Positions 1 through 64,000 of a stretch of 64,000 nucleotides of DNA are shown one piece after another. A program made the translations under genes and the position numbers. The stretch spans positions 1,674,001-1,738,000 of the forward strand of contig NZ_CP011144.1 of the NCBI RefSeq assembly GCF_000972865.1, in the 5' to 3' direction. This DNA is from Pseudoxanthomonas suwonensis (lineage in GTDB: Bacteria > Pseudomonadota > Gammaproteobacteria > Xanthomonadales > Xanthomonadaceae). Under the pieces are notes generated by a model. That model did not search any database, was not told where the DNA came from, and saw only the letters and a list, made by a program, of their open reading frames with translations. Numbering within the stretch: position 1 is the stretch's first letter; each line of letters starts with the position of its first letter.

Positions 1-1715
1 TACAGCATCAGCAGCCGGTCGGGGAAGATGATCTGGCCTTCCTTCGTGACCACGCCCAGGCGGTCGCCGTCGCCGTCGAAGGCCAGGCCCAGGTCGGCGT
101 CGAAGCGCTTGACCGTGGCGATCAGGTCCTCGAGGTTGTGCGGATCGCTGGGGTCTGGATGGTGGTTGGGGAAGCTGCCGTCGACGTCGCAATACAGCGG
201 GATCACCTCGGCGCCGATCGCCTCCAGCAGGCGCGGGGCGATGTCCCCGGCAACCCCATTCCCGGCGTCGGCCACCACCTTCAGCGGCCGCTCCAGCTGC
301 ACGTCGTCGGCGATGCGGCGGATGTAGTCCTCGTCCACCGCCTGCTGCTGCAGTGAGCCGACGCTGTCGGCCTGGAGCAGGCGACCGTCGCGGATGCGCG
401 CGTACAGGTCGTGGATGGCGGTGCCGGACAGGGTCTCGCCGCCGACCACGACCTTGAAGCCGTTGTAGTCGGGCGGGTTGTGGCTGCCGGTCACCGCCAC
501 GCCGCTGCCGGCGCGCAGGTGGTAGGCGGCGAAGTACACCACCGGGGTCGGGACCATGCCCACGTCGATCACGTTGCGGCCGGCCTTACGCAGGCCCTCG
601 ATCAGGCCGCCGGCCAGCTCCGGGCCGGACAGGCGGCCGTCGCGGCCGACCACGATCTCGGTCAGGCCCTGCTCGGCCATCACGCTGCCGATGGCCTGGC
701 CGATCCAGGCGGCGACCTGCGGGGTCAGTTCGCGCCCGACCACGCCGCGGATGTCGTAGGCGCGGAAGATCCCCGGCGTCAGCTGGACCTCGGCCACCAC
801 CGGCGCGGCGCGCGCCGGGGCGGCCGGCGCCGTTTCCTGGTCGCGCCGGATGGTCTGGCCCAGGGTCGGCGTTTCCTCCTCGACCACCACCGCCTTGCGG
901 CGCACCTGCGGCAGCTTGCCGTAGGCAAGCAGCATCGCCAGCACCGCCAGCAGCGCGAGCACCACGGCGGCGACCAGGCACGGGATGGCGCCCAGCCCGA
1001 ACGGGCCGCGGGCCACGTCCGGCACCGCGGCGGCGGCGCGCAGGCCGGTCTTGCCGACCTCGCGCGAGAGCACGTCGGCGCTGCCGGCCAGCGCGGCGTC
1101 GCCGCGCTCGGCCACGTTGTAGCCGCCCTGGCGCAGCGCCAGGTAGGCGCCGCCGGGTACGGCGGCCTGTTCCAGGCCCGCGGTCAGCGACGCCAGCGGC
1201 AGGCGCACGTAGGCCACCGCGGGGACGCCGGCCAGCGCCGCCGGCGCGGCCAGACCCAGGCGCGGCGCGCCTTCGTCGCGGACCACCGCAGCCACCGCGG
1301 CGCCGTCGCTCATCGCCTTCTCGAGCAGGCCGAGCCGGGCGTAGCCGAAGCCGGCCGCATCGGCGTAAGCGCCGACCAGATCGGCGCGCAGGAACTGCGC
1401 ATGCTCCACGCCGTTCCAGCCGGCGGTCAGCGCGGCGGCGGCGGCGGCCGGATCGGCGGCGGCCAGCGCGGCCTGCACGTCCTCGCGCGCGAGCCGCTCG
1501 TCCAGGGCGCGGGTCTGCGCCGCCACCGCGGCGGCGGCGGCGGCCACCATGCCGTCACGGGCCGCGACCAGCTGCTGCTCGCGCGCGTCGGCGCGCCACT
1601 GCGCCACGCCGCTCCAGGCGAACCAGGCGGCCAGCAACGCCAGCAGCAACGCCAGCAGCGGCGCGCTCCTCCTGACCTGCCCGGCCGACAGCGGACCTGC
1701 TTGCATCTGCACCAT
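1..1715 (-). CDS. algC: Phosphomannomutase/phosphoglucomutase with N-terminal membrane extension (3' part off the window)
   Basis: Interconverts hexose 6-phosphate and hexose 1-phosphate for sugar-nucleotide and polysaccharide synthesis. The gene runs off the left edge, so about 571 residues are visible. The mutase domain starts near residue 311 (FRAYDIRG). It carries the phosphoserine loop GSHNPP with Ser at 411 and the metal loop DGDGDR near 541-546. The first 300 residues are an Ala-rich extension with membrane segments near 22-38 and 238-262, so the enzyme is probably membrane-anchored. Long N-terminal extensions are, as I recall, also annotated for some Pseudomonas AlgC entries; the family core alone is about 450 residues. 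It follows dut by 17 bp, and the order coaBC-dut-algC matches Pseudomonas. The start ATG at 1715 has GGGGAAAGGAACGC upstream. Confidence 0.88.
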   Translation of the reverse strand, partial: MVQMQAGPLSAGQVRRSAPLLALLLALLAAWFAWSGVAQWRADAREQQLVAARDGMVAAAAAAVAAQTRALDERLAREDVQAALAAADPAAAAAALTAGWNGVEHAQFLRADLVGAYADAAGFGYARLGLLEKAMSDGAAVAAVVRDEGAPRLGLAAPAALAGVPAVAYVRLPLASLTAGLEQAAVPGGAYLALRQGGYNVAERGDAALAGSADVLSREVGKTGLRAAAAVPDVARGPFGLGAIPCLVAAVVLALLAVLAMLLAYGKLPQVRRKAVVVEEETPTLGQTIRRDQETAPAAPARAAPVVAEVQLTPGIFRAYDIRGVVGRELTPQVAAWIGQAIGSVMAEQGLTEIVVGRDGRLSGPELAGGLIEGLRKAGRNVIDVGMVPTPVVYFAAYHLRAGSGVAVTGSHNPPDYNGFKVVVGGETLSGTAIHDLYARIRDGRLLQADSVGSLQQQAVDEDYIRRIADDVQLERPLKVVADAGNGVAGDIAPRLLEAIGAEVIPLYCDVDGSFPNHHPDPSDPHNLEDLIATVKRFDADLGLAFDGDGDRLGVVTKEGQIIFPDRLLML

Positions 1716-1732
1716 GCGTTCCTTTCCCCTGT

Positions 1733-2218
1733 TCAACGTACGCCGGTGTGGCCGAATCCACCCTCGCCGCGCGCGCTGCCGGCGAAAGTATCCACCACCT
1801 TCAGCTTCGCACGCACGACCGGTGCCAACACCAGCTGGGCGATGCGGTCCCCCGGCTGGATCGTGAACGCTTCCCGGCCCCGGTTCCAGACGCTGATCAG
1901 CAGCGGGCCCTGGTAGTCGGCGTCGATCAGGCCGGTGCCGTTGCCCAGCACGATGCCGTGGCGGTGGCCCAGCCCCGAGCGCGGCAGCACCAGCGCGCAC
2001 AGGCCCGGGTCGCCGATGTGGATGGACAGGCCACTGGGTACCAACGCCGCGTCCCCGGGTTGCAGGACAAGCTCGGTCTCCAGCGCCGCGCGCAGGTCCA
2101 AGCCGGCGCTGGCGGCGGTGGCGTACTCGGGCATCGGCCAGCTGTCGCCGAAGCGCGGGTCCAGCAGCCTCACTTCCAGCTCGTGGACCATCGCCGGATG
2201 GGTCGTCATCTCGTTCAT
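1733..2218 (-). CDS. dut: dUTP diphosphatase
   Basis: Hydrolyses dUTP to dUMP and pyrophosphate, keeping uracil out of DNA and supplying dUMP for thymidylate synthesis. The 161-residue protein has the five trimeric dUTPase motifs in order: [31 protein letters not shown] and the C-terminal [10 protein letters not shown] arm that closes over the active site. Its length is normal for the family (about 150). The ATG at 2218 overlaps the coaBC stop in an ATGA, implying translational coupling. MTTHPAM a few codons downstream is an alternative start. It belongs to one minus-strand operon coaBC-dut-algC. Confidence 0.96.
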
Positions 2219-3459
2219 GCCTTCAGCCGCTCGGCGACCAGTTCGACCAGGCCGTCGGCCAGGCGCACCTTCGGCGCCGGCGGGAAATCGCGCTCGCCGC
2301 CGGGCCAGAAGGCGGTCATGGCGTTGTCGTCGCTCTCGAAGCCGGCGCCTGGCACGCCGACGCGGTTGGCCACGATCAGGTCCAGGCGCTTGGATTCCAG
2401 CTTCTGGCGGGCGTAGTCGGCGACGTGGTCGGTCTCGGCGGCGAAGCCGACCACCAGCTTCAGGCCGGCGTCCTCGCGGCGGGCGACCTCGGCCAGGATG
2501 TCCGGGGTGCGGACCAGGTCCAGCGCCAGGGTCTCGCCGGTGCCGGTCTTCTTGATCTTGTTCGGCGCGAACGCGCGCGGGGCGTAGTCGGCCACCGCGG
2601 CGGCGCCGATGTAGATGTCGGCCGGCAAGGCGGCGAACACCGCCGCGCGCATCTGCGCGGCCGAGCGCACGTCCACCCGCTGCACGCCCGGCGGCGTGTC
2701 CAGCTGCACCGGGCCGGCCACCAGCACCACCTGCGCGCCCTGCCGGGCCGCGCTGGCGGCCACCGCGAACCCCATCTTGCCGCTGCTGCGGTTGCCCAGG
2801 TAGCGCACCGGGTCCAGGTCCTCGTAGGTCGGGCCGGCGCTGACCACCACCTTCAGGCCCTGCAGCAGGCCCGGGGGCGCGGGCCGGCCGGCCTGCGGTG
2901 CGGCCGTGGCGGCCAGTTCGGCGACGATCGCGTCGGGCTCGCGCAGGCGCCCTGGGCCGGATTCGCCCTCGGCCAGCGGACCGTCGTCCGGACCGATCAC
3001 CTGCACCCCGCGCGACCGCAGCAGGGCGACGTTGGCGGCGGTGGCCGGGTGCCGCCACATGCGGTGGTTCATCGCCGGGACCACGCTCAGCGGCGCCTCG
3101 GTGGCCAGGCACAGGGTGCTGACCAGGTCGTCGGCCAGGCCGTGCGCCAGCTTGGCCAGCAGGTCGGCGGTGGCCGGGGCCACGACCACGCGGTCGGCCC
3201 AGCGCGCCAGCTCCAGGTGGCCCATCGCCTGCTCGGCGGCGCTGTCCCACAGGGTGGTGCGCGCCGGGTGCCCGGACAGGGCCTGGAAGCTGAGCGGGGT
3301 GACGAACTGCTGGGCGCCGGCGGTCATCGCCACCTGCACCGCCGCGCCGGCGTCGCGCAGGCGCCGCACCAGTTCCAGCGCCTTGTAGGCGGCGATCCCG
3401 CCGCCGACGCACAACAGGATCCGCTGCCCGCCGAGCGGGCCGGTGGCCGTAGCAGTCAC
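2215..3459 (-). CDS. coaBC: Bifunctional phosphopantothenoylcysteine synthetase/decarboxylase
   Basis: Carries out two steps of coenzyme A synthesis: ligation of cysteine to 4'-phosphopantothenate (CoaB) and FMN-dependent decarboxylation (CoaC). The N-terminal CoaC half has the active-site His81 in [10 protein letters not shown], the PATADL FMN region and the PAMN motif (Asn131). The C-terminal CoaB half begins near residue 195 with [16 protein letters not shown] and contains the NKIKK segment. The flap at 162-171 reads [10 protein letters not shown], with no Cys where E. coli has ACGD. I chose the GTG at 3459, giving 414 residues, because CoaBC proteins start just before the RILLCVGGG strand and an AGGA lies 9 bases upstream; the reading frame continues farther upstream without family similarity. 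It diverges from radC. Confidence 0.94.
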
Positions 3460-3554
3460 CTGGAGTTTTCCTACGCTGAACAGGGCGACCAGCTTACTCC
3501 AAGCGCCCCGCCGCACCGATGCCGGCGCGCGCAGCCGCGCGGCAGGCTGACGCC

Positions 3555-4229
3555 ATGCACATCCGCGAATGGCCCAGCACAGAGCGTCCCCGCGAGAAGC
3601 TGCTCGGCCGCGGCGCGGCGGTGCTGTCGGACGCCGAGCTGCTGGCGATCTTCCTCGGCTCGGGCCTGCCCGGCCGCGACGCAGTGCAGACCTCGCGCGA
3701 CCTGCTGGCCGCGCACGGCCCGCTGCGTGCCCTGCTCGACCGTACTGCGCGCGACCTGGCCAAGCTGCCGGGCCTGGGGCCGGCCCGCGCCTGCCAGCTG
3801 GCCGCGGCGCTGGAACTGGGCAACCGCCACCTGGCCGCGGCGCTGGAGCGCGGCGAGGCACTGACCGACCCGGTCGCGGCCGGCCGCTACTTCGCCCGGC
3901 GCCTGCGGCCGCACCGGCACGAGGTCTTCGCCGCGCTGTTCCTGGACACCCGGCACCGCTCGCTGGCCTTCGAGGAGCTGTTCCACGGCACCATCGACGG
4001 CGCCGAGGTGCATCCGCGCGAGGTGGTGCGCCGCGCCCTGGCGCACAACGCCGCGGCGGTGATCGTCGGCCACAACCACCCGTCCGGCTGCGCCGACCCG
4101 TCGGCGGCCGATCGCGCCGTGACCGTCCGGCTCAAGCAGGCGCTGGCGTTGGTGGAGGTCCGGCTGCTGGACCACTTCGTGGTCGGCGATGGCGAGCCGG
4201 TGTCGCTGGCCGCACGCGGGCTGGTCTGA
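3555..4229 (+). CDS. radC: RadC-family JAB/MPN protein
   Basis: A conserved 224-residue protein of the RadC family. Its cellular role is unsettled; the name reflects an old and doubtful DNA-repair link. Residues about 3-105 form the helical UPF0758 N-terminal domain, including a helix-hairpin-helix-like [10 protein letters not shown]. Residues about 105-224 form the JAB1/MPN metalloprotease-like domain with the zinc motif HNHPSG (His173, His175, Ser177) followed by an Asp. I start at MHIREWP because family members begin there, although the frame is open for 12 more codons. The gene is transcribed away from coaBC across about 95 bp, the arrangement seen in many gammaproteobacteria. Confidence 0.93.
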
Positions 4230-4306
4230 GCGCCTGCGCCTGCGCCTGCGTCCGCAGGCAGGCACACAAGGTAGATTGCAGCCTCGCCCACCGCCAGGAG
4301 CCCGCG

Positions 4307-4873
4307 ATGCCCGCCTATGCCGCCCTGCTGCGCGCGGTCAACGTCGGCGGCACCGGCAAGCTGCCGATGTCGGAACTGCAGGCCATGTGCGAGGCCGAAG
4401 GCTATGCCGGGGTACGGACCTACATCGCCAGCGGCAATGTCGTGTTCCACGCCGGGCTCGGCGAGGCGCAGGTCAAGGCCGCCCTCGAACGGCGCCTGCA
4501 GGCCTACGCCGGCAAACCGGTCCGGGTGCTGGTCCGCACCGCCGCGGAGCTGGCACGGATCCTGGCGGCCAATCCCTTCCCCGACCAGGCGCCCAACCGC
4601 ACCGTCGCCATCTTCCTCGACCATGCCCCGCCTGCCGACGCGCTGGCGGCGGTGAGCCAGCAGAAGGACGAACAGCTGGCCCTGGGCGAGCGCGAGATCT
4701 ACGTGGCCTACGGCGCCGGCATGGCCGATTCCCGGCTGCGGATCCCGGCCGGGGACGCCGGCACCGCGCGCAACATGAACACGGTCGCCCGGCTGGCGGC
4801 GATGGCCGCGGCACTGGACGCGGACCCACCGGCGCCATCCCCAAGGCCGGCCCGGGCCCGGCGGAGCGGGTAA
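4307..4873 (+). CDS. DUF1697 protein
   Basis: A 188-residue DUF1697 family protein of unknown function. The family hallmark is visible at the N-terminus ([10 protein letters not shown]), followed by [13 protein letters not shown] and YIASGNVVF. These match the usual start of DUF1697 proteins, which are about 180 residues long. The tail after residue 170 is Pro/Ala/Arg-rich and probably disordered. An AGGAG lies 6 bases before the ATG. It sits between radC and argS on the same strand with no obvious functional link. Confidence 0.85.
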
Positions 4874-4908
4874 AATGCCCGACCAGACCGCATGAACCCG
4901 CCCCCCGA

Positions 4909-6597
4909 GTGAAAACCCTCCTCAGCGCCCTGATCACCCAGGGCATCGACGCGCTGCGCGCCAGCGGCATCCTGCCGGCCGACGCTGCCACCCCGGACTT
5001 CGTGGTCGAGCGGCCCAAGACCCGCGAGCACGGCGACTTCGCCACCAACGCCGCGATGCTGCTGGCCAAGGCCGCGCGCAGCAACCCGCGCGCGCTGGCG
5101 CAGGCGCTGGTCGCGGCGCTGCCCGCCAGCGACGACGTCGCCCGGGTCGAGATCGCCGGGCCGGGCTTCATCAACTTCCAGCTGGCCCCGGGCGCCTGGC
5201 AGCGCGAGATCGCCGCCGCGCTGAAACACGGCGAGGACTACGGCCGCAACACCTCCGGCCGCGGCCATGTCGCCGGCGTGGAGTACGTCTCGGCCAACCC
5301 GACCGGCCCGCTGCACGTCGGCCACGGCCGCGCCGCGGCGATCGGCGACTGCATCGCCCGGGTGCTCGGCGCCAACGGCTGGACCGTCAAGCGCGAGTTC
5401 TACTACAACGACGCCGGCGTGCAGATCGAGAACCTGGCCCGCTCCACCCAGGCGCGCCTGCGCGGCCTGCGCCCCGGTGACGGCGACTGGCCGGCCGACG
5501 CTTACAACGGCGACTACATCCAGGACGTGGCTGACGCCTACCTGCGCGGCGACACGGTGCAGATCGAGGGCCACGAGGTCGCCGGCGCGGGCGACGTCGA
5601 GGACACCGACGCGATCCGCCGCTTCGCCGTGGCCTGGCTGCGCAACGAGCAGAACCAGGACCTGGCCGCGTTCGGCGTCGACTTCGACATCTATTTCCTC
5701 GAGAGCTCGCTGTACACCGACGGCAAGGTCGAGGAGACCGTGCGCGAACTGGTCGCCAAGGGCCATACCTACGAGGAGGGCGGCGCGCTGTGGCTGAAGT
5801 CCACCGACTTCGGCGACGACAAGGACCGGGTCATGCGCAAGTCCGACGGCAGCTACACCTACTTCGTGCCGGACGTGGCCTACCACCTGAGCAAGTGGCA
5901 GCGCGGCTACGAGCGCGCGATCACCGAGCTGGGCGCCGACCACCACGGTTCGCTGGCGCGGGTGCGCGCCGGCCTGCAGGCGCTGGACGTGGGCATCCCC
6001 AAGGGTTGGCCGGAGTACGTGCTGCACCAGATGGTGACGGTGATGCGCGGCGGCGAGGAAGTGAAGCTGTCCAAGCGCGCTGGTTCGTACCTGACCCTGC
6101 GCGACCTGATCGAGGAGGCCGGGCGCGACGCCACCCGCTGGTTCCTGATCGCGCGCAAGCCCGACTCGCAGCTGGTGTTCGACATCGACCTGGCGCGCCA
6201 GCAGAGCAACGACAACCCGGTGTTCTACGTGCAGTACGCGCACGCCCGCGTCGCCAGCCTGCTGCGCCAGGCCGCCGAGAAGGGCTATGCGTACGACCAG
6301 GCCAACGCGCTGGCGCACCTGGGCAAGCTGGACGACGAGGGCTCGCTCACGCTGATGGTGGAGCTGTCGCGCTGGCCGGAGGTGGTCGAGGCGGCCGGCC
6401 AGTCGCTGGAACCGCACCTGGTCGCCCAGTACCTGCGTGAACTGGCCTATGCTTTCCACACCTGGTACGCGAACACGCCGGTGCTGGTGGAGGACGCGGA
6501 CCTGCGCGACGCGCGCCTGGCGCTGGCCTTGGCCGTGCGACAGGGCCTGGCCAACGGCCTGGACCTGCTCGGCGTGAGCGCGCCGGAGCGGATGTGA
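4909..6597 (+). CDS. argS: Arginyl-tRNA synthetase
   Basis: Charges tRNA-Arg with arginine in the cytosol. The 562-residue class I synthetase has the N-terminal Add-1 domain (residues about 5-110), the HIGH-equivalent HVGH at 136-139 preceded by SANPTGPL, and the KMSK-equivalent KLSK at 386-389. The C-terminal DALR anticodon-binding domain ends with [14 protein letters not shown] chose GTG 4909. An ATG 17 bases upstream opens a seven-codon reading frame (stop included) whose TGA overlaps the GTG by two bases, and the family starts directly at this point. A small upstream coupling peptide is possible but unproven. The SPOR gene follows by about 50 bp. Confidence 0.96.
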
Positions 6598-6649
6598 TGC
6601 GCCGGGCAGCGCACCAGGCGGCGTGCCGGGTGAACGGGAGAACGATGTA

Positions 6650-8339
<1,690 letters not shown>

Positions 8340-8360
8340 CGCGGATGATCCCCCGCTTCT

Positions 8361-8458
8361 TGTAGGAGCCGGGTTCAGCCGGCGACACGGGCGTCGGGGT
8401 CATGAGGGCGTCGCCTGTGCCGGCGGCGTCGGGTCGCCGGATGAATCCGGCTCCTACA
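8361..8458. repeat. REP palindrome A1
   Basis: A full unit of the window's REP family, bounded by TGTAGGAGC and GCTCCTACA. The left arm continues CGGGTTCAGCCGGCGACACGG and the right arm GTCGCCGGATGAATCCG, so the unit can fold into a long imperfect hairpin. Its interior has the family signature CGTCGCCTGTGCCGG. Confidence 0.9.
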
Positions 8459-8482
8459 ATCGCTGCGACGCGGCCGCGCTCC

Positions 8483-8579
8483 TGTAGGAGCTGACTTCAG
8501 TCGGCGACACGGGCGTCGGGATCACGATGCCGTCGCCTGTGCCGACGGCATCGCCTCGCGGGCAAGCCCGGCTCCTACA
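8483..8579. repeat. REP palindrome A2, composite arms, provides the marC stop codon
   Basis: A second full unit. The left arm is of the TGACTTCAGTCGG type while the right arm is of the GGGCAAGCCCGG type, so the arms are not mutually complementary along their whole length. This suggests recombination between subfamilies. The right end, read on the minus strand as TTGTAG, contains the marC stop codon. Confidence 0.9.
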
Positions 8580-9255
8580 ACGACAGCAGGACGTGCACTT
8601 CCTCGGCGACCTCGTAGACGCCGTTGATCACGAACTGCACGCCGATGCATACCAGCAGGAAGCCCATCAGCCGCGAGAACGCCTCCACGCCACTGTTGCC
8701 GAGCCTGCGCATGATCGCGCCGGAGCTGCGCAGGCACAGAAGCAGGATCAGGCTGGCCAAGAAGAAGATCAGCGGCGGCGCCACCAGCATCACCCACTCG
8801 GCGTAGGGCTGCTTGTCCTTCACCGCCGCGGCGGTGCTGATGATCAGGGCGATGGTGCCCGGCCCGGCGGTGCTGGGCATGGCCAGCGGGATGAAGGCGA
8901 TATCGTCGGTCCGGTGCTGGCGCAGCTCCTCGGTGCGGCGCTCCACTTCCGGGGTTTCGTCCAGCTTCTGCTGCGGGAACAGCATGCGGAAGCCGATGAA
9001 GGCCACGATCAGGCCGCCGGCGATGCGCAGGCCGGTGATCGAAATGCCGAACACGTTCATGACCAGCTGGCCGGTGTAGTACGCCACCATCATGATCACG
9101 AACACGTAGATCGAGGCACGCAGGGCTTGGTGGTCGCGCTCGGCCTCGCTCATCCCCCGCGACAGGCCCATCAGCAACGCCACGGTCGTCAGCGGGTTGG
9201 CCAGCGGCAGCAGCGTGGCCAGGCCGATTCCGACCGCCGTCAGCAATTCAAGCAC
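8575..9255 (-). CDS. MarC family integral membrane protein
   Basis: A 226-residue inner-membrane protein of the MarC/UPF0056 family with about six hydrophobic segments. The role is unknown; the old link to multiple antibiotic resistance was not upheld. The family pattern is visible as [21 protein letters not shown] at the N-terminus and [15 protein letters not shown] in the middle. I chose GTG 9255 because GGGAGG precedes it by 7 bases and the protein then starts on the first membrane helix; an in-frame ATG 39 bases upstream exists. The TAG stop lies inside REP unit A2, so the last Leu codon and the stop are repeat sequence. Confidence 0.86.
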
Positions 9256-9340
9256 TACGCATCCTCCCGCCCCGTCCGGAGCTCCACCATACACGCGCGG
9301 CCTCGCCCTCGCCGCCTCGCCGGGACAAACGCGACGGCGG

Positions 9341-11230
9341 TCACGCCAGCGGCTCGTCGGACAGGTAGGTGTAGCCGGTCAGGCCGGCCTCCAGCGCAGC
9401 GGCGATCGCCTCCGCTTCGGCCTGCGCCAGCCCGGCCTCGCGCACACGCTGCGCGTACGCCGCGCGCAGGTCGTCCAGGCGGTAGCCGACGTAGTCGAGC
9501 ATGACGTCGGTGGTGTCGCCGCGGCGCTGCTGGGTCAACTCGTAGCCGCCGCCGTCGGTCAGCCGCACTTCGACCGCGTCGGTGTCGCCGAACAGGTTGT
9601 GGATGTCGCCGAGGATCTCCTGGTAGGCGCCGACCAGGAAGAAGGCGATGCGGTAGCTCTCGCCGTGGCGCACCGCGTGCAGCGGCAGCGAGGTATCCAG
9701 CCCGCCGTTCTCGACGTAGGTCTTGACCGTGCCGTCGGAATCGCAGGTCATGTCGGCGATCACGCCGCGGCGGTCCGGCACCTCGTCCAGGCGCTCGATC
9801 GGCACGATCGGGAACACCTGGTCGATCGCCCAGGCGTCGGGGATCGACTCGAACACGCTGAAGTTGACGAAGTACTTGTCGACCAGGCGGTCGTTGAGCT
9901 CGTCCAGCACCGGCCGGTGGCTGCGCTCGCCGCCATCCAGGCGCGCGCGCACGCCGTGGGCCACCGCGTAGAACAGGTCATCCACCCGCGCGCGCTGCGG
10001 CAGGTCGATCTGGCCCAGGGCGTAGGCGGACAGGCCTTCGGCGTGGAAGTGCTGGGCCTCGTGGAACAGCTCCAGCGGCGGGCGCCGGTCCAGGTCGGCG
10101 TGCAGTTCGCGCAGGTGGCGGATCGCGGCCGGCTCGTCGTCGTGCGCGTCGGGCACGCGGCCCTCCGGCGCGGTCTCGACCTCGGTGGTGTTGGCCACAA
10201 GCACCGCGTGGTGGGCGGTCATCGCCCGGCCGCACTCGGTGACGATGCGCGGCGGCACCAGCCCCTGCTCGGCGCAGGCCTCGGCCAGCGGCTGCACGAT
10301 GTTGGCCGCGTACTGGTTCAGGCCGTAGTTGATCGAGCACTCGCTGCGCGAGCGGGTGCCCTCGTAGTCGATGCCCAGGCCGCCGCCCACGTCCATGTAG
10401 CGCACCTTGGCGCCCAGGCGCGAGAGTTCGCTGAAGTAGCGGGTTGCCTCACGCATCCCGTTGGCGATGTCGCGGACGTTGGAGATCTGCGAGCCCATGT
10501 GGAAGTGCAGCAGCTGCAGGCAGTCGGTCATCCCGGCCTCGCGCAGCGACTTCCACAGGTCCAGCAGCTGGCGCGGCGACAGCCCGAACTTGGCCTTGTC
10601 GCCGCCGCTGTTCTGCCACTTGCCGGCGCCCAGCGAAGCCAGGCGCATGCGCACGCCCAGGCCGGGCTGCACGCCGAGGTGGCGCGCCTCCTCCAGCACC
10701 AGCGCCAGCTCGGACGGCTTCTCGATGACGATGAAGGTCTCCAGGCCGAGCTTGCGCCCGATCAGGGCCAGGCGGATGTACTCGCGGTCCTTGTAGCCGT
10801 TGCACACGATCAGTCCGCCCGGCCGCGACAGGGCCAGCACCGCCATCAGCTCGGGCTTGCTGCCGGCCTCCAGGCCGAAGCCCTCGCCGGCGTGCGAGGC
10901 CAGGGTCCCGGCCACGCCGCGGTGCTGGTTGACCTTGATCGGGTAGACCGCGGTGTAGCCGCCGGCGTAGTCCCAGTCGGCCATGGCCTGGGCGAAGGCG
11001 GCCTGCAGCCGGCCCAGTCGGTCGCCGAGGATGTCCGGGAAGCGCAGCAGCAGCGGCAGCTGCATGCCCTGGGCGCGGGCGGCGTCGACCAGCGCCGGCA
11101 GGGCCAGCGCCGGGCCGCCCTCGCCACGCGGCAGCACCTGCATGGCGCCGTCGGCCACGTCGAAGTAGCCGCCGGACCAGTGCGGGATGGACCAGGTCTT
11201 GCGGGCGTGGTCGGCGGACCAGTCGCTCAT
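9341..11230 (-). CDS. speA: Biosynthetic arginine decarboxylase
   Basis: Decarboxylates L-arginine to agmatine, the first step of the agmatine route to putrescine and spermidine. The 629-residue protein is a fold III PLP enzyme. Lys99 in YPIKVNQ binds PLP, HMGSQI and GGGLGIDY form the phosphate-binding barrel, and the second active site carries CDSDG with its Cys. The C-terminal region with [19 protein letters not shown] is typical of SpeA. The start [13 protein letters not shown] is the family start; the frame is open a few codons upstream. It diverges from speE across 317 bp. Confidence 0.96.
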
Positions 11231-11547
11231 CGGCGTGCGGCTCGGGCTGCAATAAAGGGAGGGCATTCTAACGCCCCGGTTCAGAATGCTTCGTTACAAT
11301 GCGCGCCCGCTCGAGCCGGCTCCCGCCGGAGGCAACTCCTCCAGGGCTCGAAGCCCCTCTCCCTCCGGGAGAGGGGCTGGGGAGAGGGTCGGAGAAGCAG
11401 CACCCGGCCCGACCTCTGAGCCACCTGTTTCAGTCCACGCCCCACCGCCACCGCTTCGCCGACCCTCATCCGCCCCTTCGGGGCACCTTCTACCCCGAGG
11501 GCACCCTGTCCCGGGGGGAGAAGGGAAAAAGCATTAAGGACACCGCC
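11231..11547. other. speA-speE intergenic region
   Basis: No gene is seen in these 317 bases. The region must hold the divergent promoters. Its middle part is occupied by a CCCCTCTCCC-type dispersed repeat (separate entry). The ribosome-binding site of speE (TAAGGA) lies at the right end. Confidence 0.6.
11353..11377. repeat. Perfect 11-bp stem hairpin in a CCCCTCTCCC repeat
   Basis: GCCCCTCTCCC and GGGAGAGGGGC enclose TCC. This is the core of a longer element reaching to about 11527: a TGGGGAGAGGGTCGG segment, then GACCCTCATCCGCCCCTTCGG and an end rich in GGGGGGAGAAGGG. From memory, similar CCTCTCCC/GGGAGAGG elements are scattered in many proteobacterial genomes and look like small non-autonomous insertions. 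It lies in the speE leader. Confidence 0.65.
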
Positions 11548-12408
11548 ATGAGCACCCAGGACAACTGGTACATCGAGCACTTCGAGCCGACCGGATCGGC
11601 CATCGGCTACCGGATCGAGGGCAAGCTCGACGAAGTCCAGTCGCCGTTCCAGAAGATCGAGGTCTACAAGACCAGCGACTGGGGCAACCTGATGCTGATC
11701 GACGGCGCGGTGATGCTCACCAGCCGCGACAACTTCCTGTACCACGAGATGATCGCCCACCCGGTGCTGTTCACCCATCCGGCGCCCAGGCGCGTGGTGA
11801 TCATCGGCGGCGGCGACTGCGGCACCCTGCGCGAGGTGCTCAAGCACCCGGGCGTGGAGAGCGCCACCCAGTGCGACATCGACGAGCAGGTCACGCGCAT
11901 GGCCGAGAAGCACTTCCCGGAGCTGTGCGACTCCAACGCCGACCCGCGCGCCGAGCTGCTGTTCGACGACGGCGTGGCCTACATGGCCAACTGCCCGGCC
12001 GGCAGCGTCGACGTGGTGATCGTCGACTCGACCGACCCGGTCGGCCCGGCCGAGGGCCTGTTCAACCAGGCCTTCTACGCCAGCTGCTTCCGCGCGCTCA
12101 AGGACGACGGCATCCTCGTGCAGCAGTCCGAGTCGCCGCTGGCGCAGCTCGAACTGATCAAGGCGATGCGCGCGGAGATGGGCAAGGCCGGCTTCACCAC
12201 CTTCAAGACCCTGCCGTTCCCGCAGCCGTGCTACCCGACCGGCTGGTGGAGCGTGACGATGGCGCGCAAGGGCCAGGGCTTCGGCTTCCGCGACGGCGAC
12301 GCGGCGGCCAAGGGCTTCCCGACGAAGTACTACAGCGCGCACCTGCACCAGGGCGTGCTGGTCGCGCCGCCCTTCGTGGCCGAGGCGCTGGGCGAAGCGC
12401 AGGGCTGA
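11548..12408 (+). CDS. speE: Spermidine synthase
   Basis: Transfers an aminopropyl group from decarboxylated S-adenosylmethionine to putrescine, giving spermidine. The 286-residue protein starts with the beta-strand domain (WYIEHFEP ... GYRIEGKL). The Rossmann core follows with GGGDCGTLREVLKH and the catalytic loop DSTDPVGPAEGLF. The tail QPCYPTGWWSVTMA is a family signature. One deviation is Cys in GGGDCG where many relatives have Gly. The ATG at 11548 follows TAAGGA at proper distance. A strong hairpin terminator lies 46 bp after the stop. Confidence 0.96.
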   Translation: MSTQDNWYIEHFEPTGSAIGYRIEGKLDEVQSPFQKIEVYKTSDWGNLMLIDGAVMLTSRDNFLYHEMIAHPVLFTHPAPRRVVIIGGGDCGTLREVLKHPGVESATQCDIDEQVTRMAEKHFPELCDSNADPRAELLFDDGVAYMANCPAGSVDVVIVDSTDPVGPAEGLFNQAFYASCFRALKDDGILVQQSESPLAQLELIKAMRAEMGKAGFTTFKTLPFPQPCYPTGWWSVTMARKGQGFGFRDGDAAAKGFPTKYYSAHLHQGVLVAPPFVAEALGEAQG

Positions 12409-12453
12409 AGACCGGCGCCGCGCCGCCGCGGAGCGCGACGGCAGCCATCGAAC

Positions 12454-12479
12454 GAATGCCCCGCCTCGGCGGGGCATTC
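12454..12479. terminator. Intrinsic terminator between convergent speE and SHOCT genes
   Basis: GAATGCCCCGCC (12454-12465) pairs with GGCGGGGCATTC (12468-12479), a perfect stem with a minimal loop, followed by CGTTTG. It can serve speE on the plus strand and, being symmetric, possibly the convergent gene. Confidence 0.75.
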
Positions 12480-12510
12480 CGTTTGCGGCGCCGCATGGCG
12501 CCAGGCGTTC

Positions 12511-12771
12511 TCAGGCGCTCAGGATCTTGGCCTTCTCGGCCGCGAACTCTTCCTCGGTAAGCACGCCGCTCTTCTGCAGCTCGCCGAGTTTCTGCAGCAT
12601 CGCGATCCTGTCTTCGGTCATTCCTGGCGCTGGCGCCGCGGCGGGAGCGGGTACGGCCGGCGCTTCCGGCGCCGGTGCCTGCGGATTGCCCTTGCCCAGC
12701 ACCGCCTTGGCGGTCCCGGTGATCACGGCGGTACGCGCGGCCGTGCCGAGCAGGCTCCTGGTTCTCCTCAT
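12511..12771 (-). CDS. Small SHOCT-domain protein
   Basis: An 86-residue protein of unknown function. Residues about 58-86 form a SHOCT (short C-terminal) domain: a helix with LQKLGELQKSGVLTEEEF followed by AEKAKIL. This domain is common on bacterial membrane or nucleic-acid-binding proteins. The first 25 residues are basic and mildly hydrophobic, and the middle is a Pro/Ala-rich linker. The ATG at 12771 was chosen because AGGAG lies 7 bases before it. It is a single-gene unit convergent with speE. Confidence 0.75.
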   Translation of the reverse strand: MRRTRSLLGTAARTAVITGTAKAVLGKGNPQAPAPEAPAVPAPAAAPAPGMTEDRIAMLQKLGELQKSGVLTEEEFAAEKAKILSA

Positions 12772-12942
12772 TGCCGTTCTCCTGGTCCGTGCACGCGGCC
12801 GGGCCGCGTCCCGCGCCGCTGCGAACACCGGCGGCGCGGATCCACTCTACGCCCGCCCGGACACGGAAGTGCGACACGGAGCACGGAATCCGACCGGCGG
12901 CCGGATGGCGCGTGCTGCCCGGTCCGTGCCGCAGACGACCGC

Positions 12943-13440
<498 letters not shown>

Positions 13441-13458
13441 TCAACGCCGGAGAACGCC

Positions 13459-13734
13459 ATGATCGACCTCAACCACATCGACGACCTCGCCCGCCGCCTC
13501 AGCGAACTGGTCCCGCCGGGCGTGCGCGAATCCGGCGAGGAACTGCAGGCCAGCTTCCGCGGCGCGCTGCAGGCCGGCCTGGCGAAACTGGACCTGGTCA
13601 CCCGCGAGGAGTTCGACGTGCAGCGCGCGGTGCTGCTGCGCACCCGCGAGAAGCTCGAATCGCTGGAGCGCGCGGTGGAGGAACTGGAAGCGCGCCTGCA
13701 CGCCGCCGGCCAGCCGCCCGCCAGCCCGCACTGA
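13459..13734 (+). CDS. ubiK: Ubiquinone biosynthesis accessory factor UbiK (BMFP/YqiC family)
   Basis: A 91-residue protein of the UbiK/BMFP family, which forms coiled-coil trimers and assists the UbiJ-containing aerobic ubiquinone complex. The visible pattern fits: an amphipathic start (IDLNHIDDLARRLSELVPPG), then LVTREEFDVQRAVLLRTREKLESLE, a heptad-rich helix near residues 53-83. The ATG at 13459 follows GGAGAACGCC. It lies nine bases before comM on the same strand, a pairing common in gammaproteobacteria. Its presumed partners ubiJ-ubiB occur in this window at 44-46 kb. Confidence 0.85.
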   Translation: MIDLNHIDDLARRLSELVPPGVRESGEELQASFRGALQAGLAKLDLVTREEFDVQRAVLLRTREKLESLERAVEELEARLHAAGQPPASPH

Positions 13735-13743
13735 GACGCGGCC

Positions 13744-15252
13744 ATGGGCCTGGCGCTGGTGCACAGTCGCGCCCGCGCCGGCGTCGCCGCCCCGCCGGTG
13801 CAGGTGGAAGTGCACCTGTCCGGCGGGCTGCCCTCCACCCAGATCGTCGGCCTGCCCGCCGCCGCGGTGCGCGAATCGCGCGACCGGGTGCGCGCGGCCA
13901 TCCTCTGCGCGCAGTTCGAGTACCCGCAGCGGCGCATCACCATCAACCTGGCCCCGGCCGACCTGCCCAAGGACGGCGGCCGCTTCGACCTGCCGATCGC
14001 GCTGGGCATCCTCGCCGCCAGCGGCCAGATCGACCGCGACGCGCTTGCCGGCTGCGAGTTCCTCGGCGAGCTGGGCCTGACCGGCGAGTTGCGCCCGGTC
14101 GACGGCGTGCTGCCGGCGGTGCTGGCCGCCGCCCGCGACGGCCGCCGGCTGGTGGTGCCGGCCGGCAGCGGCGCCGAAGCGGCGCTGGCGCGCCAGGCCG
14201 AGGCCTACGTCGCCCGCACCCTGCTGGAGACCTGCGCCGGCCTGGACGGCCGCACCGCGCTGCCGCGCGCCGAGGCCGGAACGGACGCCGCCACCGCACC
14301 GCCACCGGACATGGCCGACGTGCGCGGCCAGGCGCAGGCGCGGCGCGCACTGGAGATCGCCGCGGCCGGCGGGCACCACCTGCTGATGAGCGGTCCACCG
14401 GGTTGCGGCAAGACCCTGCTGGCCTCGCGCCTGCCCGGCCTGCTGCCCGAGGCGAGCGAGGCCGAAGCGCTGGAAACGGCGGCGGTGGCCTCGATCAGCG
14501 GCCGCGGCTTCGACCCGCGACACTGGCGGCAGCGACCGTGGCGGACGCCGCACCACGGCGCCAGCGCGGTCGCCCTGGCCGGCGGCGGCAGCCCGCCGCG
14601 GCCGGGCGAGATCTCACTGGCGCACAACGGCGTGCTGTTCCTGGACGAACTGCCGGAATGGAGCCGCGCCGCGCTCGAGGTGCTGCGCGAGCCGCTGGAG
14701 TCCGGCCGCATCACCGTCTCCCGCGCCGGCCGCAGCGCCGAGTTCCCGGCCCGCTTCCAGCTGGTGGCGGCGATGAACCCGTGCCCCTGTGGCTGGGCCG
14801 GCGACCCGTCGGCGCGCTGCCGCTGCACGCCCGACCGCATCCGCCAGTACTGGAGCCGCCTGTCCGGCCCGCTGCTGGACCGGATCGACCTGCACCTGGC
14901 GATGGCGCGGCTGCCGCCGCAGGCGCTGCGCGCCGACGCGCCGCCGGGCGAGTCCAGCGCCGCAATCCGCCAGCGAGTGCACGCCGCCCGCCTGTGCCAG
15001 TTGGAACGTGGCGGCCAGCTCAACGCCCGGCTCGACGCGCCGGGCCTGGCCCACGCCTGCCGCCTGGACCCAGCCGGCCAGCAGCTGCTCGAGCAGGCCG
15101 CCGACCGGCTGCAGCTCACCGCCCGCAGCCTGCACCGGGTGCTGCGGGTGGCGCGCACCATCGCCGACCTGGACGACGCGGCCGCCATCGCCACCGCGCA
15201 CCTGGCCGAAGCCCTCGGCTACCGCACCCCGCCGCCCGGCGCGGACCACTGA
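13744..15252 (+). CDS. comM: ComM/YifB family AAA+ magnesium-chelatase-like ATPase
   Basis: A 502-residue AAA+ protein. ComM is reported to be a hexameric helicase that promotes branch migration during natural transformation. The N-terminal Lon-like domain runs to about residue 175 (GLALVHSRA ... GLPAAAVRESRDRVR). Walker A GPPGCGKT lies at 217-224 and Walker B is VLFLDELPEW. The family-specific NPCPCGWAGDPSARCRC forms a Cys-rich segment, followed by the arginine-finger region LLDRIDLH. The C-terminal helical part ends at the expected length. The start MGLALVHSRA is canonical. Confidence 0.93.
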   Translation: MGLALVHSRARAGVAAPPVQVEVHLSGGLPSTQIVGLPAAAVRESRDRVRAAILCAQFEYPQRRITINLAPADLPKDGGRFDLPIALGILAASGQIDRDALAGCEFLGELGLTGELRPVDGVLPAVLAAARDGRRLVVPAGSGAEAALARQAEAYVARTLLETCAGLDGRTALPRAEAGTDAATAPPPDMADVRGQAQARRALEIAAAGGHHLLMSGPPGCGKTLLASRLPGLLPEASEAEALETAAVASISGRGFDPRHWRQRPWRTPHHGASAVALAGGGSPPRPGEISLAHNGVLFLDELPEWSRAALEVLREPLESGRITVSRAGRSAEFPARFQLVAAMNPCPCGWAGDPSARCRCTPDRIRQYWSRLSGPLLDRIDLHLAMARLPPQALRADAPPGESSAAIRQRVHAARLCQLERGGQLNARLDAPGLAHACRLDPAGQQLLEQAADRLQLTARSLHRVLRVARTIADLDDAAAIATAHLAEALGYRTPPPGADH

Positions 15253-15267
15253 GCGGGTGCAGCGCCC

Positions 15268-15287
15268 ATCCGCGGCACACCGCGGAT
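15268..15287 (+). other. Stem-loop after comM
   Basis: ATCCGCGG and CCGCGGAT enclose CACA, an 8-bp perfect stem 15 bases after the comM stop. No T-run follows, so it is only a possible terminator or mRNA end-stabiliser. Confidence 0.4.
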
Positions 15288-15419
15288 CCGCTGCCGGCGC
15301 CACCCGCCTCCCCCATCGGTCATGCCCCCGGTTTAACGCGTCTGCAACGAACGCCGCCGCCGTTCCGCGTTAGCTTGGCCGTTCCGATGCCATCCCGGCG
15401 TCCCCGGAGCCACCCATCC

Positions 15420-17498
15420 ATGCACCGCATGCATCGCACGACCCTGCTCGTCTCCAGCCTCGCCCTGGCCCTGGCCGCCTGCACCGGCAAACAAGGCGAC
15501 ACCGCGCAGGCGCCGGCCGCCCCCAAGGAAGTGGAACTGATCCCGCGCGACGCGCTGTTCGGCAATCCCGAGCGCGCGGTGGTGCAGATCAGCCCCGACG
15601 GCAAGTACCTGAGCTGGATCGCGCCGGTCGAGGGCGTGATGAACGTCTGGGTCGCGCCCGCCGACGACCCGTCCGCCGCACGCGCGGTCACCGACGACAA
15701 GGCCCGCGGCATCCGCAGCTACTTCTGGTCCTACCGTCCCGACACCCTGCTGTACCTGCGCGACACCGGCGGCGACGAGGACTTCCACCTGTACTCGGTG
15801 GACCTGGCCGGCAACCAGACCCGCGACCTCACCCCGTTCCCGAAGACCACCGCGCAGGTGGTCGGGGTCAGTCCGAACCAGCCCGACAGCATCCTGGTCG
15901 GCATGAACGACCGCGACACCAGGTGGCACGACCTGTACCGCGTCGACCTGGCCAGCGGCCAGCGCACCCTGGTCGAGAAGAACACCCAGGAGATCGCCGG
16001 CTACCTCGCCGACGGCGACCATGCGCTTCGCTTCGCCTTCCGCTCGCGGCCCGACGGCGGCATGGACGTGCTCAAGCGCGCCGGCAACAGCTGGGAGAAG
16101 TCCGACGACATCCCGTTCGAGGACGTGCTCACCACCAATACCGTGGGCCTGACCCAGGACGGCAGCACCCTGTACCTGTCCGACTCGCGCAACCGCAACA
16201 CCGCCGCGATCTACGCGATCGACACCGCCAGCGGCCAGCGCACCCTGCTGGCCGAGGATGCCCGCGCCGACATCGGCGGCGGCCTGGCCGACCCGCGCAC
16301 CGGCGAACTGCAGGCGGTGTCGGTGGACTACCTGCGCAACGAATGGAAGCCGGTGGGCGACGCGCTGACCGCCGACCTGAAGACGCTGGAGGCCATCGGC
16401 CCCGGCGAGGTCGGGGTCAACGCGCGCACCCTCGACGACCGCACCTGGATCGTCACCTACTCGGCGGCCGAGTCACCGGTGGTCTACTACCGCTACGACC
16501 GCACGCCCGGTGCCGAGGGCCAGCTGACCCGGCTGTTCTCCGCGCGCCCGGCGCTGGACGGCAAGCCGCTGGTGCCGATGTGGCCGCAGGAGCTGAAGTC
16601 GCGCGACGGCCTGACCCTGCCCAGCTACCTCACCCTGCCCGCGCACGCCGACCCGGACGGCGACGGCAAGCCCAACGAGCCGGTGCCGATGGTGCTGCTT
16701 GTCCACGGCGGCCCGTGGGCGCGCGACGGCTACGGCTACAGCGGCTGGAACCAGTGGCTGGCCAACCGCGGCTACGCGGTGCTGTCGGTCAACTACCGCG
16801 GCTCCACCGGCTTCGGCAAGGATTTCACCAACGCCGGCGACGGCGAGTGGGCCGGCAAGATGCATGACGACCTGGTCGACGCGGTCGACTGGGCGGTCGG
16901 CGAGGGCATCACCACCGCCGACAAGGTCGCGATCATGGGCGGCAGCTACGGCGGTTACGCCACGCTCGTCGGCTTGACCTTCACCCCGGAGACCTTCGCC
17001 TGCGGCGTGGACATCGTCGGCCCGTCCAACCTCAACACCCTGCTGGCCACGGTGCCGCCGTACTGGGCCAGCTTCTACGAGCAGCTGGCGCGGCGCATGG
17101 GCGACCCGCGCACCGAGGAGGGCAAGGCCTGGCTGACCGAGCGCTCGCCACTAACCCGCGCCGACCAGATCACCAAGCCGCTGCTGATCGGCCAGGGCGC
17201 CAACGACCCGCGGGTGAAGCAGGCCGAGAGCGACCAGATCGTCGAGGCGATGCAGGCCAAGGGCATCCCGGTGACCTACGTGCTGTTCCCCGACGAGGGC
17301 CACGGCTTCGCGCGGCCGGAGAACAGCAAAGCCTTCAACGCCGTCGCCGAGAACTTCCTGGCCAACTGCCTGGGCGGCCGTGCCCAGCCGATCGGCGAGG
17401 ACCTGACCGGCTCGAGCGTCACCGTGCCCGCCGGCGCCGATGGCGTGGCCGGGTTGGCCGAGGCGCTGCAGGCCCATACGCAGGACGTGCGGAAGTAG
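15420..17498 (+). CDS. S9 family (prolyl oligopeptidase-type) lipoprotein peptidase
   Basis: A 692-residue exported serine peptidase of the dipeptidyl/acylaminoacyl peptidase group (S9). A lipoprotein signal peptide ends with lipobox LAAC (Cys21), so the enzyme is probably anchored to a membrane facing the periplasm. Residues about 45-420 form the beta-propeller that restricts substrate size. The alpha/beta hydrolase domain follows with nucleophile Ser509 in GGSYGG, Asp596 in GANDPRV and His628 in EGHGF. The ATG at 15420 gives a short basic n-region; the ATG three codons later is equally possible. Exported S9 peptidases are numerous in Lysobacter and Xanthomonas. Confidence 0.9.
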   Translation: MHRMHRTTLLVSSLALALAACTGKQGDTAQAPAAPKEVELIPRDALFGNPERAVVQISPDGKYLSWIAPVEGVMNVWVAPADDPSAARAVTDDKARGIRSYFWSYRPDTLLYLRDTGGDEDFHLYSVDLAGNQTRDLTPFPKTTAQVVGVSPNQPDSILVGMNDRDTRWHDLYRVDLASGQRTLVEKNTQEIAGYLADGDHALRFAFRSRPDGGMDVLKRAGNSWEKSDDIPFEDVLTTNTVGLTQDGSTLYLSDSRNRNTAAIYAIDTASGQRTLLAEDARADIGGGLADPRTGELQAVSVDYLRNEWKPVGDALTADLKTLEAIGPGEVGVNARTLDDRTWIVTYSAAESPVVYYRYDRTPGAEGQLTRLFSARPALDGKPLVPMWPQELKSRDGLTLPSYLTLPAHADPDGDGKPNEPVPMVLLVHGGPWARDGYGYSGWNQWLANRGYAVLSVNYRGSTGFGKDFTNAGDGEWAGKMHDDLVDAVDWAVGEGITTADKVAIMGGSYGGYATLVGLTFTPETFACGVDIVGPSNLNTLLATVPPYWASFYEQLARRMGDPRTEEGKAWLTERSPLTRADQITKPLLIGQGANDPRVKQAESDQIVEAMQAKGIPVTYVLFPDEGHGFARPENSKAFNAVAENFLANCLGGRAQPIGEDLTGSSVTVPAGADGVAGLAEALQAHTQDVRK

Positions 17499-17550
17499 GC
17501 TTGGCCGCGGGGCACCGTGCATTCGGTGCCCCGCGCTGTTCCCGCTGATC

Positions 17551-17623
17551 CCCCGTCGCCCATGGCGCAGGCGCCACCTTCGTGGTTCCGACGCCCGTGT
17601 CGCCAGCAAGCTGGGCTCCTACA
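17551..17623. repeat. Partial REP unit B
   Basis: The right half of the REP family: GTTCCGACGCCCGTGTCGCC followed by AGCAAGCTGGGCTCCTACA. The left end lacks a recognisable TGTAGGAGC. A degenerate GCAGGAGCCGGGC follows at about 17642. Confidence 0.7.
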
Positions 17624-17666
17624 AAAAAGCGGCCGAGGCTTGCAGGAGCCGGGCTGGCCGCCGCGC

Positions 17667-18833
17667 TCAGGCCGACGGCACTGGCCACACCCGGCCCGCG
17701 GGATCGAACTCGGCGTTGCGCATGGTGTCGCCACGCCAGCCGAAGCCGCATACCGCCACCACTCCTTCTTCCAGCGCGTCGAGCCCCAACGCCTGCTCGA
17801 TATTGACCTCGTTGACCGCGCAGGTGACGAACGCCCCCAGGCCCAGGTCGGTCGCACCCAGGTACAGCGTCTGCGATAGGTGCCCGGCGTCCATGATCAC
17901 CGCGCGGTAGGCCTTGGGATGGCGGCGGTACTTCCAGAAGCAGCGGCCGAAGCGCGCCGCCATCACCACCAGCACCGGTGCGTCGGCGAACCAGTGCTGG
18001 CCGGCGACCGCGTTCATCGCCAGGTCGCGCATCGGCACGTCCGGCGCTGGCAGCGGCTCGAGCGCATGCGCGAGCGGGTGGTAGTGGTACAGGCCGGGCG
18101 CGAGGCCCTCGACCCGCTGCACGATCAGGTAGGCCTCGGTCGGATGCAGGCTGCCGCCGGACGGGCTGCCCTTCTTGAGGAACACGGTATCGTCGTCCAT
18201 CCGCCACTGCCCCTGGGCGGCGAACACGCGCTCCAGCATCCGCGCCAGCAACGGCTGCGGCAACGCACGCTCGAGGTCGAAGTTGCGGCACGTGGTCCGG
18301 CGCCTCAGCAATTCGTCGAAGTCGGTGGCCTCGCCACGCGGCAGCGCGAGCCTGTGCGCCGGATCGCAGCGCTCCACCACCGCCGCCGGCGGCACGCCGA
18401 GATGGGTGCTCAGGCCGACGGCGGTGGACAGACCTGCCGCCTCTGTCGCTGCCGCCGCGTCCTCACCGGCCCAGCGCCCGGCGCGATGGAACATCGCTGC
18501 CGGCCCCCACCAGTGGCTGTCGCGGAGGCTCGCATCGGCCACCGCCTGGTCGCCATCCTCGGCGATCGCCAGCCCCAGTGCCAGCAACCGGTCCAGCGCA
18601 CCTTCGGGCCACGCGGCCAGCGCTTCGTCCACTGTCCATTCTTCAGCCGACAGGCGTCCCAGGCACTCACGCGCGGCCTCGTCGATGGTGACCGGCGCCG
18701 CCAGATGTGGCGCATGCGCGATCCATTCCTGCCACCGGGACGCGCCACTGCCGCCGGCCAGGAGACCAGCCAGGTCGAACTCCACCTGCTCGCGCGGCTC
18801 CAGGTACACGATCGCGCAACGTCTGACCCGCAT
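17667..18833 (-). CDS. SagB-related FMN nitroreductase, putative peptide-maturation dehydrogenase
   Basis: A 388-residue protein with an N-terminal domain (about 1-170) and a C-terminal SagB/ThcOx-type nitroreductase domain. Visible FMN-binding features are RRRTTCRNF (177-185), SPSGGSLHPTEAYLIV (223-238) and SQTLYLGATDLGLGAF. SagB enzymes oxidise azolines to azoles in ribosomal peptides. I recall a Xanthomonadales-specific subfamily (TIGR04511, putative peptide maturation dehydrogenase) that pairs with the peptide gene next door, and this protein fits it. The N-terminal VTIDEAARECLGRL ... LLALGLA stretch resembles a winged-helix peptide-binding fold. The start MRVRRCAIVYLEPRE at 18833 was chosen on protein pattern and a GGGGAGGCGGA just upstream. 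It diverges from the precursor gene across 86 bp. Confidence 0.8.
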   Translation of the reverse strand: MRVRRCAIVYLEPREQVEFDLAGLLAGGSGASRWQEWIAHAPHLAAPVTIDEAARECLGRLSAEEWTVDEALAAWPEGALDRLLALGLAIAEDGDQAVADASLRDSHWWGPAAMFHRAGRWAGEDAAAATEAAGLSTAVGLSTHLGVPPAAVVERCDPAHRLALPRGEATDFDELLRRRTTCRNFDLERALPQPLLARMLERVFAAQGQWRMDDDTVFLKKGSPSGGSLHPTEAYLIVQRVEGLAPGLYHYHPLAHALEPLPAPDVPMRDLAMNAVAGQHWFADAPVLVVMAARFGRCFWKYRRHPKAYRAVIMDAGHLSQTLYLGATDLGLGAFVTCAVNEVNIEQALGLDALEEGVVAVCGFGWRGDTMRNAEFDPAGRVWPVPSA

Positions 18834-18879
18834 TCCGCCTCCCCTTGAAAGCCCGGCACCACAGTATGACCATGCATCA

Positions 18880-18897
18880 CCGCACAATTTCGTGCGG
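18880..18897. promoter_or_regulatory. Inverted repeat in the divergent peptide-system promoter
   Basis: CCGCAC (18880-18885) and GTGCGG (18892-18897) enclose AATTTC. The repeat lies 22 bases before the precursor-peptide start codon and 46 bases before the dehydrogenase start on the other strand. It could be an operator shared by both genes. No convincing -35/-10 pair was found. Confidence 0.4.
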
Positions 18898-18919
18898 GGA
18901 ACCACCCTAGGGGAAAACG

Positions 18920-19234
18920 ATGATCAGCGACTCCAAGAGCCAGCCCATGGATCCGGCCGTGGTCGACAAGCTTCTCGACGGCCTGTCCAACGATGATGAC
19001 TTCCGTGCGCTGTTCACCAAGGATCCGCGTGCCGCGCTCGAGAAGGTAGGCCACAAGGTCGGCAGCACCGACCAGCTGCTTTGCGCCCAGGTCACGACGT
19101 TGGCGCCGAAGGAGGAAATCGCGGAAGCGCGGAAGGCGCTCCACGCCTACTTGACCGATCGTAATGCGGCCGCGATGACGATCATCTTCAATTTCGAAGC
19201 CGGAAAAGTTGAATCGTCGCTACCAAAGGCCTAG
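18920..19234 (+). CDS. Putative modified peptide precursor with NHLP-like leader
   Basis: A 104-residue probable RiPP precursor. Residues about 11-50 (VVDKLLDGLSNDDDFRALF, then KDPRAALEKVG) follow the pattern of nitrile-hydratase-like leader peptides: a short helix, an FRxxL-like segment and DPRAAL. TLAPKEEIAEARKAL comes next, and a short hydrophobic then polar tail (83-104, with MTIIFNFEAG) that would be the core. There is one Cys, at 55, and no Gly-Gly leader site. I recall TIGR04509 (putative modified peptide) as the matching Xanthomonadales family. The ATG at 18920 has AGGGG six bases upstream. The last 60 bases are visibly poorer in G+C than neighbouring genes. A precursor role is inferred from leader pattern and neighbours. 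Confidence 0.75.
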   Translation: MISDSKSQPMDPAVVDKLLDGLSNDDDFRALFTKDPRAALEKVGHKVGSTDQLLCAQVTTLAPKEEIAEARKALHAYLTDRNAAAMTIIFNFEAGKVESSLPKA

Positions 19235-19268
19235 TTGCCGCCGACACGTGTCGCAGCAACGCGACTTG

Positions 19269-21776
19269 CTAGTGCGATTTGGTGGCAGCGGCCGATTCAC
19301 CGGCCGCTGCCACGTCCGCCACATTTAGTGGTTGCATCAGCTGAGTGATTGCCACTTCAGCCAGCGCTTGACCACGATGCGCCCGGAGCCAATCTTCCTG
19401 CTCCAAGACGTCCCTTGAACTGCCGGAAGCTCGCTTGAGTTCGCGCATTACCACGCGCGCCTGGACGAATTCCGAGCCGTCGAGTTGTGGACGCAACAGG
19501 TTCGCACCGTCATTGCTCCGGCCTTCCAGCCGCATTTGATTCGCACGCACCACTGTCAGTAGCTTATCGACCAGCCGATTACGCAGCTTCGTCGACTCGG
19601 GTTCCAACCAACGAAGATTCCGTGCTGCAAATTCCGTGCGGCCGTCGCGCTGTGCAAGATAGATGAGCATCGAGAAGCGGAACATCTCTTCGTGTCGCGC
19701 AACCATATTCTCGTCCGCCAGCACAGCACGGAACTCGCGCGCCAACTTCTCGAGCTCCTCTGGGTCAGCCGGCTTACCTGCGGCCGAAAGGATCACGAGG
19801 CTCACCAGGCGGAAGTGTCGATGAAACCGATCGGGCATTAGTGATGAACGGTCACGGATCTGTTCGGCTATTCTGATCGCCCGCTCTGGATTTCCCTCTT
19901 CAAGCGCCAGGGAAGCAAGGCCCTGCTGAGCGAACATCCACAAGAAGGCGCTATCCTCGGGCTTCACTTCTCCGAGCAAACGCACGGCCTCTTCGCGCCG
20001 GCCCAGCAGTGCCAGTGCTTCGGCCCGCGCACTTCTGGCGGGCGCCCCTCCCGCCATGCTTGCTTGATCAAGAATTTCCAGGGCGTCGTTCGGCCGCCCT
20101 TGTGCCGTGTAGATTCGAGCCACATGAACCAATGAATAGGCACGCCGAGGGGCTTGCGTGACCGATGCTGCCAGCGCATGGGGCAAGGCCTCTGAGAAGC
20201 GATTTTCCACCATCAAGTGCCACGATGCGTTCGACTGCGCACCGAAATGATCGGGATACAACTTGGCCAAGGTAAGCCACTGGGCAAGGGATCCACCGGC
20301 TGGAGATGTCTCGACCTGCCACGCATCCACCTGCAGACGATCTCTCGGCGGAAGCGTGTCGCGCACGCGAGCGGCATCCATGACATGCCGGCGTGCCGCA
20401 TCGAAATCGTCAAGCGCCCAGGCCAACATCGCCAACCCAAGATGCGCCCGGGCGAACGACGGGTCGATCTGCAAGGCGCTCACGTACAAGCCCTTCGCCT
20501 CGTCAAACCGCCCCTGGATGATCGAAGTCTCGGCCAATGCGTAGGCCCGCAATGCATCCAGTTCCGAAGTCGTCGCCTGAGGCAGTGGCGCCGCCTGCTG
20601 CTCGATGGATGCTATAGCCTCGCCAAGCTTTCCGCGAAGGTTGCCAGCCACTTGGTCGATGGAGTCGAGGAGGGAGTCGATTCCTTTCCCGCTCGCCTTC
20701 TCTGAGTAGATCGTCGCTTGCGTCTTCGGGTCGATGATCTCAACCGAGAACTGAAGATTGTTGTTTACTTCGGCAACGCTTGGAAGAATTACCGCCCGCG
20801 CCCCATCTCGCAAGGCCACCTGCGAGGCCAGGTTGCGATCCAGGTTGCTGCCGTCGGGATCCAGGCGCATCTGCGCAAGCGTCTGCCGCACTTTCAGGTC
20901 GCTGAGCACGTTGACGTACCGCGACTGCTCCAGACTGATCCGGAACGCCTGCTCCAGCGAGTCGTCGAGCACGGTCTGGCCGGTGAGGTTGCGCAGGTCG
21001 CCCACCACCACCCAGTCGCGTTCGGAGAAGGCGATGGCCGGCTCGGGCCGGGTGATGAACCAGCCACCCACCACCAGCCCGGCGACGAGCACCACTTCGG
21101 CCACCAGCGCGGCGGGCCGGCGCCACAACGGCATCTCGCGCCGCGCCTTGGCGTCGCCGCGCGGCATGCGCAGCGGGGCGAAGCCGGGCTCGCCGACCTC
21201 GTGCACTTCCTGCACTTCCGGTACGCCCTTGAAGTGCCAGCGCCCGTGCGTGCGCCACTGCAGCGCCTCGCCGCGCTCGCCCAGCTCGCGCGCCGAGCGG
21301 CGCACCAGCGGCTCGGCCACCGACGACAGCAGGATCTGGCCGGGCCGGGCCAGCTGCATCAGCCGCGCGGCGAACGGCTTGGCCAGGCCTTCGACCTCCA
21401 CCGGCTTGGCGCCGGCGCTCACCGCTTCCTCGCTGTTGCGCCAGATCAGCACCTCGCCCACGTGCAGGCCGGCGCGCGCCAGCAGCGGGCCGATGCGGTG
21501 CGCCTGGCCGAGCGCGTCCAGGCCGCGGCGGTAGTCCAGGGCGAAGCCGAGCCCGTCCAGCGGGCGCTCGAACAGCAGCAGCAGGCCGTCGGAGCGATCG
21601 ATCAGGCGGCCGCGCCAGCGCTGCTGCAGTTCCAGCACCAGGCGGTCGTGGTCGCGGAACACGACCGCGGCCCGGCTGTCGCCCAGCGACTCCACCAGGT
21701 TCGTCGAGTCGCACAGGTCGGTCAGCAGCAGGGTCCGCAGCTGCGGGGCGTTGGCGTCGTGCGGCATGCCATCCAT
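19269..21776 (-). CDS. Membrane class III nucleotide cyclase-TPR protein, putative peptide-modification-system cyclase
   Basis: An 835-residue protein. Residues 12-200 are a class III adenylyl/guanylyl cyclase-like domain with metal Asp20 in LLLTDLCDST, Asp63 in DRSDGLLLLF and AGLHVGEV. The usual N-x-A-A-R helix reads KPFAARL, so the conserved Asn is absent and activity is uncertain. A membrane segment spans about 222-242. The exported part has a TolB/FlgO-like segment (about 253-390) and TPR-like repeats (about 405-800). I recall TIGR04510 (putative peptide modification system cyclase) for such proteins beside TIGR04509 peptides; here cyclase would mean nucleotide cyclase. The 3' two-thirds has about 58% G+C, against about 70-83% in the 5' third. 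MDGMPHD (21776) was chosen; MPHD at 21767 is possible. Confidence 0.78.
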   Translation of the reverse strand: MDGMPHDANAPQLRTLLLTDLCDSTNLVESLGDSRAAVVFRDHDRLVLELQQRWRGRLIDRSDGLLLLFERPLDGLGFALDYRRGLDALGQAHRIGPLLARAGLHVGEVLIWRNSEEAVSAGAKPVEVEGLAKPFAARLMQLARPGQILLSSVAEPLVRRSARELGERGEALQWRTHGRWHFKGVPEVQEVHEVGEPGFAPLRMPRGDAKARREMPLWRRPAALVAEVVLVAGLVVGGWFITRPEPAIAFSERDWVVVGDLRNLTGQTVLDDSLEQAFRISLEQSRYVNVLSDLKVRQTLAQMRLDPDGSNLDRNLASQVALRDGARAVILPSVAEVNNNLQFSVEIIDPKTQATIYSEKASGKGIDSLLDSIDQVAGNLRGKLGEAIASIEQQAAPLPQATTSELDALRAYALAETSIIQGRFDEAKGLYVSALQIDPSFARAHLGLAMLAWALDDFDAARRHVMDAARVRDTLPPRDRLQVDAWQVETSPAGGSLAQWLTLAKLYPDHFGAQSNASWHLMVENRFSEALPHALAASVTQAPRRAYSLVHVARIYTAQGRPNDALEILDQASMAGGAPARSARAEALALLGRREEAVRLLGEVKPEDSAFLWMFAQQGLASLALEEGNPERAIRIAEQIRDRSSLMPDRFHRHFRLVSLVILSAAGKPADPEELEKLAREFRAVLADENMVARHEEMFRFSMLIYLAQRDGRTEFAARNLRWLEPESTKLRNRLVDKLLTVVRANQMRLEGRSNDGANLLRPQLDGSEFVQARVVMRELKRASGSSRDVLEQEDWLRAHRGQALAEVAITQLMQPLNVADVAAAGESAAATKSH

Positions 21777-21786
21777 CGTCGCCGTC

Positions 21787-22824
21787 TCAGGTACCCAGCG
21801 ATTCGGCGCCGTCGATCCAGAAGGCCCGGTTGCCGCCCAGGCGCTTGGCTTCGTACAGGGCCGAGTCGGCGCGGGCGTACCAGTCATTCCAGTCCTGCTC
21901 GGGCTCCACCAGGCAGGCGCCGACGCTGACCGGGCAGATGGTCGGCACCGCCTGCTGCAGCAGCAGCAGGCTGCGGGTGGTGGTGACCACGAAATCGGCG
22001 TAGCGCATCACGTCCTCGCGCCGGTGCGCCGACACCAGCAGGCAGAATTCGTCGCCGCCCAGGCGGCAAGGCACGTCGTCGGCGCCGGCCACCGAGCGCA
22101 GGATGCCGGCGATGTTCTGCAGCACGCGGTCGCCGATCAGGTGGCCGTGGTCGTCGTTGACCTGCTTGAAGCGGTCGCAGTCCACCAGCACCAGGCCCAT
22201 CGCGTTCTTCATGCCCAGCCGGCGGCACTCCTGCAGGTGCAGGGTCAGGCCGCGGCGGTTGTACAGGCCGGTGAGCTCGTCGGTGCGGATCAGCTCCTCG
22301 GTCTGGTTGAGCTGGTGGGTGGTGGCGTAGAGGTTGTCCAGCGCCGTTTCCAAGTCCTGGTTGCGGCGGCGCAGCTGGCGGATCAGGCTCTGCTCGTTGA
22401 GCACCACGCGGGTGATGGAGCGGCGCAGGAACTGCGCCACCAGCCCCGGGTTGCGCTCGACCAGCTGCTGGAACTCCTCCTGGCCCAGTTCCACCAGGCG
22501 GCCGTCGGTGGCGGCCACCGCGTCGGCGCTGCGGGTGTGCTCGCCGATCAGCAGGCCCAGTTCGCCGAAGAACTCCTGCGGCCCCAGCTGCTTGGTGGCC
22601 AGGTCGTTGCCGAAGTCCAGCTCGATCCGGCCGTGGCCGATGACGTACATGAGGTCGCCGGTGTCGCCGCGGCGGAACACGCGCTCGCCGGCGCGCACGA
22701 CCCGCTCGCGGCCGACGGCGGCGAACAAATCGAACTCGCACGCCGCCAGGGCGGCGTTTCCGCCACCGCTGCCATCCTGGTCCATCCTGTCTCGGACGTT
22801 GCGTGCCACGCCGTCGCTCGACAT
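21787..22824 (-). CDS. Diguanylate cyclase with N-terminal cyclic-nucleotide-binding domain
   Basis: A 345-residue cytosolic signalling protein. Residues about 30-140 form a cNMP-binding domain with phosphate-cassette pattern FGELGLL (86-92) and RSA (98-100), compatible with cAMP or cGMP binding. A coiled linker leads to a GGDEF domain (about 182-340) with intact GGDEF at 256-260 and metal Asp in LVDCDRFK. The allosteric RxxD I-site is absent. It therefore looks like an active c-di-GMP synthase gated by another cyclic nucleotide. Only 10 bp separate it from the class III cyclase gene downstream, so the two are probably one operon. The start MSSDGVARN has a GTGGG just upstream. Confidence 0.87.
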   Translation of the reverse strand: MSSDGVARNVRDRMDQDGSGGGNAALAACEFDLFAAVGRERVVRAGERVFRRGDTGDLMYVIGHGRIELDFGNDLATKQLGPQEFFGELGLLIGEHTRSADAVAATDGRLVELGQEEFQQLVERNPGLVAQFLRRSITRVVLNEQSLIRQLRRRNQDLETALDNLYATTHQLNQTEELIRTDELTGLYNRRGLTLHLQECRRLGMKNAMGLVLVDCDRFKQVNDDHGHLIGDRVLQNIAGILRSVAGADDVPCRLGGDEFCLLVSAHRREDVMRYADFVVTTTRSLLLLQQAVPTICPVSVGACLVEPEQDWNDWYARADSALYEAKRLGGNRAFWIDGAESLGT

Positions 22825-23277
22825 CCCACGGCTCCCGTACCCGGCCCCCCCCGGGTGAACGGGGAGCATACCATCGGGTCGCGTATGCCACGGGACCCAA
22901 ATGGGAGGTCGGCCACCGGCCGTCGGCCCGGGGCGACCGCTGGGCATCCGGGGAATGGACCGGTGGGGGCGTGGGCCGGGGCGGGTGGCCTTGCGGGCGG
23001 CGCGACGGGCCGGGACCGGCGGCCGGCCCGGCCGAGGCCCGGTGGCGGCGCCTGGCGCATGCGCAAGCGCGCTCCCCGATTCCGGCAGGCCATATCGCAG
23101 CATGGCGTGACTCCGATACCCGTGTCGCATGTGTCCTGTAGGAGCCGGGTTCAGCCGGCGACACGGGCGTCGGGACCACGAGGGCGTCGCCTGTGCCGGC
23201 GTCGTCGCGTCGCCGGCCAAACCCGGCTCCTACACAGGGGTAACGTCGGAACGGGGGGCGCAGCGGCCGGGTCCGGG
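22825..23277. other. Noncoding interval between the GGDEF gene and aceA
   Basis: About 450 bases without a supportable gene. The left part must contain the promoter of the GGDEF-cyclase operon, but no clear -35/-10 is seen in this very G+C-rich stretch. Open frames here lack family motifs and ribosome-binding sites. The right part holds a REP unit (23137-23234). Confidence 0.6.
23137..23234. repeat. REP palindrome C
   Basis: A full unit from TGTAGGAGC to GCTCCTACA with arm CGGGTTCAGCCGGCGACACGG on the left and GTCGCCGGCCAAACCCGG on the right, and interior CGTCGCCTGTGCCGG. It is near-identical to unit A1 in its left half. Confidence 0.9.
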
Positions 23278-23315
23278 AAAAAAAAGCGGGTGCGCCCTCT
23301 CCCAGGCGCACCCGC
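23278..23315 (-). terminator. Strong intrinsic terminator of aceA
   Basis: Read on the minus strand, GCGGGTGCGCC and GGCGCACCCGC form a perfect 11-bp stem with an 8-base loop, followed by eight consecutive T. It lies 45 bp after the aceA stop and ends the glyoxylate transcript. Confidence 0.93.
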
Positions 23316-23359
23316 AAGACCGGCCTGCCTCCGGCGCTGCCGGTCCGGCCGTCCTGGCC

Positions 23360-24652
<1,293 letters not shown>

Positions 24653-24714
24653 GGCGGGTCTCCGTGGGGCGGGGTGCGGTATGGCGGCGGGGAGGTTGCG
24701 GCGTGCTTGCCTTT

Positions 24715-24808
24715 TGTAGGAGCGGGCATGACCGCGACACGGGCGGCGGAATCACGAGGGCGTCGCCTGGGCCGACGGCGTCGGGTCGCGGTCATGCCCG
24801 CTCCTACA
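24715..24808. repeat. REP palindrome D between aceB and aceA
   Basis: A full unit of the family with a different arm: TGTAGGAGCGGGCATGACCG on the left and GCGGTCATGCCCGCTCCTACA-type on the right, a nearly perfect inverted pair. Interior CGTCGCCTGGGCCGACGGCGTCGG is shared with the other units. A hairpin within the aceBA transcript could affect relative expression. Confidence 0.88.
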
Positions 24809-24856
24809 CAGGGGCGTTCGTCGCGACCCGCCGGTGGACGGGATCGCGGGTGGCGG

Positions 24857-26542
24857 TCAGTCGATCCGCGCGTACGCCGGCAGGGTCAGGAATTCGACCA
24901 GCTGGCAGGCACGGGTCAGTTCGTCGAGCAGGCCGATGGCTTCGGGAATCCGCGATCCGCCCGGCAGGGTGGCGGTGTCGCCCAGCCGGTCCGGCAGCGC
25001 GGCCAGGGTCCGCTCGAACAGGGCGAAGTCGATCACCGTGCCGTCGGCCAGGTGCACCGGGCTGCCGTCGGCATGGCGGCCGCGCGGATCGGAGTGGTGC
25101 AGCCACTGCCACAGCTGCGCGCGGGCGATCTCGGCGGTGGCCGCGTCCTCCATCAGCCAGTGGATCGGCACGCAGCCGTTGCCGTCCAGCCAGGCGGCCA
25201 TGTAGCGCACGCAGACCTCGACGTTGTTCTCGAAGCCCTCGCGGGTGATGGTGCCCTCGCTGGGCCGGATCAGGCCATCGCGGCTGGCGTGCACGTCCTC
25301 GCGCAGCACATGGTGCTGGTGGGGCGTGGGCATGTGCGCGTCGAAGACCGCGCGCGCCACCGGGATCAGCGCCGGATGCGCCACCCAGGTGCCGTCATGG
25401 CCGGCGGTGACCTCGCGCAGCTTGTCGGCGCGCACCCGCGCCAGTGCCTGCTCGTTGGCGGCCTCGTCGCCGGCGATCGGGATCTGCGCGGCCATGCCGC
25501 CCATCGCGTGCGCGCCGCGCCGGTGGCAGGTGCGGATCAGCAGTTCCGAGTAGGCCTTCAGGAACGGCTGGGTCATGGTCACCTGGCCGCGTTCGGGGAG
25601 CACCTTGTCGGCATGGGCGCGGAAGGTCTTCAGGTAGGAGAAGATGTAGTCCCAGCGGCCGCAGTTCAGGCCGACGATGCGGTCCTTCAGCGCGTGCAGG
25701 ATCTCGTCCATCTCGAACACCGCCGGCAGGGTCTCGATCAGCACGGTGACCTTCATCTGCCCGTGCGGCAGGCCCAGCATCGCTTCGACATGCGAAATCG
25801 CCGACTCCCACAGCGCAGCCTCTTCCATCGACTGCAGCTTGGGCAGGTAGAAGTACGGGCCGCGATCGTTGGCCATCAGCGTGCGCGCGTTGTGCCAGGC
25901 GAACACCGCCATGTCGAACAGGCCGCCGGCGATCGGCTCGCCGTCAACGCGCACGTGCTTCTCGTCCAGGTGCCAGCCGCGCGGGCGCACGATCAGCACC
26001 GCGCGCTCCTCGTACGGACGCAGGCGGTACTGCTTGCCGTTCTCCGCGTCGAAGGTCAGGGTGCCGTCGATGGCGGCGGCCAGCGCACGCTGGCCGGCCA
26101 GCAGGTTGCGCCAGGTCGGCGCGGTGGAGTCCTCGAAGTCGGCCATGTAGCACTGCGCGCCGGAGTTCAGCGCGTTGATCACCATCTTCGGGTCGGTTGG
26201 GCCGGTGATCTCCACGCGGCGGTCCTGCAAGGCGCGCGGGATCGGCGCGACCTTCCAGTCGCCGGCACGCAGGGCAGCGGTGTCGGCGCGGAAGTCCGGC
26301 AGGCCGCCGGCGTCGACGAACGCCTGGCGCTCGCGGCGCGCGGCCAGGCGCGCCCGGCGCTCCGGCTCGATCGCCCGGTGCAGCGACACCAGCAGGCCCA
26401 GCAGCGGCGCCGGCAGCAGCTGCTCCTGGCCGGCGACGCGCTCGGTCAACGCAAGCCCGGTGGCCGCGCGCGGGGCGACGGCAACGGCGGGACGGGCCGG
26501 ACGGATCGGGGTCGGGATGACAGTGGCGGCGGTGGCGGACAT
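24857..26542 (-). CDS. aceB: Malate synthase A
   Basis: Condenses glyoxylate with acetyl-CoA to malate, the second glyoxylate-shunt step. The 561-residue protein fits malate synthase A (about 530 residues). It has RPRGWHLDEKHV with the catalytic Arg, VLIETLPAVFEMDEIL with the metal Glu, NCGRWDYIFS and the catalytic base Asp in MEDAATAEI near the C-terminus. The first 30 residues (IPTPIRPARPAVAVAPRA) are a low-complexity extension. The ATG at 26542 has AGGAG seven bases upstream. The promoter is shared with the divergent LysR gene. Confidence 0.96.
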   Translation of the reverse strand: MSATAATVIPTPIRPARPAVAVAPRAATGLALTERVAGQEQLLPAPLLGLLVSLHRAIEPERRARLAARRERQAFVDAGGLPDFRADTAALRAGDWKVAPIPRALQDRRVEITGPTDPKMVINALNSGAQCYMADFEDSTAPTWRNLLAGQRALAAAIDGTLTFDAENGKQYRLRPYEERAVLIVRPRGWHLDEKHVRVDGEPIAGGLFDMAVFAWHNARTLMANDRGPYFYLPKLQSMEEAALWESAISHVEAMLGLPHGQMKVTVLIETLPAVFEMDEILHALKDRIVGLNCGRWDYIFSYLKTFRAHADKVLPERGQVTMTQPFLKAYSELLIRTCHRRGAHAMGGMAAQIPIAGDEAANEQALARVRADKLREVTAGHDGTWVAHPALIPVARAVFDAHMPTPHQHHVLREDVHASRDGLIRPSEGTITREGFENNVEVCVRYMAAWLDGNGCVPIHWLMEDAATAEIARAQLWQWLHHSDPRGRHADGSPVHLADGTVIDFALFERTLAALPDRLGDTATLPGGSRIPEAIGLLDELTRACQLVEFLTLPAYARID

Positions 26543-26589
26543 GGCAGGCTCCTGGCTGCTCGGCTCGGGAGTCCACGCTGCGCTGCGGC

Positions 26590-26617
26590 AAAGTATTTGA
26601 CAAAACAGTTTTGGCAA
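26590..26617 (-). promoter_or_regulatory. Candidate aceB promoter
   Basis: On the minus strand TTGCCA (26617-26612) and TACTTT (26595-26590) are separated by 16 bases, a plausible sigma-70 promoter about 50 bp upstream of the aceB start codon. It lies inside the palindrome described in the next entry. Confidence 0.5.
26597..26617. promoter_or_regulatory. Palindromic operator candidate between aceB and lysR
   Basis: CAAAAC and GTTTTG flank a central A at 26607, and the symmetry extends outward (TTGA on the left, GCAA on the right) to two 10-base arms with one mismatched pair. It overlaps TTGACA (26597-26602, plus-strand -35-like) and the aceB -35. Position and symmetry suit a LysR or other repressor site controlling the divergent genes. 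Confidence 0.55.
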
Positions 26618-26618
26618 T

Positions 26619-26633
26619 GTACTTCATAAGTAC
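26619..26633. promoter_or_regulatory. Second inverted repeat in the aceB-lysR region
   Basis: GTACTT (26619-26624) and AAGTAC (26628-26633) enclose CAT. It lies 27 bp before the lysR start codon, in an unusually A+T-rich stretch for this genome, and could be a second regulator site. Confidence 0.45.
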
Positions 26634-26659
26634 AACTAATAAATAGGCACAACCATTCC

Positions 26660-27622
26660 GTGCCCAGCAAGGCAAGCCCGCGTTTTTCCTACAAATCCGA
26701 CCGGCTCAAGCCGCTGCGCGCGTTCTGCCAGACGGTCCGGCTGGGGTCGGTGTCGCGGGCCGCGGACGCGCTTTTCGTCAGCCAGCCGGCCATCACCCTG
26801 CAGCTGCAGGCGCTGGAACGGGACTTGGGCGTGCCCTTGCTGGAACGCAACGGCCGGCGCCTGTCGCCGACCCGGGAGGGCGAGGTCCTGTACGAGATGG
26901 CCCTGCCCCTGGTCGAGCAGATCGACGGCCTGGAGGCGGCGTTCCGCGAGCGGGTGCAGGGCCTGGACGCCGGCGAGCTGAAGATCGCCGCCAACAGCTC
27001 GACCATCCTCTACCTGCTGCCGAAGATCGTGGAGGCCTTCCGCGCCCGCCACCCGGACGTGCGCCTGACCCTCAACAACGTGGTCACCAGCGAGGGCACC
27101 GACCTGCTGCGCGAGGATGCGGTGGAGCTGGTGGTCGGCACCCTGCTCGACGTGCCGGCCGACCTCAGCTACGAGGCCGCCTACCGTTTCGAGCAGCGCC
27201 TGATCGCCCCGCCCGGCCATCCGCTGCTGAAGAAGCCGCGGCTGGAACTGGCCGACCTGGCCGCCCATCCGCTGATCCTGCCGCCGAAGCGGCAGATCAC
27301 CTGGCGCCTGGTCGACCTGGTGCTGCAGCAGAACCGGGTGCCGTACACGGTGGCGCTGGAGGTCAGCGGCTGGGACGTGATCAAGCAGTACGTGGCGATG
27401 GGCATGGGCGTGTCGATCGTGCCCTCGATCTGCCTGGGCGAGCCCGACCGCGACCGCCTGGGCTCGCGCTCGCTGGCCGCGTTCTTCCCCTCGCGCAGCT
27501 ACGGCGTGGTGGTGCGCAAGGGCCGCGTGCTGTCGCCGCAGGCGCGTGCCTTCATCGCCCTGATCAAGCCCGACCTGCTGGCGCCGCGCGAGTACGACGA
27601 GGCGGGACATTCGGAGCGGTGA
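26660..27622 (+). CDS. LysR-type transcriptional regulator, likely of the glyoxylate shunt
   Basis: A 320-residue LysR-type regulator. The winged helix-turn-helix occupies about 17-76 (SVSRAADALFVSQPAITLQLQALE). The effector domain (about 105-310) has the two Rossmann-like lobes, with VVGTLLDVPADLSYE and GMGVSIVPSICLG. It reads more like the CysB/Cbl arrangement (about 324 residues) than short LysR proteins. Divergent placement next to aceB suggests it controls aceBA and itself, an inference from context. The GTG start at 26660 is followed by a basic PSKASPRFSYKSDRLK. Confidence 0.88.
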   Translation: MPSKASPRFSYKSDRLKPLRAFCQTVRLGSVSRAADALFVSQPAITLQLQALERDLGVPLLERNGRRLSPTREGEVLYEMALPLVEQIDGLEAAFRERVQGLDAGELKIAANSSTILYLLPKIVEAFRARHPDVRLTLNNVVTSEGTDLLREDAVELVVGTLLDVPADLSYEAAYRFEQRLIAPPGHPLLKKPRLELADLAAHPLILPPKRQITWRLVDLVLQQNRVPYTVALEVSGWDVIKQYVAMGMGVSIVPSICLGEPDRDRLGSRSLAAFFPSRSYGVVVRKGRVLSPQARAFIALIKPDLLAPREYDEAGHSER

Positions 27623-27753
27623 GGCGGGCGGTACTCATGCATGGCCCTTCCCAGCGCCCGCTACGGCGAGGACGCGCCGATGGCCGGACGCTGCACCGGG
27701 CGAGAGTAGGTTCCGACCAGAAGCGGACGTGGCCCAGGCCCTGGAAGTTCCAC

Positions 27754-28317
27754 TCAAGCGCCCGTCAGGCTCTTCATCGAGCGATACTCCCTGAGCAAGG
27801 CCCGACGCCGCCAGCGACCGAACCAGGACATACCAATGATCCACGCCAGGGAGAAGCCCAGCAGCGTCAGGCCTGCGGCCCGCCAATCAGCATCTCCCAG
27901 CGTCCAGACGCCCACGTTCGCTGCGATCGCATACGCCAGCAAGGACCAGGCCGTGACGCGCGCGAGCCACAGGTCGCGCAACCCGGTTCGCAGTTGCGCG
28001 ATCCGCAGCTTCGCATACGACTGCACGTTCTCCGCCACGTCCCCGCCGAACCGCCGTGGCGTGCGCAGGATGAAGGCCCAGGCCACCGGCAGGAACACCA
28101 GGTAGAACGGCAACAGCAGCCAGTGCGGGGGGCCGATGCGTCCGCTCGCCAGCGCATGGCCGAACACCAGCACGGCCATCAGCGTCAGCGCCACCTCCAG
28201 CGCGCGCAGCAGCCGGTGCCGTCGGCGCTGCCGGCGTACGCGGCGGCTCAAGTCGACGGATGCGGCATGGCGGCTCTCGCCCCGCCATGCGTCTTTCAGG
28301 ATGTCGTCGAAGTTCAT
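27754..28317 (-). CDS. Membrane protein of unknown function coupled to an ECF sigma factor
   Basis: A 187-residue protein that I do not recognise. An Arg-rich cytoplasmic start (SRRVRRQRRRHRLLRA) is followed by four hydrophobic segments near 40-58, 66-85, 120-141 and 147-167. Its ATG at 28317 overlaps the sigma-factor stop (ATGA), so it is translationally coupled. Genes in this position often encode anti-sigma factors or membrane sensors. No zinc HxxxCxxC anti-sigma motif is present, so that role is only a possibility. Confidence 0.7.
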   Translation of the reverse strand: MNFDDILKDAWRGESRHAASVDLSRRVRRQRRRHRLLRALEVALTLMAVLVFGHALASGRIGPPHWLLLPFYLVFLPVAWAFILRTPRRFGGDVAENVQSYAKLRIAQLRTGLRDLWLARVTAWSLLAYAIAANVGVWTLGDADWRAAGLTLLGFSLAWIIGMSWFGRWRRRALLREYRSMKSLTGA

Positions 28318-28802
28318 CGTCGTTCCTCCTCCCGGGACAGCGCCTTGAGCCGCTCGCGGGCACGGTGCAGGCGCACCCCCACGTTCTCCGGGCTGATCCC
28401 CAGCATGTCCGCGATTTCCTGGTAGTCGAAACCTTCCAGCTGCAGCATCAGCACCTGCCGCAGGTTGAGTGGCAGCGTGGCCAGGGCTTCGAACAGCCAT
28501 TGCGTGCGCACGCAGTCACCGCCCGCCGTCGGGTCCGGCATGTCGTGCACGCTCTCGTCGAACGGCACGGGGGTCGGCATGCGCGTCTCCGACCGTATGT
28601 GGCTGGCTCCCAGGTTGTGGGCGATGCGCAGCACGAACGGAAGCAGCATGTCCGGGTCGCGCAATCGCGGCAGGCTCTCCCAGATCGCCAGAAGCACTTC
28701 CTGCAGCAGTTCCTCGCGCACGGCATGGTTGAGTTCATAGCCGCACACCGCGCGCCAGAGCTGCGGGTGGAAGGCTTGGACGCTGGGCCAGAGTGCATGC
28801 AT
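28314..28802 (-). CDS. ECF-type RNA polymerase sigma factor
   Basis: A 162-residue extracytoplasmic-function sigma factor. Region 2 is visible at about 20-72 (HAVREELLQEVLLAIWESLPRL, then RIAHNLGASHIR) and region 4 at about 108-158 (LPLNLRQVLMLQLEGFDYQEIADMLGISPENVGVRLHRAR). Region 1.1 and region 3 are missing, as in ECF factors. It overlaps the downstream membrane-protein gene by 4 bp. It faces the amidohydrolase gene run across 167 bp that include an A+T-rich AAAAG-AAAA-CTTTT hairpin (28891-28904). Confidence 0.88.
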   Translation of the reverse strand: MHALWPSVQAFHPQLWRAVCGYELNHAVREELLQEVLLAIWESLPRLRDPDMLLPFVLRIAHNLGASHIRSETRMPTPVPFDESVHDMPDPTAGGDCVRTQWLFEALATLPLNLRQVLMLQLEGFDYQEIADMLGISPENVGVRLHRARERLKALSREEERR

Positions 28803-28890
28803 GCGGCGGGTTCGGATGGCGGTATCGGCGGCCCGGATGGCCCGCCAGCAATCCCTAGTCGACGCCGGCAGGCGATTTCTTACAGCCAGG

Positions 28891-28904
28891 AAAAGAAAAC
28901 TTTT
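28891..28904. promoter_or_regulatory. A/T-rich inverted repeat between the ECF sigma and amidohydrolase genes
   Basis: AAAAG and CTTTT enclose AAAA, in a 30-bp stretch far richer in A+T than its surroundings. It lies in the shared upstream region of the two divergent transcripts and probably marks promoter sequence. No standard ECF -35 (GGAAC) is evident. Confidence 0.35.
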
Positions 28905-28969
28905 TTCGTAAGTATTCCCGCGCCCTTGGCGACTACGGAGGCAGACATCTCCGCCAACAGGCCACCATT

Positions 28970-30406
28970 ATGCGGCGCCCGATCCTGGCAACACTGCTGT
29001 TCTCGTCCACCCTGCTCGCCGCACCGGCGGATGCCCGGCCCGCCGGGAATGCGTTGGCCCTCGACAACGTCCACATCATCGAGGCCGAACACGAACACGT
29101 CACAGCGCCCAAGTGTGTGCGGGTAGAGGGACGGCGCCTGGTGCGCGTCGCCAATGCCGGCGACAAGGCCTGCCTGCGCGATGCCCGCCTCATCGATCTG
29201 CACGGCCGCTACCTGATGCCGGGCCTGATCGACATGCATGCCCACCTGACCCTGGGCCCGATGGAGATCAAACGCGAACGCGGCCGCATGGTCATGCAGG
29301 CGCAGGCCGACGACGACATCGCCATACACAACGCGCGCCGGCTGGTGGCCTTCGGGGTCACCACCCTGCGCAATCCGGGCGGCGACCTGCCGGCGGCCGC
29401 CCGCTACAAGGCGGCAATCGCGCGCGGCGAACTGGTCGGGCCGGAGGCGTTCGACGCCGGCCCCGTGATCAACAACGCCGACCTGCCGGGCCTGGCGATC
29501 GCGGCCCGCACCACGCAGGAGATGGAGCGGGTGGTCGAGGCGCAGGTCGAGGCCGGGGCCGACTGGATCAAGCTCTACACCGGCCTGTCGCCGGATCTTC
29601 TGAAGGCCGGCATCGATGCGGCGCACAGCCACGGCCGCCCGGCGGTGGCGCACCTGGAAGGCATCGCATGGCCCGATGCGCTGGAGCTGGGGCTGGACGG
29701 CATCGTCCACCTGATGCCGCTGAGCCCGGACCTGCTGGCCGTGGAGCAGCGAGCGGCCTGGCAGGGCACGGCGCGCGGCGGCACGTATTCGTTCTTCGAG
29801 TGGTGGGAACACTTCGACCCCGACGGTCCCGAGGCCAATCGCGTGGTCGCCGCCTTCCAACGGCACCGCCCGGTGTTCGACGCGACGCTGGTGGCCTTCC
29901 ACGCCGCCTTCGTGCAGGACCAGGACAGCGCCTACAAGGCCGATGCCCGCGACCATGCGCATCCGCGGCTGCTGGCGAACTGGAACGACTGGTTCACCTT
30001 CGCCATCGGCTGGCAGCCCGAAGACTTCGTCCGTGCCCGCGCCATCTGGCCCAAGGTGCAGCGCATGGCGGTACGGCTGCATGCCACCGATGCGCGGATG
30101 ACCCTGGGCACCGACATGAGCAACCCGTGGATCGCGCCGGGGATCAGCCTGCATCGCGAAATGCAGTTGCTGGCGGACGCCGGCGTGCCGGTTCCGCGGA
30201 TCCTGCTCGCCGCCACCCGCAACCCCGCCGAGGCCTTGGGTGCGGGCAAGCGCCTGGGCCGCGTCGTCGCCGGCTACGAGGCCGACCTGCTGGTGCTCGA
30301 CGCCAACCCGCTCGACGACATCGGGCATACCCGCGACATCCATGCCGTCGTCCTCGACGGCCGGTTCCTCGACCAAGAAGCACTCGACCAACTCAAGGGA
30401 GAATGA
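28970..30406 (+). CDS. Secreted metal-dependent amidohydrolase
   Basis: A 478-residue exported member of the amidohydrolase superfamily (imidazolonepropionase/prolidase-like TIM barrel). After a signal peptide (about 1-22) the fold shows metal ligands His90 and His92 in DMHAHL, probable carboxylated Lys201 in WIKLYTG, His228 in AHLEG and Asp382 in LGTDMSNP. The C-terminal GYEADLLVLDANPLDD is the usual small beta domain. The substrate is unknown; relatives include Xaa-Pro and Xaa-Arg dipeptidases. It heads a plus-strand run with overlapping genes and is divergent from the ECF sigma gene. Confidence 0.86.
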   Translation: MRRPILATLLFSSTLLAAPADARPAGNALALDNVHIIEAEHEHVTAPKCVRVEGRRLVRVANAGDKACLRDARLIDLHGRYLMPGLIDMHAHLTLGPMEIKRERGRMVMQAQADDDIAIHNARRLVAFGVTTLRNPGGDLPAAARYKAAIARGELVGPEAFDAGPVINNADLPGLAIAARTTQEMERVVEAQVEAGADWIKLYTGLSPDLLKAGIDAAHSHGRPAVAHLEGIAWPDALELGLDGIVHLMPLSPDLLAVEQRAAWQGTARGGTYSFFEWWEHFDPDGPEANRVVAAFQRHRPVFDATLVAFHAAFVQDQDSAYKADARDHAHPRLLANWNDWFTFAIGWQPEDFVRARAIWPKVQRMAVRLHATDARMTLGTDMSNPWIAPGISLHREMQLLADAGVPVPRILLAATRNPAEALGAGKRLGRVVAGYEADLLVLDANPLDDIGHTRDIHAVVLDGRFLDQEALDQLKGE

Positions 30407-30408
30407 AG

Positions 30409-30957
30409 ATGAAGCACACGTTCAAGCACACCACCGCCCGCTGCCTGCTGGCCGCCGGCCTTGCCCTGGGCCTGGCCGGCACGGCCAACGCCAGCCCGAG
30501 GGACTGGGAATCGCCCGAAGCCATCGTGCATGCCCTGTACGAGGTGATCTCCGCCGATGCCGGCGCCGGGCGCGACTGGGACCGCTACCGCGCCCTGTTC
30601 CTGGAAGGGGCGCGCATGTCGGTGGCGGTGGACTCCGCGATCGGCAGCGGCATCATGGGCATGGACCCGGAAGAACTCATCGCCCACACCGAGTCGGCCT
30701 ACACCGCCACCGGCTTCCACGAGATCCCGCTGGTCACGCGGGTCGAACAGCATGGCGGCCTGGCCTCGGTGATGAGCAGCTTCGAGATCCGCCTTCGCCG
30801 CAACGACGACAAGCCGCTGATGCGCGGCCTGAACCACTTCCAGCTGCTCAACGATGGCGAGCGCTGGTGGATCGTGTCCAACGTCGGCGTGATCGAGACA
30901 CCGGCCTCGCCGTTGCCAAAGGACCTGCAGCCGATCACGGGCGGGGTTGCGAAATGA
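30409..30957 (+). CDS. Exported NTF2-like/SnoaL-type protein
   Basis: A 182-residue protein with a clear signal peptide (KHTTARCLLAAGLALGLAG, cleavage after ANA). The mature part has the NTF2-like cone fold pattern: an initial helix (SPEAIVHALYEVIS), DRYRALFLEGARM, and a terminal strand set ending GERWWIVSNVGVIETP. Function is unknown. I chose the second ATG (30409) because AGGGAG is seven bases away; the first ATG at 30403 overlaps the amidohydrolase stop but lies too close to that site. Tight spacing implies cotranscription with the amidohydrolase. Confidence 0.75.
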   Translation: MKHTFKHTTARCLLAAGLALGLAGTANASPRDWESPEAIVHALYEVISADAGAGRDWDRYRALFLEGARMSVAVDSAIGSGIMGMDPEELIAHTESAYTATGFHEIPLVTRVEQHGGLASVMSSFEIRLRRNDDKPLMRGLNHFQLLNDGERWWIVSNVGVIETPASPLPKDLQPITGGVAK

Positions 30958-31229
30958 ACGAGGCGAACATCAAGGCAATCTCCCCGCAGCCTCCTTCCCG
31001 CCGCAAGCTGCGGTGGATCGCCGTCGCCGCCGGCATCTGCCTGCTGTCGTGGCTGGCACTGGGCGCAGGCATCCTGATGGGGGTCGGCACCGGGACGGTG
31101 CTGGTCCTGGCCAGCGTCGCGGCGGTGGCCACCGAAGGCACGTTCTGGCTGACAGCGCTGGTGCTTGGCGTCAGCGTCTACCAGCTGCGGCGGCAGCTGT
31201 GGGAAAGGGTGCGCCGGCGCTTTTCCTGA
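30954..31229 (+). CDS. Small two-helix membrane protein
   Basis: A 91-residue protein that I do not recognise. It has two hydrophobic segments near 21-43 and 46-70, flanked by a basic N-terminus (PSRRKLRW) and a strongly basic end (RRQLWERVRRRFS). The ATG overlaps the previous stop (ATGA), so it is translationally coupled to the NTF2-like gene. Function is unknown. Confidence 0.7.
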   Translation: MNEANIKAISPQPPSRRKLRWIAVAAGICLLSWLALGAGILMGVGTGTVLVLASVAAVATEGTFWLTALVLGVSVYQLRRQLWERVRRRFS

Positions 31230-31383
31230 GCTGCACGGCGCGGTCGCTGGCCTGCCAGCGACCGCACTGGATCACACTGGCTCGACCATTGCACGCCCGC
31301 TTCCGGCCGCAGGCTGCAATCCCGTACCATCGGACCCACCCGCGGACAGGATCGGTGGCGACATCCACCAAGGCGTGCCCACG

Positions 31384-31734
31384 ATGACTACCCCGGACAA
31401 CCACCACCGCATCGACTACCTCGAGTTCGCCGTCGCCTCGATCGCGGCGTCCAGGGCATTCTACGGCCAGGCCTTCGGCTGGACCTTCCAGGACTACGGT
31501 CCGGACTACTGCGAGTTCCGCGACGGGCGCCTGACCGGCGGCTTTTTCCATGGCACGCCTCGTCCCGGCGGACCGCTGGTGGTGCTGTATTCCCAGGACC
31601 TGCCCGCCACCGAAGCGGCCGTAGCCGGTGCCGGCGGCCGCATCGTCAAGCCGGCGTTCGACTTCCCCGGCGGGCGCCGCTTCGAATTCGCCGATCCGGA
31701 CGGCTACGCGCTGGCGGCCTGGACGGCGGACTGA
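31384..31734 (+). CDS. VOC family (glyoxalase-like) protein
   Basis: A 116-residue single vicinal-oxygen-chelate domain: DYLEFAVASIAASRAFYGQAFGW at the N-terminus, CEFRDGRLTGGFF in the middle and RRFEFADPDGYALAAW at the C-terminus. Candidate metal residues are Glu20 and a later Glu in EFADPDG, but no substrate can be assigned. The ATG at 31384 was chosen on family length; an in-frame GTG lies nine bases upstream. It follows the membrane-protein gene by about 150 bp on the same strand. Its stop abuts the signal-peptidase remnant. Confidence 0.83.
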   Translation: MTTPDNHHRIDYLEFAVASIAASRAFYGQAFGWTFQDYGPDYCEFRDGRLTGGFFHGTPRPGGPLVVLYSQDLPATEAAVAGAGGRIVKPAFDFPGGRRFEFADPDGYALAAWTAD

Positions 31735-31744
31735 GCGGAGTGCT

Positions 31745-31888
31745 GCGCTGCCAGCCCGGTGCCTCGCCGCGGCGCCAGGACCGCGCAACCGCACGGGCGC
31801 AGATCGCATCGGCCTCGAAGCCGAACCAGCAGCCGTCGACGCTGTCGCCGCGATAGTCGCCCAGCACCAGCACGCGTCCTGGCGGCAC
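31745..31888 (-). pseudogene. 3' remnant of a signal peptidase I gene
   Basis: Read on the minus strand this encodes VPPGRVLVLGDYRGDSVDG and continues to PGWQR. It matches the C-terminal 48 residues of the intact signal peptidase gene at 33149-33775 (VPPGHVLVLGDHRGDSVDG to PGWQR) with one codon missing (FGFEADA against FGFVEADA). The nucleotide identity is also high by eye. It lacks the start, the membrane anchor and the catalytic Ser/Lys, so it cannot function. It has the same orientation as the intact copy, and the two flank the alpha/beta hydrolase gene. Confidence 0.85.
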
Positions 31889-31976
31889 CGCCGCTGCATT
31901 GCATCCGTGGAATCCCGCGTGCGGCCTGGAATGCTCGTTCAGGGATGCGACTGACCGGTGGTGAATGACCTTCCTG

Positions 31977-32993
31977 TCAGTTGCCGGCCGGCGCATCCGC
32001 GCCGGTCCCGGCGCCCAACAACCGCTTCACCGCCGAGACAACCTCGTCCGGTTGATCCAGCTGGATGTCGTGCGAGGCGTCCGCCACCTCGACCAGGCTG
32101 CTGCGGGTGGACGCCGCCAGGATGCGAGCATGGGTTTCGCGACGCGCAGCTCCGATGACGGCGCGAACCTCATCGGGGACGCCGTCCTGCCTGGTGGCCG
32201 CCAGCAGCACGAGCGGAATGGACCCGTAGGATTCGTCGGCATCCACCGGTGCCGAGAACAGGTCGATGTTGTGCGCAAGCTCCGAGCGCAGCGTTCGCCA
32301 GTACGACGGCTTGGCCTTGTTGTGCGTCATCGCTGCCGCGACCGGTTCGCTCATCCACGGCGGCGGCGCACGCAAGCACGCTTGCCGGATGGTGTCCATG
32401 TCGCCCGCTTCGGCGGCACCCTCGCAGGCGCCCAGGATTTCTTCGCGCTGCGCGACCCTGGAGGCCACCTGCAACCGCCAGTCCTCTGGAAACAGGTCGT
32501 CAGGCCCCTGCTCGGGGGGATCGACGAGCACCAGTCCGGCGACCATTCCGGGATGGAGCTGAGCGGCCCTGCGCACGATGTTGCTGCCTAGCGAATGCCC
32601 GACCAGCAGTACCGGCGTCGGAATGCCCGACGCCCGAATGAATGCGTGAAGATCGGCGACATCCGCCTCCAGGTCGCGTGGATACGGGCCTTCATCGCTG
32701 AACCCATAGCCGGCCCTGTCGTAGGCGCATACCCGGGTCAGCTGCGCGAGCCGTGGCTGTACCCGATACCAGGTGCTGGAGTCCATGTTGCCGCCCGCCT
32801 CCAGCACGACGACTGGCTCACCCTCGCCGCTGCAGCGCAAGTTCAGTGCGCGGCCGTCGGCGAGCTCGACCCGCTGCCCCGGACTGGCGTAGGCATCGGC
32901 AATCACCTCGGTGTCCGGTTGGTTGCCGTGCGCGGCACCGGGCAGGCTGGAAAGCAACGCTAGGGACAGCAGCGCAACGAACGGCGGGTTCAC
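31977..32993 (-). CDS. Exported alpha/beta hydrolase
   Basis: A 338-residue secreted alpha/beta hydrolase. A signal peptide covers about 1-23 (FVALLSLALLSSLPGAAHG). The fold shows the oxyanion region VVVLEAGGNMDSSTW, strand AYDRAGYGFSD, nucleophile elbow GHSLGS with Ser134, a cap domain near 165-245 and the late His in DASHDIQLDQP. The substrate is unknown. I chose GTG 32993 because AGGAG lies eight bases upstream and the signal peptide then starts correctly; the frame remains open upstream without a signal. The gene sits exactly between a signal-peptidase remnant and the intact signal-peptidase gene. Confidence 0.82.
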   Translation of the reverse strand: MNPPFVALLSLALLSSLPGAAHGNQPDTEVIADAYASPGQRVELADGRALNLRCSGEGEPVVVLEAGGNMDSSTWYRVQPRLAQLTRVCAYDRAGYGFSDEGPYPRDLEADVADLHAFIRASGIPTPVLLVGHSLGSNIVRRAAQLHPGMVAGLVLVDPPEQGPDDLFPEDWRLQVASRVAQREEILGACEGAAEAGDMDTIRQACLRAPPPWMSEPVAAAMTHNKAKPSYWRTLRSELAHNIDLFSAPVDADESYGSIPLVLLAATRQDGVPDEVRAVIGAARRETHARILAASTRSSLVEVADASHDIQLDQPDEVVSAVKRLLGAGTGADAPAGN

Positions 32994-33148
32994 TCGGGAT
33001 GCTCCTGATCCGTGGCGACAAACGGCGGCGAGCCGCCGGCGCATTCTAGCGGGCAACACAGCCGCGGCCAGAGGCCCGGTACTCGTCGAGTGGCGCGGCT
33101 CGGTCGCTGTGCGGATCGAGAACCGGGCGACGGGCTGGGCGGACCGCA

Positions 33149-33775
33149 CTACAGGCGCTGCCAGCCCGGTCCCTCACCGCGGCGCCAGTACACCGCCACC
33201 GCGCGGGCGTAGAGCGCATCGGCCTCGACGAAGCCGAACCAGCGGCCGTCGACGCTGTCGCCACGGTGGTCGCCCAGTACCAGCACGTGGCCGGGCGGCA
33301 CCACCACACCGGGGATGTCGGGACCGCCGCCGTCGGCCAGGTCCAGCCGCGCCACGCGTGCGCCGAAGCGTTCCGCCTCCCCGCCGTCGGCGTCGGCCAG
33401 CGGCAGGCCGTTGATCGACAGGCGGCCGTCGTACAGCTCGACCCGGTCGCCAGCCACCGCGACCACGCGCTTGATCAGCCGCGTGCCGTCGCGCGGCGAT
33501 GCGAACACCACGACGTCGCCGCGCTGCGGCCGGCCGCGTTCCACCAGCACGTGGCGGGTGAACGGCACGCGCAGGCCGTAGGCGCTCATGTCCACCACCA
33601 CCCGGTCGCCCGCCTGCAGCGTGGGCTGCATCGAGCCGCTGGGCACGTGGTAGTGGTTGGCGAACGAGGCGCGTGCGGTACCGAGCAGCAGCAGCATCAC
33701 GGCCAGCGGCAGCACCTCGCGGCGCAGCCAGGCGCCGGCATTGCGCGCGCGTCCGTTCTCCTTCGACCTGTCCAT
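33149..33775 (-). CDS. lepB: Signal peptidase I (S26), accessory copy
   Basis: A 208-residue type I signal peptidase that would cleave Sec signal peptides at the periplasmic membrane face. One membrane anchor lies at about 21-37. The catalytic Ser48 is in VPSGSMQPTL, the general-base Lys102 in RLIKRVVAVAGD, and the conserved GDHRGDSVDGRWFG follows. It is shorter than E. coli LepB (324, two anchors), and no lepA or rnc adjoins it, so it is probably an additional peptidase, not the housekeeping one. The ATG at 33775 follows GGGAG. A truncated copy of its 3' end lies at 31745-31888. Confidence 0.86.
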   Translation of the reverse strand: MDRSKENGRARNAGAWLRREVLPLAVMLLLLGTARASFANHYHVPSGSMQPTLQAGDRVVVDMSAYGLRVPFTRHVLVERGRPQRGDVVVFASPRDGTRLIKRVVAVAGDRVELYDGRLSINGLPLADADGGEAERFGARVARLDLADGGGPDIPGVVVPPGHVLVLGDHRGDSVDGRWFGFVEADALYARAVAVYWRRGEGPGWQRL

Positions 33776-34080
33776 CGGCGGCTCCCGCGACTGGCAATGC
33801 GTCAAGCTATCGCCGACCGCAACGCGAATCCACATGACCGATGGCAGGGTCGGCACGACCTTCAATCGCGCCTGCCTCCATGCGGCGCAGCTCCGTTTCC
33901 TCCCCCTTCCCGACTGGCGAAAGGGAGATGGCAGGAACATCACGACCCTGGCAGCGGGACGCCTCTGCGGTGATGGCGCGACGTGAAGGACGGGGCCCGG
34001 CCCTTGGCGCAGGCGCGACGCCGCCGCGCTATGTTGTGCCGACCCCGGCTCCACTCCGGCACCGGCCGACGGATACCCGC
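33776..34080. other. Noncoding interval upstream of the Gly-rich membrane protein
   Basis: About 300 bases between the divergent signal-peptidase and Gly-rich-protein genes. It must hold both promoters, but no gene, repeat or clear consensus promoter is seen. Confidence 0.5.
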
Positions 34081-34782
34081 ATGCGCAGCTTCCTCGACTT
34101 CAGTTCCTGGTCCGGCCTGTTCACCACGCTGCTCGGGCTGGTGATCGTGTCGCTGGTGGCGGTCGGCATCCGCCTGGCGTTCATGCAGACGATGCAGCGC
34201 CGGCGCGAGCGCGAGAACCGGCAGATCAACGAGCGCCTGAAGACCCTGATCGCCGCCTACAAGACCCTGGGTGGCTCCTTCACCGGCGAGCTGAGCGTGG
34301 ACCCGGCCCACCTGCGCGACCTGCGCCGCAACCCGGAGCTGGCCGCCGAAGAGGATCCGTCGTCCACCGGCTCGGACCGCCGCCGTCGCATCCGCGATGC
34401 GGTCGAGGCCGCGCTGTCGGACGTGATCCTGCTCGGCACCGAGGAGCAGGTGCGACTGGCCGCGCAGGCGGCCGACGACATGGTCGCCGGGCGCAGGGTG
34501 GAGACCGCGGCGCTGGTCGCCTCGCTGCGCGCCTTCATCCGCCAGGCACTGGACCTGGAGCCGATCCCGACGGGACTGGCCATCCCCAGCCAGGGTCCAT
34601 TGCGCGTGACCTCCGGCGGCGGGGGAGGCGGCAAGCGCGACGGCGGCGAAGGGAAGGGCGGCGGGGGCGGCGGTGGAATGGGAGGCATGGGCGGGGGCAT
34701 GGCCGCCGGTGCCGGCGCGGGCATGGCCCTGGGCCGCGACCGCGGCGGCGGCGACTCCGCGCCACAGGACCCACCCCCGTAG
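34081..34782 (+). CDS. Single-pass membrane protein with Gly-rich tail
   Basis: A 233-residue protein that I do not recognise. It starts SFLDFSSWSGLFTTLLG with one membrane segment at about 12-36, then an Arg-rich helix (QRRRERENRQINERLK). A soluble middle region (about 60-170) is helical and regular in composition. A C-terminal tail from about 180 is dominated by Gly and Met (GGMGGMGGGM) and is probably disordered. The last four residues are D-P-P-P, and the TAG stop lies inside REP unit E1. Confidence 0.72.
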   Translation: MRSFLDFSSWSGLFTTLLGLVIVSLVAVGIRLAFMQTMQRRRERENRQINERLKTLIAAYKTLGGSFTGELSVDPAHLRDLRRNPELAAEEDPSSTGSDRRRRIRDAVEAALSDVILLGTEEQVRLAAQAADDMVAGRRVETAALVASLRAFIRQALDLEPIPTGLAIPSQGPLRVTSGGGGGGKRDGGEGKGGGGGGGMGGMGGGMAAGAGAGMALGRDRGGGDSAPQDPPP

Positions 34783-34873
34783 GAGCCGGGCTTGCCCGCG
34801 ACACGACGCGTCGGCACAGGCGACTTCCTCATGATTCGGACGCCCGTGTCGCCGACTGAAGTCGGCTCCTACA
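34779..34873. repeat. REP palindrome E1, provides a stop codon
   Basis: A full unit from GTAGGAGC to GCTCCTACA. The left arm CGGGCTTGCCCGCGACACG and the right arm CGACTGAAGTCG belong to different subfamilies, so it is a composite. Its TAG is the stop codon of the upstream Gly-rich protein gene. Confidence 0.9.
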
Positions 34874-34897
34874 GAAAAGCGGCGACGGCACCGCCGT

Positions 34898-34994
34898 TGT
34901 AGGAGCCGGGTTCAGCCGGCGACCCGACGCCGCCGGCCCGGGCGACGCCCTCACGTTGCGACGCCCGGGTCGCCAGCAAGCTGGGGCTCCTGCA
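34898..34994. repeat. REP palindrome E2
   Basis: A full unit from TGTAGGAGC to GCTCCTGCA with left arm CGGGTTCAGCCGG and right arm AGCAAGCTGGG, again of different type. A further half unit (TGCAGGCGCCGGGCTTGCC) follows at 35012-35046. Confidence 0.88.
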
Positions 34995-35052
34995 AGAGCC
35001 GACGCGGCCGTTGCAGGCGCCGGGCTTGCCCGCGACGCGACGCACGGATCGG

Positions 35053-35433
35053 CTAGCGCACTTCCTCCATCAGCCCGGCCAGATTGCCGTCCGGATCGCG
35101 CAGGAACGCGATCCACAGTTCATGGTCGGGCATGCGCGCTGCGAGCTGCGGCTCGCGCTCGGCGACAGCGCCGCGGGCGAGCATCGCGGCGTAGGCCGCG
35201 CCGATGTCCGCGACGCGGAAATACAACACGGAGTTGGCGCCGGCCGCGCCCGCGCCCTGCGGCGTGGTCAGCATGATCCGCACGCCGTCGGCATCCAGGA
35301 ACGCCAGCTGCGGTCCGGCGCGGAACAGGAACGGCAGGCCGAGCACGTCGCGGTAGAAGCCGAGTGCGACGTCGACATCCGCCACGGTCACCGCGATCTG
35401 GCGGATGCCGTGGACTTTGGGTCCGTATTCCAT
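35053..35433 (-). CDS. VOC family (glyoxalase/bleomycin resistance-like) protein
   Basis: A 126-residue vicinal-oxygen-chelate protein. It shows KVHGIRQIAVTVADVDVALGFYRDVLGL, a typical first beta-alpha unit with the metal-position His at 9, then QLAFLDADGVRIML, and the end HELWIAFLRDPDGNLAGLMEE with the late Glu. Relatives include lactoylglutathione-lyase-like and unknown dioxygenase-like proteins; no substrate can be named. The ATG at 35433 has AGGGAGG at good distance. It precedes REP debris and follows a small NTF2-like gene on the same strand. Confidence 0.85.
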   Translation of the reverse strand: MEYGPKVHGIRQIAVTVADVDVALGFYRDVLGLPFLFRAGPQLAFLDADGVRIMLTTPQGAGAAGANSVLYFRVADIGAAYAAMLARGAVAEREPQLAARMPDHELWIAFLRDPDGNLAGLMEEVR

Positions 35434-35500
35434 GTGAGCCTCCCTGTGCCGGGCCATCTTGCCATGCCCGAAGTCCGCAATGCCGCTACCGGTACGGCCA

Positions 35501-35884
35501 TCACTCCGTATCCGCCGGCAGCGGCGAGAGATGTGTCAGTACGCACTGCCAGCGTCCGTCGCGACGCACGAATACGCAGGAAACGCGTTCGCCGAGCAGG
35601 AACGGCGCACCGCGCCAGGCGCCGCCGGACAGGCCACGGGCAACGGTCACCGCGGTATCGCCGTACACCCGGACTTCCAGCTCGTGCGTTTCCATCACGT
35701 CGTGCGCGAGCTCGCCCGATGCCACCAGCGCGAGGAAGCGCGGCTTGTCGCCGACGCCGCCATCCGGACCGATGATGGCCCATTCGTCCCCGATGAACCT
35801 GCCGATGGCCTGCGCATCGTTGCCGACCATGGCCTGGTCCCAGGCGGCCGTCGTATCGCGGATTTCCTGTTCGGGCGTGCGCAT
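35501..35884 (-). CDS. NTF2-like (DUF4440/SnoaL-type) protein
   Basis: A 127-residue cytosolic NTF2-like protein: an initial helix EQEIRDTTAAWDQAMVGND, FIGDEWAIIGPDG, the central strands ELEVRVYGDTAVTVARG and the C-terminal strand pair VSCVFVRRDGRWQCVLTHLS. This is the common DUF4440 pattern, with members of diverse or unknown activity. An AGGTGAGGC precedes the ATG. It is on the same strand as the VOC gene about 70 bp downstream, perhaps cotranscribed. Confidence 0.82.
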   Translation of the reverse strand: MRTPEQEIRDTTAAWDQAMVGNDAQAIGRFIGDEWAIIGPDGGVGDKPRFLALVASGELAHDVMETHELEVRVYGDTAVTVARGLSGGAWRGAPFLLGERVSCVFVRRDGRWQCVLTHLSPLPADTE

Positions 35885-36002
35885 GCCTCACCTCGCCTGC
35901 GTGCAGGTTCGTGGTCGATCGGGCCGTGGCGGAGTCCGTCCGCTCCCCTGCGCGCCGGCGATGCCGCCAGGCTCGCCGGCCACGCATGGGCGGCGCGCCG
36001 CC

Positions 36003-37136
36003 TCAGCTCCGCGGCTCGAGCTGGAACAGCCGCCCCTGCGCGCCGCGCCCGCCATCCTCCAGCAGCCAGATCGTGCCGTCGGGCCCTTGCTCGACCTCGC
36101 GGATGCGCGTGCCCATGTCGAAGCGCTCGGCTTCGCGCGCGGTGTCGCCATCGAGTGCCACCCGCACCAGGCTCTGCGAGGACAGGCCGCCGATCAGGCC
36201 ACTGCCGTTCCAGCCCGGGTAGCGGTCGCCGCTGTAGATCACGAAGCCGGCCGGCGAGATCACCGGCGTCCAGGTGATCAGCGGCGCGCGGTACTGCGGC
36301 TGGGTGTCGTGGTCGGGAATGGGCTTGCCGTCGTAGTGGTCGCCGTTGGAGACGATCGGGTAGCCGTAGTTGGCGCCCTTTTCGATCAGGTTGAGCTCGT
36401 CGCCGCCCTTGGGCCCCATCTCGTGCACCCACAGCCGGCCGTCGCGGTCGAAGGCCAGGCCGAGCGGATTGCGGTGGCCCAGCGACCACACCTGCGACGA
36501 CACCTCGCCCTGGCCCTGGAACGGGTTGTCCCCGGGCACGCTGCCGTCGTCGCGCAGGCGGATTAGCTTGCCGAGGTTGGAGTCCATGTCCTGGGCCGGA
36601 TCGAACTTCTGCCGCTCGCCGGAAGTGATCCACAACAGTCCGTCGCGGTCGAAGGCCAGGCGATGGCCGTAGTGGCCGCGCCCGGCGACCTTCGGCACCT
36701 GCCGCCAGATGGCCTGCGGCTTGCGCAGTTCGCCGCCGTCGCCGTCCAGCTCCAGCGTGGCGCGCACCACCACCGCGCCGGCGGTATCGCCGTCGCCCGC
36801 CTCGGCGTAGCTCAGGTAGACCCAGCCGTTCTGCGCGAACTGCGGGTGCAGCAGCACGTCGCCCAGGCCACCCTGCCCGGCATGGACCACGTCGGGCACG
36901 CCACCCACGCGCGCGCGCTTGCCCGTGGCCGGGTCGAACACCAGCAGGCGACCGGCCTTCTCGGTGACCAGCAGGCGGCCATCGGGCAGGAAGGTCATCG
37001 CCCAGGGCTCGTCGAAGCGGGCGACCTCGCGCTCGGCGAAGGGCTTGGCCGCCGGTGCGGGCGCCGACTGGGCCAGCGCGGCGGCACAGGCGACGGCGAG
37101 CGTGGAGGCGAGCACGACGGCGGACAGGGAACGCAT
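36003..37136 (-). CDS. Periplasmic PQQ-dependent aldose sugar dehydrogenase
   Basis: A 377-residue exported six-bladed beta-propeller of the soluble glucose dehydrogenase/aldose sugar dehydrogenase (YliI) family. Such enzymes oxidise aldoses in the periplasm with PQQ and Ca. A signal peptide covers about 1-22. Diagnostic segments are FDEPWAMTFLPDGRLLVTEK, the catalytic His in GRGHYGHRLAFD, SGERQKFDPAQDMDSNLGK and GHRNPLGLAFD. The C-terminal EQGPDGTIWLLEDG closes the propeller. No PQQ synthesis genes are in this window. It is a single-gene unit. Confidence 0.9.
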   Translation of the reverse strand: MRSLSAVVLASTLAVACAAALAQSAPAPAAKPFAEREVARFDEPWAMTFLPDGRLLVTEKAGRLLVFDPATGKRARVGGVPDVVHAGQGGLGDVLLHPQFAQNGWVYLSYAEAGDGDTAGAVVVRATLELDGDGGELRKPQAIWRQVPKVAGRGHYGHRLAFDRDGLLWITSGERQKFDPAQDMDSNLGKLIRLRDDGSVPGDNPFQGQGEVSSQVWSLGHRNPLGLAFDRDGRLWVHEMGPKGGDELNLIEKGANYGYPIVSNGDHYDGKPIPDHDTQPQYRAPLITWTPVISPAGFVIYSGDRYPGWNGSGLIGGLSSQSLVRVALDGDTAREAERFDMGTRIREVEQGPDGTIWLLEDGGRGAQGRLFQLEPRS

Positions 37137-37275
37137 GGCGGCATCTCCGGCGGGAACGGTGCAGTCGATGCTAACCGGCGGCCGTTGCCTCGCCGTGATG
37201 CGGGTCGTGCGGTGGAGGAAGCCAGGCTGTCGGCCCCAGGCATCGGATCACGGGAGCCGCTTGCGAACGCAATGA

Positions 37276-37314
37276 AGCCGGCGGCATCGGGTCGCCCATG
37301 AATGGGCTCCTACA
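37276..37314. repeat. Partial REP unit F, provides the photolyase stop codon
   Basis: A right half unit: GGCGGCATCGGGTCGCCCAT followed by GAATGGGCTCCTACA. Read on the minus strand, CTGTAG at its end supplies the last Leu codon and the TAG stop of the photolyase gene. Confidence 0.75.
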
Positions 37315-38743
37315 GGGCGGGCGACCGCAGTGCGGCGAATGCGTCCAGCGCGCCCTGGCGGCCGGCGGCCAGGTCCACCTGTGGCCGCCGCGGGTACGCC
37401 GGCGCGAGGCGCCGCAGCAGGTCCGGATGCTCCCAGGGGGCGAAGCGCGCCGGCACCGGCAGCGGCGCCAGTTCCGGCACCCAGCGCGCGATGTAGGCGC
37501 CGTCGGGATCGAACTTCGCGGCCTGGGCGACCGGGTTGAAGATGCGGAAGTACGGCGCCGCGTCCGCGCCGGTGCCGGCGGTCCACTGCCAGCCCTGGGT
37601 GTTGTTGGCCAGGTCGGCGTCCACCAGCGTGTCCCAGAACCAGCGCGCGCCGTGCTCCCAGTGCAGGCGCAGGTGCTTGGTAAGCCAGCTGGCCACGATC
37701 ATGCGCACGCGGTTGTGCATCCAGCCGGTGTGCCACAGTTCGCGCATGCCGGCATCCACGATCGGCACGCCGGTGCGGCCCTCGCGCCACGCCTGCAGCT
37801 TCGCCGGCGAGGGGTTGGCCCAGGCGAACGCCTCGAAGCGCGGATCGAGGTTGCGCCCGGGCACGTGCGGGTAGTGGTGCAGCACGTGGTGGGCGAACTC
37901 GCGCCAGCCCAGCTCGGCGAGGAAGCGGTCGCGATCGGCCGCGGCCACCGCCTCGCCCGCGGCCAGCACCGCCGCAGCCACGCGCTGCACCGACACCTCG
38001 CCGAAGTGCAGGTGCGGCGACAGGCGCGAGGTGCCCGGTTCGCCGGCCATGTCGCGCGCCGCCGCGTAGTCGCCGAGCGCGTGCTCGACGAAGTGCGCCA
38101 GCGCCCGTCGCGCGCCGGCCTCGCCCGGGACGAAGCGGTCCCAGAAGCCGGCGTCCCACGCCGGCCGCGGTGCCGGTAGCACGTCGTCCAGCGGCACGCC
38201 GTGCGGCACCCCCGCCTCGTCCGGCGACGGCAGCCGCGCCGGCGCATCCCAGGTCCGCGGCGCGCGCCAGGCGGCCCGCGCCGAACGCCAGAACGGAGTG
38301 AACACGCGGTACGGATCGCCCTGCCTGGTCGCCAGTTCCCACGGCTCGAACAGCAGCGCGCCGTTGAAGCTCTCCGCATGCAGGCCGGCCTGGCGCAGTG
38401 CGCGCTTGATCTTCGCGTCGCGCTGCTCGATCGCCGGTTCGTAGCGCCGCGTCCACAGCACCGCCTCGGCGCCGGTGAGCGCGGCCAGCGCCTGCAGCGT
38501 GCCCAGGGTCGGGCCGTGCAGCAGCAGCAGGCGCGAGCCGCGGCGCTCCAGCTCGGCCGCCAGCGCCGCGAGCGAGCGGCGACGCCAGGCATCGGACGCC
38601 GCCCCCGGCGCCCAGTCGCCCTCATCGTCCGGCGCATGGATGTACACCGGCACCGGCAGCCAGCCGCGCTCGAGCGCGGCGCGCAGCGCCGGCTGGTCGT
38701 CCAGGCGCAGGTCGTCGCGGAGCCAGACCAGGGCGACGGCCAT
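37310..38743 (-). CDS. phrB: Deoxyribodipyrimidine photolyase
   Basis: Repairs cyclobutane pyrimidine dimers with blue light. The 477-residue protein has the N-terminal Rossmann antenna domain (ALVWLRDDLRLDDQPAL, WTRRYEP). The C-terminal helical FAD domain shows GEPGTSRLSPHLHFGEVS, LAELGWREFAHHVL, GVPIVDAGMRELWHTGWMHNR and NNTQGWQWTAGTG. All are characteristic of class I CPD photolyases. The ATG at 38743 follows GGGAGG. It ends a three-gene minus-strand operon, arfB-acyltransferase-phrB, and its stop codon lies in a REP end. Confidence 0.93.
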   Translation of the reverse strand: MAVALVWLRDDLRLDDQPALRAALERGWLPVPVYIHAPDDEGDWAPGAASDAWRRRSLAALAAELERRGSRLLLLHGPTLGTLQALAALTGAEAVLWTRRYEPAIEQRDAKIKRALRQAGLHAESFNGALLFEPWELATRQGDPYRVFTPFWRSARAAWRAPRTWDAPARLPSPDEAGVPHGVPLDDVLPAPRPAWDAGFWDRFVPGEAGARRALAHFVEHALGDYAAARDMAGEPGTSRLSPHLHFGEVSVQRVAAAVLAAGEAVAAADRDRFLAELGWREFAHHVLHHYPHVPGRNLDPRFEAFAWANPSPAKLQAWREGRTGVPIVDAGMRELWHTGWMHNRVRMIVASWLTKHLRLHWEHGARWFWDTLVDADLANNTQGWQWTAGTGADAAPYFRIFNPVAQAAKFDPDGAYIARWVPELAPLPVPARFAPWEHPDLLRRLAPAYPRRPQVDLAAGRQGALDAFAALRSPAL

Positions 38744-38754
38744 CGCGCGCCTCC

Positions 38755-39360
38755 CTATACCGTGCCGCGGTTCTTGCCCATCCAGGGCCGGTACCACTCG
38801 CGCACCGCGGCCATGTCGGCCTGCAGGTCGCCGCTGGGGTGGAACAGCGGACCGACGCCGATGGTCCTGTCCGGGTAGTGGAAGTAGGCCATCAGCACCG
38901 GCACGCCGGCGCCGTGTGCGATCTTGAGGAAGCCGCTCTTCCACTGCCGCACCGGTTTGCGCGTGCCCTCGGGGGTGAGCGCGTACCACATCCTCGGCGA
39001 GGTGCGGACCAGCTCGATCGCCTGCTCGACCACGCCCTGCGGGTTGCCGCGGTCCACCGCGATCACGCCCAGCCGGCGCAGCACGATCGACAGCGGCCAC
39101 CAGAACAGCGAGTCCTTGCCCAGCACGCGCACGTCGAAGCCCAGCGCCAGCTTGGCCGCCATGCCCCACACCCCGTCCCAGTTGGACGAATGCGGCGCGG
39201 CGATCAGCACCAGCCTGGGGATGTCCGGCAGCTCACCGGTCACCCGCCAGCCACCCAGGCGCAGCACGGTGCGGCCGAGCCAGCGCGAGAAGCGGCGGCG
39301 CGCGGGTACCTGCGGCATGTTCGGCGGGATCGCGGGCAGCAGCGGTGCGTCCGCGGCCAT
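38755..39360 (-). CDS. Lysophospholipid/1-acylglycerol-3-phosphate acyltransferase family protein
   Basis: A 201-residue acyltransferase of the PlsC superfamily. The HX4D active-site motif reads HSSNWD (near residues 57-62). GKDSLFWWPL with AVDRGNP follows, and the second motif PEGTRK near residue 130 binds the glycerol-phosphate headgroup. The short length and KSGFLKIAHGAGVPVLMAYF place it with the small lysophospholipid acyltransferase group, whose substrate is not settled. The ATG lies two bases after the arfB stop, and photolyase follows 11 bp later, so the three genes are one operon. Confidence 0.87.
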   Translation of the reverse strand: MAADAPLLPAIPPNMPQVPARRRFSRWLGRTVLRLGGWRVTGELPDIPRLVLIAAPHSSNWDGVWGMAAKLALGFDVRVLGKDSLFWWPLSIVLRRLGVIAVDRGNPQGVVEQAIELVRTSPRMWYALTPEGTRKPVRQWKSGFLKIAHGAGVPVLMAYFHYPDRTIGVGPLFHPSGDLQADMAAVREWYRPWMGKNRGTV

Positions 39361-39362
39361 GC

Positions 39363-39794
39363 TCAGTCCCAGCTCCGCGTGCTGCGGCCGCGCTTGATCT
39401 GGCTGCGCTCGCGCTTGCCTTCCAGGCGGCGCTGCTTCGAGGCTCGGGTCGGCTTGGTCTCGATCCGGCGCTTGGGCACCGACAGGCCGGCGGCGATGAA
39501 CGCGGCCAGGCGCTCGCGCGCGTCCTGGCGGTTGCGGTCCTGGGTGCGGAAGCGCTGCGCGTCGATCACCAGCACGCCTTCGTCGGTGAGGCGGCGGTCG
39601 CGCCGGGCCAGCAGGCGCGCGCGCAGCGCGTCCGGCAGCGAGGGCGAGTTGGCGACGTCGAAGCGCAGCTCCACCGCGCTGGAGACCTTGTTGACGTTCT
39701 GCCCGCCGGCGCCGCTGGCGCGCACGAAGCGCTCGGCGATCTCCGACTCCGGGATCGCCAGGCCGGGGCTGATGGTGAGTGGATCGGCGGGCAT
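39363..39794 (-). CDS. arfB: Alternative ribosome-rescue peptidyl-tRNA hydrolase ArfB
   Basis: Releases nascent chains from ribosomes stalled at the end of truncated mRNA. The 143-residue protein has the release-factor domain with the catalytic GGQ at 30-32 (ASGAGGQNVNKVSS). Its C-terminal tail (GKRERSQIKRGRSTRSW) is basic and would enter the empty mRNA channel. Length and tail exclude a full release factor. The start MPADPLTISPGLAIPESE is chosen on family pattern. It is the first gene of the operon with the acyltransferase and photolyase. Confidence 0.92.
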   Translation of the reverse strand: MPADPLTISPGLAIPESEIAERFVRASGAGGQNVNKVSSAVELRFDVANSPSLPDALRARLLARRDRRLTDEGVLVIDAQRFRTQDRNRQDARERLAAFIAAGLSVPKRRIETKPTRASKQRRLEGKRERSQIKRGRSTRSWD

Positions 39795-39806
39795 GGACGG
39801 ATTGTA

Positions 39807-39885
39807 TGTAGGAGCCGGCTCGCCGGCGACATGGACGTCGTCCCGATGATGCGACACAGGTGGGCCCCGGCCGGTGAACATGCCA
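39807..39885. repeat. Degenerate REP unit G upstream of arfB
   Basis: Begins TGTAGGAGCCGGCTCGCCGGCGAC and then decays; the right end is not intact (GGCCCCGGCCGGTGAAC). It lies just upstream of the arfB operon. Confidence 0.65.
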
Positions 39886-39907
39886 CCACGCGCGGCACGA
39901 CCCGCCC

Positions 39908-40004
39908 TGTAGGAGCCGGGCTTGCCCGCGACGCGACGCCGTCGGCACAGGCGACGGCCTCGTGGTTCCGACGCCCGTGTCGCCGACTGAAGTCAGCTCC
40001 TACA
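39908..40004. repeat. REP palindrome H1
   Basis: A full unit. The left arm is of the GGGCTTGCCCGCGAC type and the right arm of the CGACTGAAGTCAGCTCCTACA type; interior GCCGTCGGCACAGGCGACGG. Confidence 0.9.
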
Positions 40005-40027
40005 GGGAGCGGCCGCGCCGGTGCTGT

Positions 40028-40124
40028 TGTAGGAGCCGGGTTCAGCCGGCGACCCGACGCCGTCGGCGTAGGCGACGCCCTCATGACCCGGACGCCGGTG
40101 TCGCCAGCAAGCTGGGCTCCTACA
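40028..40124. repeat. REP palindrome H2, provides the truC stop codon
   Basis: A full unit with left arm CGGGTTCAGCCGGCGAC and right arm TCGCCAGCAAGCTGGGCTCC. Read on the minus strand, its CTGTAG end supplies the last Leu codon and the stop of the pseudouridine synthase gene. Confidence 0.9.
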
Positions 40125-40821
40125 GGACCGGAGGCAACTGCCAGCCGAACAGGCCCAGCGCCTTCGCGTACTCGTCATCCAGCGGCGCCTGCACCCGCAG
40201 CAGGCGGCCGTCCTGCGGATGCGGGAAACCCAGCACCCAGGCATGCAGCAGCATCCGGTGCACGCCGCGCATGCGGAACTCGCGGTTGTGGCGGCCGTCG
40301 CCATGGCTGGTGTCGCCGACCAGGTGGTGCGAGGCGTGCTTGAGGTGGCGGCGGATCTGGCGGAAGCGGCCGGTCAATGGCTCGCACTCCAGCAGCGCGT
40401 AACGCGACGTCGGGAAGCCGGCCGACGGCACCGGCAGTTCACCGGTGGCCAGGCGCCGGAAACGGGTCACCGCCGGCTTCTTCTGCGGCTTGCCCGGCCC
40501 GCCGTCGAGCGGATGGTCGATGGTGAAGGCGTCCTCCGGCCAGCCGCGGCACACGGCCAGGTAGCGCTTGTCCAGCTGCTGCGCCATCACTGCCTTGCCC
40601 AGCGCCGAGGCGCTGTCGCGGTCGAACGCCACCAGCAGGCAGCCGCTGGTGGCGCGGTCGAGGCGGTGCACCAGGTGGATCGGCCGGCCGAACTGCCCGC
40701 GCAGGCGGTCGGCGGCGAAGTCGGTCTCGTCGGCCGCCAGCGCGCTGTCGTGCACCATCAACCCCGCCGGCTTGTCGACCACCGCCAGCCACGCATCCTC
40801 GTACAGTACCGGCAACCGCAT
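40120..40821 (-). CDS. truC: tRNA pseudouridine synthase of the TruC type
   Basis: A 233-residue RluA-family pseudouridine synthase. The catalytic Asp55 is in HLVHRLDRATSG. Segments such as QLDKRYLAVCRGW, the FPTSRYALLECEPLTGR stretch, and GDTSHGDGRHNR resemble E. coli TruC (position 65 of certain tRNAs) more than RluA or RluC, and there is no S4 domain. The ATG at 40821 follows GGGAGGAG. It diverges from the M16 protease gene. The TAG stop is inside REP unit H2. Confidence 0.82.
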   Translation of the reverse strand: MRLPVLYEDAWLAVVDKPAGLMVHDSALAADETDFAADRLRGQFGRPIHLVHRLDRATSGCLLVAFDRDSASALGKAVMAQQLDKRYLAVCRGWPEDAFTIDHPLDGGPGKPQKKPAVTRFRRLATGELPVPSAGFPTSRYALLECEPLTGRFRQIRRHLKHASHHLVGDTSHGDGRHNREFRMRGVHRMLLHAWVLGFPHPQDGRLLRVQAPLDDEYAKALGLFGWQLPPVL

Positions 40822-40911
40822 CGCTCCTCCCTTCCGCTGCAGCCCACCGCCGCATCTGCGAAACTCGCGCGACCGGCACGAGCGCCGGCCTCGACCCATT
40901 GGAGACCACGG

Positions 40912-43677
<2,766 letters not shown>

Positions 43678-43752
43678 GGGGTCGCCGCATCACGCCAGCG
43701 GGTGGCACGGGCCGGTCGCCTGGGCCGCCTGCGACTGCCGCCCTGCAGCAGT

Positions 43753-43779
43753 CTGTCGCCGGCAAGCCCGGCTCCTGCA
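43753..43779. repeat. Partial REP unit I0
   Basis: A right half only: CTGTCGCCGGCAAGCCCGGC followed by TCCTGCA. Confidence 0.65.
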
Positions 43780-43796
43780 ACGAGGCGGCGGCTTTC

Positions 43797-43893
43797 TCTA
43801 GGAGCCCAGCTTGCTGGCGACACGGGCGTCGGAAACACGAGGGAGTCGCCTGGGCCGACGGCGTCGGGTCGCCGGCTGAACCCGGCTCCTACA
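43797..43893. repeat. REP palindrome I1
   Basis: A full unit with left end TCTAGGAGCCCAGCTTGCTGG and right arm GTCGCCGGCTGAACCCGGC. The left and right arms belong to different subfamilies. Confidence 0.88.
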
Positions 43894-43917
43894 ACAGCCG
43901 CGGCGCGGCCGCTCTCC

Positions 43918-44014
43918 TGTAGGAGCCGACTTCAGTCGGCGACACGGGCGTCGGGATCACGACGCCGTCACCTGTGCCGACGGCGTCGCATCGCAGGCAA
44001 GCCCGGCTCCTGCA
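43918..44014. repeat. REP palindrome I2
   Basis: A full unit with left arm CGACTTCAGTCGGCGACACGG and right arm CAGGCAAGCCCGGCTCCTGCA. It closely resembles unit A2 near 8.5 kb, including the same subfamily pairing. Confidence 0.9.
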
Positions 44015-44105
44015 ACGGCGAGGTGTGGGATGCGTGTCCAAGCCAGTCGCGCGCGTTCGCCGGAAATCGCGCGACGATCATCCGGAGACGGCGAGAAAGC
44101 CGCGC

Positions 44106-45764
44106 TCAGCGCCGCGGCAGCGCCGCCAGGATCGCCCACAGGCCGCCGATCCCGGCGATCCACGCCGACAGCGGCACCCCCAGCAGGCGCGGGCCGCCGG
44201 CTTCCAGCGCGTACAGCACCGCGGCCACCAGCAGCAGGCCGCTGCCGAGGATCGCCGCGACCGAGCGGCGCTGCAGGGTCTGCAGCGTGCGCGCCAGCTC
44301 GGCCAGTTCCTGCGAACGGATGCCCATCTCGTGGCAACCCTCGACCTGCTGCTCCAGCCAGGCGTGCAGCAGCCGCGGCATCTCCGGCGCGCGGGTCACC
44401 AGTTCCGGCGCGCGCTTGCTGAACTCGCGCAGCAGCCGGCGCGGGCTGTAGCGCTCGCGCAGGATCCGTTCGAGCACCGGCTGCGCCACCGCCCAGATGT
44501 CCAGTTTCGGGTCGAGCTGGCGGCCGACACCCTCGATGTTGAGCAGGGTCTTCTGCAGCAGGATCAGCTGCGGCTGCAGGGTCAGCTGGTAGCGCTGGGC
44601 GGTGCGGAACAGCTTGGCCAGCACTTCGGCCAGCGAGATCTCGCTCAGCGGCCGGGTGAAGTAGGGTTCGCACACCGCGCGCGCGGCGGCCTCCAGCTCG
44701 TCGATCCGCACCGTCGCCGGCATCCAGCCGGCCTCCACGTGCAGTTCGGCGATGCGGCGGTAGTCCTTGCGGAAGATCGCCATGAAGTTCTCGGCCAGGT
44801 AGTACTGGTCCTGCGCCGAGAGCTGGCCGACGATGCCGAAGTCGAGCACCACGAAGCGCGGGTCCTCGCGGCGGGCCGGGTCGTCGTCGACCCAGATGTT
44901 GCCGGCGTGCGCGTCGGCGTGGAAGAAGTTGTCGCGGAACACCTGGGTGTAGAACACGCGCACGCCCTTGGCCGCCAGCCTGCTACGGTCGATCCCGGCC
45001 GCATCCAGTGCTGCGATGTCGTCCGACGGGATGCCGCTGACCCGCTCCATGGTCAGCGCGCGCTCGGCGGTGTGGGTCCAGATCACTTCCGGCACGTACA
45101 GGTCCGGCGAGTCGGCCCACAGCCGGCGCATGACGCTGGCGTTGGCGCCCTCGCGCTGCAGGTCCAGCTCGGCGGCCAGGGTCGCCTGGATCTCGTCGAC
45201 CACCAGCTGCGGGCGGATCTTGTCGGCGTTGGGATGGGTGCGGTCGACCAGCGCGGCCAGCGAGCGCAGCAGGGCGATGTCCGAGGCGATCTGCTTCTCG
45301 ACCGCCGGCCGCAGCACCTTGACCACCACCTCGCGGCCACCGTGCAGGCGCGCGGCGTGCACCTGCGCGACCGAGGCCGAGGCCAGCGGCACGGTGTCGA
45401 ACGCGGCGAAGGCCTCGCCCACCGGGCGGCCGAGCGCCTGTTCGACGATCGCGCGCGCGGCGTCGCCGTCGAACGGCGCCACCTGGTCCTGCAGCAGCGT
45501 CAGCTCTTCGGCGATGTCCAGCGGTACCAGGTCGCGGCGGGTGGACAGGATCTGCCCGAACTTGACGAAGATCGGCCCCAGTTCCTGCAGCGCCAGGCGC
45601 AGGCGCGCGCCGCGCGGCAGCGACGCCACCTGCGCAGGCGCGCGCGGCACGAACGGCTTGCCCAGGCGCAGCCAGCGTTCGGCCGGGGTGTCGTCGAGCA
45701 GTTCGTCCAGGCGATAGCGCAGGACCACCCGGCCGATGCGCCATGCACGCAGCGCGGCCCTCAC
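44106..45764 (-). CDS. ubiB: Ubiquinone biosynthesis protein kinase-like UbiB
   Basis: A 552-residue ABC1/ADCK-family atypical kinase needed for ubiquinone synthesis, probably as an ATPase extracting lipid intermediates from the membrane. The KxGQ motif is in [14 protein letters not shown]. The Ala-rich loop [14 protein letters not shown] replaces the glycine loop. Catalytic segments are [13 protein letters not shown] and VVLDFGIVG. Two C-terminal membrane helices lie near 500-545. The GTG at 45764 overlaps the ubiJ stop (GTGA), so they are translationally coupled. ubiE, which often precedes ubiJ, is absent here. Confidence 0.94.
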
Positions 45765-46393
45765 GGGGCAGCCTCGGTTTGCCGCAGGCGGGCGATGCGC
45801 GCGGCGACGCGTTCGACGTCGTCGCGCAGGGTGTCGACGTCGTCGTGGAATGCGCCCAGTTCGGCGCGGGCGACCACGTCGCGGCTTTCCTCGGTGACGT
45901 ATTCGGCGCCCGACCGGGCCAGGCCCACGGCTGCCGCGCGCGCGTCGCGCAGCGCCGCGGCGGCGGCGTTGGCGATCTGCACCCCGATCACCTCGCCGAA
46001 GGCGTTTACGAAGGGCTGCTGCCAGTCCGGGTCGAACCCGGCGGCCAGCCGCTGCAGGCGCTGCGCCAGTTCCGCGTCGCCGGACACGTGCAGGCGGCCC
46101 TTGCCGCGCGCGCCGGCGAGGAACGGCAGCTGCCCGAGCAGGCCACCGACGCTGCCGCGCACGGCCAGGTCCGCCTCGTGCAGCGGCGGGCCCACCTGCA
46201 GGTAGCCGCCGTGCACGCCGATCTCCAGCGCCAGCGGCGGCGACTCGAGCGTCAGCGACACGCGGCGGCCGTCCAGCGATGCCAGCGCGGTGCGCGTATC
46301 GGGGTCCAGCGCCACGGCATGGTTGAGCGCCGCTTCCAGGGCGCGTCCGGCCAGCGGCTTGAGGGCTGCGAAGGGAGTCGGCATGGCCGGCAT
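45761..46393 (-). CDS. ubiJ: Ubiquinone biosynthesis accessory factor UbiJ
   Basis: A 210-residue SCP2-domain protein. UbiJ binds ubiquinone intermediates in the soluble Ubi complex together with UbiK. The SCP2 fold occupies about 20-118 ([42 protein letters not shown]). A C-terminal helical coiled region ([20 protein letters not shown]) probably contacts UbiK. The gene overlaps ubiB by 4 bp. The first ATG (46393) is used; the ATG three codons later is an alternative. Confidence 0.87.
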
Positions 46394-46435
46394 TCTACCG
46401 ACGCCACACGTCCGATGCCGGCCAGTGGCGCCTCA

Positions 46436-46532
46436 TGTAAGAGCCCACTTCAGTGGGCGACACGGGCGTCGGAACCATGGAGGAGTCGCCTGTGCCAGCG
46501 TGGCGTGTCGCCGGCTGAACCCGGCTCCTACA
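46436..46532. repeat. REP palindrome J
   Basis: A full unit with variant left end TGTAAGAGCCCACTTCAGTGG and right arm CGCCGGCTGAACCCGGCTCC. It lies upstream of ubiJ and next to the DUF1328 terminator. Confidence 0.86.
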
Positions 46533-46533
46533 C

Positions 46534-46570
46534 AAAAAAGGCGACGTCCGGCACGGGGCCGGACGTCGCC
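46534..46570 (-). terminator. Intrinsic terminator of the DUF1328 gene
   Basis: Read on the minus strand, GGCGACGTCCGGC and GCCGGACGTCGCC form a perfect 13-bp stem with a 5-base loop, followed by six T. It lies about 45 bp after the DUF1328 stop. Confidence 0.9.
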
Positions 46571-46613
46571 CGTCGCTGGCCGGATGCCCCCGGCCAGGCT
46601 TACCGCGGCGACG

Positions 46614-46772
46614 CTATACCTTGCGGCCGCGCAGCAGCGAGATCGCACCCAGGACCAGGAACACGACGAACAGGATCCAGGCGATGTTGGTGGCGGCACC
46701 GGCGATGCCGCTGAAACCCAGCAGCGCGGCGATGACGGCGATGACGAAGAAGACGACGGCGTAGTGCAGCAT
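46614..46772 (-). CDS. DUF1328 small membrane protein
   Basis: A 52-residue protein almost wholly made of two hydrophobic helices ([20 protein letters not shown] and [18 protein letters not shown]) ending in RGRKV. This is the DUF1328/YtjA family pattern and length, a membrane protein of unknown role, often stress-induced. The ATG at 46772 has GAGGGA eight bases upstream. A strong terminator follows, so it is a monocistronic unit downstream of oleD. Confidence 0.86.
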
Positions 46773-46838
46773 GGGGCATCCCTCGGTGAACGCCACTCCG
46801 GGCGGTTGCCGGGGATGTTGCGCGCGGTCAGGTGGTGA

Positions 46839-47846
46839 TCAGGTGAGGGCGTCGGTAGCCCGCAGGGAAGCCTTCAGCCTCGTGATCCCCTCGTCAAAGG
46901 ACACCCGTGGCACGTAGCCGAAGTCGCGCCGCGCCGGCTCCATGCTGTACCAGTGGGTGGTGCTGAGCTGCTCGGCCAGGAAACGCGTCATCGGTGGCTC
47001 GCCGCGCAGGCGCAGCAGCGGCCACAGCGCCTCGCACACCGCGCCGATGCGGTAGGCGGCCTTGAACGAGAGCTGCTTGTGCACCGGCGGCGCGCCGGCG
47101 GCGGCCAGCAACGCGTTGAGCACCTCGCGCATCGGCTTCGGCTCGCCGTTGGAAATGAAGTAGGCCTTGCCGGCGCAGGCCGCGCCCGGCGCCAGGTGCT
47201 CGAAGGCGTCGAAGTGCGCCTGCGCGGCGTTGTCGATGTAGGTGGTGTCGACCAGGTTGTCGCCGCTGCCGACGATGCGCAGGCGGCCGGCGCGCGAGCG
47301 CTCGACCAGGCGCGGCAGGATCTGCGCGTCGCCCGGGCCCCAGATCAGGCGCGGGCGCAGCGCGACCACCGCCAGCGACGCGTCGCTGGCGGCCAGCACG
47401 TCCTGCTCGGCGATCGCCTTGGTCGCCGCGTAGGGCGCCTGGAAGTCCTCGCCGTAGGGCACGTCGTCGGCGCCCAGGCCTTCGACCGGATGCGTGGCGC
47501 GGTGGGTCACGCTCGGCGTGGAGGTGTAGACCAGGCGGCCGATGCCGTGCGCGCGGCAGGCGGCCAGCACGTTGCGGGTGCCGGCCACGTTGGCCTGGAA
47601 GTAGCTGTCGTAGCTGCCCCAGGCGCCGGCCTTGGCCGCGTTGTGGAATACCGCCTCGGCACCGGCGGCCGCGTGCATCACCGCGTGCGCGTCGGCCAGG
47701 TCACCGCGGACCTGGCCCACCCCCAGCGCCGCCAGTTCCGGCGAGTGCCGCCGCTGGAAGCTCACCACTTCGTGCCCGCGCTCGCGCAGGCCGCGGCACA
47801 GGGCCTGGCCAAGGAAACCGCCGCCACCGGTGACCAGGATCTTCAT
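46839..47846 (-). CDS. oleD: OleD, NAD(P)-dependent 2-alkyl-3-ketoacid reductase
   Basis: Reduces the long 2-alkyl-3-ketoacid made by OleA to the 2-alkyl-3-hydroxy acid in long-chain olefin synthesis. The 335-residue extended SDR has the Rossmann loop VTGGGGFLG (5-13), a catalytic Thr/Ser region (YTSTPSV) and YAATK (Tyr139, Lys143). Its family is usually labelled 3-beta-hydroxysteroid dehydrogenase-like; the oleC, oleB and oleA neighbours settle the role. The ATG overlaps the oleC stop (ATGA). Confidence 0.9.
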
Positions 47847-49510
47847 GCGTTGCCTCCGAGGCGCGAGCTTGCCCACTCGGCCAGCTTCTCGCGGCCGATC
47901 TTGGCGTTGTGGCGGATGTCGACCGGGAAGCCCGGATGCCGCAGGAACGCGTCGATGCGCGCGGTGTGCGGATGGCGCGTGCCGATGGCGCGCAATTCGG
48001 TCTCGATCCGCGGGAACTCGCCGGCAGGCACGTCCTGCTCCAGTTCCACGCACAGCACTGGCCGCTGCGTGCCGCGCGCACCGACGCCGACCAGCGCGGT
48101 GCGCCGCACCTGCGGATGCACGTTGAACACCGGCTCGACCTGCTCGGTGTGCAGCGGGCCGTCGGCCGTTTCCACGCGCTGGGTCTTGCGCCCGCAGAAC
48201 CACAGCCGGCCCTCGCGGTCGAAGTAGCCGACGTCACCCATGCGGTGCACGACGCGTTCGCCGCCATCGTCCGGCACCTCGCGGATCTTGGCCGCGCGGG
48301 TGGCCGCCTCGCGATTGAAATAGCTGTCGGTGGCGGTCGGCCCGGCCACGGTGATCTCGCCGACCTCGCCCGGCGCCAGCTCGCGCACCCCGGACCAGTC
48401 GGCGATCGGCGCGTCGTCGACGGCGATGATCCGCACCTGGTTCGGCGGCACCGGCCGGCCGACGCAGGTGCCGGCGCCGGCCTCGGTCGCCGCACGCGTG
48501 GCCTGCAGTTCGCGGCCCTCGATCACCGCCACCGGCAGGCACTCGGTGGCGCCGTAGGGGGTCCAGAACTGCGCCTCGTCGGCGAGCAGGGTGCGGATCT
48601 TCTCCACCACTTCCGGCGGCACCGGCGCGCCGGCCGAGGTCACCCGGCGCAGGGTCGGCAGCGGCCGCCCGTGGTCGGCCAGCACCCGCATCAGCGCCGG
48701 CGAGCCGAACAGCTGGGTCGCTCCGAAGCGGGCGATGGCGTCGTGCAGGCGCACCGGATCGGCCCTGGCCGGCCGGGTCGGATCCATGTCCGGGATCACC
48801 GAGGTCAGGCCCAGCGCCGGATCGAACAACGCGAACGGCGGGAAGGTCGGCAGGTCCACCCCACCCGGCTCGATTCCGAAGGCCTGGCGCATCAGCTCGA
48901 TCTGGGCGACGAAATGGCGGTGGCGGTAGACCACGCCCTTGGGCACGCCGGTCGAGCCGCTGGTGAAGACGATCGCCGCGACCTCGTCCGGGGCGGTGTC
49001 GGCCAGCTGCGGCCCGGCGCCGGCGCCGGCGCGCTCGACCTGCGCCAGCGTGGTTCCGCCCCAGGCCCAGCGGCGGCCGACGGTGACCAGCGTCCGCGCC
49101 GACTTCGCCCAGCCCAGCACCCGCCGCGCCACGTGTGCCAGCGGGATGCCGACGAAGGCCTCGGCCTGGGCCTCGGCCAGGCACTGTTTCAGCGCGCGCC
49201 GGTCGATGCCCGGGTCGACCAGCACCGGCACCGCGCCGGCCTTGAACAGGGCGAACATCAGCAGGAAGAACTCCGGCGAGGGCCGCACCATAACTACGGT
49301 GCGCACGCCGCGGCCGATGCCGTGCCGGGCCAGGCCGGCGGCGATCGCGTCGCTGCGCGCGTCCAGCGCGCGATAGTCCAGGACCACGTCGTAGGCGGCC
49401 AGGCCGCCGCCGGCGCCGCGCCGGCCGGGGCAGCGGATCGCGGGCTGGTCGGGACGCTCGGCGGCCAGTCGCGGCAGCGCCGCGGCGATGTTGCAGGGGC
49501 TGGAAGTCAT
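47843..49510 (-). CDS. oleC: OleC, beta-lactone synthetase (acyl-CoA ligase family)
   Basis: Converts 2-alkyl-3-hydroxy acids to beta-lactones with ATP; OleB then releases CO2 to form the olefin. The 555-residue ANL-superfamily protein has the P-loop [12 protein letters not shown] near 185-197, the adenylate motif WTPYGATE and the hinge region [19 protein letters not shown]. The terminal segment [16 protein letters not shown] carries the catalytic Lys. Start [20 protein letters not shown] is chosen from the family pattern. It diverges from the YkgJ gene and overlaps oleD by 4 bp. Confidence 0.91.
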
Positions 49511-49612
49511 CGGCCGATTATCGCCGATGGGCGCGGCGACGCCGGCGCCGCGGTTCGGGCAGAATGCCGCGCCCACCCATTCGCGCCGCGCATTGCCCGG
49601 CACCCGGACCCG

Positions 49613-49993
49613 ATGCCCCATCCCTGCCTGAGCTGCGGCGCCTGCTGCGCCCATTTCCGCGTGAGCTTCCACTGGAGCGAAACCGATCCCGCGCTGGGGG
49701 GACCGGTGCCGGTCGCGCTGACCGAACCGCTGCGCACCCATGAGCGCGCCATGCGCGGCACGTCGCAGGCGCGACCGCGTTGCATCGCGTTGGATGCGCA
49801 GATCGGCCGTTATTCGCGCTGCACCATCCATCCACAGCGGCCGAGCGCGTGCCGCGACGTGGAAGCGGCCTGGGAATCCGGCCGGCCCAGCCCGCAGTGC
49901 GACCGGGCGCGCGTGGCGCACGGTTTGCCGCCGCTGACCATGGACGCATGGGCGGGCATCGGCCAGGTGCAGGGCGATCCGTTGCCGGCATAG
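49613..49993 (+). CDS. YkgJ family cysteine-cluster protein
   Basis: A 126-residue protein with the YkgJ-type cluster. An N-terminal CLSCGACC starts directly after the initiator region, and further Cys occur near residues 61, 73, 84 and 100. It presumably binds a zinc or iron-sulfur centre. The family function is unknown. It lies between oleC and the large REP array and is transcribed away from oleC. The start at 49613 places the Cys cluster at residues 4-11 as in the family. Confidence 0.85.
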   Translation: MPHPCLSCGACCAHFRVSFHWSETDPALGGPVPVALTEPLRTHERAMRGTSQARPRCIALDAQIGRYSRCTIHPQRPSACRDVEAAWESGRPSPQCDRARVAHGLPPLTMDAWAGIGQVQGDPLPA

Positions 49994-50025
49994 GCGCCGG
50001 TCTTGCGGACGGCGGCCGAGTCACG

Positions 50026-50080
50026 CCGGCGACGCCTCCGTGTTGCCGACGCCCGGGTCGCCGTCATGCCCGCTCCTGCA
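50026..50080. repeat. Partial REP unit K0
   Basis: A right half: GTTGCCGACGCCCGGGTCGCC, then GTCATGCCCGCTCCTGCA. The arm type (GTCATGCCCG) is the one seen in unit D between aceB and aceA. Confidence 0.7.
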
Positions 50081-50102
50081 AAAGCGGCCGTACCGCTGTT
50101 GT

Positions 50103-50200
50103 TGTAGGAGCCGGGTTCAGCCGGCGACGCGACGCCGTCGGCCCAGGCGACGCCCTCGTGATTCCGACGCCCGTGTCGCCGACTGAAGTCAGCTCCTACA
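50103..50200. repeat. REP palindrome K1 (first of the tandem array)
   Basis: A full unit: TGTAGGAGCCGGGTTCAGCC at the left, CGACTGAAGTCAGCTCCTACA-type at the right. It is followed by a spacer GGAGCCGGGCTTGCCGGCGA with CGGCCACGCAGGCACAGCAA that recurs after K2. Confidence 0.9.
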
Positions 50201-50291
50201 GAAGAACGGCGGCACTGCAGCTGTTACGGGGAGCCGGGCTTGCCGGCGATCGGCCACGCAGGCACAGCAAGAGCAGACGCGCCATTGCTGT

Positions 50292-50389
50292 TGTAGGAGC
50301 CGGGTTCAGCCGGCGACACGACGACGTCTGCACAGGCGACGCCCTCGTGATCCCGACGCCCGTGTCGCCGACTGAAGTCAGCTCCTACA
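50292..50389. repeat. REP palindrome K2 (second of the tandem array)
   Basis: Nearly identical to K1, 189 bp downstream. The spacer after it repeats the GATCGGCCACGCAGGCACAG segment. Confidence 0.9.
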
Positions 50390-50470
50390 GAAGAGCGGCG
50401 GCACGGCGGCGGTTGCGGGAGCCGGCGATCGGCCACGCAGGCACAGCAAGGGCAGCCGCGCCGCTACCGT

Positions 50471-50568
50471 TGTAGGAGCCGGGTTCAGCCGGCGACGCGA
50501 CGACGTCTGCACAGGCGACGCCCTCGTGATTCCGACGCCCGTATCGCCGACTGAAGTCAGCTCCTACA
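50471..50568. repeat. REP palindrome K3 (third of the tandem array)
   Basis: Nearly identical to K2, 179 bp downstream, with the same interior GACGTCTGCACAGGCGACGC. Confidence 0.9.
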
Positions 50569-50595
50569 GAAAAGCGGCGGCACTGCGGCTGTTGC

Positions 50596-50687
50596 GGGAG
50601 CCGGGCTTGCCGGTGATCGGCCACGCAGACACAGGCGACGCCCTCGCCCTTCCAACGCTCCTGTCGCGGGCAAGCCCGGCTCCTACA
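50596..50687. repeat. Composite REP unit K4, provides the oleB stop codon
   Basis: Begins with GGGAGCCGGGCTTGCCGG and the array spacer GATCGGCCACGCAGACACAG, and ends GCGGGCAAGCCCGGCTCCTACA-like. Read on the minus strand, its CTGTAG end gives the last Leu codon and the TAG stop of oleB. Confidence 0.82.
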
Positions 50688-51633
50688 GGGGATGGCGGTC
50701 TAGGAAGGCGCGGATCGCGGGCACGAGCACCTCGTGCTTGTCTTCCAGCACGTAGTGCCCAGCGTCCTCGAACGCGTGCACTTCGGCCTGCGGCAGGTCG
50801 GCGCGGAAGCGCTCCAGGAAGTGCTGGTCGAACACGAAGTCCTTCAGGCCCCAGCCGATGAAGGCCGGCCGGTCGGCGAACGAAGGCAGCGCCTTTCCGG
50901 CCGCCTCCAGCAGCGGCCACGCCTTGTCCTTCGGCGAGAGCGGGATGTCCTGCATGAAGCGGATGGTGGCGATCCGGTTCTTCCAGGAGTCGTACGGCGC
51001 CACGTAGGCGCGGCGCACCCCGGCCGGCATCTTCCGCTCCACGCCCTGATACGAGGCGCCGGCGGAGAAGGCGTTGAACGCGCGGATCACCACCTCGCCG
51101 ACGAAATAGTCGCGGCCCAGCGCGATCTGCCAGGGCATGGCCTTGGCTGGCGGCATCGGGAACGCGGCGGTGTTGAGGATCACCAGGCGCTTGACCTGCG
51201 CGGCGTGCGCCAGCGCCCAGCCGAAGCCGATCATCCCGCCCCAGTCGTGCACGGCCAGGGTCACCGGCGTGGCGTCATCGACGCCGGCGTGGCGCAGCAG
51301 CGCCTCCAGGTCGTCCACCCGCGACTGCAGGGTGTAGTCGTAGCGCGGCGAGGAGGCCAGGTAGTCGTCCGGCTTGTCCGACAGGCCCATGCCGACGTGG
51401 TCGGGGACGATGCAGCGGTACCTGTCGCTGAGCCCCGCCACCAGCGTGCGCCAGTAGTAGCTCCACGACGGGTTGCCGTGCAGCATGACCACGACCTCGC
51501 CGTCGCGCGGGCCCTCGTCCAGGTAGTGCATCCGGATGCCGGGACGCACTTCCAGGTGGTGGCGGGTGAACTCGTAATCTGGGTAGGCCACGATGGCAGC
51601 GGGCACAAGCGTCGAATCGGGCATTGTACCCAT
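50683..51633 (-). CDS. oleB: OleB, beta-lactone decarboxylase (haloalkane-dehalogenase-like)
   Basis: Decarboxylates the beta-lactone from OleC to the cis-olefin. The 316-residue alpha/beta hydrolase has the oxyanion strand [11 protein letters not shown], nucleophile Asp130 in VHDWGG (the haloalkane dehalogenase position) and His in AGHYVLED near the C-terminus, with a cap domain between. From sequence alone a haloalkane dehalogenase would be called; the oleACD context decides for OleB. MGTMPDS at 51633 is chosen; MPDS at 51624 is equally possible. The last Leu codon and the stop belong to a REP end. Confidence 0.86.
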
Positions 51634-51805
51634 GGGCTCCCTGCCTGTTCGCACTGCAACCAGTCGGCCCGGGCCCCGCGACTGCGTGCCGCCCGCTGGC
51701 GGATGGCACGGACCGCCACGGACGTGGCCTGCTCCCCGTCCGTCGCGGTGCCAGGCCCGGCCTGCACGGACTACCATGCGCGCGATCCCGCCAACGTCCT
51801 TTGCC

Positions 51806-52546
51806 ATGTCCCGCCACGCCACGCCCCCGCCCCACCTCGACGACCACCAGATCGAGCGCCTCTCCGAACTGCTCGAGCAGCGCGCGGTACCTTTCAAGGG
51901 CCTCAATCTGGAGGCGCTGGACGGATTCCTGTCGGCCCTGGTGGTGGCTCCGTCGCTGGTGCCGCCCAGCGAATGGCAGCCTGTGGTCTGGGGCGGCAAG
52001 CCGCCGCGCTGGGACAGCGAGGAGGACGGCCTCCAGGTCCAGCAGTTGCTGATGGGCCACTGGAACATGTGCGCCGCGCGCGCGCGCCACGACGGCGACA
52101 CCCTGCCCGACCACCTCGCGCCATTGCTGTGGCTGCCCGAAGACCCGGAGCTGACCGGCGGGAATGCCCTGCAGGAAGACGAACTCGACGTCGGCCAGGA
52201 CTGGGCACTGGGCTTCTTCACCGCGGTGATGCTGCGTGAGCAGGAGTGGGACCAGTGGCTGGACGAGAACGCGTGGATCGAGGAGATCTTCGACCAGCTC
52301 GACCGCCTGGCCAGCGGCGAGGCGATCGATCCCGACGACCCGGGCGTACCGGCTACGCCCATTGGTTACCGCGAACGCCTGGCGGTCGTCATCGACCTGC
52401 CCTCGATGCTGGCCGATCTCAACCACCACCGCGTGCACGCGCTGACTCCGCGCACCCCGATCCGCCGCGACGCCGGACCGGGCCGCAACGATCCCTGCCC
52501 CTGCGGCAGCGGGAAGAAGTACAAGAAGTGCTGCGGGGTGGATTGA
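51806..52546 (+). CDS. YecA/UPF0149-like protein with C-terminal SEC-C zinc motif
   Basis: A 246-residue protein. An N-terminal UPF0149/YecA-type helical domain ([40 protein letters not shown]) is followed by an acidic region. A C-terminal SEC-C metal-binding motif reads [18 protein letters not shown], as in SecA and YecA. SEC-C proteins of this type are linked to ribosome or nascent-chain contact; the precise role is unknown. The in-frame ATG at 51776 is an alternative start. It lies divergent from oleB and is followed by a very strong terminator. Confidence 0.84.
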
Positions 52547-52582
52547 ACTCCCCGGCTGCGGGTGGGGAAAAGGGGCGGGGAG

Positions 52583-52637
52583 AAGGGGCCAGAGGGAGTT
52601 GCCGTTTAAAGCGGTAATTCCCTCTGGCCCCTTTTTT
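52583..52637 (+). terminator. Strong intrinsic terminator of the SEC-C gene
   Basis: AAGGGGCCAGAGGGA (52583-52597) pairs perfectly with TCCCTCTGGCCCCTT (52619-52633), and the inner GTTGCCG/CGGTAAT pair extends the stem. It overlaps a T-run ending at 52637. It separates the convergent SEC-C and Fic genes. Confidence 0.93.
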
Positions 52638-52687
52638 GCTGGATCTCATTGAGGCTCAGTGGCATGCGGACATACTCCTGTCATCCT

Positions 52688-53857
52688 TCACAGCGGCTGC
52701 GCTCCCTCGCTGAGGATGTCGAGATACTTCTGGTAGGCGAACACCCGGTGCCGTTGCTGGCCGGTGAGTTCGTTGACGATTTCCAGTTCTTCCAGCGCGC
52801 GCACTGCGGCGCGAATGGTCGGGGCGCTGAGCGCCAGCTGCGGAGCGACCTGCGGCACGGTCAGCACTACCCGGCGGGCGAATTGCTCGAACACCAGTCC
52901 GACGTTGCCGGCGCGCTTGCCCAGGGCGGCGATGCGGGCGCGGTCGCTGGCCAGCAGGGCAAGCAGGCGCTGGGCGGTGTCCACCGCCTGCTGCGCGGTC
53001 TCGGCCACGCCGTCGAGGAAGAAGCCCAGCCAGCCCTCCCAGTCGCCGTTCACGCGCACGGCGTTGAGGCGGTCGTAGTAGTCGGCGCGCCGGCGCTTGA
53101 AGTACAGGCTCAGGTACAGGCTCGGCTCGCGCAGCACGCCTTCGTTGCACAGGATCAGGGCGATCAGCAGCCGCCCGAGCCGGCCATTGCCATCGCTGAA
53201 GGGGTGGATGGTCTCGAACTGGACATGCGCCAGGGCCGCCTTGACCAGCGGCGGCGTCTGCCCGGGCGGCGTATGTAGGAAGCGTTCAAGCGCGGCCAGC
53301 GCGTCCGGCAGGGCCTCCGGCGGCGGCGGCACGAAATGGGCGAGCGCCGGCGAGAGACCGCCGACCCAGACCTGGCCCTTGCGGAACTCGCCCGGCTGCT
53401 TGGTCGCACCGCGCCCCCCCTTCAGCAGCAGGGCATGCATCTCGCGGATCAGGCGCAGGGACAGCGGGAAATCGTCCTCACGCAGCCGGCGCAGACCGTG
53501 GTTGAGGGCGGCGACGTAGTTGGAGACCTCCTCGACGTCGTCAATGGGCACGCCCGGCGCAGCATCAGCCTCGAACAGCAGCAGGTCCGACAGCGAGGAC
53601 TGGGTGCCCTCGATCTGCGACGACAGCAACGCTTCCTTGCGGACGTACTGGTAGAGAAACAGGGCCGGGTCCGGCAGCATCAACGTGATGCCGTCCAGCC
53701 GGCCCAGCGCCTGGTCGGCGCGTTCCTTGCGGGCGACCAGCTCGCCAGCACCGAAGTCCAGCGGCGGGTCCGGCGGCAATGGATCTGGGACGAAGGCTTG
53801 GTAGCGGCTACCGGCAAGCGAACCGGGGACGTAATGCCCTGTGGCTTCACGCGGCAT
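52688..53857 (-). CDS. Fic family protein (AMP-transferase type, class II)
   Basis: A 389-residue Fic protein. The active-site loop HPFSDGNGRLGR near residues 219-230 is intact with the catalytic His. An N-terminal inhibitory helix motif SSQIEGTQSS near residues 79-88 provides the Glu that blocks ATP binding, placing it in class II. The beta-hairpin flap and a C-terminal winged-helix-like region (TVPQVAPQLALSAPTIRAAVRALEEL) follow. Such proteins AMPylate unknown targets. It lies between oleA and oleB, in the same direction, and looks like an insertion into the ole cluster. The upstream 100 bases are A+T-rich. Confidence 0.9.
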   Translation of the reverse strand: MPREATGHYVPGSLAGSRYQAFVPDPLPPDPPLDFGAGELVARKERADQALGRLDGITLMLPDPALFLYQYVRKEALLSSQIEGTQSSLSDLLLFEADAAPGVPIDDVEEVSNYVAALNHGLRRLREDDFPLSLRLIREMHALLLKGGRGATKQPGEFRKGQVWVGGLSPALAHFVPPPPEALPDALAALERFLHTPPGQTPPLVKAALAHVQFETIHPFSDGNGRLGRLLIALILCNEGVLREPSLYLSLYFKRRRADYYDRLNAVRVNGDWEGWLGFFLDGVAETAQQAVDTAQRLLALLASDRARIAALGKRAGNVGLVFEQFARRVVLTVPQVAPQLALSAPTIRAAVRALEELEIVNELTGQQRHRVFAYQKYLDILSEGAQPL

Positions 53858-53975
53858 CAGCTTTTCCTTGCAGCCCGGAATCCGGAAACAAGGAAAATTT
53901 GATACATGAATTTTACCTAGTCAACCCCTGCTGACCGGCCAAGGAAATTTCCTGCCCGTTCTGCCGGCAAGCGGT

Positions 53976-54992
53976 TTACCACTCCACCTCGGCCATCGAG
54001 CAGTTCAGGCCCGAACCGATCCCCAGCAGGGCGATCCGGTCGCCCTTCTTCAGGCGCCCCAGCTCCTTGAGCTTGCTCAGCACGATCGGCACCGAAGCCG
54101 GGCCGATGTTGCCGTGTTCGCCGAAGATGGTCATGACCTTCTTCGGGTCGATGCCGATGGACTTGACGAAGGCGGCCGTGTGCGGACGGCTGACCTGGTG
54201 GATCACGAACTGGTCCAGCTCGTCCACCGCCCAGCCCAGTGCCAGCTTGGCGGCGGCGAAGGTCTTGGTCGCCAGCTTGATGCCCTCGATCAGCAGCATC
54301 CGGGTGTCGGTGACCATGCGGTCCAGGTTGCCGCGGCACAGCTTGTTGAACTCGGTGGCCGAGCGGGTCACCCCGCCCTTGTAGCGCGGCGCGTCCGGGA
54401 CCAGCTCGCGCCGGGCCAGGACCATGGCCGCGGCGCCGCAGCCCAGGGTCAGGGCGGCCATTTCGTCGCGGAACTGCTGCTCGGTCACGTCCGGGGCCAT
54501 CATCCGCTCCAGGGTCTTCTCGTAGACCAGGTTGGCGGTCTCGCCGTCGACGACCAGGGCGTAGTCGATCTCGCCGCGCTCGAGCATGCGCGCGGCGATG
54601 TCCATGCCGTTGATGAAGGCCAGGCAGGCGTTGGCGACGTCGAAGGTCATGCACTCGTCGCCGACGCCCAGGTTGCCCGAGACGATGGAGGCGGTGGACG
54701 GCTCCAGGTAGTCGCGGCTGACCGAGGTGTTGACCAGCAGGCCGATCCTGTCCACGTCGATGCCGGCGTCTTCCAGCGCCTTGCGCGCGGCCACGGTGGC
54801 GACGTCGGAGGCCTGCACGTTCTCGTCCCACATGCGGCGGGCGTGGATGCCGGCGATGTCGCCGAGCACGTCGACCCGGATGCCGAGGCGATCCAGGGTC
54901 GGCTTCAGCCGCTCGTTGATTTCCTGCGAGGTGAGGGTGTGCGGCGCATCGACATGCGCCAGTCCCGCGATGGAGACATTCTTGAAAAGCAT
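53976..54992 (-). CDS. oleA: OleA, thiolase-fold acyl-CoA head-to-head condensing enzyme
   Basis: Condenses two long acyl-CoA molecules to a 2-alkyl-3-ketoacid, the first step of olefin synthesis. The 338-residue protein is a KAS III-like thiolase with catalytic Cys123 in DVANACLAFING, His in HQVSRPHTAAF and Asn in GEHGNIGPAS. Whole stretches (LLVNTSVSRDYLEPSTASIV, YALVVDGETANLVYEKTLER) agree with the Xanthomonas campestris OleA sequence as I remember it. It is separated from oleBCD by Fic and SEC-C genes, all within 8 kb. The ATG at 54992 is canonical. Confidence 0.94.
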   Translation of the reverse strand: MLFKNVSIAGLAHVDAPHTLTSQEINERLKPTLDRLGIRVDVLGDIAGIHARRMWDENVQASDVATVAARKALEDAGIDVDRIGLLVNTSVSRDYLEPSTASIVSGNLGVGDECMTFDVANACLAFINGMDIAARMLERGEIDYALVVDGETANLVYEKTLERMMAPDVTEQQFRDEMAALTLGCGAAAMVLARRELVPDAPRYKGGVTRSATEFNKLCRGNLDRMVTDTRMLLIEGIKLATKTFAAAKLALGWAVDELDQFVIHQVSRPHTAAFVKSIGIDPKKVMTIFGEHGNIGPASVPIVLSKLKELGRLKKGDRIALLGIGSGLNCSMAEVEW

Positions 54993-55083
54993 GGCAATCC
55001 GCGCCGATCGGGCGAAAGGGGCGTCGATTCTACCGGTTGGCCGCCTTCACCGCATCTTTACGATCTGCGCCGGCCGGCGACGT

Positions 55084-55404
55084 TCAGGAACCACAACGCC
55101 AGGCAGCGAAACGCTGGCTGCCACCGGACGGCTCGCCGAGCGGCTGCAGGGTGTCGGCCGGCAAGGCCACGGCCTCGTTGCGGGCCAGGGTTTCCAGCTC
55201 GTCGCGAACCTTGACCTGGTTGCGCTCGTAGAAGGCAACGCTGTGCTTGACCGCGACCTCGATCTCGCCCTGCTTCACGCAGCCGGCCGGCGCGGCGCCG
55301 GCGGGCACGACCCGGACCTGCTTGGCCTCGGGCTTGATCGGCACCCAGGTGCAGGCGGCCAGCGATGGGACCAGGAGCAGCAGGACGGACAGGCGGCGGG
55401 ACAT
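55084..55404 (-). CDS. DUF4156 lipoprotein
   Basis: A 106-residue lipoprotein with signal SRRLSVLLLLVPSLAAC; the lipobox LAAC puts the modified Cys at 18. The mature part has WVPIKPEAKQVRVV, two further Cys and YERNQVKVRDELETLARNEA, matching DUF4156 (small outer-membrane lipoproteins of unknown role). The ATG at 55404 is chosen because it starts the signal peptide; the frame opens upstream at 55434. It sits between oleA and a REP unit. Confidence 0.82.
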   Translation of the reverse strand: MSRRLSVLLLLVPSLAACTWVPIKPEAKQVRVVPAGAAPAGCVKQGEIEVAVKHSVAFYERNQVKVRDELETLARNEAVALPADTLQPLGEPSGGSQRFAAWRCGS

Positions 55405-55478
55405 GAGGCGGTTCCAGAAAGGGTCCGGTGGCATCAGGGTGCCGGCCGGAGGATGAATGTGGTCGAAGCGGAGCTCAT

Positions 55479-55576
55479 TGTAGGAGCCGGGTTCAGCCGG
55501 CGACCCGACGCCCTCGGCACAGGCGACTCCCTCATGGTTCCGACGCCCGTGTCGCCGGCTGAAGCCAGCTCCTGCA
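55479..55576. repeat. REP palindrome L
   Basis: A full unit from TGTAGGAGC to GCTCCTGCA with left arm CGGGTTCAGCCGGCGAC and right arm TCGCCGGCTGAAGCCAGC. The arms are of compatible type here. Confidence 0.9.
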
Positions 55577-55583
55577 CAAGAAA

Positions 55584-55611
55584 GCACGCGCCGGCCGGAG
55601 CCGGCGCGTGC
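55584..55611 (-). terminator. Terminator hairpin of the second M16 gene
   Basis: GCACGCGCCGGC and GCCGGCGCGTGC form a perfect 12-bp stem with a CGGA/TCCG loop. On the minus strand TTTCTTG follows. It begins 7 bp after the M16 gene stop. Confidence 0.85.
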
Positions 55612-55617
55612 GCGGAG

Positions 55618-58479
55618 TCATTTCTTCGCGGCCACCGGCTTGCCGTCGGCGTCAACCACGTGGACCTCGCCCAGGTCCAGCGCGCGCACCGGCGCCTCGA
55701 CCTGCTTGAGGTCGCCGACCACCACCCAGACCAGCTTGTCCGGATCGAGGGTGGCCGCCGCCTGCTGCACCTGCTCCACGGTCAGCGCCTCGATCTCGGC
55801 CTTGCGCTTGAACACGTAGTCGTCCGGGCGGTCGTAACGGACGATGCCGCCGATCGTGCCCATCACCGCGCGGCTGGTCTCGTAGGCGCCGGGGAGGCTG
55901 CGGATCTCGGTGGCCTGGATCTTGGCCACCTCCGCCGCGGTGACCGGTGCCTTGCCGCCGGCGTACTCGCGGATCTCGCGGTCCAGTTCCTTGAGCGACT
56001 CGGCGGTCTTGTCGATCTGCACCGGGGCGAAGGTGATCCACGGCCGCTGGCCGATCGCGCCCGGGCTGGTGCTGTACGCACCATAGGCCCAGTGCTTGTC
56101 CTCGCGCAGGTTCATGTTCAGGCGCGAGGTGAATTCGCCGCCGAGCACCGAGTTGGCGAAGTCGAACCGGATCGCACCCGGGTCCTTGGTCGAGGGCACG
56201 ACCTGGCCGGCCAGGATCGTGGCCTGCACCGCGCCGGGCTGGTCGACCAGGTATACGGTCGGCCGGGCCGGGCGCTGCACGGCCGCCGGCGTGGCCGTGG
56301 CCACTGCCGGCGTGGCGGCCTTCCAGTCGCCGAAGTGTTTCTCCAGCAGCGGCACCACCTCGTCCAGGGTGGTGTCGCCGACCACGATCAGGGTGGCGTT
56401 GTCAGGACGCACCCACTGCCGGTGGAAGGCGACCAGGTCATCGCGCGTCAGCGCGCCGATCGAGGCCTCGGTGCCGCTGCCGCTGAACGGGATCGCATAG
56501 GGATGGCCCTGGCCGTACAGCAGCGGTGGCAGCACGCGCAGCGCGGCGCCGTTCGGGCGCGCCTTCTCCTGGGCGATGCCGGCGATCCAGGTCGCGCGCA
56601 CGCGATCGATCTCCTGCTGGTCGAAGCGCGGGTTGCGCAACATGTCGGCATACAGGCCCAGCGACTCGTCCAGGTTCTCCTTCAGCGCCGATAGGTAGGC
56701 GTTGCCGGCATCCAGCGAGGCGCCGGCGCCGAGCGTGGCGCCCAGCGACTCGGCACGGTTGGCGAAGCCCAGCGCGTCGAGGTCGCCGGCGCCCTCGTCG
56801 AGCATGCCCATGGTGAAGCTGGAGGTGCCCAGCTTGCGGCCCTGGTCGGAGGCGAAGCCGCCCTTGAACTCGTAGCTGAACTGCACCACCGGCACCGCGT
56901 CGCGGCGGGCCAGGATCACCTGGGTGCCGTTGCTGAGGGTGGTGCGCTCCAGCGCCGGGAACTTCAGGTCGGGGAAACTCTCGGGCATCGGCACGCCGGT
57001 GCTGCGGTCCACCGAGGTCCTGACCGTCTTGTATTTCGCATCGGGCTTGGGCAGGGCGAACGGCGCCGGCGTCGGCGACGGTTCCTCCTCCAGCACGGTG
57101 CGCTCGCCCGGCAGCACCACCAGGGTGTGCGAACCGTCGCCCAGCCAGCGGCTGCCGGTGTCCTTCAGCGCGGCGGCGCTGGTGGTGCGGACCACGTCCA
57201 GGCCCTTGCGGAAGCAGCCCGGATCCTTCGTGTACACCGCGCACTCGGCCAGCGCGTCGGCCTTGCCGCCGAAGCCGCCGATGCGCTCGATGCCGCGCAC
57301 GAAGGCGGCCTCGATCACGGTCTGCGCCTGCTGCAGTTCGGCGTCGGTCGGGCCGTCGGCCAGCAGCCGGCGCAGTTCCTCGTCGATGATCGCCTCGACC
57401 TTGGCCGGGTCCACGTCCTGCTTGACGTCGGCGGTGATGTAGAAGGTGGACGCCAGCTCGAACGGCTGCACGAAGGCGCTGACCTTGTCGACCAGCTTCT
57501 CCTCGTGCACCAGGCGGCGGTCCAGGCGCGAGCTCTTGCTGCCGCCCAGCACCTGCGACAGCACCTGCAGCCGGTCGACGTCGGCGTCGCTGTAGCCGGC
57601 CACGCTCCAGGCGCGGTAGATGCGCGCCTGCGGCACCTTGTCGGTCATGGTGGCGCGGGTGGTCCCGCGCTGCACCGGGCCGGCATCGACCCGCTTCAGG
57701 CTCGGGCCGGCGGGGATGTCGCCGAAGTAGCGGGTGACCTTCTCCCTGGCCGTGGCCACGTCGATGTCGCCGGCCAGCACCAGCACCGCGTTGTTCGGGC
57801 CGTACCAGGCGCGGAACCACTGCTTCACGTCCTCCAGCGAGGCCGCGTTGAGGTCGTTCATCGAACCGATCGTGCTGTGGTGGTACGGGTGGCCCTTCGG
57901 GTACAGCGCGCGGTACAGCGCGTCGTCGGCCTGGCCGTAGGGCTGGTTCTCGCCCTGGCGCTTCTCGTTCTGGACCACGCCGCGCTGCTCATCCAGCACC
58001 TTCTGGTCGATCGCGCCGAGCAGGTGGCCCATGCGGTCGGACTCCATCCACAGCGCCAGGTCCAGCGCGGTGGTGGGCACGTTCTGGAAGTAGTTGGTGC
58101 GGTCCAGCCAGGTGGTGCCGTTCTGGTCGGTGGCGCCGGCCAGCTCGAACGGTTCGAAGAACTCGCCGCGGTAGTTCTCCGAGCCGTTGAACATCAGGTG
58201 TTCGAACAGGTGGGCGAAACCGCTGCGGCCGGCCGGCTCGTCCTTGCTGCCGACGTGGTACCAGAGGTTCACCGCCACCACCGGGGCCTTGCGGTCGGTG
58301 TGCACGATCACCCGCAGGCCGTTGGGCAGGGTGAACTGCTCGTACGGCACCAACTGCTCGCCCGCGGCCGGAGCGGCCTTGGCGGCCAGCGCCGGCGGCG
58401 GCGCCAGCGCGGCGACGCCCAGCGAGGCGGTGATGGCCAGGACCAGGGCGGCCATACGCGGCCGGCGGACTACCATCAT
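55618..58479 (-). CDS. Exported M16 zinc metalloprotease, second copy
   Basis: A 953-residue periplasmic pitrilysin-family peptidase. A signal peptide covers about 1-33. The zinc motif HLFEH (His90, Glu93, His94) and the distal Glu in QNEKRQGENQPYG lie in the N-terminal domain. The C-terminal homologue (about 505-910) lacks the zinc ligands and contains NLREDKHWAYGAYS. It is related to, but clearly different from, the M16 gene at 40912. The double ATG start follows AAGGAG. A strong hairpin ends the transcript. Confidence 0.91.
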   Translation of the reverse strand: MMVVRRPRMAALVLAITASLGVAALAPPPALAAKAAPAAGEQLVPYEQFTLPNGLRVIVHTDRKAPVVAVNLWYHVGSKDEPAGRSGFAHLFEHLMFNGSENYRGEFFEPFELAGATDQNGTTWLDRTNYFQNVPTTALDLALWMESDRMGHLLGAIDQKVLDEQRGVVQNEKRQGENQPYGQADDALYRALYPKGHPYHHSTIGSMNDLNAASLEDVKQWFRAWYGPNNAVLVLAGDIDVATAREKVTRYFGDIPAGPSLKRVDAGPVQRGTTRATMTDKVPQARIYRAWSVAGYSDADVDRLQVLSQVLGGSKSSRLDRRLVHEEKLVDKVSAFVQPFELASTFYITADVKQDVDPAKVEAIIDEELRRLLADGPTDAELQQAQTVIEAAFVRGIERIGGFGGKADALAECAVYTKDPGCFRKGLDVVRTTSAAALKDTGSRWLGDGSHTLVVLPGERTVLEEEPSPTPAPFALPKPDAKYKTVRTSVDRSTGVPMPESFPDLKFPALERTTLSNGTQVILARRDAVPVVQFSYEFKGGFASDQGRKLGTSSFTMGMLDEGAGDLDALGFANRAESLGATLGAGASLDAGNAYLSALKENLDESLGLYADMLRNPRFDQQEIDRVRATWIAGIAQEKARPNGAALRVLPPLLYGQGHPYAIPFSGSGTEASIGALTRDDLVAFHRQWVRPDNATLIVVGDTTLDEVVPLLEKHFGDWKAATPAVATATPAAVQRPARPTVYLVDQPGAVQATILAGQVVPSTKDPGAIRFDFANSVLGGEFTSRLNMNLREDKHWAYGAYSTSPGAIGQRPWITFAPVQIDKTAESLKELDREIREYAGGKAPVTAAEVAKIQATEIRSLPGAYETSRAVMGTIGGIVRYDRPDDYVFKRKAEIEALTVEQVQQAAATLDPDKLVWVVVGDLKQVEAPVRALDLGEVHVVDADGKPVAAKK

Positions 58480-58570
58480 GGTGACGCTCCTTGGGGATTG
58501 GACACTCGATCCTACCCAGCGCCCCCGGCCTTTACACTAGGCCACAAGCCATGCCGGCCCGGAGGCGCAG

Positions 58571-59308
<738 letters not shown>

Positions 59309-59312
59309 TGCA

Positions 59313-59330
59313 GGCGCGGGATCCCGCGCC
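59313..59330. other. 18-bp perfect palindrome after the SDR gene
   Basis: GGCGCGGGATCCCGCGCC is self-complementary throughout. It lies 4 bp after the stop codon and may act as an mRNA-end structure or a protein site; no T-run follows. Confidence 0.5.
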
Positions 59331-59543
59331 CCGGAACGTCCATCTCCGTCCGCACCCCGCTGGCCCGTCACCTGGCAACGGCGCGGCCTGGCCGCGCCTG
59401 GGCGCCTGCAAGCCCCGTCAGGGCTGCCGGAAACGCCGCTTCGGACCGGAATCCAAGGACCCAGGAAGCTCGGGCGGACGTCCGCGGCGCGGCGCGGACA
59501 CCGCGGACGCACCGCGAATTCCTTGAATTTCAAAAAGATACGG

Positions 59544-59560
59544 TTGGCACGCCGTATGCG
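59544..59560 (+). promoter_or_regulatory. Candidate sigma-54 promoter
   Basis: TTGGCACGCCGTATGCG. The -24 element TTGGCACG is perfect and the -12 element ATGC differs from TTGC by one base. The GG and GC dinucleotides have the required 10-base separation. It points to the secreted repeat protein at 59706, about 145 bp downstream. An inverted repeat CGTTGC/GCAACG (59559-59584) follows directly. Confidence 0.55.
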
Positions 59561-59705
59561 TTGCTCTGGGGCAGGCAAGCAACGTCCAGCCAAATACTGA
59601 ACGTCAAGTGAACCAAAGCGGGGAATTTTGAACTTTCCCTTGCGCTTGCTGATTAGGTGTATTACTTTACTACCACACCACCGCTACACATCACTGGAGC
59701 ACGCC

Positions 59706-60110
59706 ATGAACGCCAAGACCCTGTCCGCCGCGATGAGCCTGATCCTGTCGCTGGCCGCCCTGTCCGCCACCGCCGCCGACAACGCTCGTGTCGACCACAT
59801 CGTCGACCTGCCGACCGTCACCGTCCAGCCCGACGCCGGCCTGCGCGCCGAACTGGCCTCCGCCGCCATGGTCGGCCACGTCGTCGACCTGCCGACCGTC
59901 ACCGTCCGCCCCGATGCCGCACTGCGCACCGAGTTGATGGCCCGGACCGCCGTGGCCCGCATCGTCGACCTGCCGGCCGTGCACGTGCGTCCGACCGCCG
60001 AGCAGCTGGCCGATCGCGCCGCCGTCGTCGCCGCCGAGCAGGCCCAGGCCCTGACCGCGCAGCTGGGCACGACCCTGCTGGCCGAGACCCTGGCCGTCGC
60101 CCTGCCCTGA
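59706..60110 (+). CDS. Secreted protein with three internal repeats
   Basis: A 134-residue exported protein with a signal peptide cleaved after ATA (about residue 23). I do not recognise the family. The mature protein consists of three imperfect repeats of about 27 residues with core VDLPTVTV-x-PDA-x-LR-x-EL: near 30-57, 58-84 and 85-110, followed by an Ala-rich helix. The first two repeats are almost identical at DNA level, so the duplication looks recent. The ATG at 59706 follows GGAGC at good distance, although the frame opens earlier. The gene has its own long A+T-rich upstream region with a sigma-54-like promoter. Confidence 0.75.
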   Translation: MNAKTLSAAMSLILSLAALSATAADNARVDHIVDLPTVTVQPDAGLRAELASAAMVGHVVDLPTVTVRPDAALRTELMARTAVARIVDLPAVHVRPTAEQLADRAAVVAAEQAQALTAQLGTTLLAETLAVALP

Positions 60111-60158
60111 CCGCCGCACCCGCGCGGCGGCAGGCAGGGCCCGCATACAATCGCCGCG

Positions 60159-60635
60159 ATGTCCGACCCTGTTTTCGACGTCTTGCTGTACCAGCCGGAG
60201 ATCCCGCCCAACACGGGCAACGTGATCCGGCTCTGCGCCAATACCGGCGCGCGCCTGCACCTCATCGAGCCGCTCGGGTTCGCGATGGAGGACAAGCAGC
60301 TGCGGCGCGCCGGGCTGGACTACCACGAGTACGCCCGCGTGCAGGTGCACGCCAGCCTGGACGCCGCGCTCGACGCGGTCCGGCCAGCCCGCCTGTTCGC
60401 GCTGAGCACCCGCGGCCAGGTGCGCCATGACCAGCCGCGCTACGCCGACGGCGACGCGTTCCTGTTCGGCCCGGAAACCCGCGGCCTGCCGCAGGAAACG
60501 CTGGACGCGATCCCGCCGGAGCAGCGCCTGCGCCTGCCGATGCGGCCGGGCAACCGCAGCCTCAACCTGTCCAATGCGGTGGCGGTGGTGGTGTTCGAGG
60601 CCTGGCGCCAGCACGGTTTCACCGGCGCCGGCTGA
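60159..60635 (+). CDS. trmL: tRNA wobble-base 2'-O-methyltransferase TrmL
   Basis: A 158-residue SPOUT methyltransferase that methylates the 2'-OH of the wobble nucleotide of tRNA-Leu isoacceptors using SAM. Motif 1 is EIPPNTGNVIRLCANTG, motif 2 FLFGPETRGLP and motif 3 NRSLNLSNAVAVVVFEA, which form the trefoil knot. The length is exactly that of E. coli TrmL (157). It is a probable single gene, with an in-line start MSDPVFDVLLYQPE. Confidence 0.93.
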   Translation: MSDPVFDVLLYQPEIPPNTGNVIRLCANTGARLHLIEPLGFAMEDKQLRRAGLDYHEYARVQVHASLDAALDAVRPARLFALSTRGQVRHDQPRYADGDAFLFGPETRGLPQETLDAIPPEQRLRLPMRPGNRSLNLSNAVAVVVFEAWRQHGFTGAG

Positions 60636-60794
60636 GCGGTACGCGCGATGGGCCGGAAGTTCCCGGTTGCCACGATCAATTAATGTACCAGTCAGTTTGA
60701 TATTCAGGCTGGATTGAGGGCTGCCGCGAATAATTACCCACACCGGTCGGCATAAAGGATCGGTCTACCAAACGACATAGAGGTCGATAGAACA

Positions 60795-61349
60795 ATGAAG
60801 AAGTCCTTGCTTGCCCTGACCCTGCTGGTCGCCGCCCCGTTCGCCGCTTCGGCCGCCGAGGGCGTGTCCTGGAACTACGTCGAGGGCGGTTACGCCGCGA
60901 CCAATGCCGACCGCGGCGACGCCGACGGCTGGGGCCTGAACGGCTCGGTCGCCATCGCCCCGAACTTCCACGTCTTCGGCGCCTACAGCAACCAGGAGAT
61001 CGACAACACCTCGATCGACTTCGACCAGTGGCGCGTGGGCGTGGGCTACCACCGCGAGATCGCCCCGGCCGCCGACCTGGTCACCCGCGTGGCCTACGAG
61101 AAGCTCGACGCCGGCCGCGGCTTCGACCACGACGGCTGGAGCGCGGAGGTCGGCGTGCGCGGCGCGCTGGCCCCGAACTTCGAAGGCTACGTGATGGCCG
61201 GCTACGAGAACGGCGACTACTACGGCGGCGAGTTCTACGGCCGCCTCGGCGCCCAGGCCAAGTTCAACCAGAACTGGGGCGTCAGCGGCGACGTGAAGTT
61301 CATCGACGGCGACACCCAGTGGTTCGTCGGCCCGCGCTTCAGCTGGTAG
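60795..61349 (+). CDS. Ax21 family outer-membrane beta-barrel protein
   Basis: A 184-residue outer-membrane protein of the Ax21 family known from Xanthomonas and Stenotrophomonas. The signal peptide KKSLLALTLLVAAPFAASAA is typical. The mature chain consists of short amphipathic strands (WNYVEGGYAATNAD, FHVFGAYSNQEIDN, WRVGVGYHREI) and ends QWFVGPRFSW with the C-terminal aromatic recognised by the BAM machinery. Claims of a secreted signalling role for Ax21 were withdrawn, as I recall; a barrel or porin-like role is safer. About 160 A+T-rich bases precede the gene and two terminators follow. Confidence 0.88.
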   Translation: MKKSLLALTLLVAAPFAASAAEGVSWNYVEGGYAATNADRGDADGWGLNGSVAIAPNFHVFGAYSNQEIDNTSIDFDQWRVGVGYHREIAPAADLVTRVAYEKLDAGRGFDHDGWSAEVGVRGALAPNFEGYVMAGYENGDYYGGEFYGRLGAQAKFNQNWGVSGDVKFIDGDTQWFVGPRFSW

Positions 61350-61373
61350 GCCCGCGGCCGATCAAGAGTGCGA

Positions 61374-61415
61374 AAGCCGGGAGCGGTACCTCTCTCCCTG
61401 TTCCCGGCTTGCTTT
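61374..61415 (+). terminator. First terminator of the Ax21-like gene
   Basis: AAGCCGGGA (61374-61382) pairs with TCCCGGCTT (61402-61410) around a 19-base loop, followed by GCTTTG. Confidence 0.65.
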
Positions 61416-61449
61416 GCTGGCGTGTTCCCTCCCCCCACGCCAGTCCCCG

Positions 61450-61478
61450 GAGCCCGGCGCAAGCCGGGCTCTTCTTGT
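61450..61478 (+). terminator. Second terminator of the Ax21-like gene
   Basis: GAGCCCGGC and GCCGGGCTC enclose GCAA (a stable GNRA-like loop), followed by TTCTTGT. It also protects against read-through into the convergent gpsA gene, which stops 16 bp later. Confidence 0.85.
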
Positions 61479-61493
61479 GTCCGGCCGGGAAGC

Positions 61494-62528
61494 TCAGCGG
61501 AACAACGTATCCGGATACTCCGGCTTCTGTTCCCGCGCCAGCAGCTGCCGCAGGCCGTCGACCGGGGTGATCTCCCCGTGCAGCACCGCCTGCACGCCGG
61601 CCGAAATCGGCAGTTCGATGCCGTGGCGGCCGGCCAGGCGCATCACCTCGTCGGCGGTCTGCACCGACTCGACCACCTGGCCGATCTCGCGGATCGCCTC
61701 GTCCATCGCCTGGCCGCGGCCCAGGGCCAGGCCCAGGCGGCGGTTGCGCGACAGGTCGCCGGTGCAGGTCAGCACCAGGTCGCCCAGCCCGGCCAAGCCC
61801 ATCAGCGTTTCCGGGCGCGCGCCGATCGCCGCGGCCAGGCGCAGCATCTCGTTGAGCCCGCGGGTGATCAGGCCGGCGCGGGCGTTCAGGCCCAGCTCCA
61901 TGCCGTCGGCCACGCCGGTGGCCACCGCCAGCACGTTCTTCATCGCCCCGCCCAGTTCGGCGCCGACCATGTCGTTGCCGGTGTAGGCACGGAAGGCCGG
62001 GCCGTGCAGCGCGTCGGCCACCTTCTGGGCGAACTCCGCGTCGGCGCCGTGCACGGTCACCGCGGTCGGCAGGCCCAGCGCGACCTCCTTGGCGAAGGAC
62101 GGGCCGGTGACCACCGCCAGCGGCACCTCGGGACCGAGCACGTCCTCGGCGACTTCGTGCAGGAAACGGCCCGAACCGGGCTCGAAGCCCTTGGTCGCCC
62201 AGGCCACGCCGGCACCGGCCGGCAGTAGCGGCTTGAGTGCGTGCAGGGTCTCGGTGAAGGCGTGCGAGGGCACCACCACCAGCACCCAGTGGCAGCCGGC
62301 GAGGGCTTCGGCCAGGTCGGTGGTGGCGCGCAGCGCGGCCGGCAGTTCGATGCCGGGCAGGTAGCGCGGGTTCTGGTGGTCGCGGTCGATCGCCGCGACC
62401 ATCGCCGGGTCCCGGCCCCACAGGGTGGTGGCCAGGCCGTTGCGCGCGGCCAGGGTGGCCAGCGCCGTACCCCAGGAACCGGCGCCCAGGACCGCCAGGG
62501 TGTCGGGCACGGCAACTCCCGCGGTCAT
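61494..62528 (-). CDS. gpsA: NAD(P)H-dependent glycerol-3-phosphate dehydrogenase
   Basis: Reduces dihydroxyacetone phosphate to sn-glycerol 3-phosphate for phospholipid synthesis. The 344-residue protein has the nucleotide loop [25 protein letters not shown], the catalytic Lys in [28 protein letters not shown] and the domain end [11 protein letters not shown]. Its length is typical. It is downstream of secB by about 20 bp; the order yibN-like rhodanese, secB, gpsA matches E. coli except that grxC is missing here. Confidence 0.95.
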
Positions 62529-62550
62529 GGGCCGGCGCCGGGTTCCGGGA

Positions 62551-63081
62551 TCAGGCGTTGCCGACCGGCTCGGCAGCGGCGGCTTCGTCGGTCGCGGCGG
62601 CCTGCTGCTGGCGCTGGCGCAGGGTCTCGGCGTACAGCGCGTCGAAGTTGATCGGCTGCAGCAGGAACGGCGGGAAGCCACCGGCCTGGATCAGCTCGCC
62701 GACGGTCTGGCGCACGTACGGGAACAGGATGTTCGGGCACTGGGTGCCCAGCAGCACGTCGATCGCCTGCGGCTGCAGGCCGACCAGGCCGAACACGCCG
62801 GCCTGCTCCACTTCGGCCACGTAGGCGGTCTTGTCGCCGACCTTGCAGGTCAGGGTGACGGTCAGCACGACCTCGAACAGGGCCTCGTTCAGGCGCTGCA
62901 CGCGCTGGTTGAGGTTGAGCTGCAGGTCCGGCTGGCCCTGCTCGCTGAAGATCGCCGGCGCACCGGGAGCCTCGAAGGAAACGTCCTTGACGTAGATCTT
63001 CTCGACGCTGAAAGCGGGGCCAGCGGCAGCGGCGTCCTGCTGGGCGGGGGCGGCAGCGCCGTTGGTGGTTTCGTCGGACAT
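62551..63081 (-). CDS. secB: Protein-export chaperone SecB
   Basis: Tetrameric cytosolic chaperone that keeps precursors unfolded and hands them to SecA. The 176-residue protein shows [66 protein letters not shown] and [17 protein letters not shown], all SecB signatures. N- and C-terminal tails are Ala/Gln-rich and somewhat longer than in E. coli (155). An operon with gpsA (22 bp gap) and probably the rhodanese gene upstream is likely. Confidence 0.96.
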
Positions 63082-63171
63082 TTCACAAACTCCAGGAATA
63101 CTTGAGGAACGATCAGCGCGATCGGGAAGAACCCCGGATTATGGCACGCCCGCGCGGGCGTGGCAGGGCGG

Positions 63172-63609
63172 TCAGGCGCGGCCCTTGACCAGCGGCAGCC
63201 CGGCCGCATCCCAGGCGGCGGTGCCGCCGTCGAGCCAGTAGACCTGCTCGAAACCGGCCTTCTTGAGCTTCCTGGCGGCGGTGGCCGAGGCCATGCCGTT
63301 GCGGCACACCAGCACCACCGGCGACTGCTTCCTGGCAGCCAGCAGCTTGCCCTGCGGGTCGAACTGGCTGGGGATCAGGTTGCGGCTGCCCGGGATGTGG
63401 CCCTTCTCGAAGTCGCCGATCGCCGACAGGTCCACCACCAGCGCGTTCTCCTGGTTGACCAGGGTGGTCAGGCCGGCCGGCTTGAGCGCCTTGTAGCCGC
63501 GGAACAGGCGGGCGACCTCGGTGTAGACGATGGCCACGGTCAGGCCCGCCAGTGCCAGCGACAGCATCGGGTGGCGGCCGAAGAAGGCCATCAGGGTCTC
63601 GAAATTCAC
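63172..63609 (-). CDS. Membrane-anchored rhodanese (YibN-like)
   Basis: A 145-residue protein with one N-terminal membrane anchor (about 14-31) and a single rhodanese domain (about 45-142). The active loop has Cys102 in VLVCRNGMAS, so it is probably an active sulfurtransferase or persulfide carrier. The DLSAIGDFEKGHIPGSRNL and GFEQVYWLDGGTAAW segments are standard. Position directly upstream of secB corresponds to E. coli yibN. The start MNFETLMAFF matches the family. Confidence 0.88.
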   Translation of the reverse strand: MNFETLMAFFGRHPMLSLALAGLTVAIVYTEVARLFRGYKALKPAGLTTLVNQENALVVDLSAIGDFEKGHIPGSRNLIPSQFDPQGKLLAARKQSPVVLVCRNGMASATAARKLKKAGFEQVYWLDGGTAAWDAAGLPLVKGRA

Positions 63610-63673
63610 GGCGGTCCGGAGCGGCAGCGGGAAAGGGCGGCGATTGTCGCACAGGCGCCCGCCGGCGCCGACG

Positions 63674-64000
63674 CTAGCTGCCGTCCCAGAAGTCCGGCAG
63701 TCCGGCCACCTGCCACCAGCGCTTGGCCTGGGGATCCCAGCGCCAGCGTTCCTGGTAGCGGACGGTGCGCTCGGCCTGGGTGTGGCGGTTGACCACGCCG
63801 ATCTCGACCGTGCGCACCACGGTACCGTCGTCCAGCGCGCCGTTGCCGCCCTCGCGATAGCTGGAAACCTGCAGCTGGCGATAGCGTTCCAGCTCCAGGT
63901 CGGTCAGCGGATGCTCGGCGCGCACGGCCGGGTCGACCAGTTGCCAGGCCGCCTCGAAGTCGCTCCAGCGCACCGCCGAGGCGAAGGCCGACTGGACCTG
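63674..64000 (-). CDS. Conserved hypothetical protein, N-terminus off the window
   Basis: The last 108 residues of a protein that continues beyond the right edge; the frame has no start before position 64000 that can be trusted. Visible segments are SAFASAVRWSDFEAAWQLV, HPLTDLELERYRQLQVSSYR and QERWRWDPQAKRWWQVAGLP. The latter resembles the end of NTF2-like or DUF-type lipoproteins of xanthomonads, but no family can be named with confidence. It is upstream of the rhodanese gene on the same strand. Confidence 0.65.
   Translation of the reverse strand, partial: QVQSAFASAVRWSDFEAAWQLVDPAVRAEHPLTDLELERYRQLQVSSYREGGNGALDDGTVVRTVEIGVVNRHTQAERTVRYQERWRWDPQAKRWWQVAGLPDFWDGS

What the first reader, a model, noticed from the sequence alone, without database searches (positions are those of the whole stretch)
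17667..22824. Compact RiPP-like locus combining a peptide precursor, a SagB-type oxidase and two second-messenger proteins
Seen: an NHLP-like 104-residue peptide gene diverges from a SagB-related flavin dehydrogenase. Directly behind the peptide is a membrane class III nucleotide cyclase-TPR protein cotranscribed with a cNMP-binding GGDEF protein. Known: SagB enzymes mature azole-containing peptides, and I recall three Xanthomonadales families (TIGR04509, TIGR04510, TIGR04511) for peptide, cyclase and dehydrogenase. Inferred: peptide maturation is tied to cAMP/cGMP and c-di-GMP signalling. No YcaO cyclodehydratase, protease or ABC exporter is present in the window, so the modification chemistry and product are unknown.
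Basis: partly seen in the sequence, partly recalled or inferred. Interest (0 to 1): 0.85.

Follow-up and report, generated by a model that had tools for sequence, protein, structure and literature searches.

The report
Peptide cassette wired to guanylate cyclase
A small, probably enzyme-modified peptide is encoded beside a membrane enzyme that probably makes the messenger cyclic GMP, and the sensor half of that enzyme, the peptide's tail and the modifying enzyme vary together between related bacteria while the rest stays constant, as expected if the peptide is a signal read by the enzyme.

Summary
The four genes exist as described, with one correction: the peptide gene converges on the cyclase gene and is not in its transcript. 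Peptide, oxidase and cyclase match TIGR04509, TIGR04511 and TIGR04510 far above cut-off. In 297 Xanthomonadaceae genomes all 185 with the peptide have an oxidase match and 184 a strong cyclase match. The cyclase/GGDEF pair fits XC_0250/XC_0249 of An et al. 2013, a demonstrated cGMP to c-di-GMP pathway; its text never mentions the peptide. YcaO is missing from this genome and from 168 of 185 peptide genomes, so azole chemistry is unlikely.

New: the TPR half of the cyclase (predicted periplasmic), the peptide core and the oxidase form a hypervariable cassette inside otherwise similar loci. Across 124 loci core similarity follows the TPR half (partial r 0.62), not the N half (-0.02). Within an allele all parts are under purifying selection.

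Best reading: a polymorphic modified-peptide signal sensed by a receptor guanylate cyclase. Linkage is not excluded: core and TPR ends are neighbours, and distal peptides follow the oxidase instead. Export is unexplained.

The parts
17667..18833 (-). SagB-related flavin oxidase (TIGR04511); nitroreductase domain plus N-terminal part; Lys-Tyr pair K300-Y301 (numbering of the 387-residue translation without the start Met) invariant in 57 sequences
   Evidence: start codon read
18834..18919 (.). 86-base intergenic stretch between the divergent oxidase and peptide genes (presumed promoter region)
   Evidence: the sigma-70-type consensus scan found nothing in 17400-23400
18920..19234 (+). RiPP-like precursor, 104 aa (TIGR04509)
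18947..19159 (+). leader of the precursor (about residues 10-80), helical in the model (blocks of pLDDT 62-89)
19160..19231 (+). variable core of the precursor (residues 81-104), low-confidence tail in the model; class F (MTIIFNFEAGK type)
19269..20540 (-). hypervariable TPR half of the cyclase (about residue 450 to the end of the 872-aa ORF), predicted periplasmic; boundary median residue 453
20541..21053 (-). conserved stretch of the cyclase between membrane helix and TPR half
21054..21110 (-). single predicted membrane helix of the cyclase (residues 260-278)
21111..21776 (-). class III nucleotide cyclase domain, predicted cytoplasmic; conserved
21787..22824 (-). cNMP-binding plus GGDEF protein, counterpart of XC_0249; all five tested cGMP-contact residues kept
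17667..20540 (.). the hypervariable cassette: oxidase, peptide, TPR half of the cyclase; against locus L094 of the same genus, DNA aligns at 86% up to 17533 and at 87% from 20782, with one collinear 592-base piece at 67% between (plus a 61-base dispersed repeat that is not collinear)

Best explanation
The locus encodes a polymorphic peptide-signalling module. (1) The precursor has a conserved helical leader and a short allele-specific tail (seen in alignment and model). (2) The SagB-related oxidase recognises the leader and performs a flavin-dependent two-electron oxidation of the peptide without a cyclodehydratase (enzyme class and missing YcaO shown; recognition and chemistry inferred). (3) The matured peptide reaches the periplasm by an unknown route (inferred, weakest step). 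(4) There the core is recognised by the TPR half of a one-helix membrane protein (inferred from predicted topology and covariation). (5) Binding gates the cytoplasmic guanylate cyclase domain (inferred); cGMP binds the neighbouring cNMP-GGDEF protein and raises c-di-GMP (demonstrated by An et al. 2013 for the counterparts XC_0250 and XC_0249; inferred here from conserved residues). (6) TPR half, core and oxidase are exchanged as alleles on a constant output half, like the specificity cassettes of ComQXPA or agr (pattern shown; agr recalled).
For: Families far above cut-offs. Near-perfect co-occurrence in 297 genomes. cGMP site kept: F73, E90, H98 and E146 in 57 of 57, N145 in 49 of 57; GGDEF motif in 57 of 57. 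Six functionally tested cyclase positions found at the published spacing in 4 of the 6 sequences tried, and at residue 41 of the ORF in L050. One membrane helix in 118 of 124 (two in 4, none in 2), net charge +3.0 before and 0.0 after. Core class needs 4 changes on the tree of the cyclase C half, 6 on oxidase, 12 on the cyclase domain, 14 on GGDEF, 14 on gyrB, about 23 when shuffled (50 loci). Replicated without classes in 124 loci: partial r of core similarity given GGDEF 0.62 for the TPR half, 0.42 oxidase, -0.02 N half (residues 50-430). Given GGDEF and N half the TPR half reaches 0.64, highest of 199 permutations 0.07; with the oxidase controlled too, 0.52. Of 339 pairs with N halves at least 85% identical, 190 have TPR halves under 45%; change point median residue 453, quartiles 449 and 453. 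56 TPR clusters against 1 cluster of the N half at 50% identity. L085/L191: oxidase 98%, N half 94%, GGDEF 95%, but TPR half 43% and core similarity 0.29. dN/dS within alleles 0.15 TPR half, 0.20 core, 0.16 oxidase, so not relaxed constraint.
Against: The core-coding end of the peptide gene is the physical neighbour of the TPR-coding end, so linkage alone predicts part of the covariation. In 14 loci with several precursors the distal peptides follow the oxidase (partial r 0.76) and not the TPR half once the oxidase is controlled (-0.02; 0.47 before). No exporter is known: C39 peptidase is found at 1e-10 in 203 of 297 genomes, and 11 of the 20 printed genomes without it carry the peptide, 7 of them at least 94% complete. 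L069 keeps oxidase and five near-identical precursors with a cyclase domain that has lost its motifs and no GGDEF neighbour. L087 keeps cyclase and GGDEF without peptide or oxidase. In An et al. the cyclase domain alone restored biofilm formation, so ligand gating is not required for that phenotype. The cyclase domain lacks some canonical residues, as those authors also state. The pair L085/L191 has its change point at residue 389, earlier than the median.
Confidence: 0.5

Rival explanations
1. Genetic linkage only. The 3' half of the cyclase, the peptide and the oxidase are contiguous and are replaced together by recombination whose end points fall in the conserved N half; the covariation of core and TPR half carries no information on binding.
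For: Contiguity; flanks of 82-92% identity on both sides of an unalignable block in L050/L051; distal peptides follow the oxidase, not the TPR half.
Against: Correlation does not fall off along 1.3 kb of the TPR half (partial r 0.44-0.56 in windows from residue 441 to 872) and stops at the domain border. Linkage does not explain why the block is so divergent while each allele is under purifying selection.
Confidence: 0.27
2. Autoregulated antimicrobial: the matured peptide is a secreted bacteriocin-like product; the cyclase senses it (own or foreign) to control production or tolerance, and diversity comes from competition.
For: Tandem precursors with different cores in L054, L085, L073, L191; in the nearest characterised relative, deletion of the precursor Os1348 or of the SagB-type Os1351 lowers antibiotic activity.
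Against: No transporter other than a sodium/proton exchanger (17 of 138 loci) was recognised among the representatives of recurring neighbour families that were scanned, 10 in all, 3 of them without a Pfam match; 14 of 124 loci have two or more precursors at E below 1e-6; the published phenotypes of the cyclase pair are biofilm and virulence.
Confidence: 0.17
3. Azole-forming (TOMM) peptide with a cyclodehydratase encoded elsewhere.
For: The oxidase model resembles ThcOx, McbC and BmdC, which oxidise azolines (substrate recalled).
Against: No YcaO in the own genome; 17 of 185 peptide genomes have one. The listed cores share no common place for Cys, Ser or Thr (read by eye).
Confidence: 0.03

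Closest known systems
XC_0250/XC_0249 cGMP to c-di-GMP pathway of Xanthomonas campestris (An et al. 2013, PMC3770947; parts 1-3 of 4 of the text read)
   Same: Adjacent cyclase-TPR and cNMP-GGDEF genes; cGMP-contact residues and tested cyclase positions conserved
   Different: The paper has no occurrence of peptide, SagB, operon or the next locus tags and calls the TPR part uncharacterised; the peptide, the oxidase and the hypervariable TPR half are outside that account
NCBIfam TIGR04509/TIGR04510/TIGR04511 (putative peptide modification system)
   Same: All three genes score far above the curated cut-offs
   Different: The model names cover the parts only, not the GGDEF partner, the cGMP link or the allele structure. 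A search for TIGR04509 in the paper library gave 0 papers
ComQXPA quorum sensing of Bacillus (PMC4008528, passages read) and agr (recalled)
   Same: Modifying enzyme, short signal and sensor are polymorphic (pherotypes) while the response regulator varies least; adjacent genes
   Different: Here the sensor is fused to a guanylate cyclase, not a histidine kinase; Gram-negative; NHLP-like leader and SagB-type oxidase; secretion and specificity untested
Os1348-Os1351 of Pseudomonas sp. Os17 (PMC7726476, passages read)
   Same: NHLP-clan precursor with a SagB-type dehydrogenase; the passage (cut off in the output) says of homologues of sagA, sagC and sagD in that genome that they 'were not'; best but weak structural match to the peptide model (E 0.85)
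   Different: Has acetyltransferase, peptidase and efflux genes; no cyclase among the named genes; antibiotic phenotype

Membership tests
TIGR04509 NHLP-related RiPP peptide | score above the curated cut-off of 34 bits | tested here: met
   93.1 bits
TIGR03793 NHLP leader family proper | score above the cut-off of 50.9 bits | tested here: not met
   16.4 bits; a relative, not a member
TIGR04511 SagB-related dehydrogenase | score above the cut-off of 240 bits | tested here: met
   549.7 bits
TIGR04510 cyclase | score above the cut-off of 400 bits | tested here: met
   1053.8 bits
azole-forming TOMM system | YcaO cyclodehydratase | tested here: not met
   none in the own genome; 20 of 297 genomes in all
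XC_0250/XC_0249 pathway | adjacent cyclase-TPR and cNMP-GGDEF genes | tested here: met
   window; GGDEF partner found on the fetched stretch in 132 of 138 loci
XC_0250/XC_0249 pathway | residues for cGMP binding and cyclase activity | tested here: met
   F73, E90, H98, N145 and E146 kept in the window protein; cyclase columns D41 in 60 of 61, D71 61, L73 46, A150 61, L157 51, A161 56 of 61; the exact spacing is not met in the window protein, which has one residue more
XC_0250/XC_0249 pathway | cGMP synthesis and cGMP-stimulated c-di-GMP synthesis | not testable with these tools
   needs purified protein
polymorphic peptide signalling (agr/ComQXPA kind) | sensor half, signal and modifying enzyme vary together on a constant output half | tested here: met
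   linkage not excluded
polymorphic peptide signalling (agr/ComQXPA kind) | signal is secreted and read specifically by its own sensor | not testable with these tools
   no dedicated exporter recognised; no binding data
polymorphic peptide signalling (agr/ComQXPA kind) | histidine-kinase receptor | tested here: not met
   the receptor candidate is a class III cyclase

The most novel reading that the evidence does not exclude
A bacterial receptor guanylate cyclase for ribosomal modified peptides: a SagB-type oxidase makes a strain-specific peptide pheromone that binds the periplasmic TPR half of a one-helix guanylate cyclase and sets cGMP and then c-di-GMP, with dozens of exchangeable specificity types in Xanthomonadaceae (56 TPR clusters in 124 loci). 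It would be a bacterial parallel to animal peptide-receptor guanylate cyclases.
Probability: 0.4. Interest if true: 0.92.

Novelty: new variant of a known kind. Interest (0 to 1): 0.8.

Why it matters
An et al. 2013 name no input signal for the cGMP to c-di-GMP pathway in the parts I read; this names a candidate input encoded next door and shows where the specificity may lie. It joins two bodies of annotation that no paper found here joins (searches; the library lacks most subscription journals), suggests a purpose for a SagB-type oxidase that works without YcaO, and makes receptor-ligand matching directly testable by exchanging TPR halves.

Tried and rejected
Azole chemistry by a YcaO in trans: rejected on distribution. 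C39 peptidase-transporter as the dedicated exporter: rejected as obligatory. A conserved exporter next to the module: none recognised. The first neighbour clustering (62 loci) merged several genes into two large groups; a stricter one (138 loci) gives isocitrate lyase in 121 and malate synthase in 114 loci on the GGDEF side, and on the oxidase side a Mg-chelatase-like gene in 61, a biotin carboxylase in 29, a Peptidase_S9 gene in 23 and a sodium/proton exchanger in 17 loci; of 10 representatives scanned, 3 had no Pfam match, and the other recurring groups were not annotated. Relaxed constraint as the cause of the variability: not supported. Distal precursors as an independent test of core-TPR matching: it failed, 14 loci. 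The first peptide profile was contaminated by antisense seeds; replaced. In the core-class count 11 labels were set by hand before any tree was seen: L038, L055, L062, L068, L080, L082 as N; L065, L070, L075 as P; L054, L088 as V. L069 was left out for its degenerate cyclase; L075 counts as P although its cyclase-adjacent peptide is of another class, and was left out; the class-free analysis keeps L075. A first count on 44 loci gave 2 changes on the whole cyclase, 5 on the oxidase and 15 on malate synthase; gyrB was used afterwards as the species control. The pair counts are not independent (few genera dominate). The fold match of the peptide is weak (all E above 0.8). Promoter and terminator scans found no promoter and no excess of terminators. 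A RiPP recognition element in the N-terminal part of the oxidase is only my reading of its secondary structure; no such chain is named in the printed structure matches, which does not exclude it.
Full report
WHAT IS THERE. From right to left on the minus strand it has a cNMP-GGDEF protein (21787-22824) and a cyclase-TPR protein (19269 to about 21776); on the plus strand a 104-residue peptide (18920-19234) that converges on the cyclase; and a SagB-related oxidase (17667-18833, minus) that diverges from the peptide. Peptide, oxidase and cyclase match TIGR04509, TIGR04511 and TIGR04510 with 93.1, 549.7 and 1053.8 bits against cut-offs of 34, 240 and 400. The peptide is a relative of the NHLP leader family but not a member of it (16.4 bits, cut-off 50.9). 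The own genome has one TIGR04509 match.

HOW CONSTANT THE ASSOCIATION IS. In the same 297 Xanthomonadaceae genomes, 185 have TIGR04509, 189 have TIGR04511 at E 1e-3 and 182 over the cut-off, and 184 have TIGR04510 over the cut-off. Comparing the printed tables: all 185 peptide genomes have an oxidase match; 184 have a cyclase match better than 1e-50, the exception being G175; of the 112 peptide-less genomes 4 have such a cyclase (G054, G126, G167, G290). Over the class, full-length TIGR04511 was over the cut-off in 5 of 369 genomes, four of this family and one of a second family of the same order. I fetched stretches around the locus; 140 were used, 138 of them with a cyclase over 300 bits. 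Of these 138, 136 have a peptide on the opposite strand within 1.5 kb of the cyclase 3' end, 128 an oxidase by my distance rule and 132 the GGDEF protein on the stretch. On the GGDEF side isocitrate lyase follows in 121 and malate synthase in 114 of 138 loci, so the module stays in place; the oxidase side is looser, its most frequent neighbour being a Mg-chelatase-like gene in 61 of 138.

THE SIGNALLING HALF IS KNOWN. An et al. 2013 (PMC3770947; parts 1, 2 and 3 of 4 read) showed that XC_0250, a class III cyclase with TPR repeats, makes cGMP and not cAMP, and that the linked XC_0249 binds cGMP and then makes more c-di-GMP. The chain 5h5o aligned fits the XC_0249 numbering with a constant offset of 22 for F73, E90, L91, H98, V142, N145 and E146 (identity of that chain with XC_0249 is my inference). 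The five residues tested by mutation are all present in the window protein; in 57 loci F73, E90, H98 and E146 are invariant and N145 is kept in 49. The cyclase positions D41, D71, L73, A150, L157, A161 named in the paper occur at exactly that spacing in four of six sequences tried (L042, L043, L050, L084) and at residue 41 of the ORF in L050; the window and L032 have one residue more between them. The paper has no occurrence of peptide, SagB, operon, XC_0251 or XC_0252.

THE NEW OBSERVATION. The parts do not vary evenly. On trees of 50 loci the core class changes 4 times on the C half of the cyclase, 6 on the oxidase, 12 on the cyclase domain, 14 on the GGDEF protein and 14 on gyrB; shuffled labels give about 23. 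In a class-free analysis of 49 loci with gyrB as control, partial correlations with core similarity are 0.56 (C half), 0.54 (oxidase), 0.13 (cyclase domain) and 0.20 (GGDEF). With 124 loci and GGDEF as control they are 0.62 (residues 445 to the end), 0.42 (oxidase) and -0.02 (residues 50-430); the TPR half keeps 0.52 after GGDEF, N half and oxidase are controlled, the oxidase 0.20 after GGDEF, N half and TPR half. Sliding windows put the switch at residues 400-480 of the 872-residue ORF: before it partial r is -0.06 to 0.05, in the window 401-460 it is 0.20, after it 0.44 to 0.56, and mean distance rises from 0.22-0.49 to 0.62-0.98. The best TPR match of Pfam starts at 457.

Close pairs show the cassette directly. 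L050 and L051 share 82-92% DNA identity on both sides of a 3.3-kb block without alignment, from within the cyclase to past the oxidase; the window and L094 share 84-92% on both sides of the same block. Of 339 pairs with at least 85% identity of residues 50-430, 190 have TPR halves below 45%; the change point is at residue 453 (quartiles 449 and 453, 5th percentile 388); these pairs are not independent and come mostly from a few genera. In L085/L191 the oxidase (98%), GGDEF (95%) and N half (94%) are nearly unchanged while TPR half (43%) and core (similarity 0.29) both differ. At 50% identity the 124 TPR halves form 56 clusters (32 of them single), the N halves one; 4 of 24 clusters with two or more members span genera. 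Within alleles all parts are under purifying selection: pooled dN/dS 0.09 (residues 50-430), 0.15 (TPR half), 0.16 (oxidase), 0.20 (leader), 0.20 (core) in 18 independent pairs. So the alleles are maintained and replaced, not decaying.

TOPOLOGY. 118 of 124 cyclases have one membrane-helix-like peak, 4 have two and 2 none; mean net charge is +3.0 in the 15 residues before and 0.0 in the 15 after. This predicts the cyclase domain inside and the TPR half in the periplasm.

READING. The pattern is that of a ligand, its modifying enzyme and its receptor half exchanged as one specificity unit on a fixed output. I commit to: oxidase-matured peptide, sensed by the TPR half, gating the guanylate cyclase, then c-di-GMP. 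Shown: families, association, residue conservation, cassette, purifying selection. Inferred: modification, export, binding, gating.

AGAINST IT. The core-coding end of the peptide gene is next to the TPR-coding end, so linkage predicts covariation. A test meant to separate the two, distal precursors in 14 multi-precursor loci, went against me: they follow the oxidase (partial r 0.76) and not the TPR half once the oxidase is controlled (-0.02; 0.47 before), while the proximal ones in the same loci follow the TPR half (0.88; oxidase 0.64). This fits linkage, or a role of only the proximal peptide as ligand. No exporter is known; 11 of the 20 printed genomes without a C39 match at 1e-10 carry the peptide. 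L069 has a degenerate cyclase and L087 has no peptide. Hence 0.5.

NOVELTY. The parts and the cGMP pathway are in print or in NCBIfam. That they belong together, and the hypervariable cassette, did not appear in the searches made (listings, and the papers named above); the library lacks most subscription journals. It works like polymorphic peptide signalling (for ComQXPA see PMC4008528, passages) but with a guanylate cyclase as the receptor.

Noticed in passing
window, 15 places, e.g. 8363-8456, 23139-23232, 50105-50493: A dispersed element around TAGGAGCCGGGTTCAGCCGGC, in several places as facing pairs: 15 matches with up to 3 mismatches against 0 expected; REP-like. One pair lies between the GGDEF and isocitrate lyase genes.
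   Followed up: partly
L069:7223-13634: Five near-identical precursors and an oxidase with a cyclase-like protein whose cyclase domain has lost its motifs and no GGDEF neighbour: the peptide arm seems to live on without cGMP output.
   Followed up: partly
L087:8566-12108: Cyclase and GGDEF genes without peptide and oxidase, a possible orphan receptor.
   Followed up: no
L054 and L088: Two genomes of one genus with many precursors ending mostly in VP-type tails and three or more oxidases in one stretch, no GGDEF neighbour.
   Followed up: no
L075:9506-12044: A second oxidase and a precursor of another core class next to the cyclase, beside an older-looking set next to the first oxidase.
   Followed up: partly
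window 15402-17495: Lipoprotein of the prolyl oligopeptidase family (Peptidase_S9, 149.6 bits) next to the oxidase gene; a Peptidase_S9 gene sits about 2.9 kb past the cyclase end in 23 of 138 loci of 6 genus codes. A processing role is conceivable but untested.
   Followed up: partly
L096:1357-3357: A C39-type peptidase beside a repeat-rich protein in the own genome, reminiscent of functional-amyloid operons (reading from memory).
   Followed up: no
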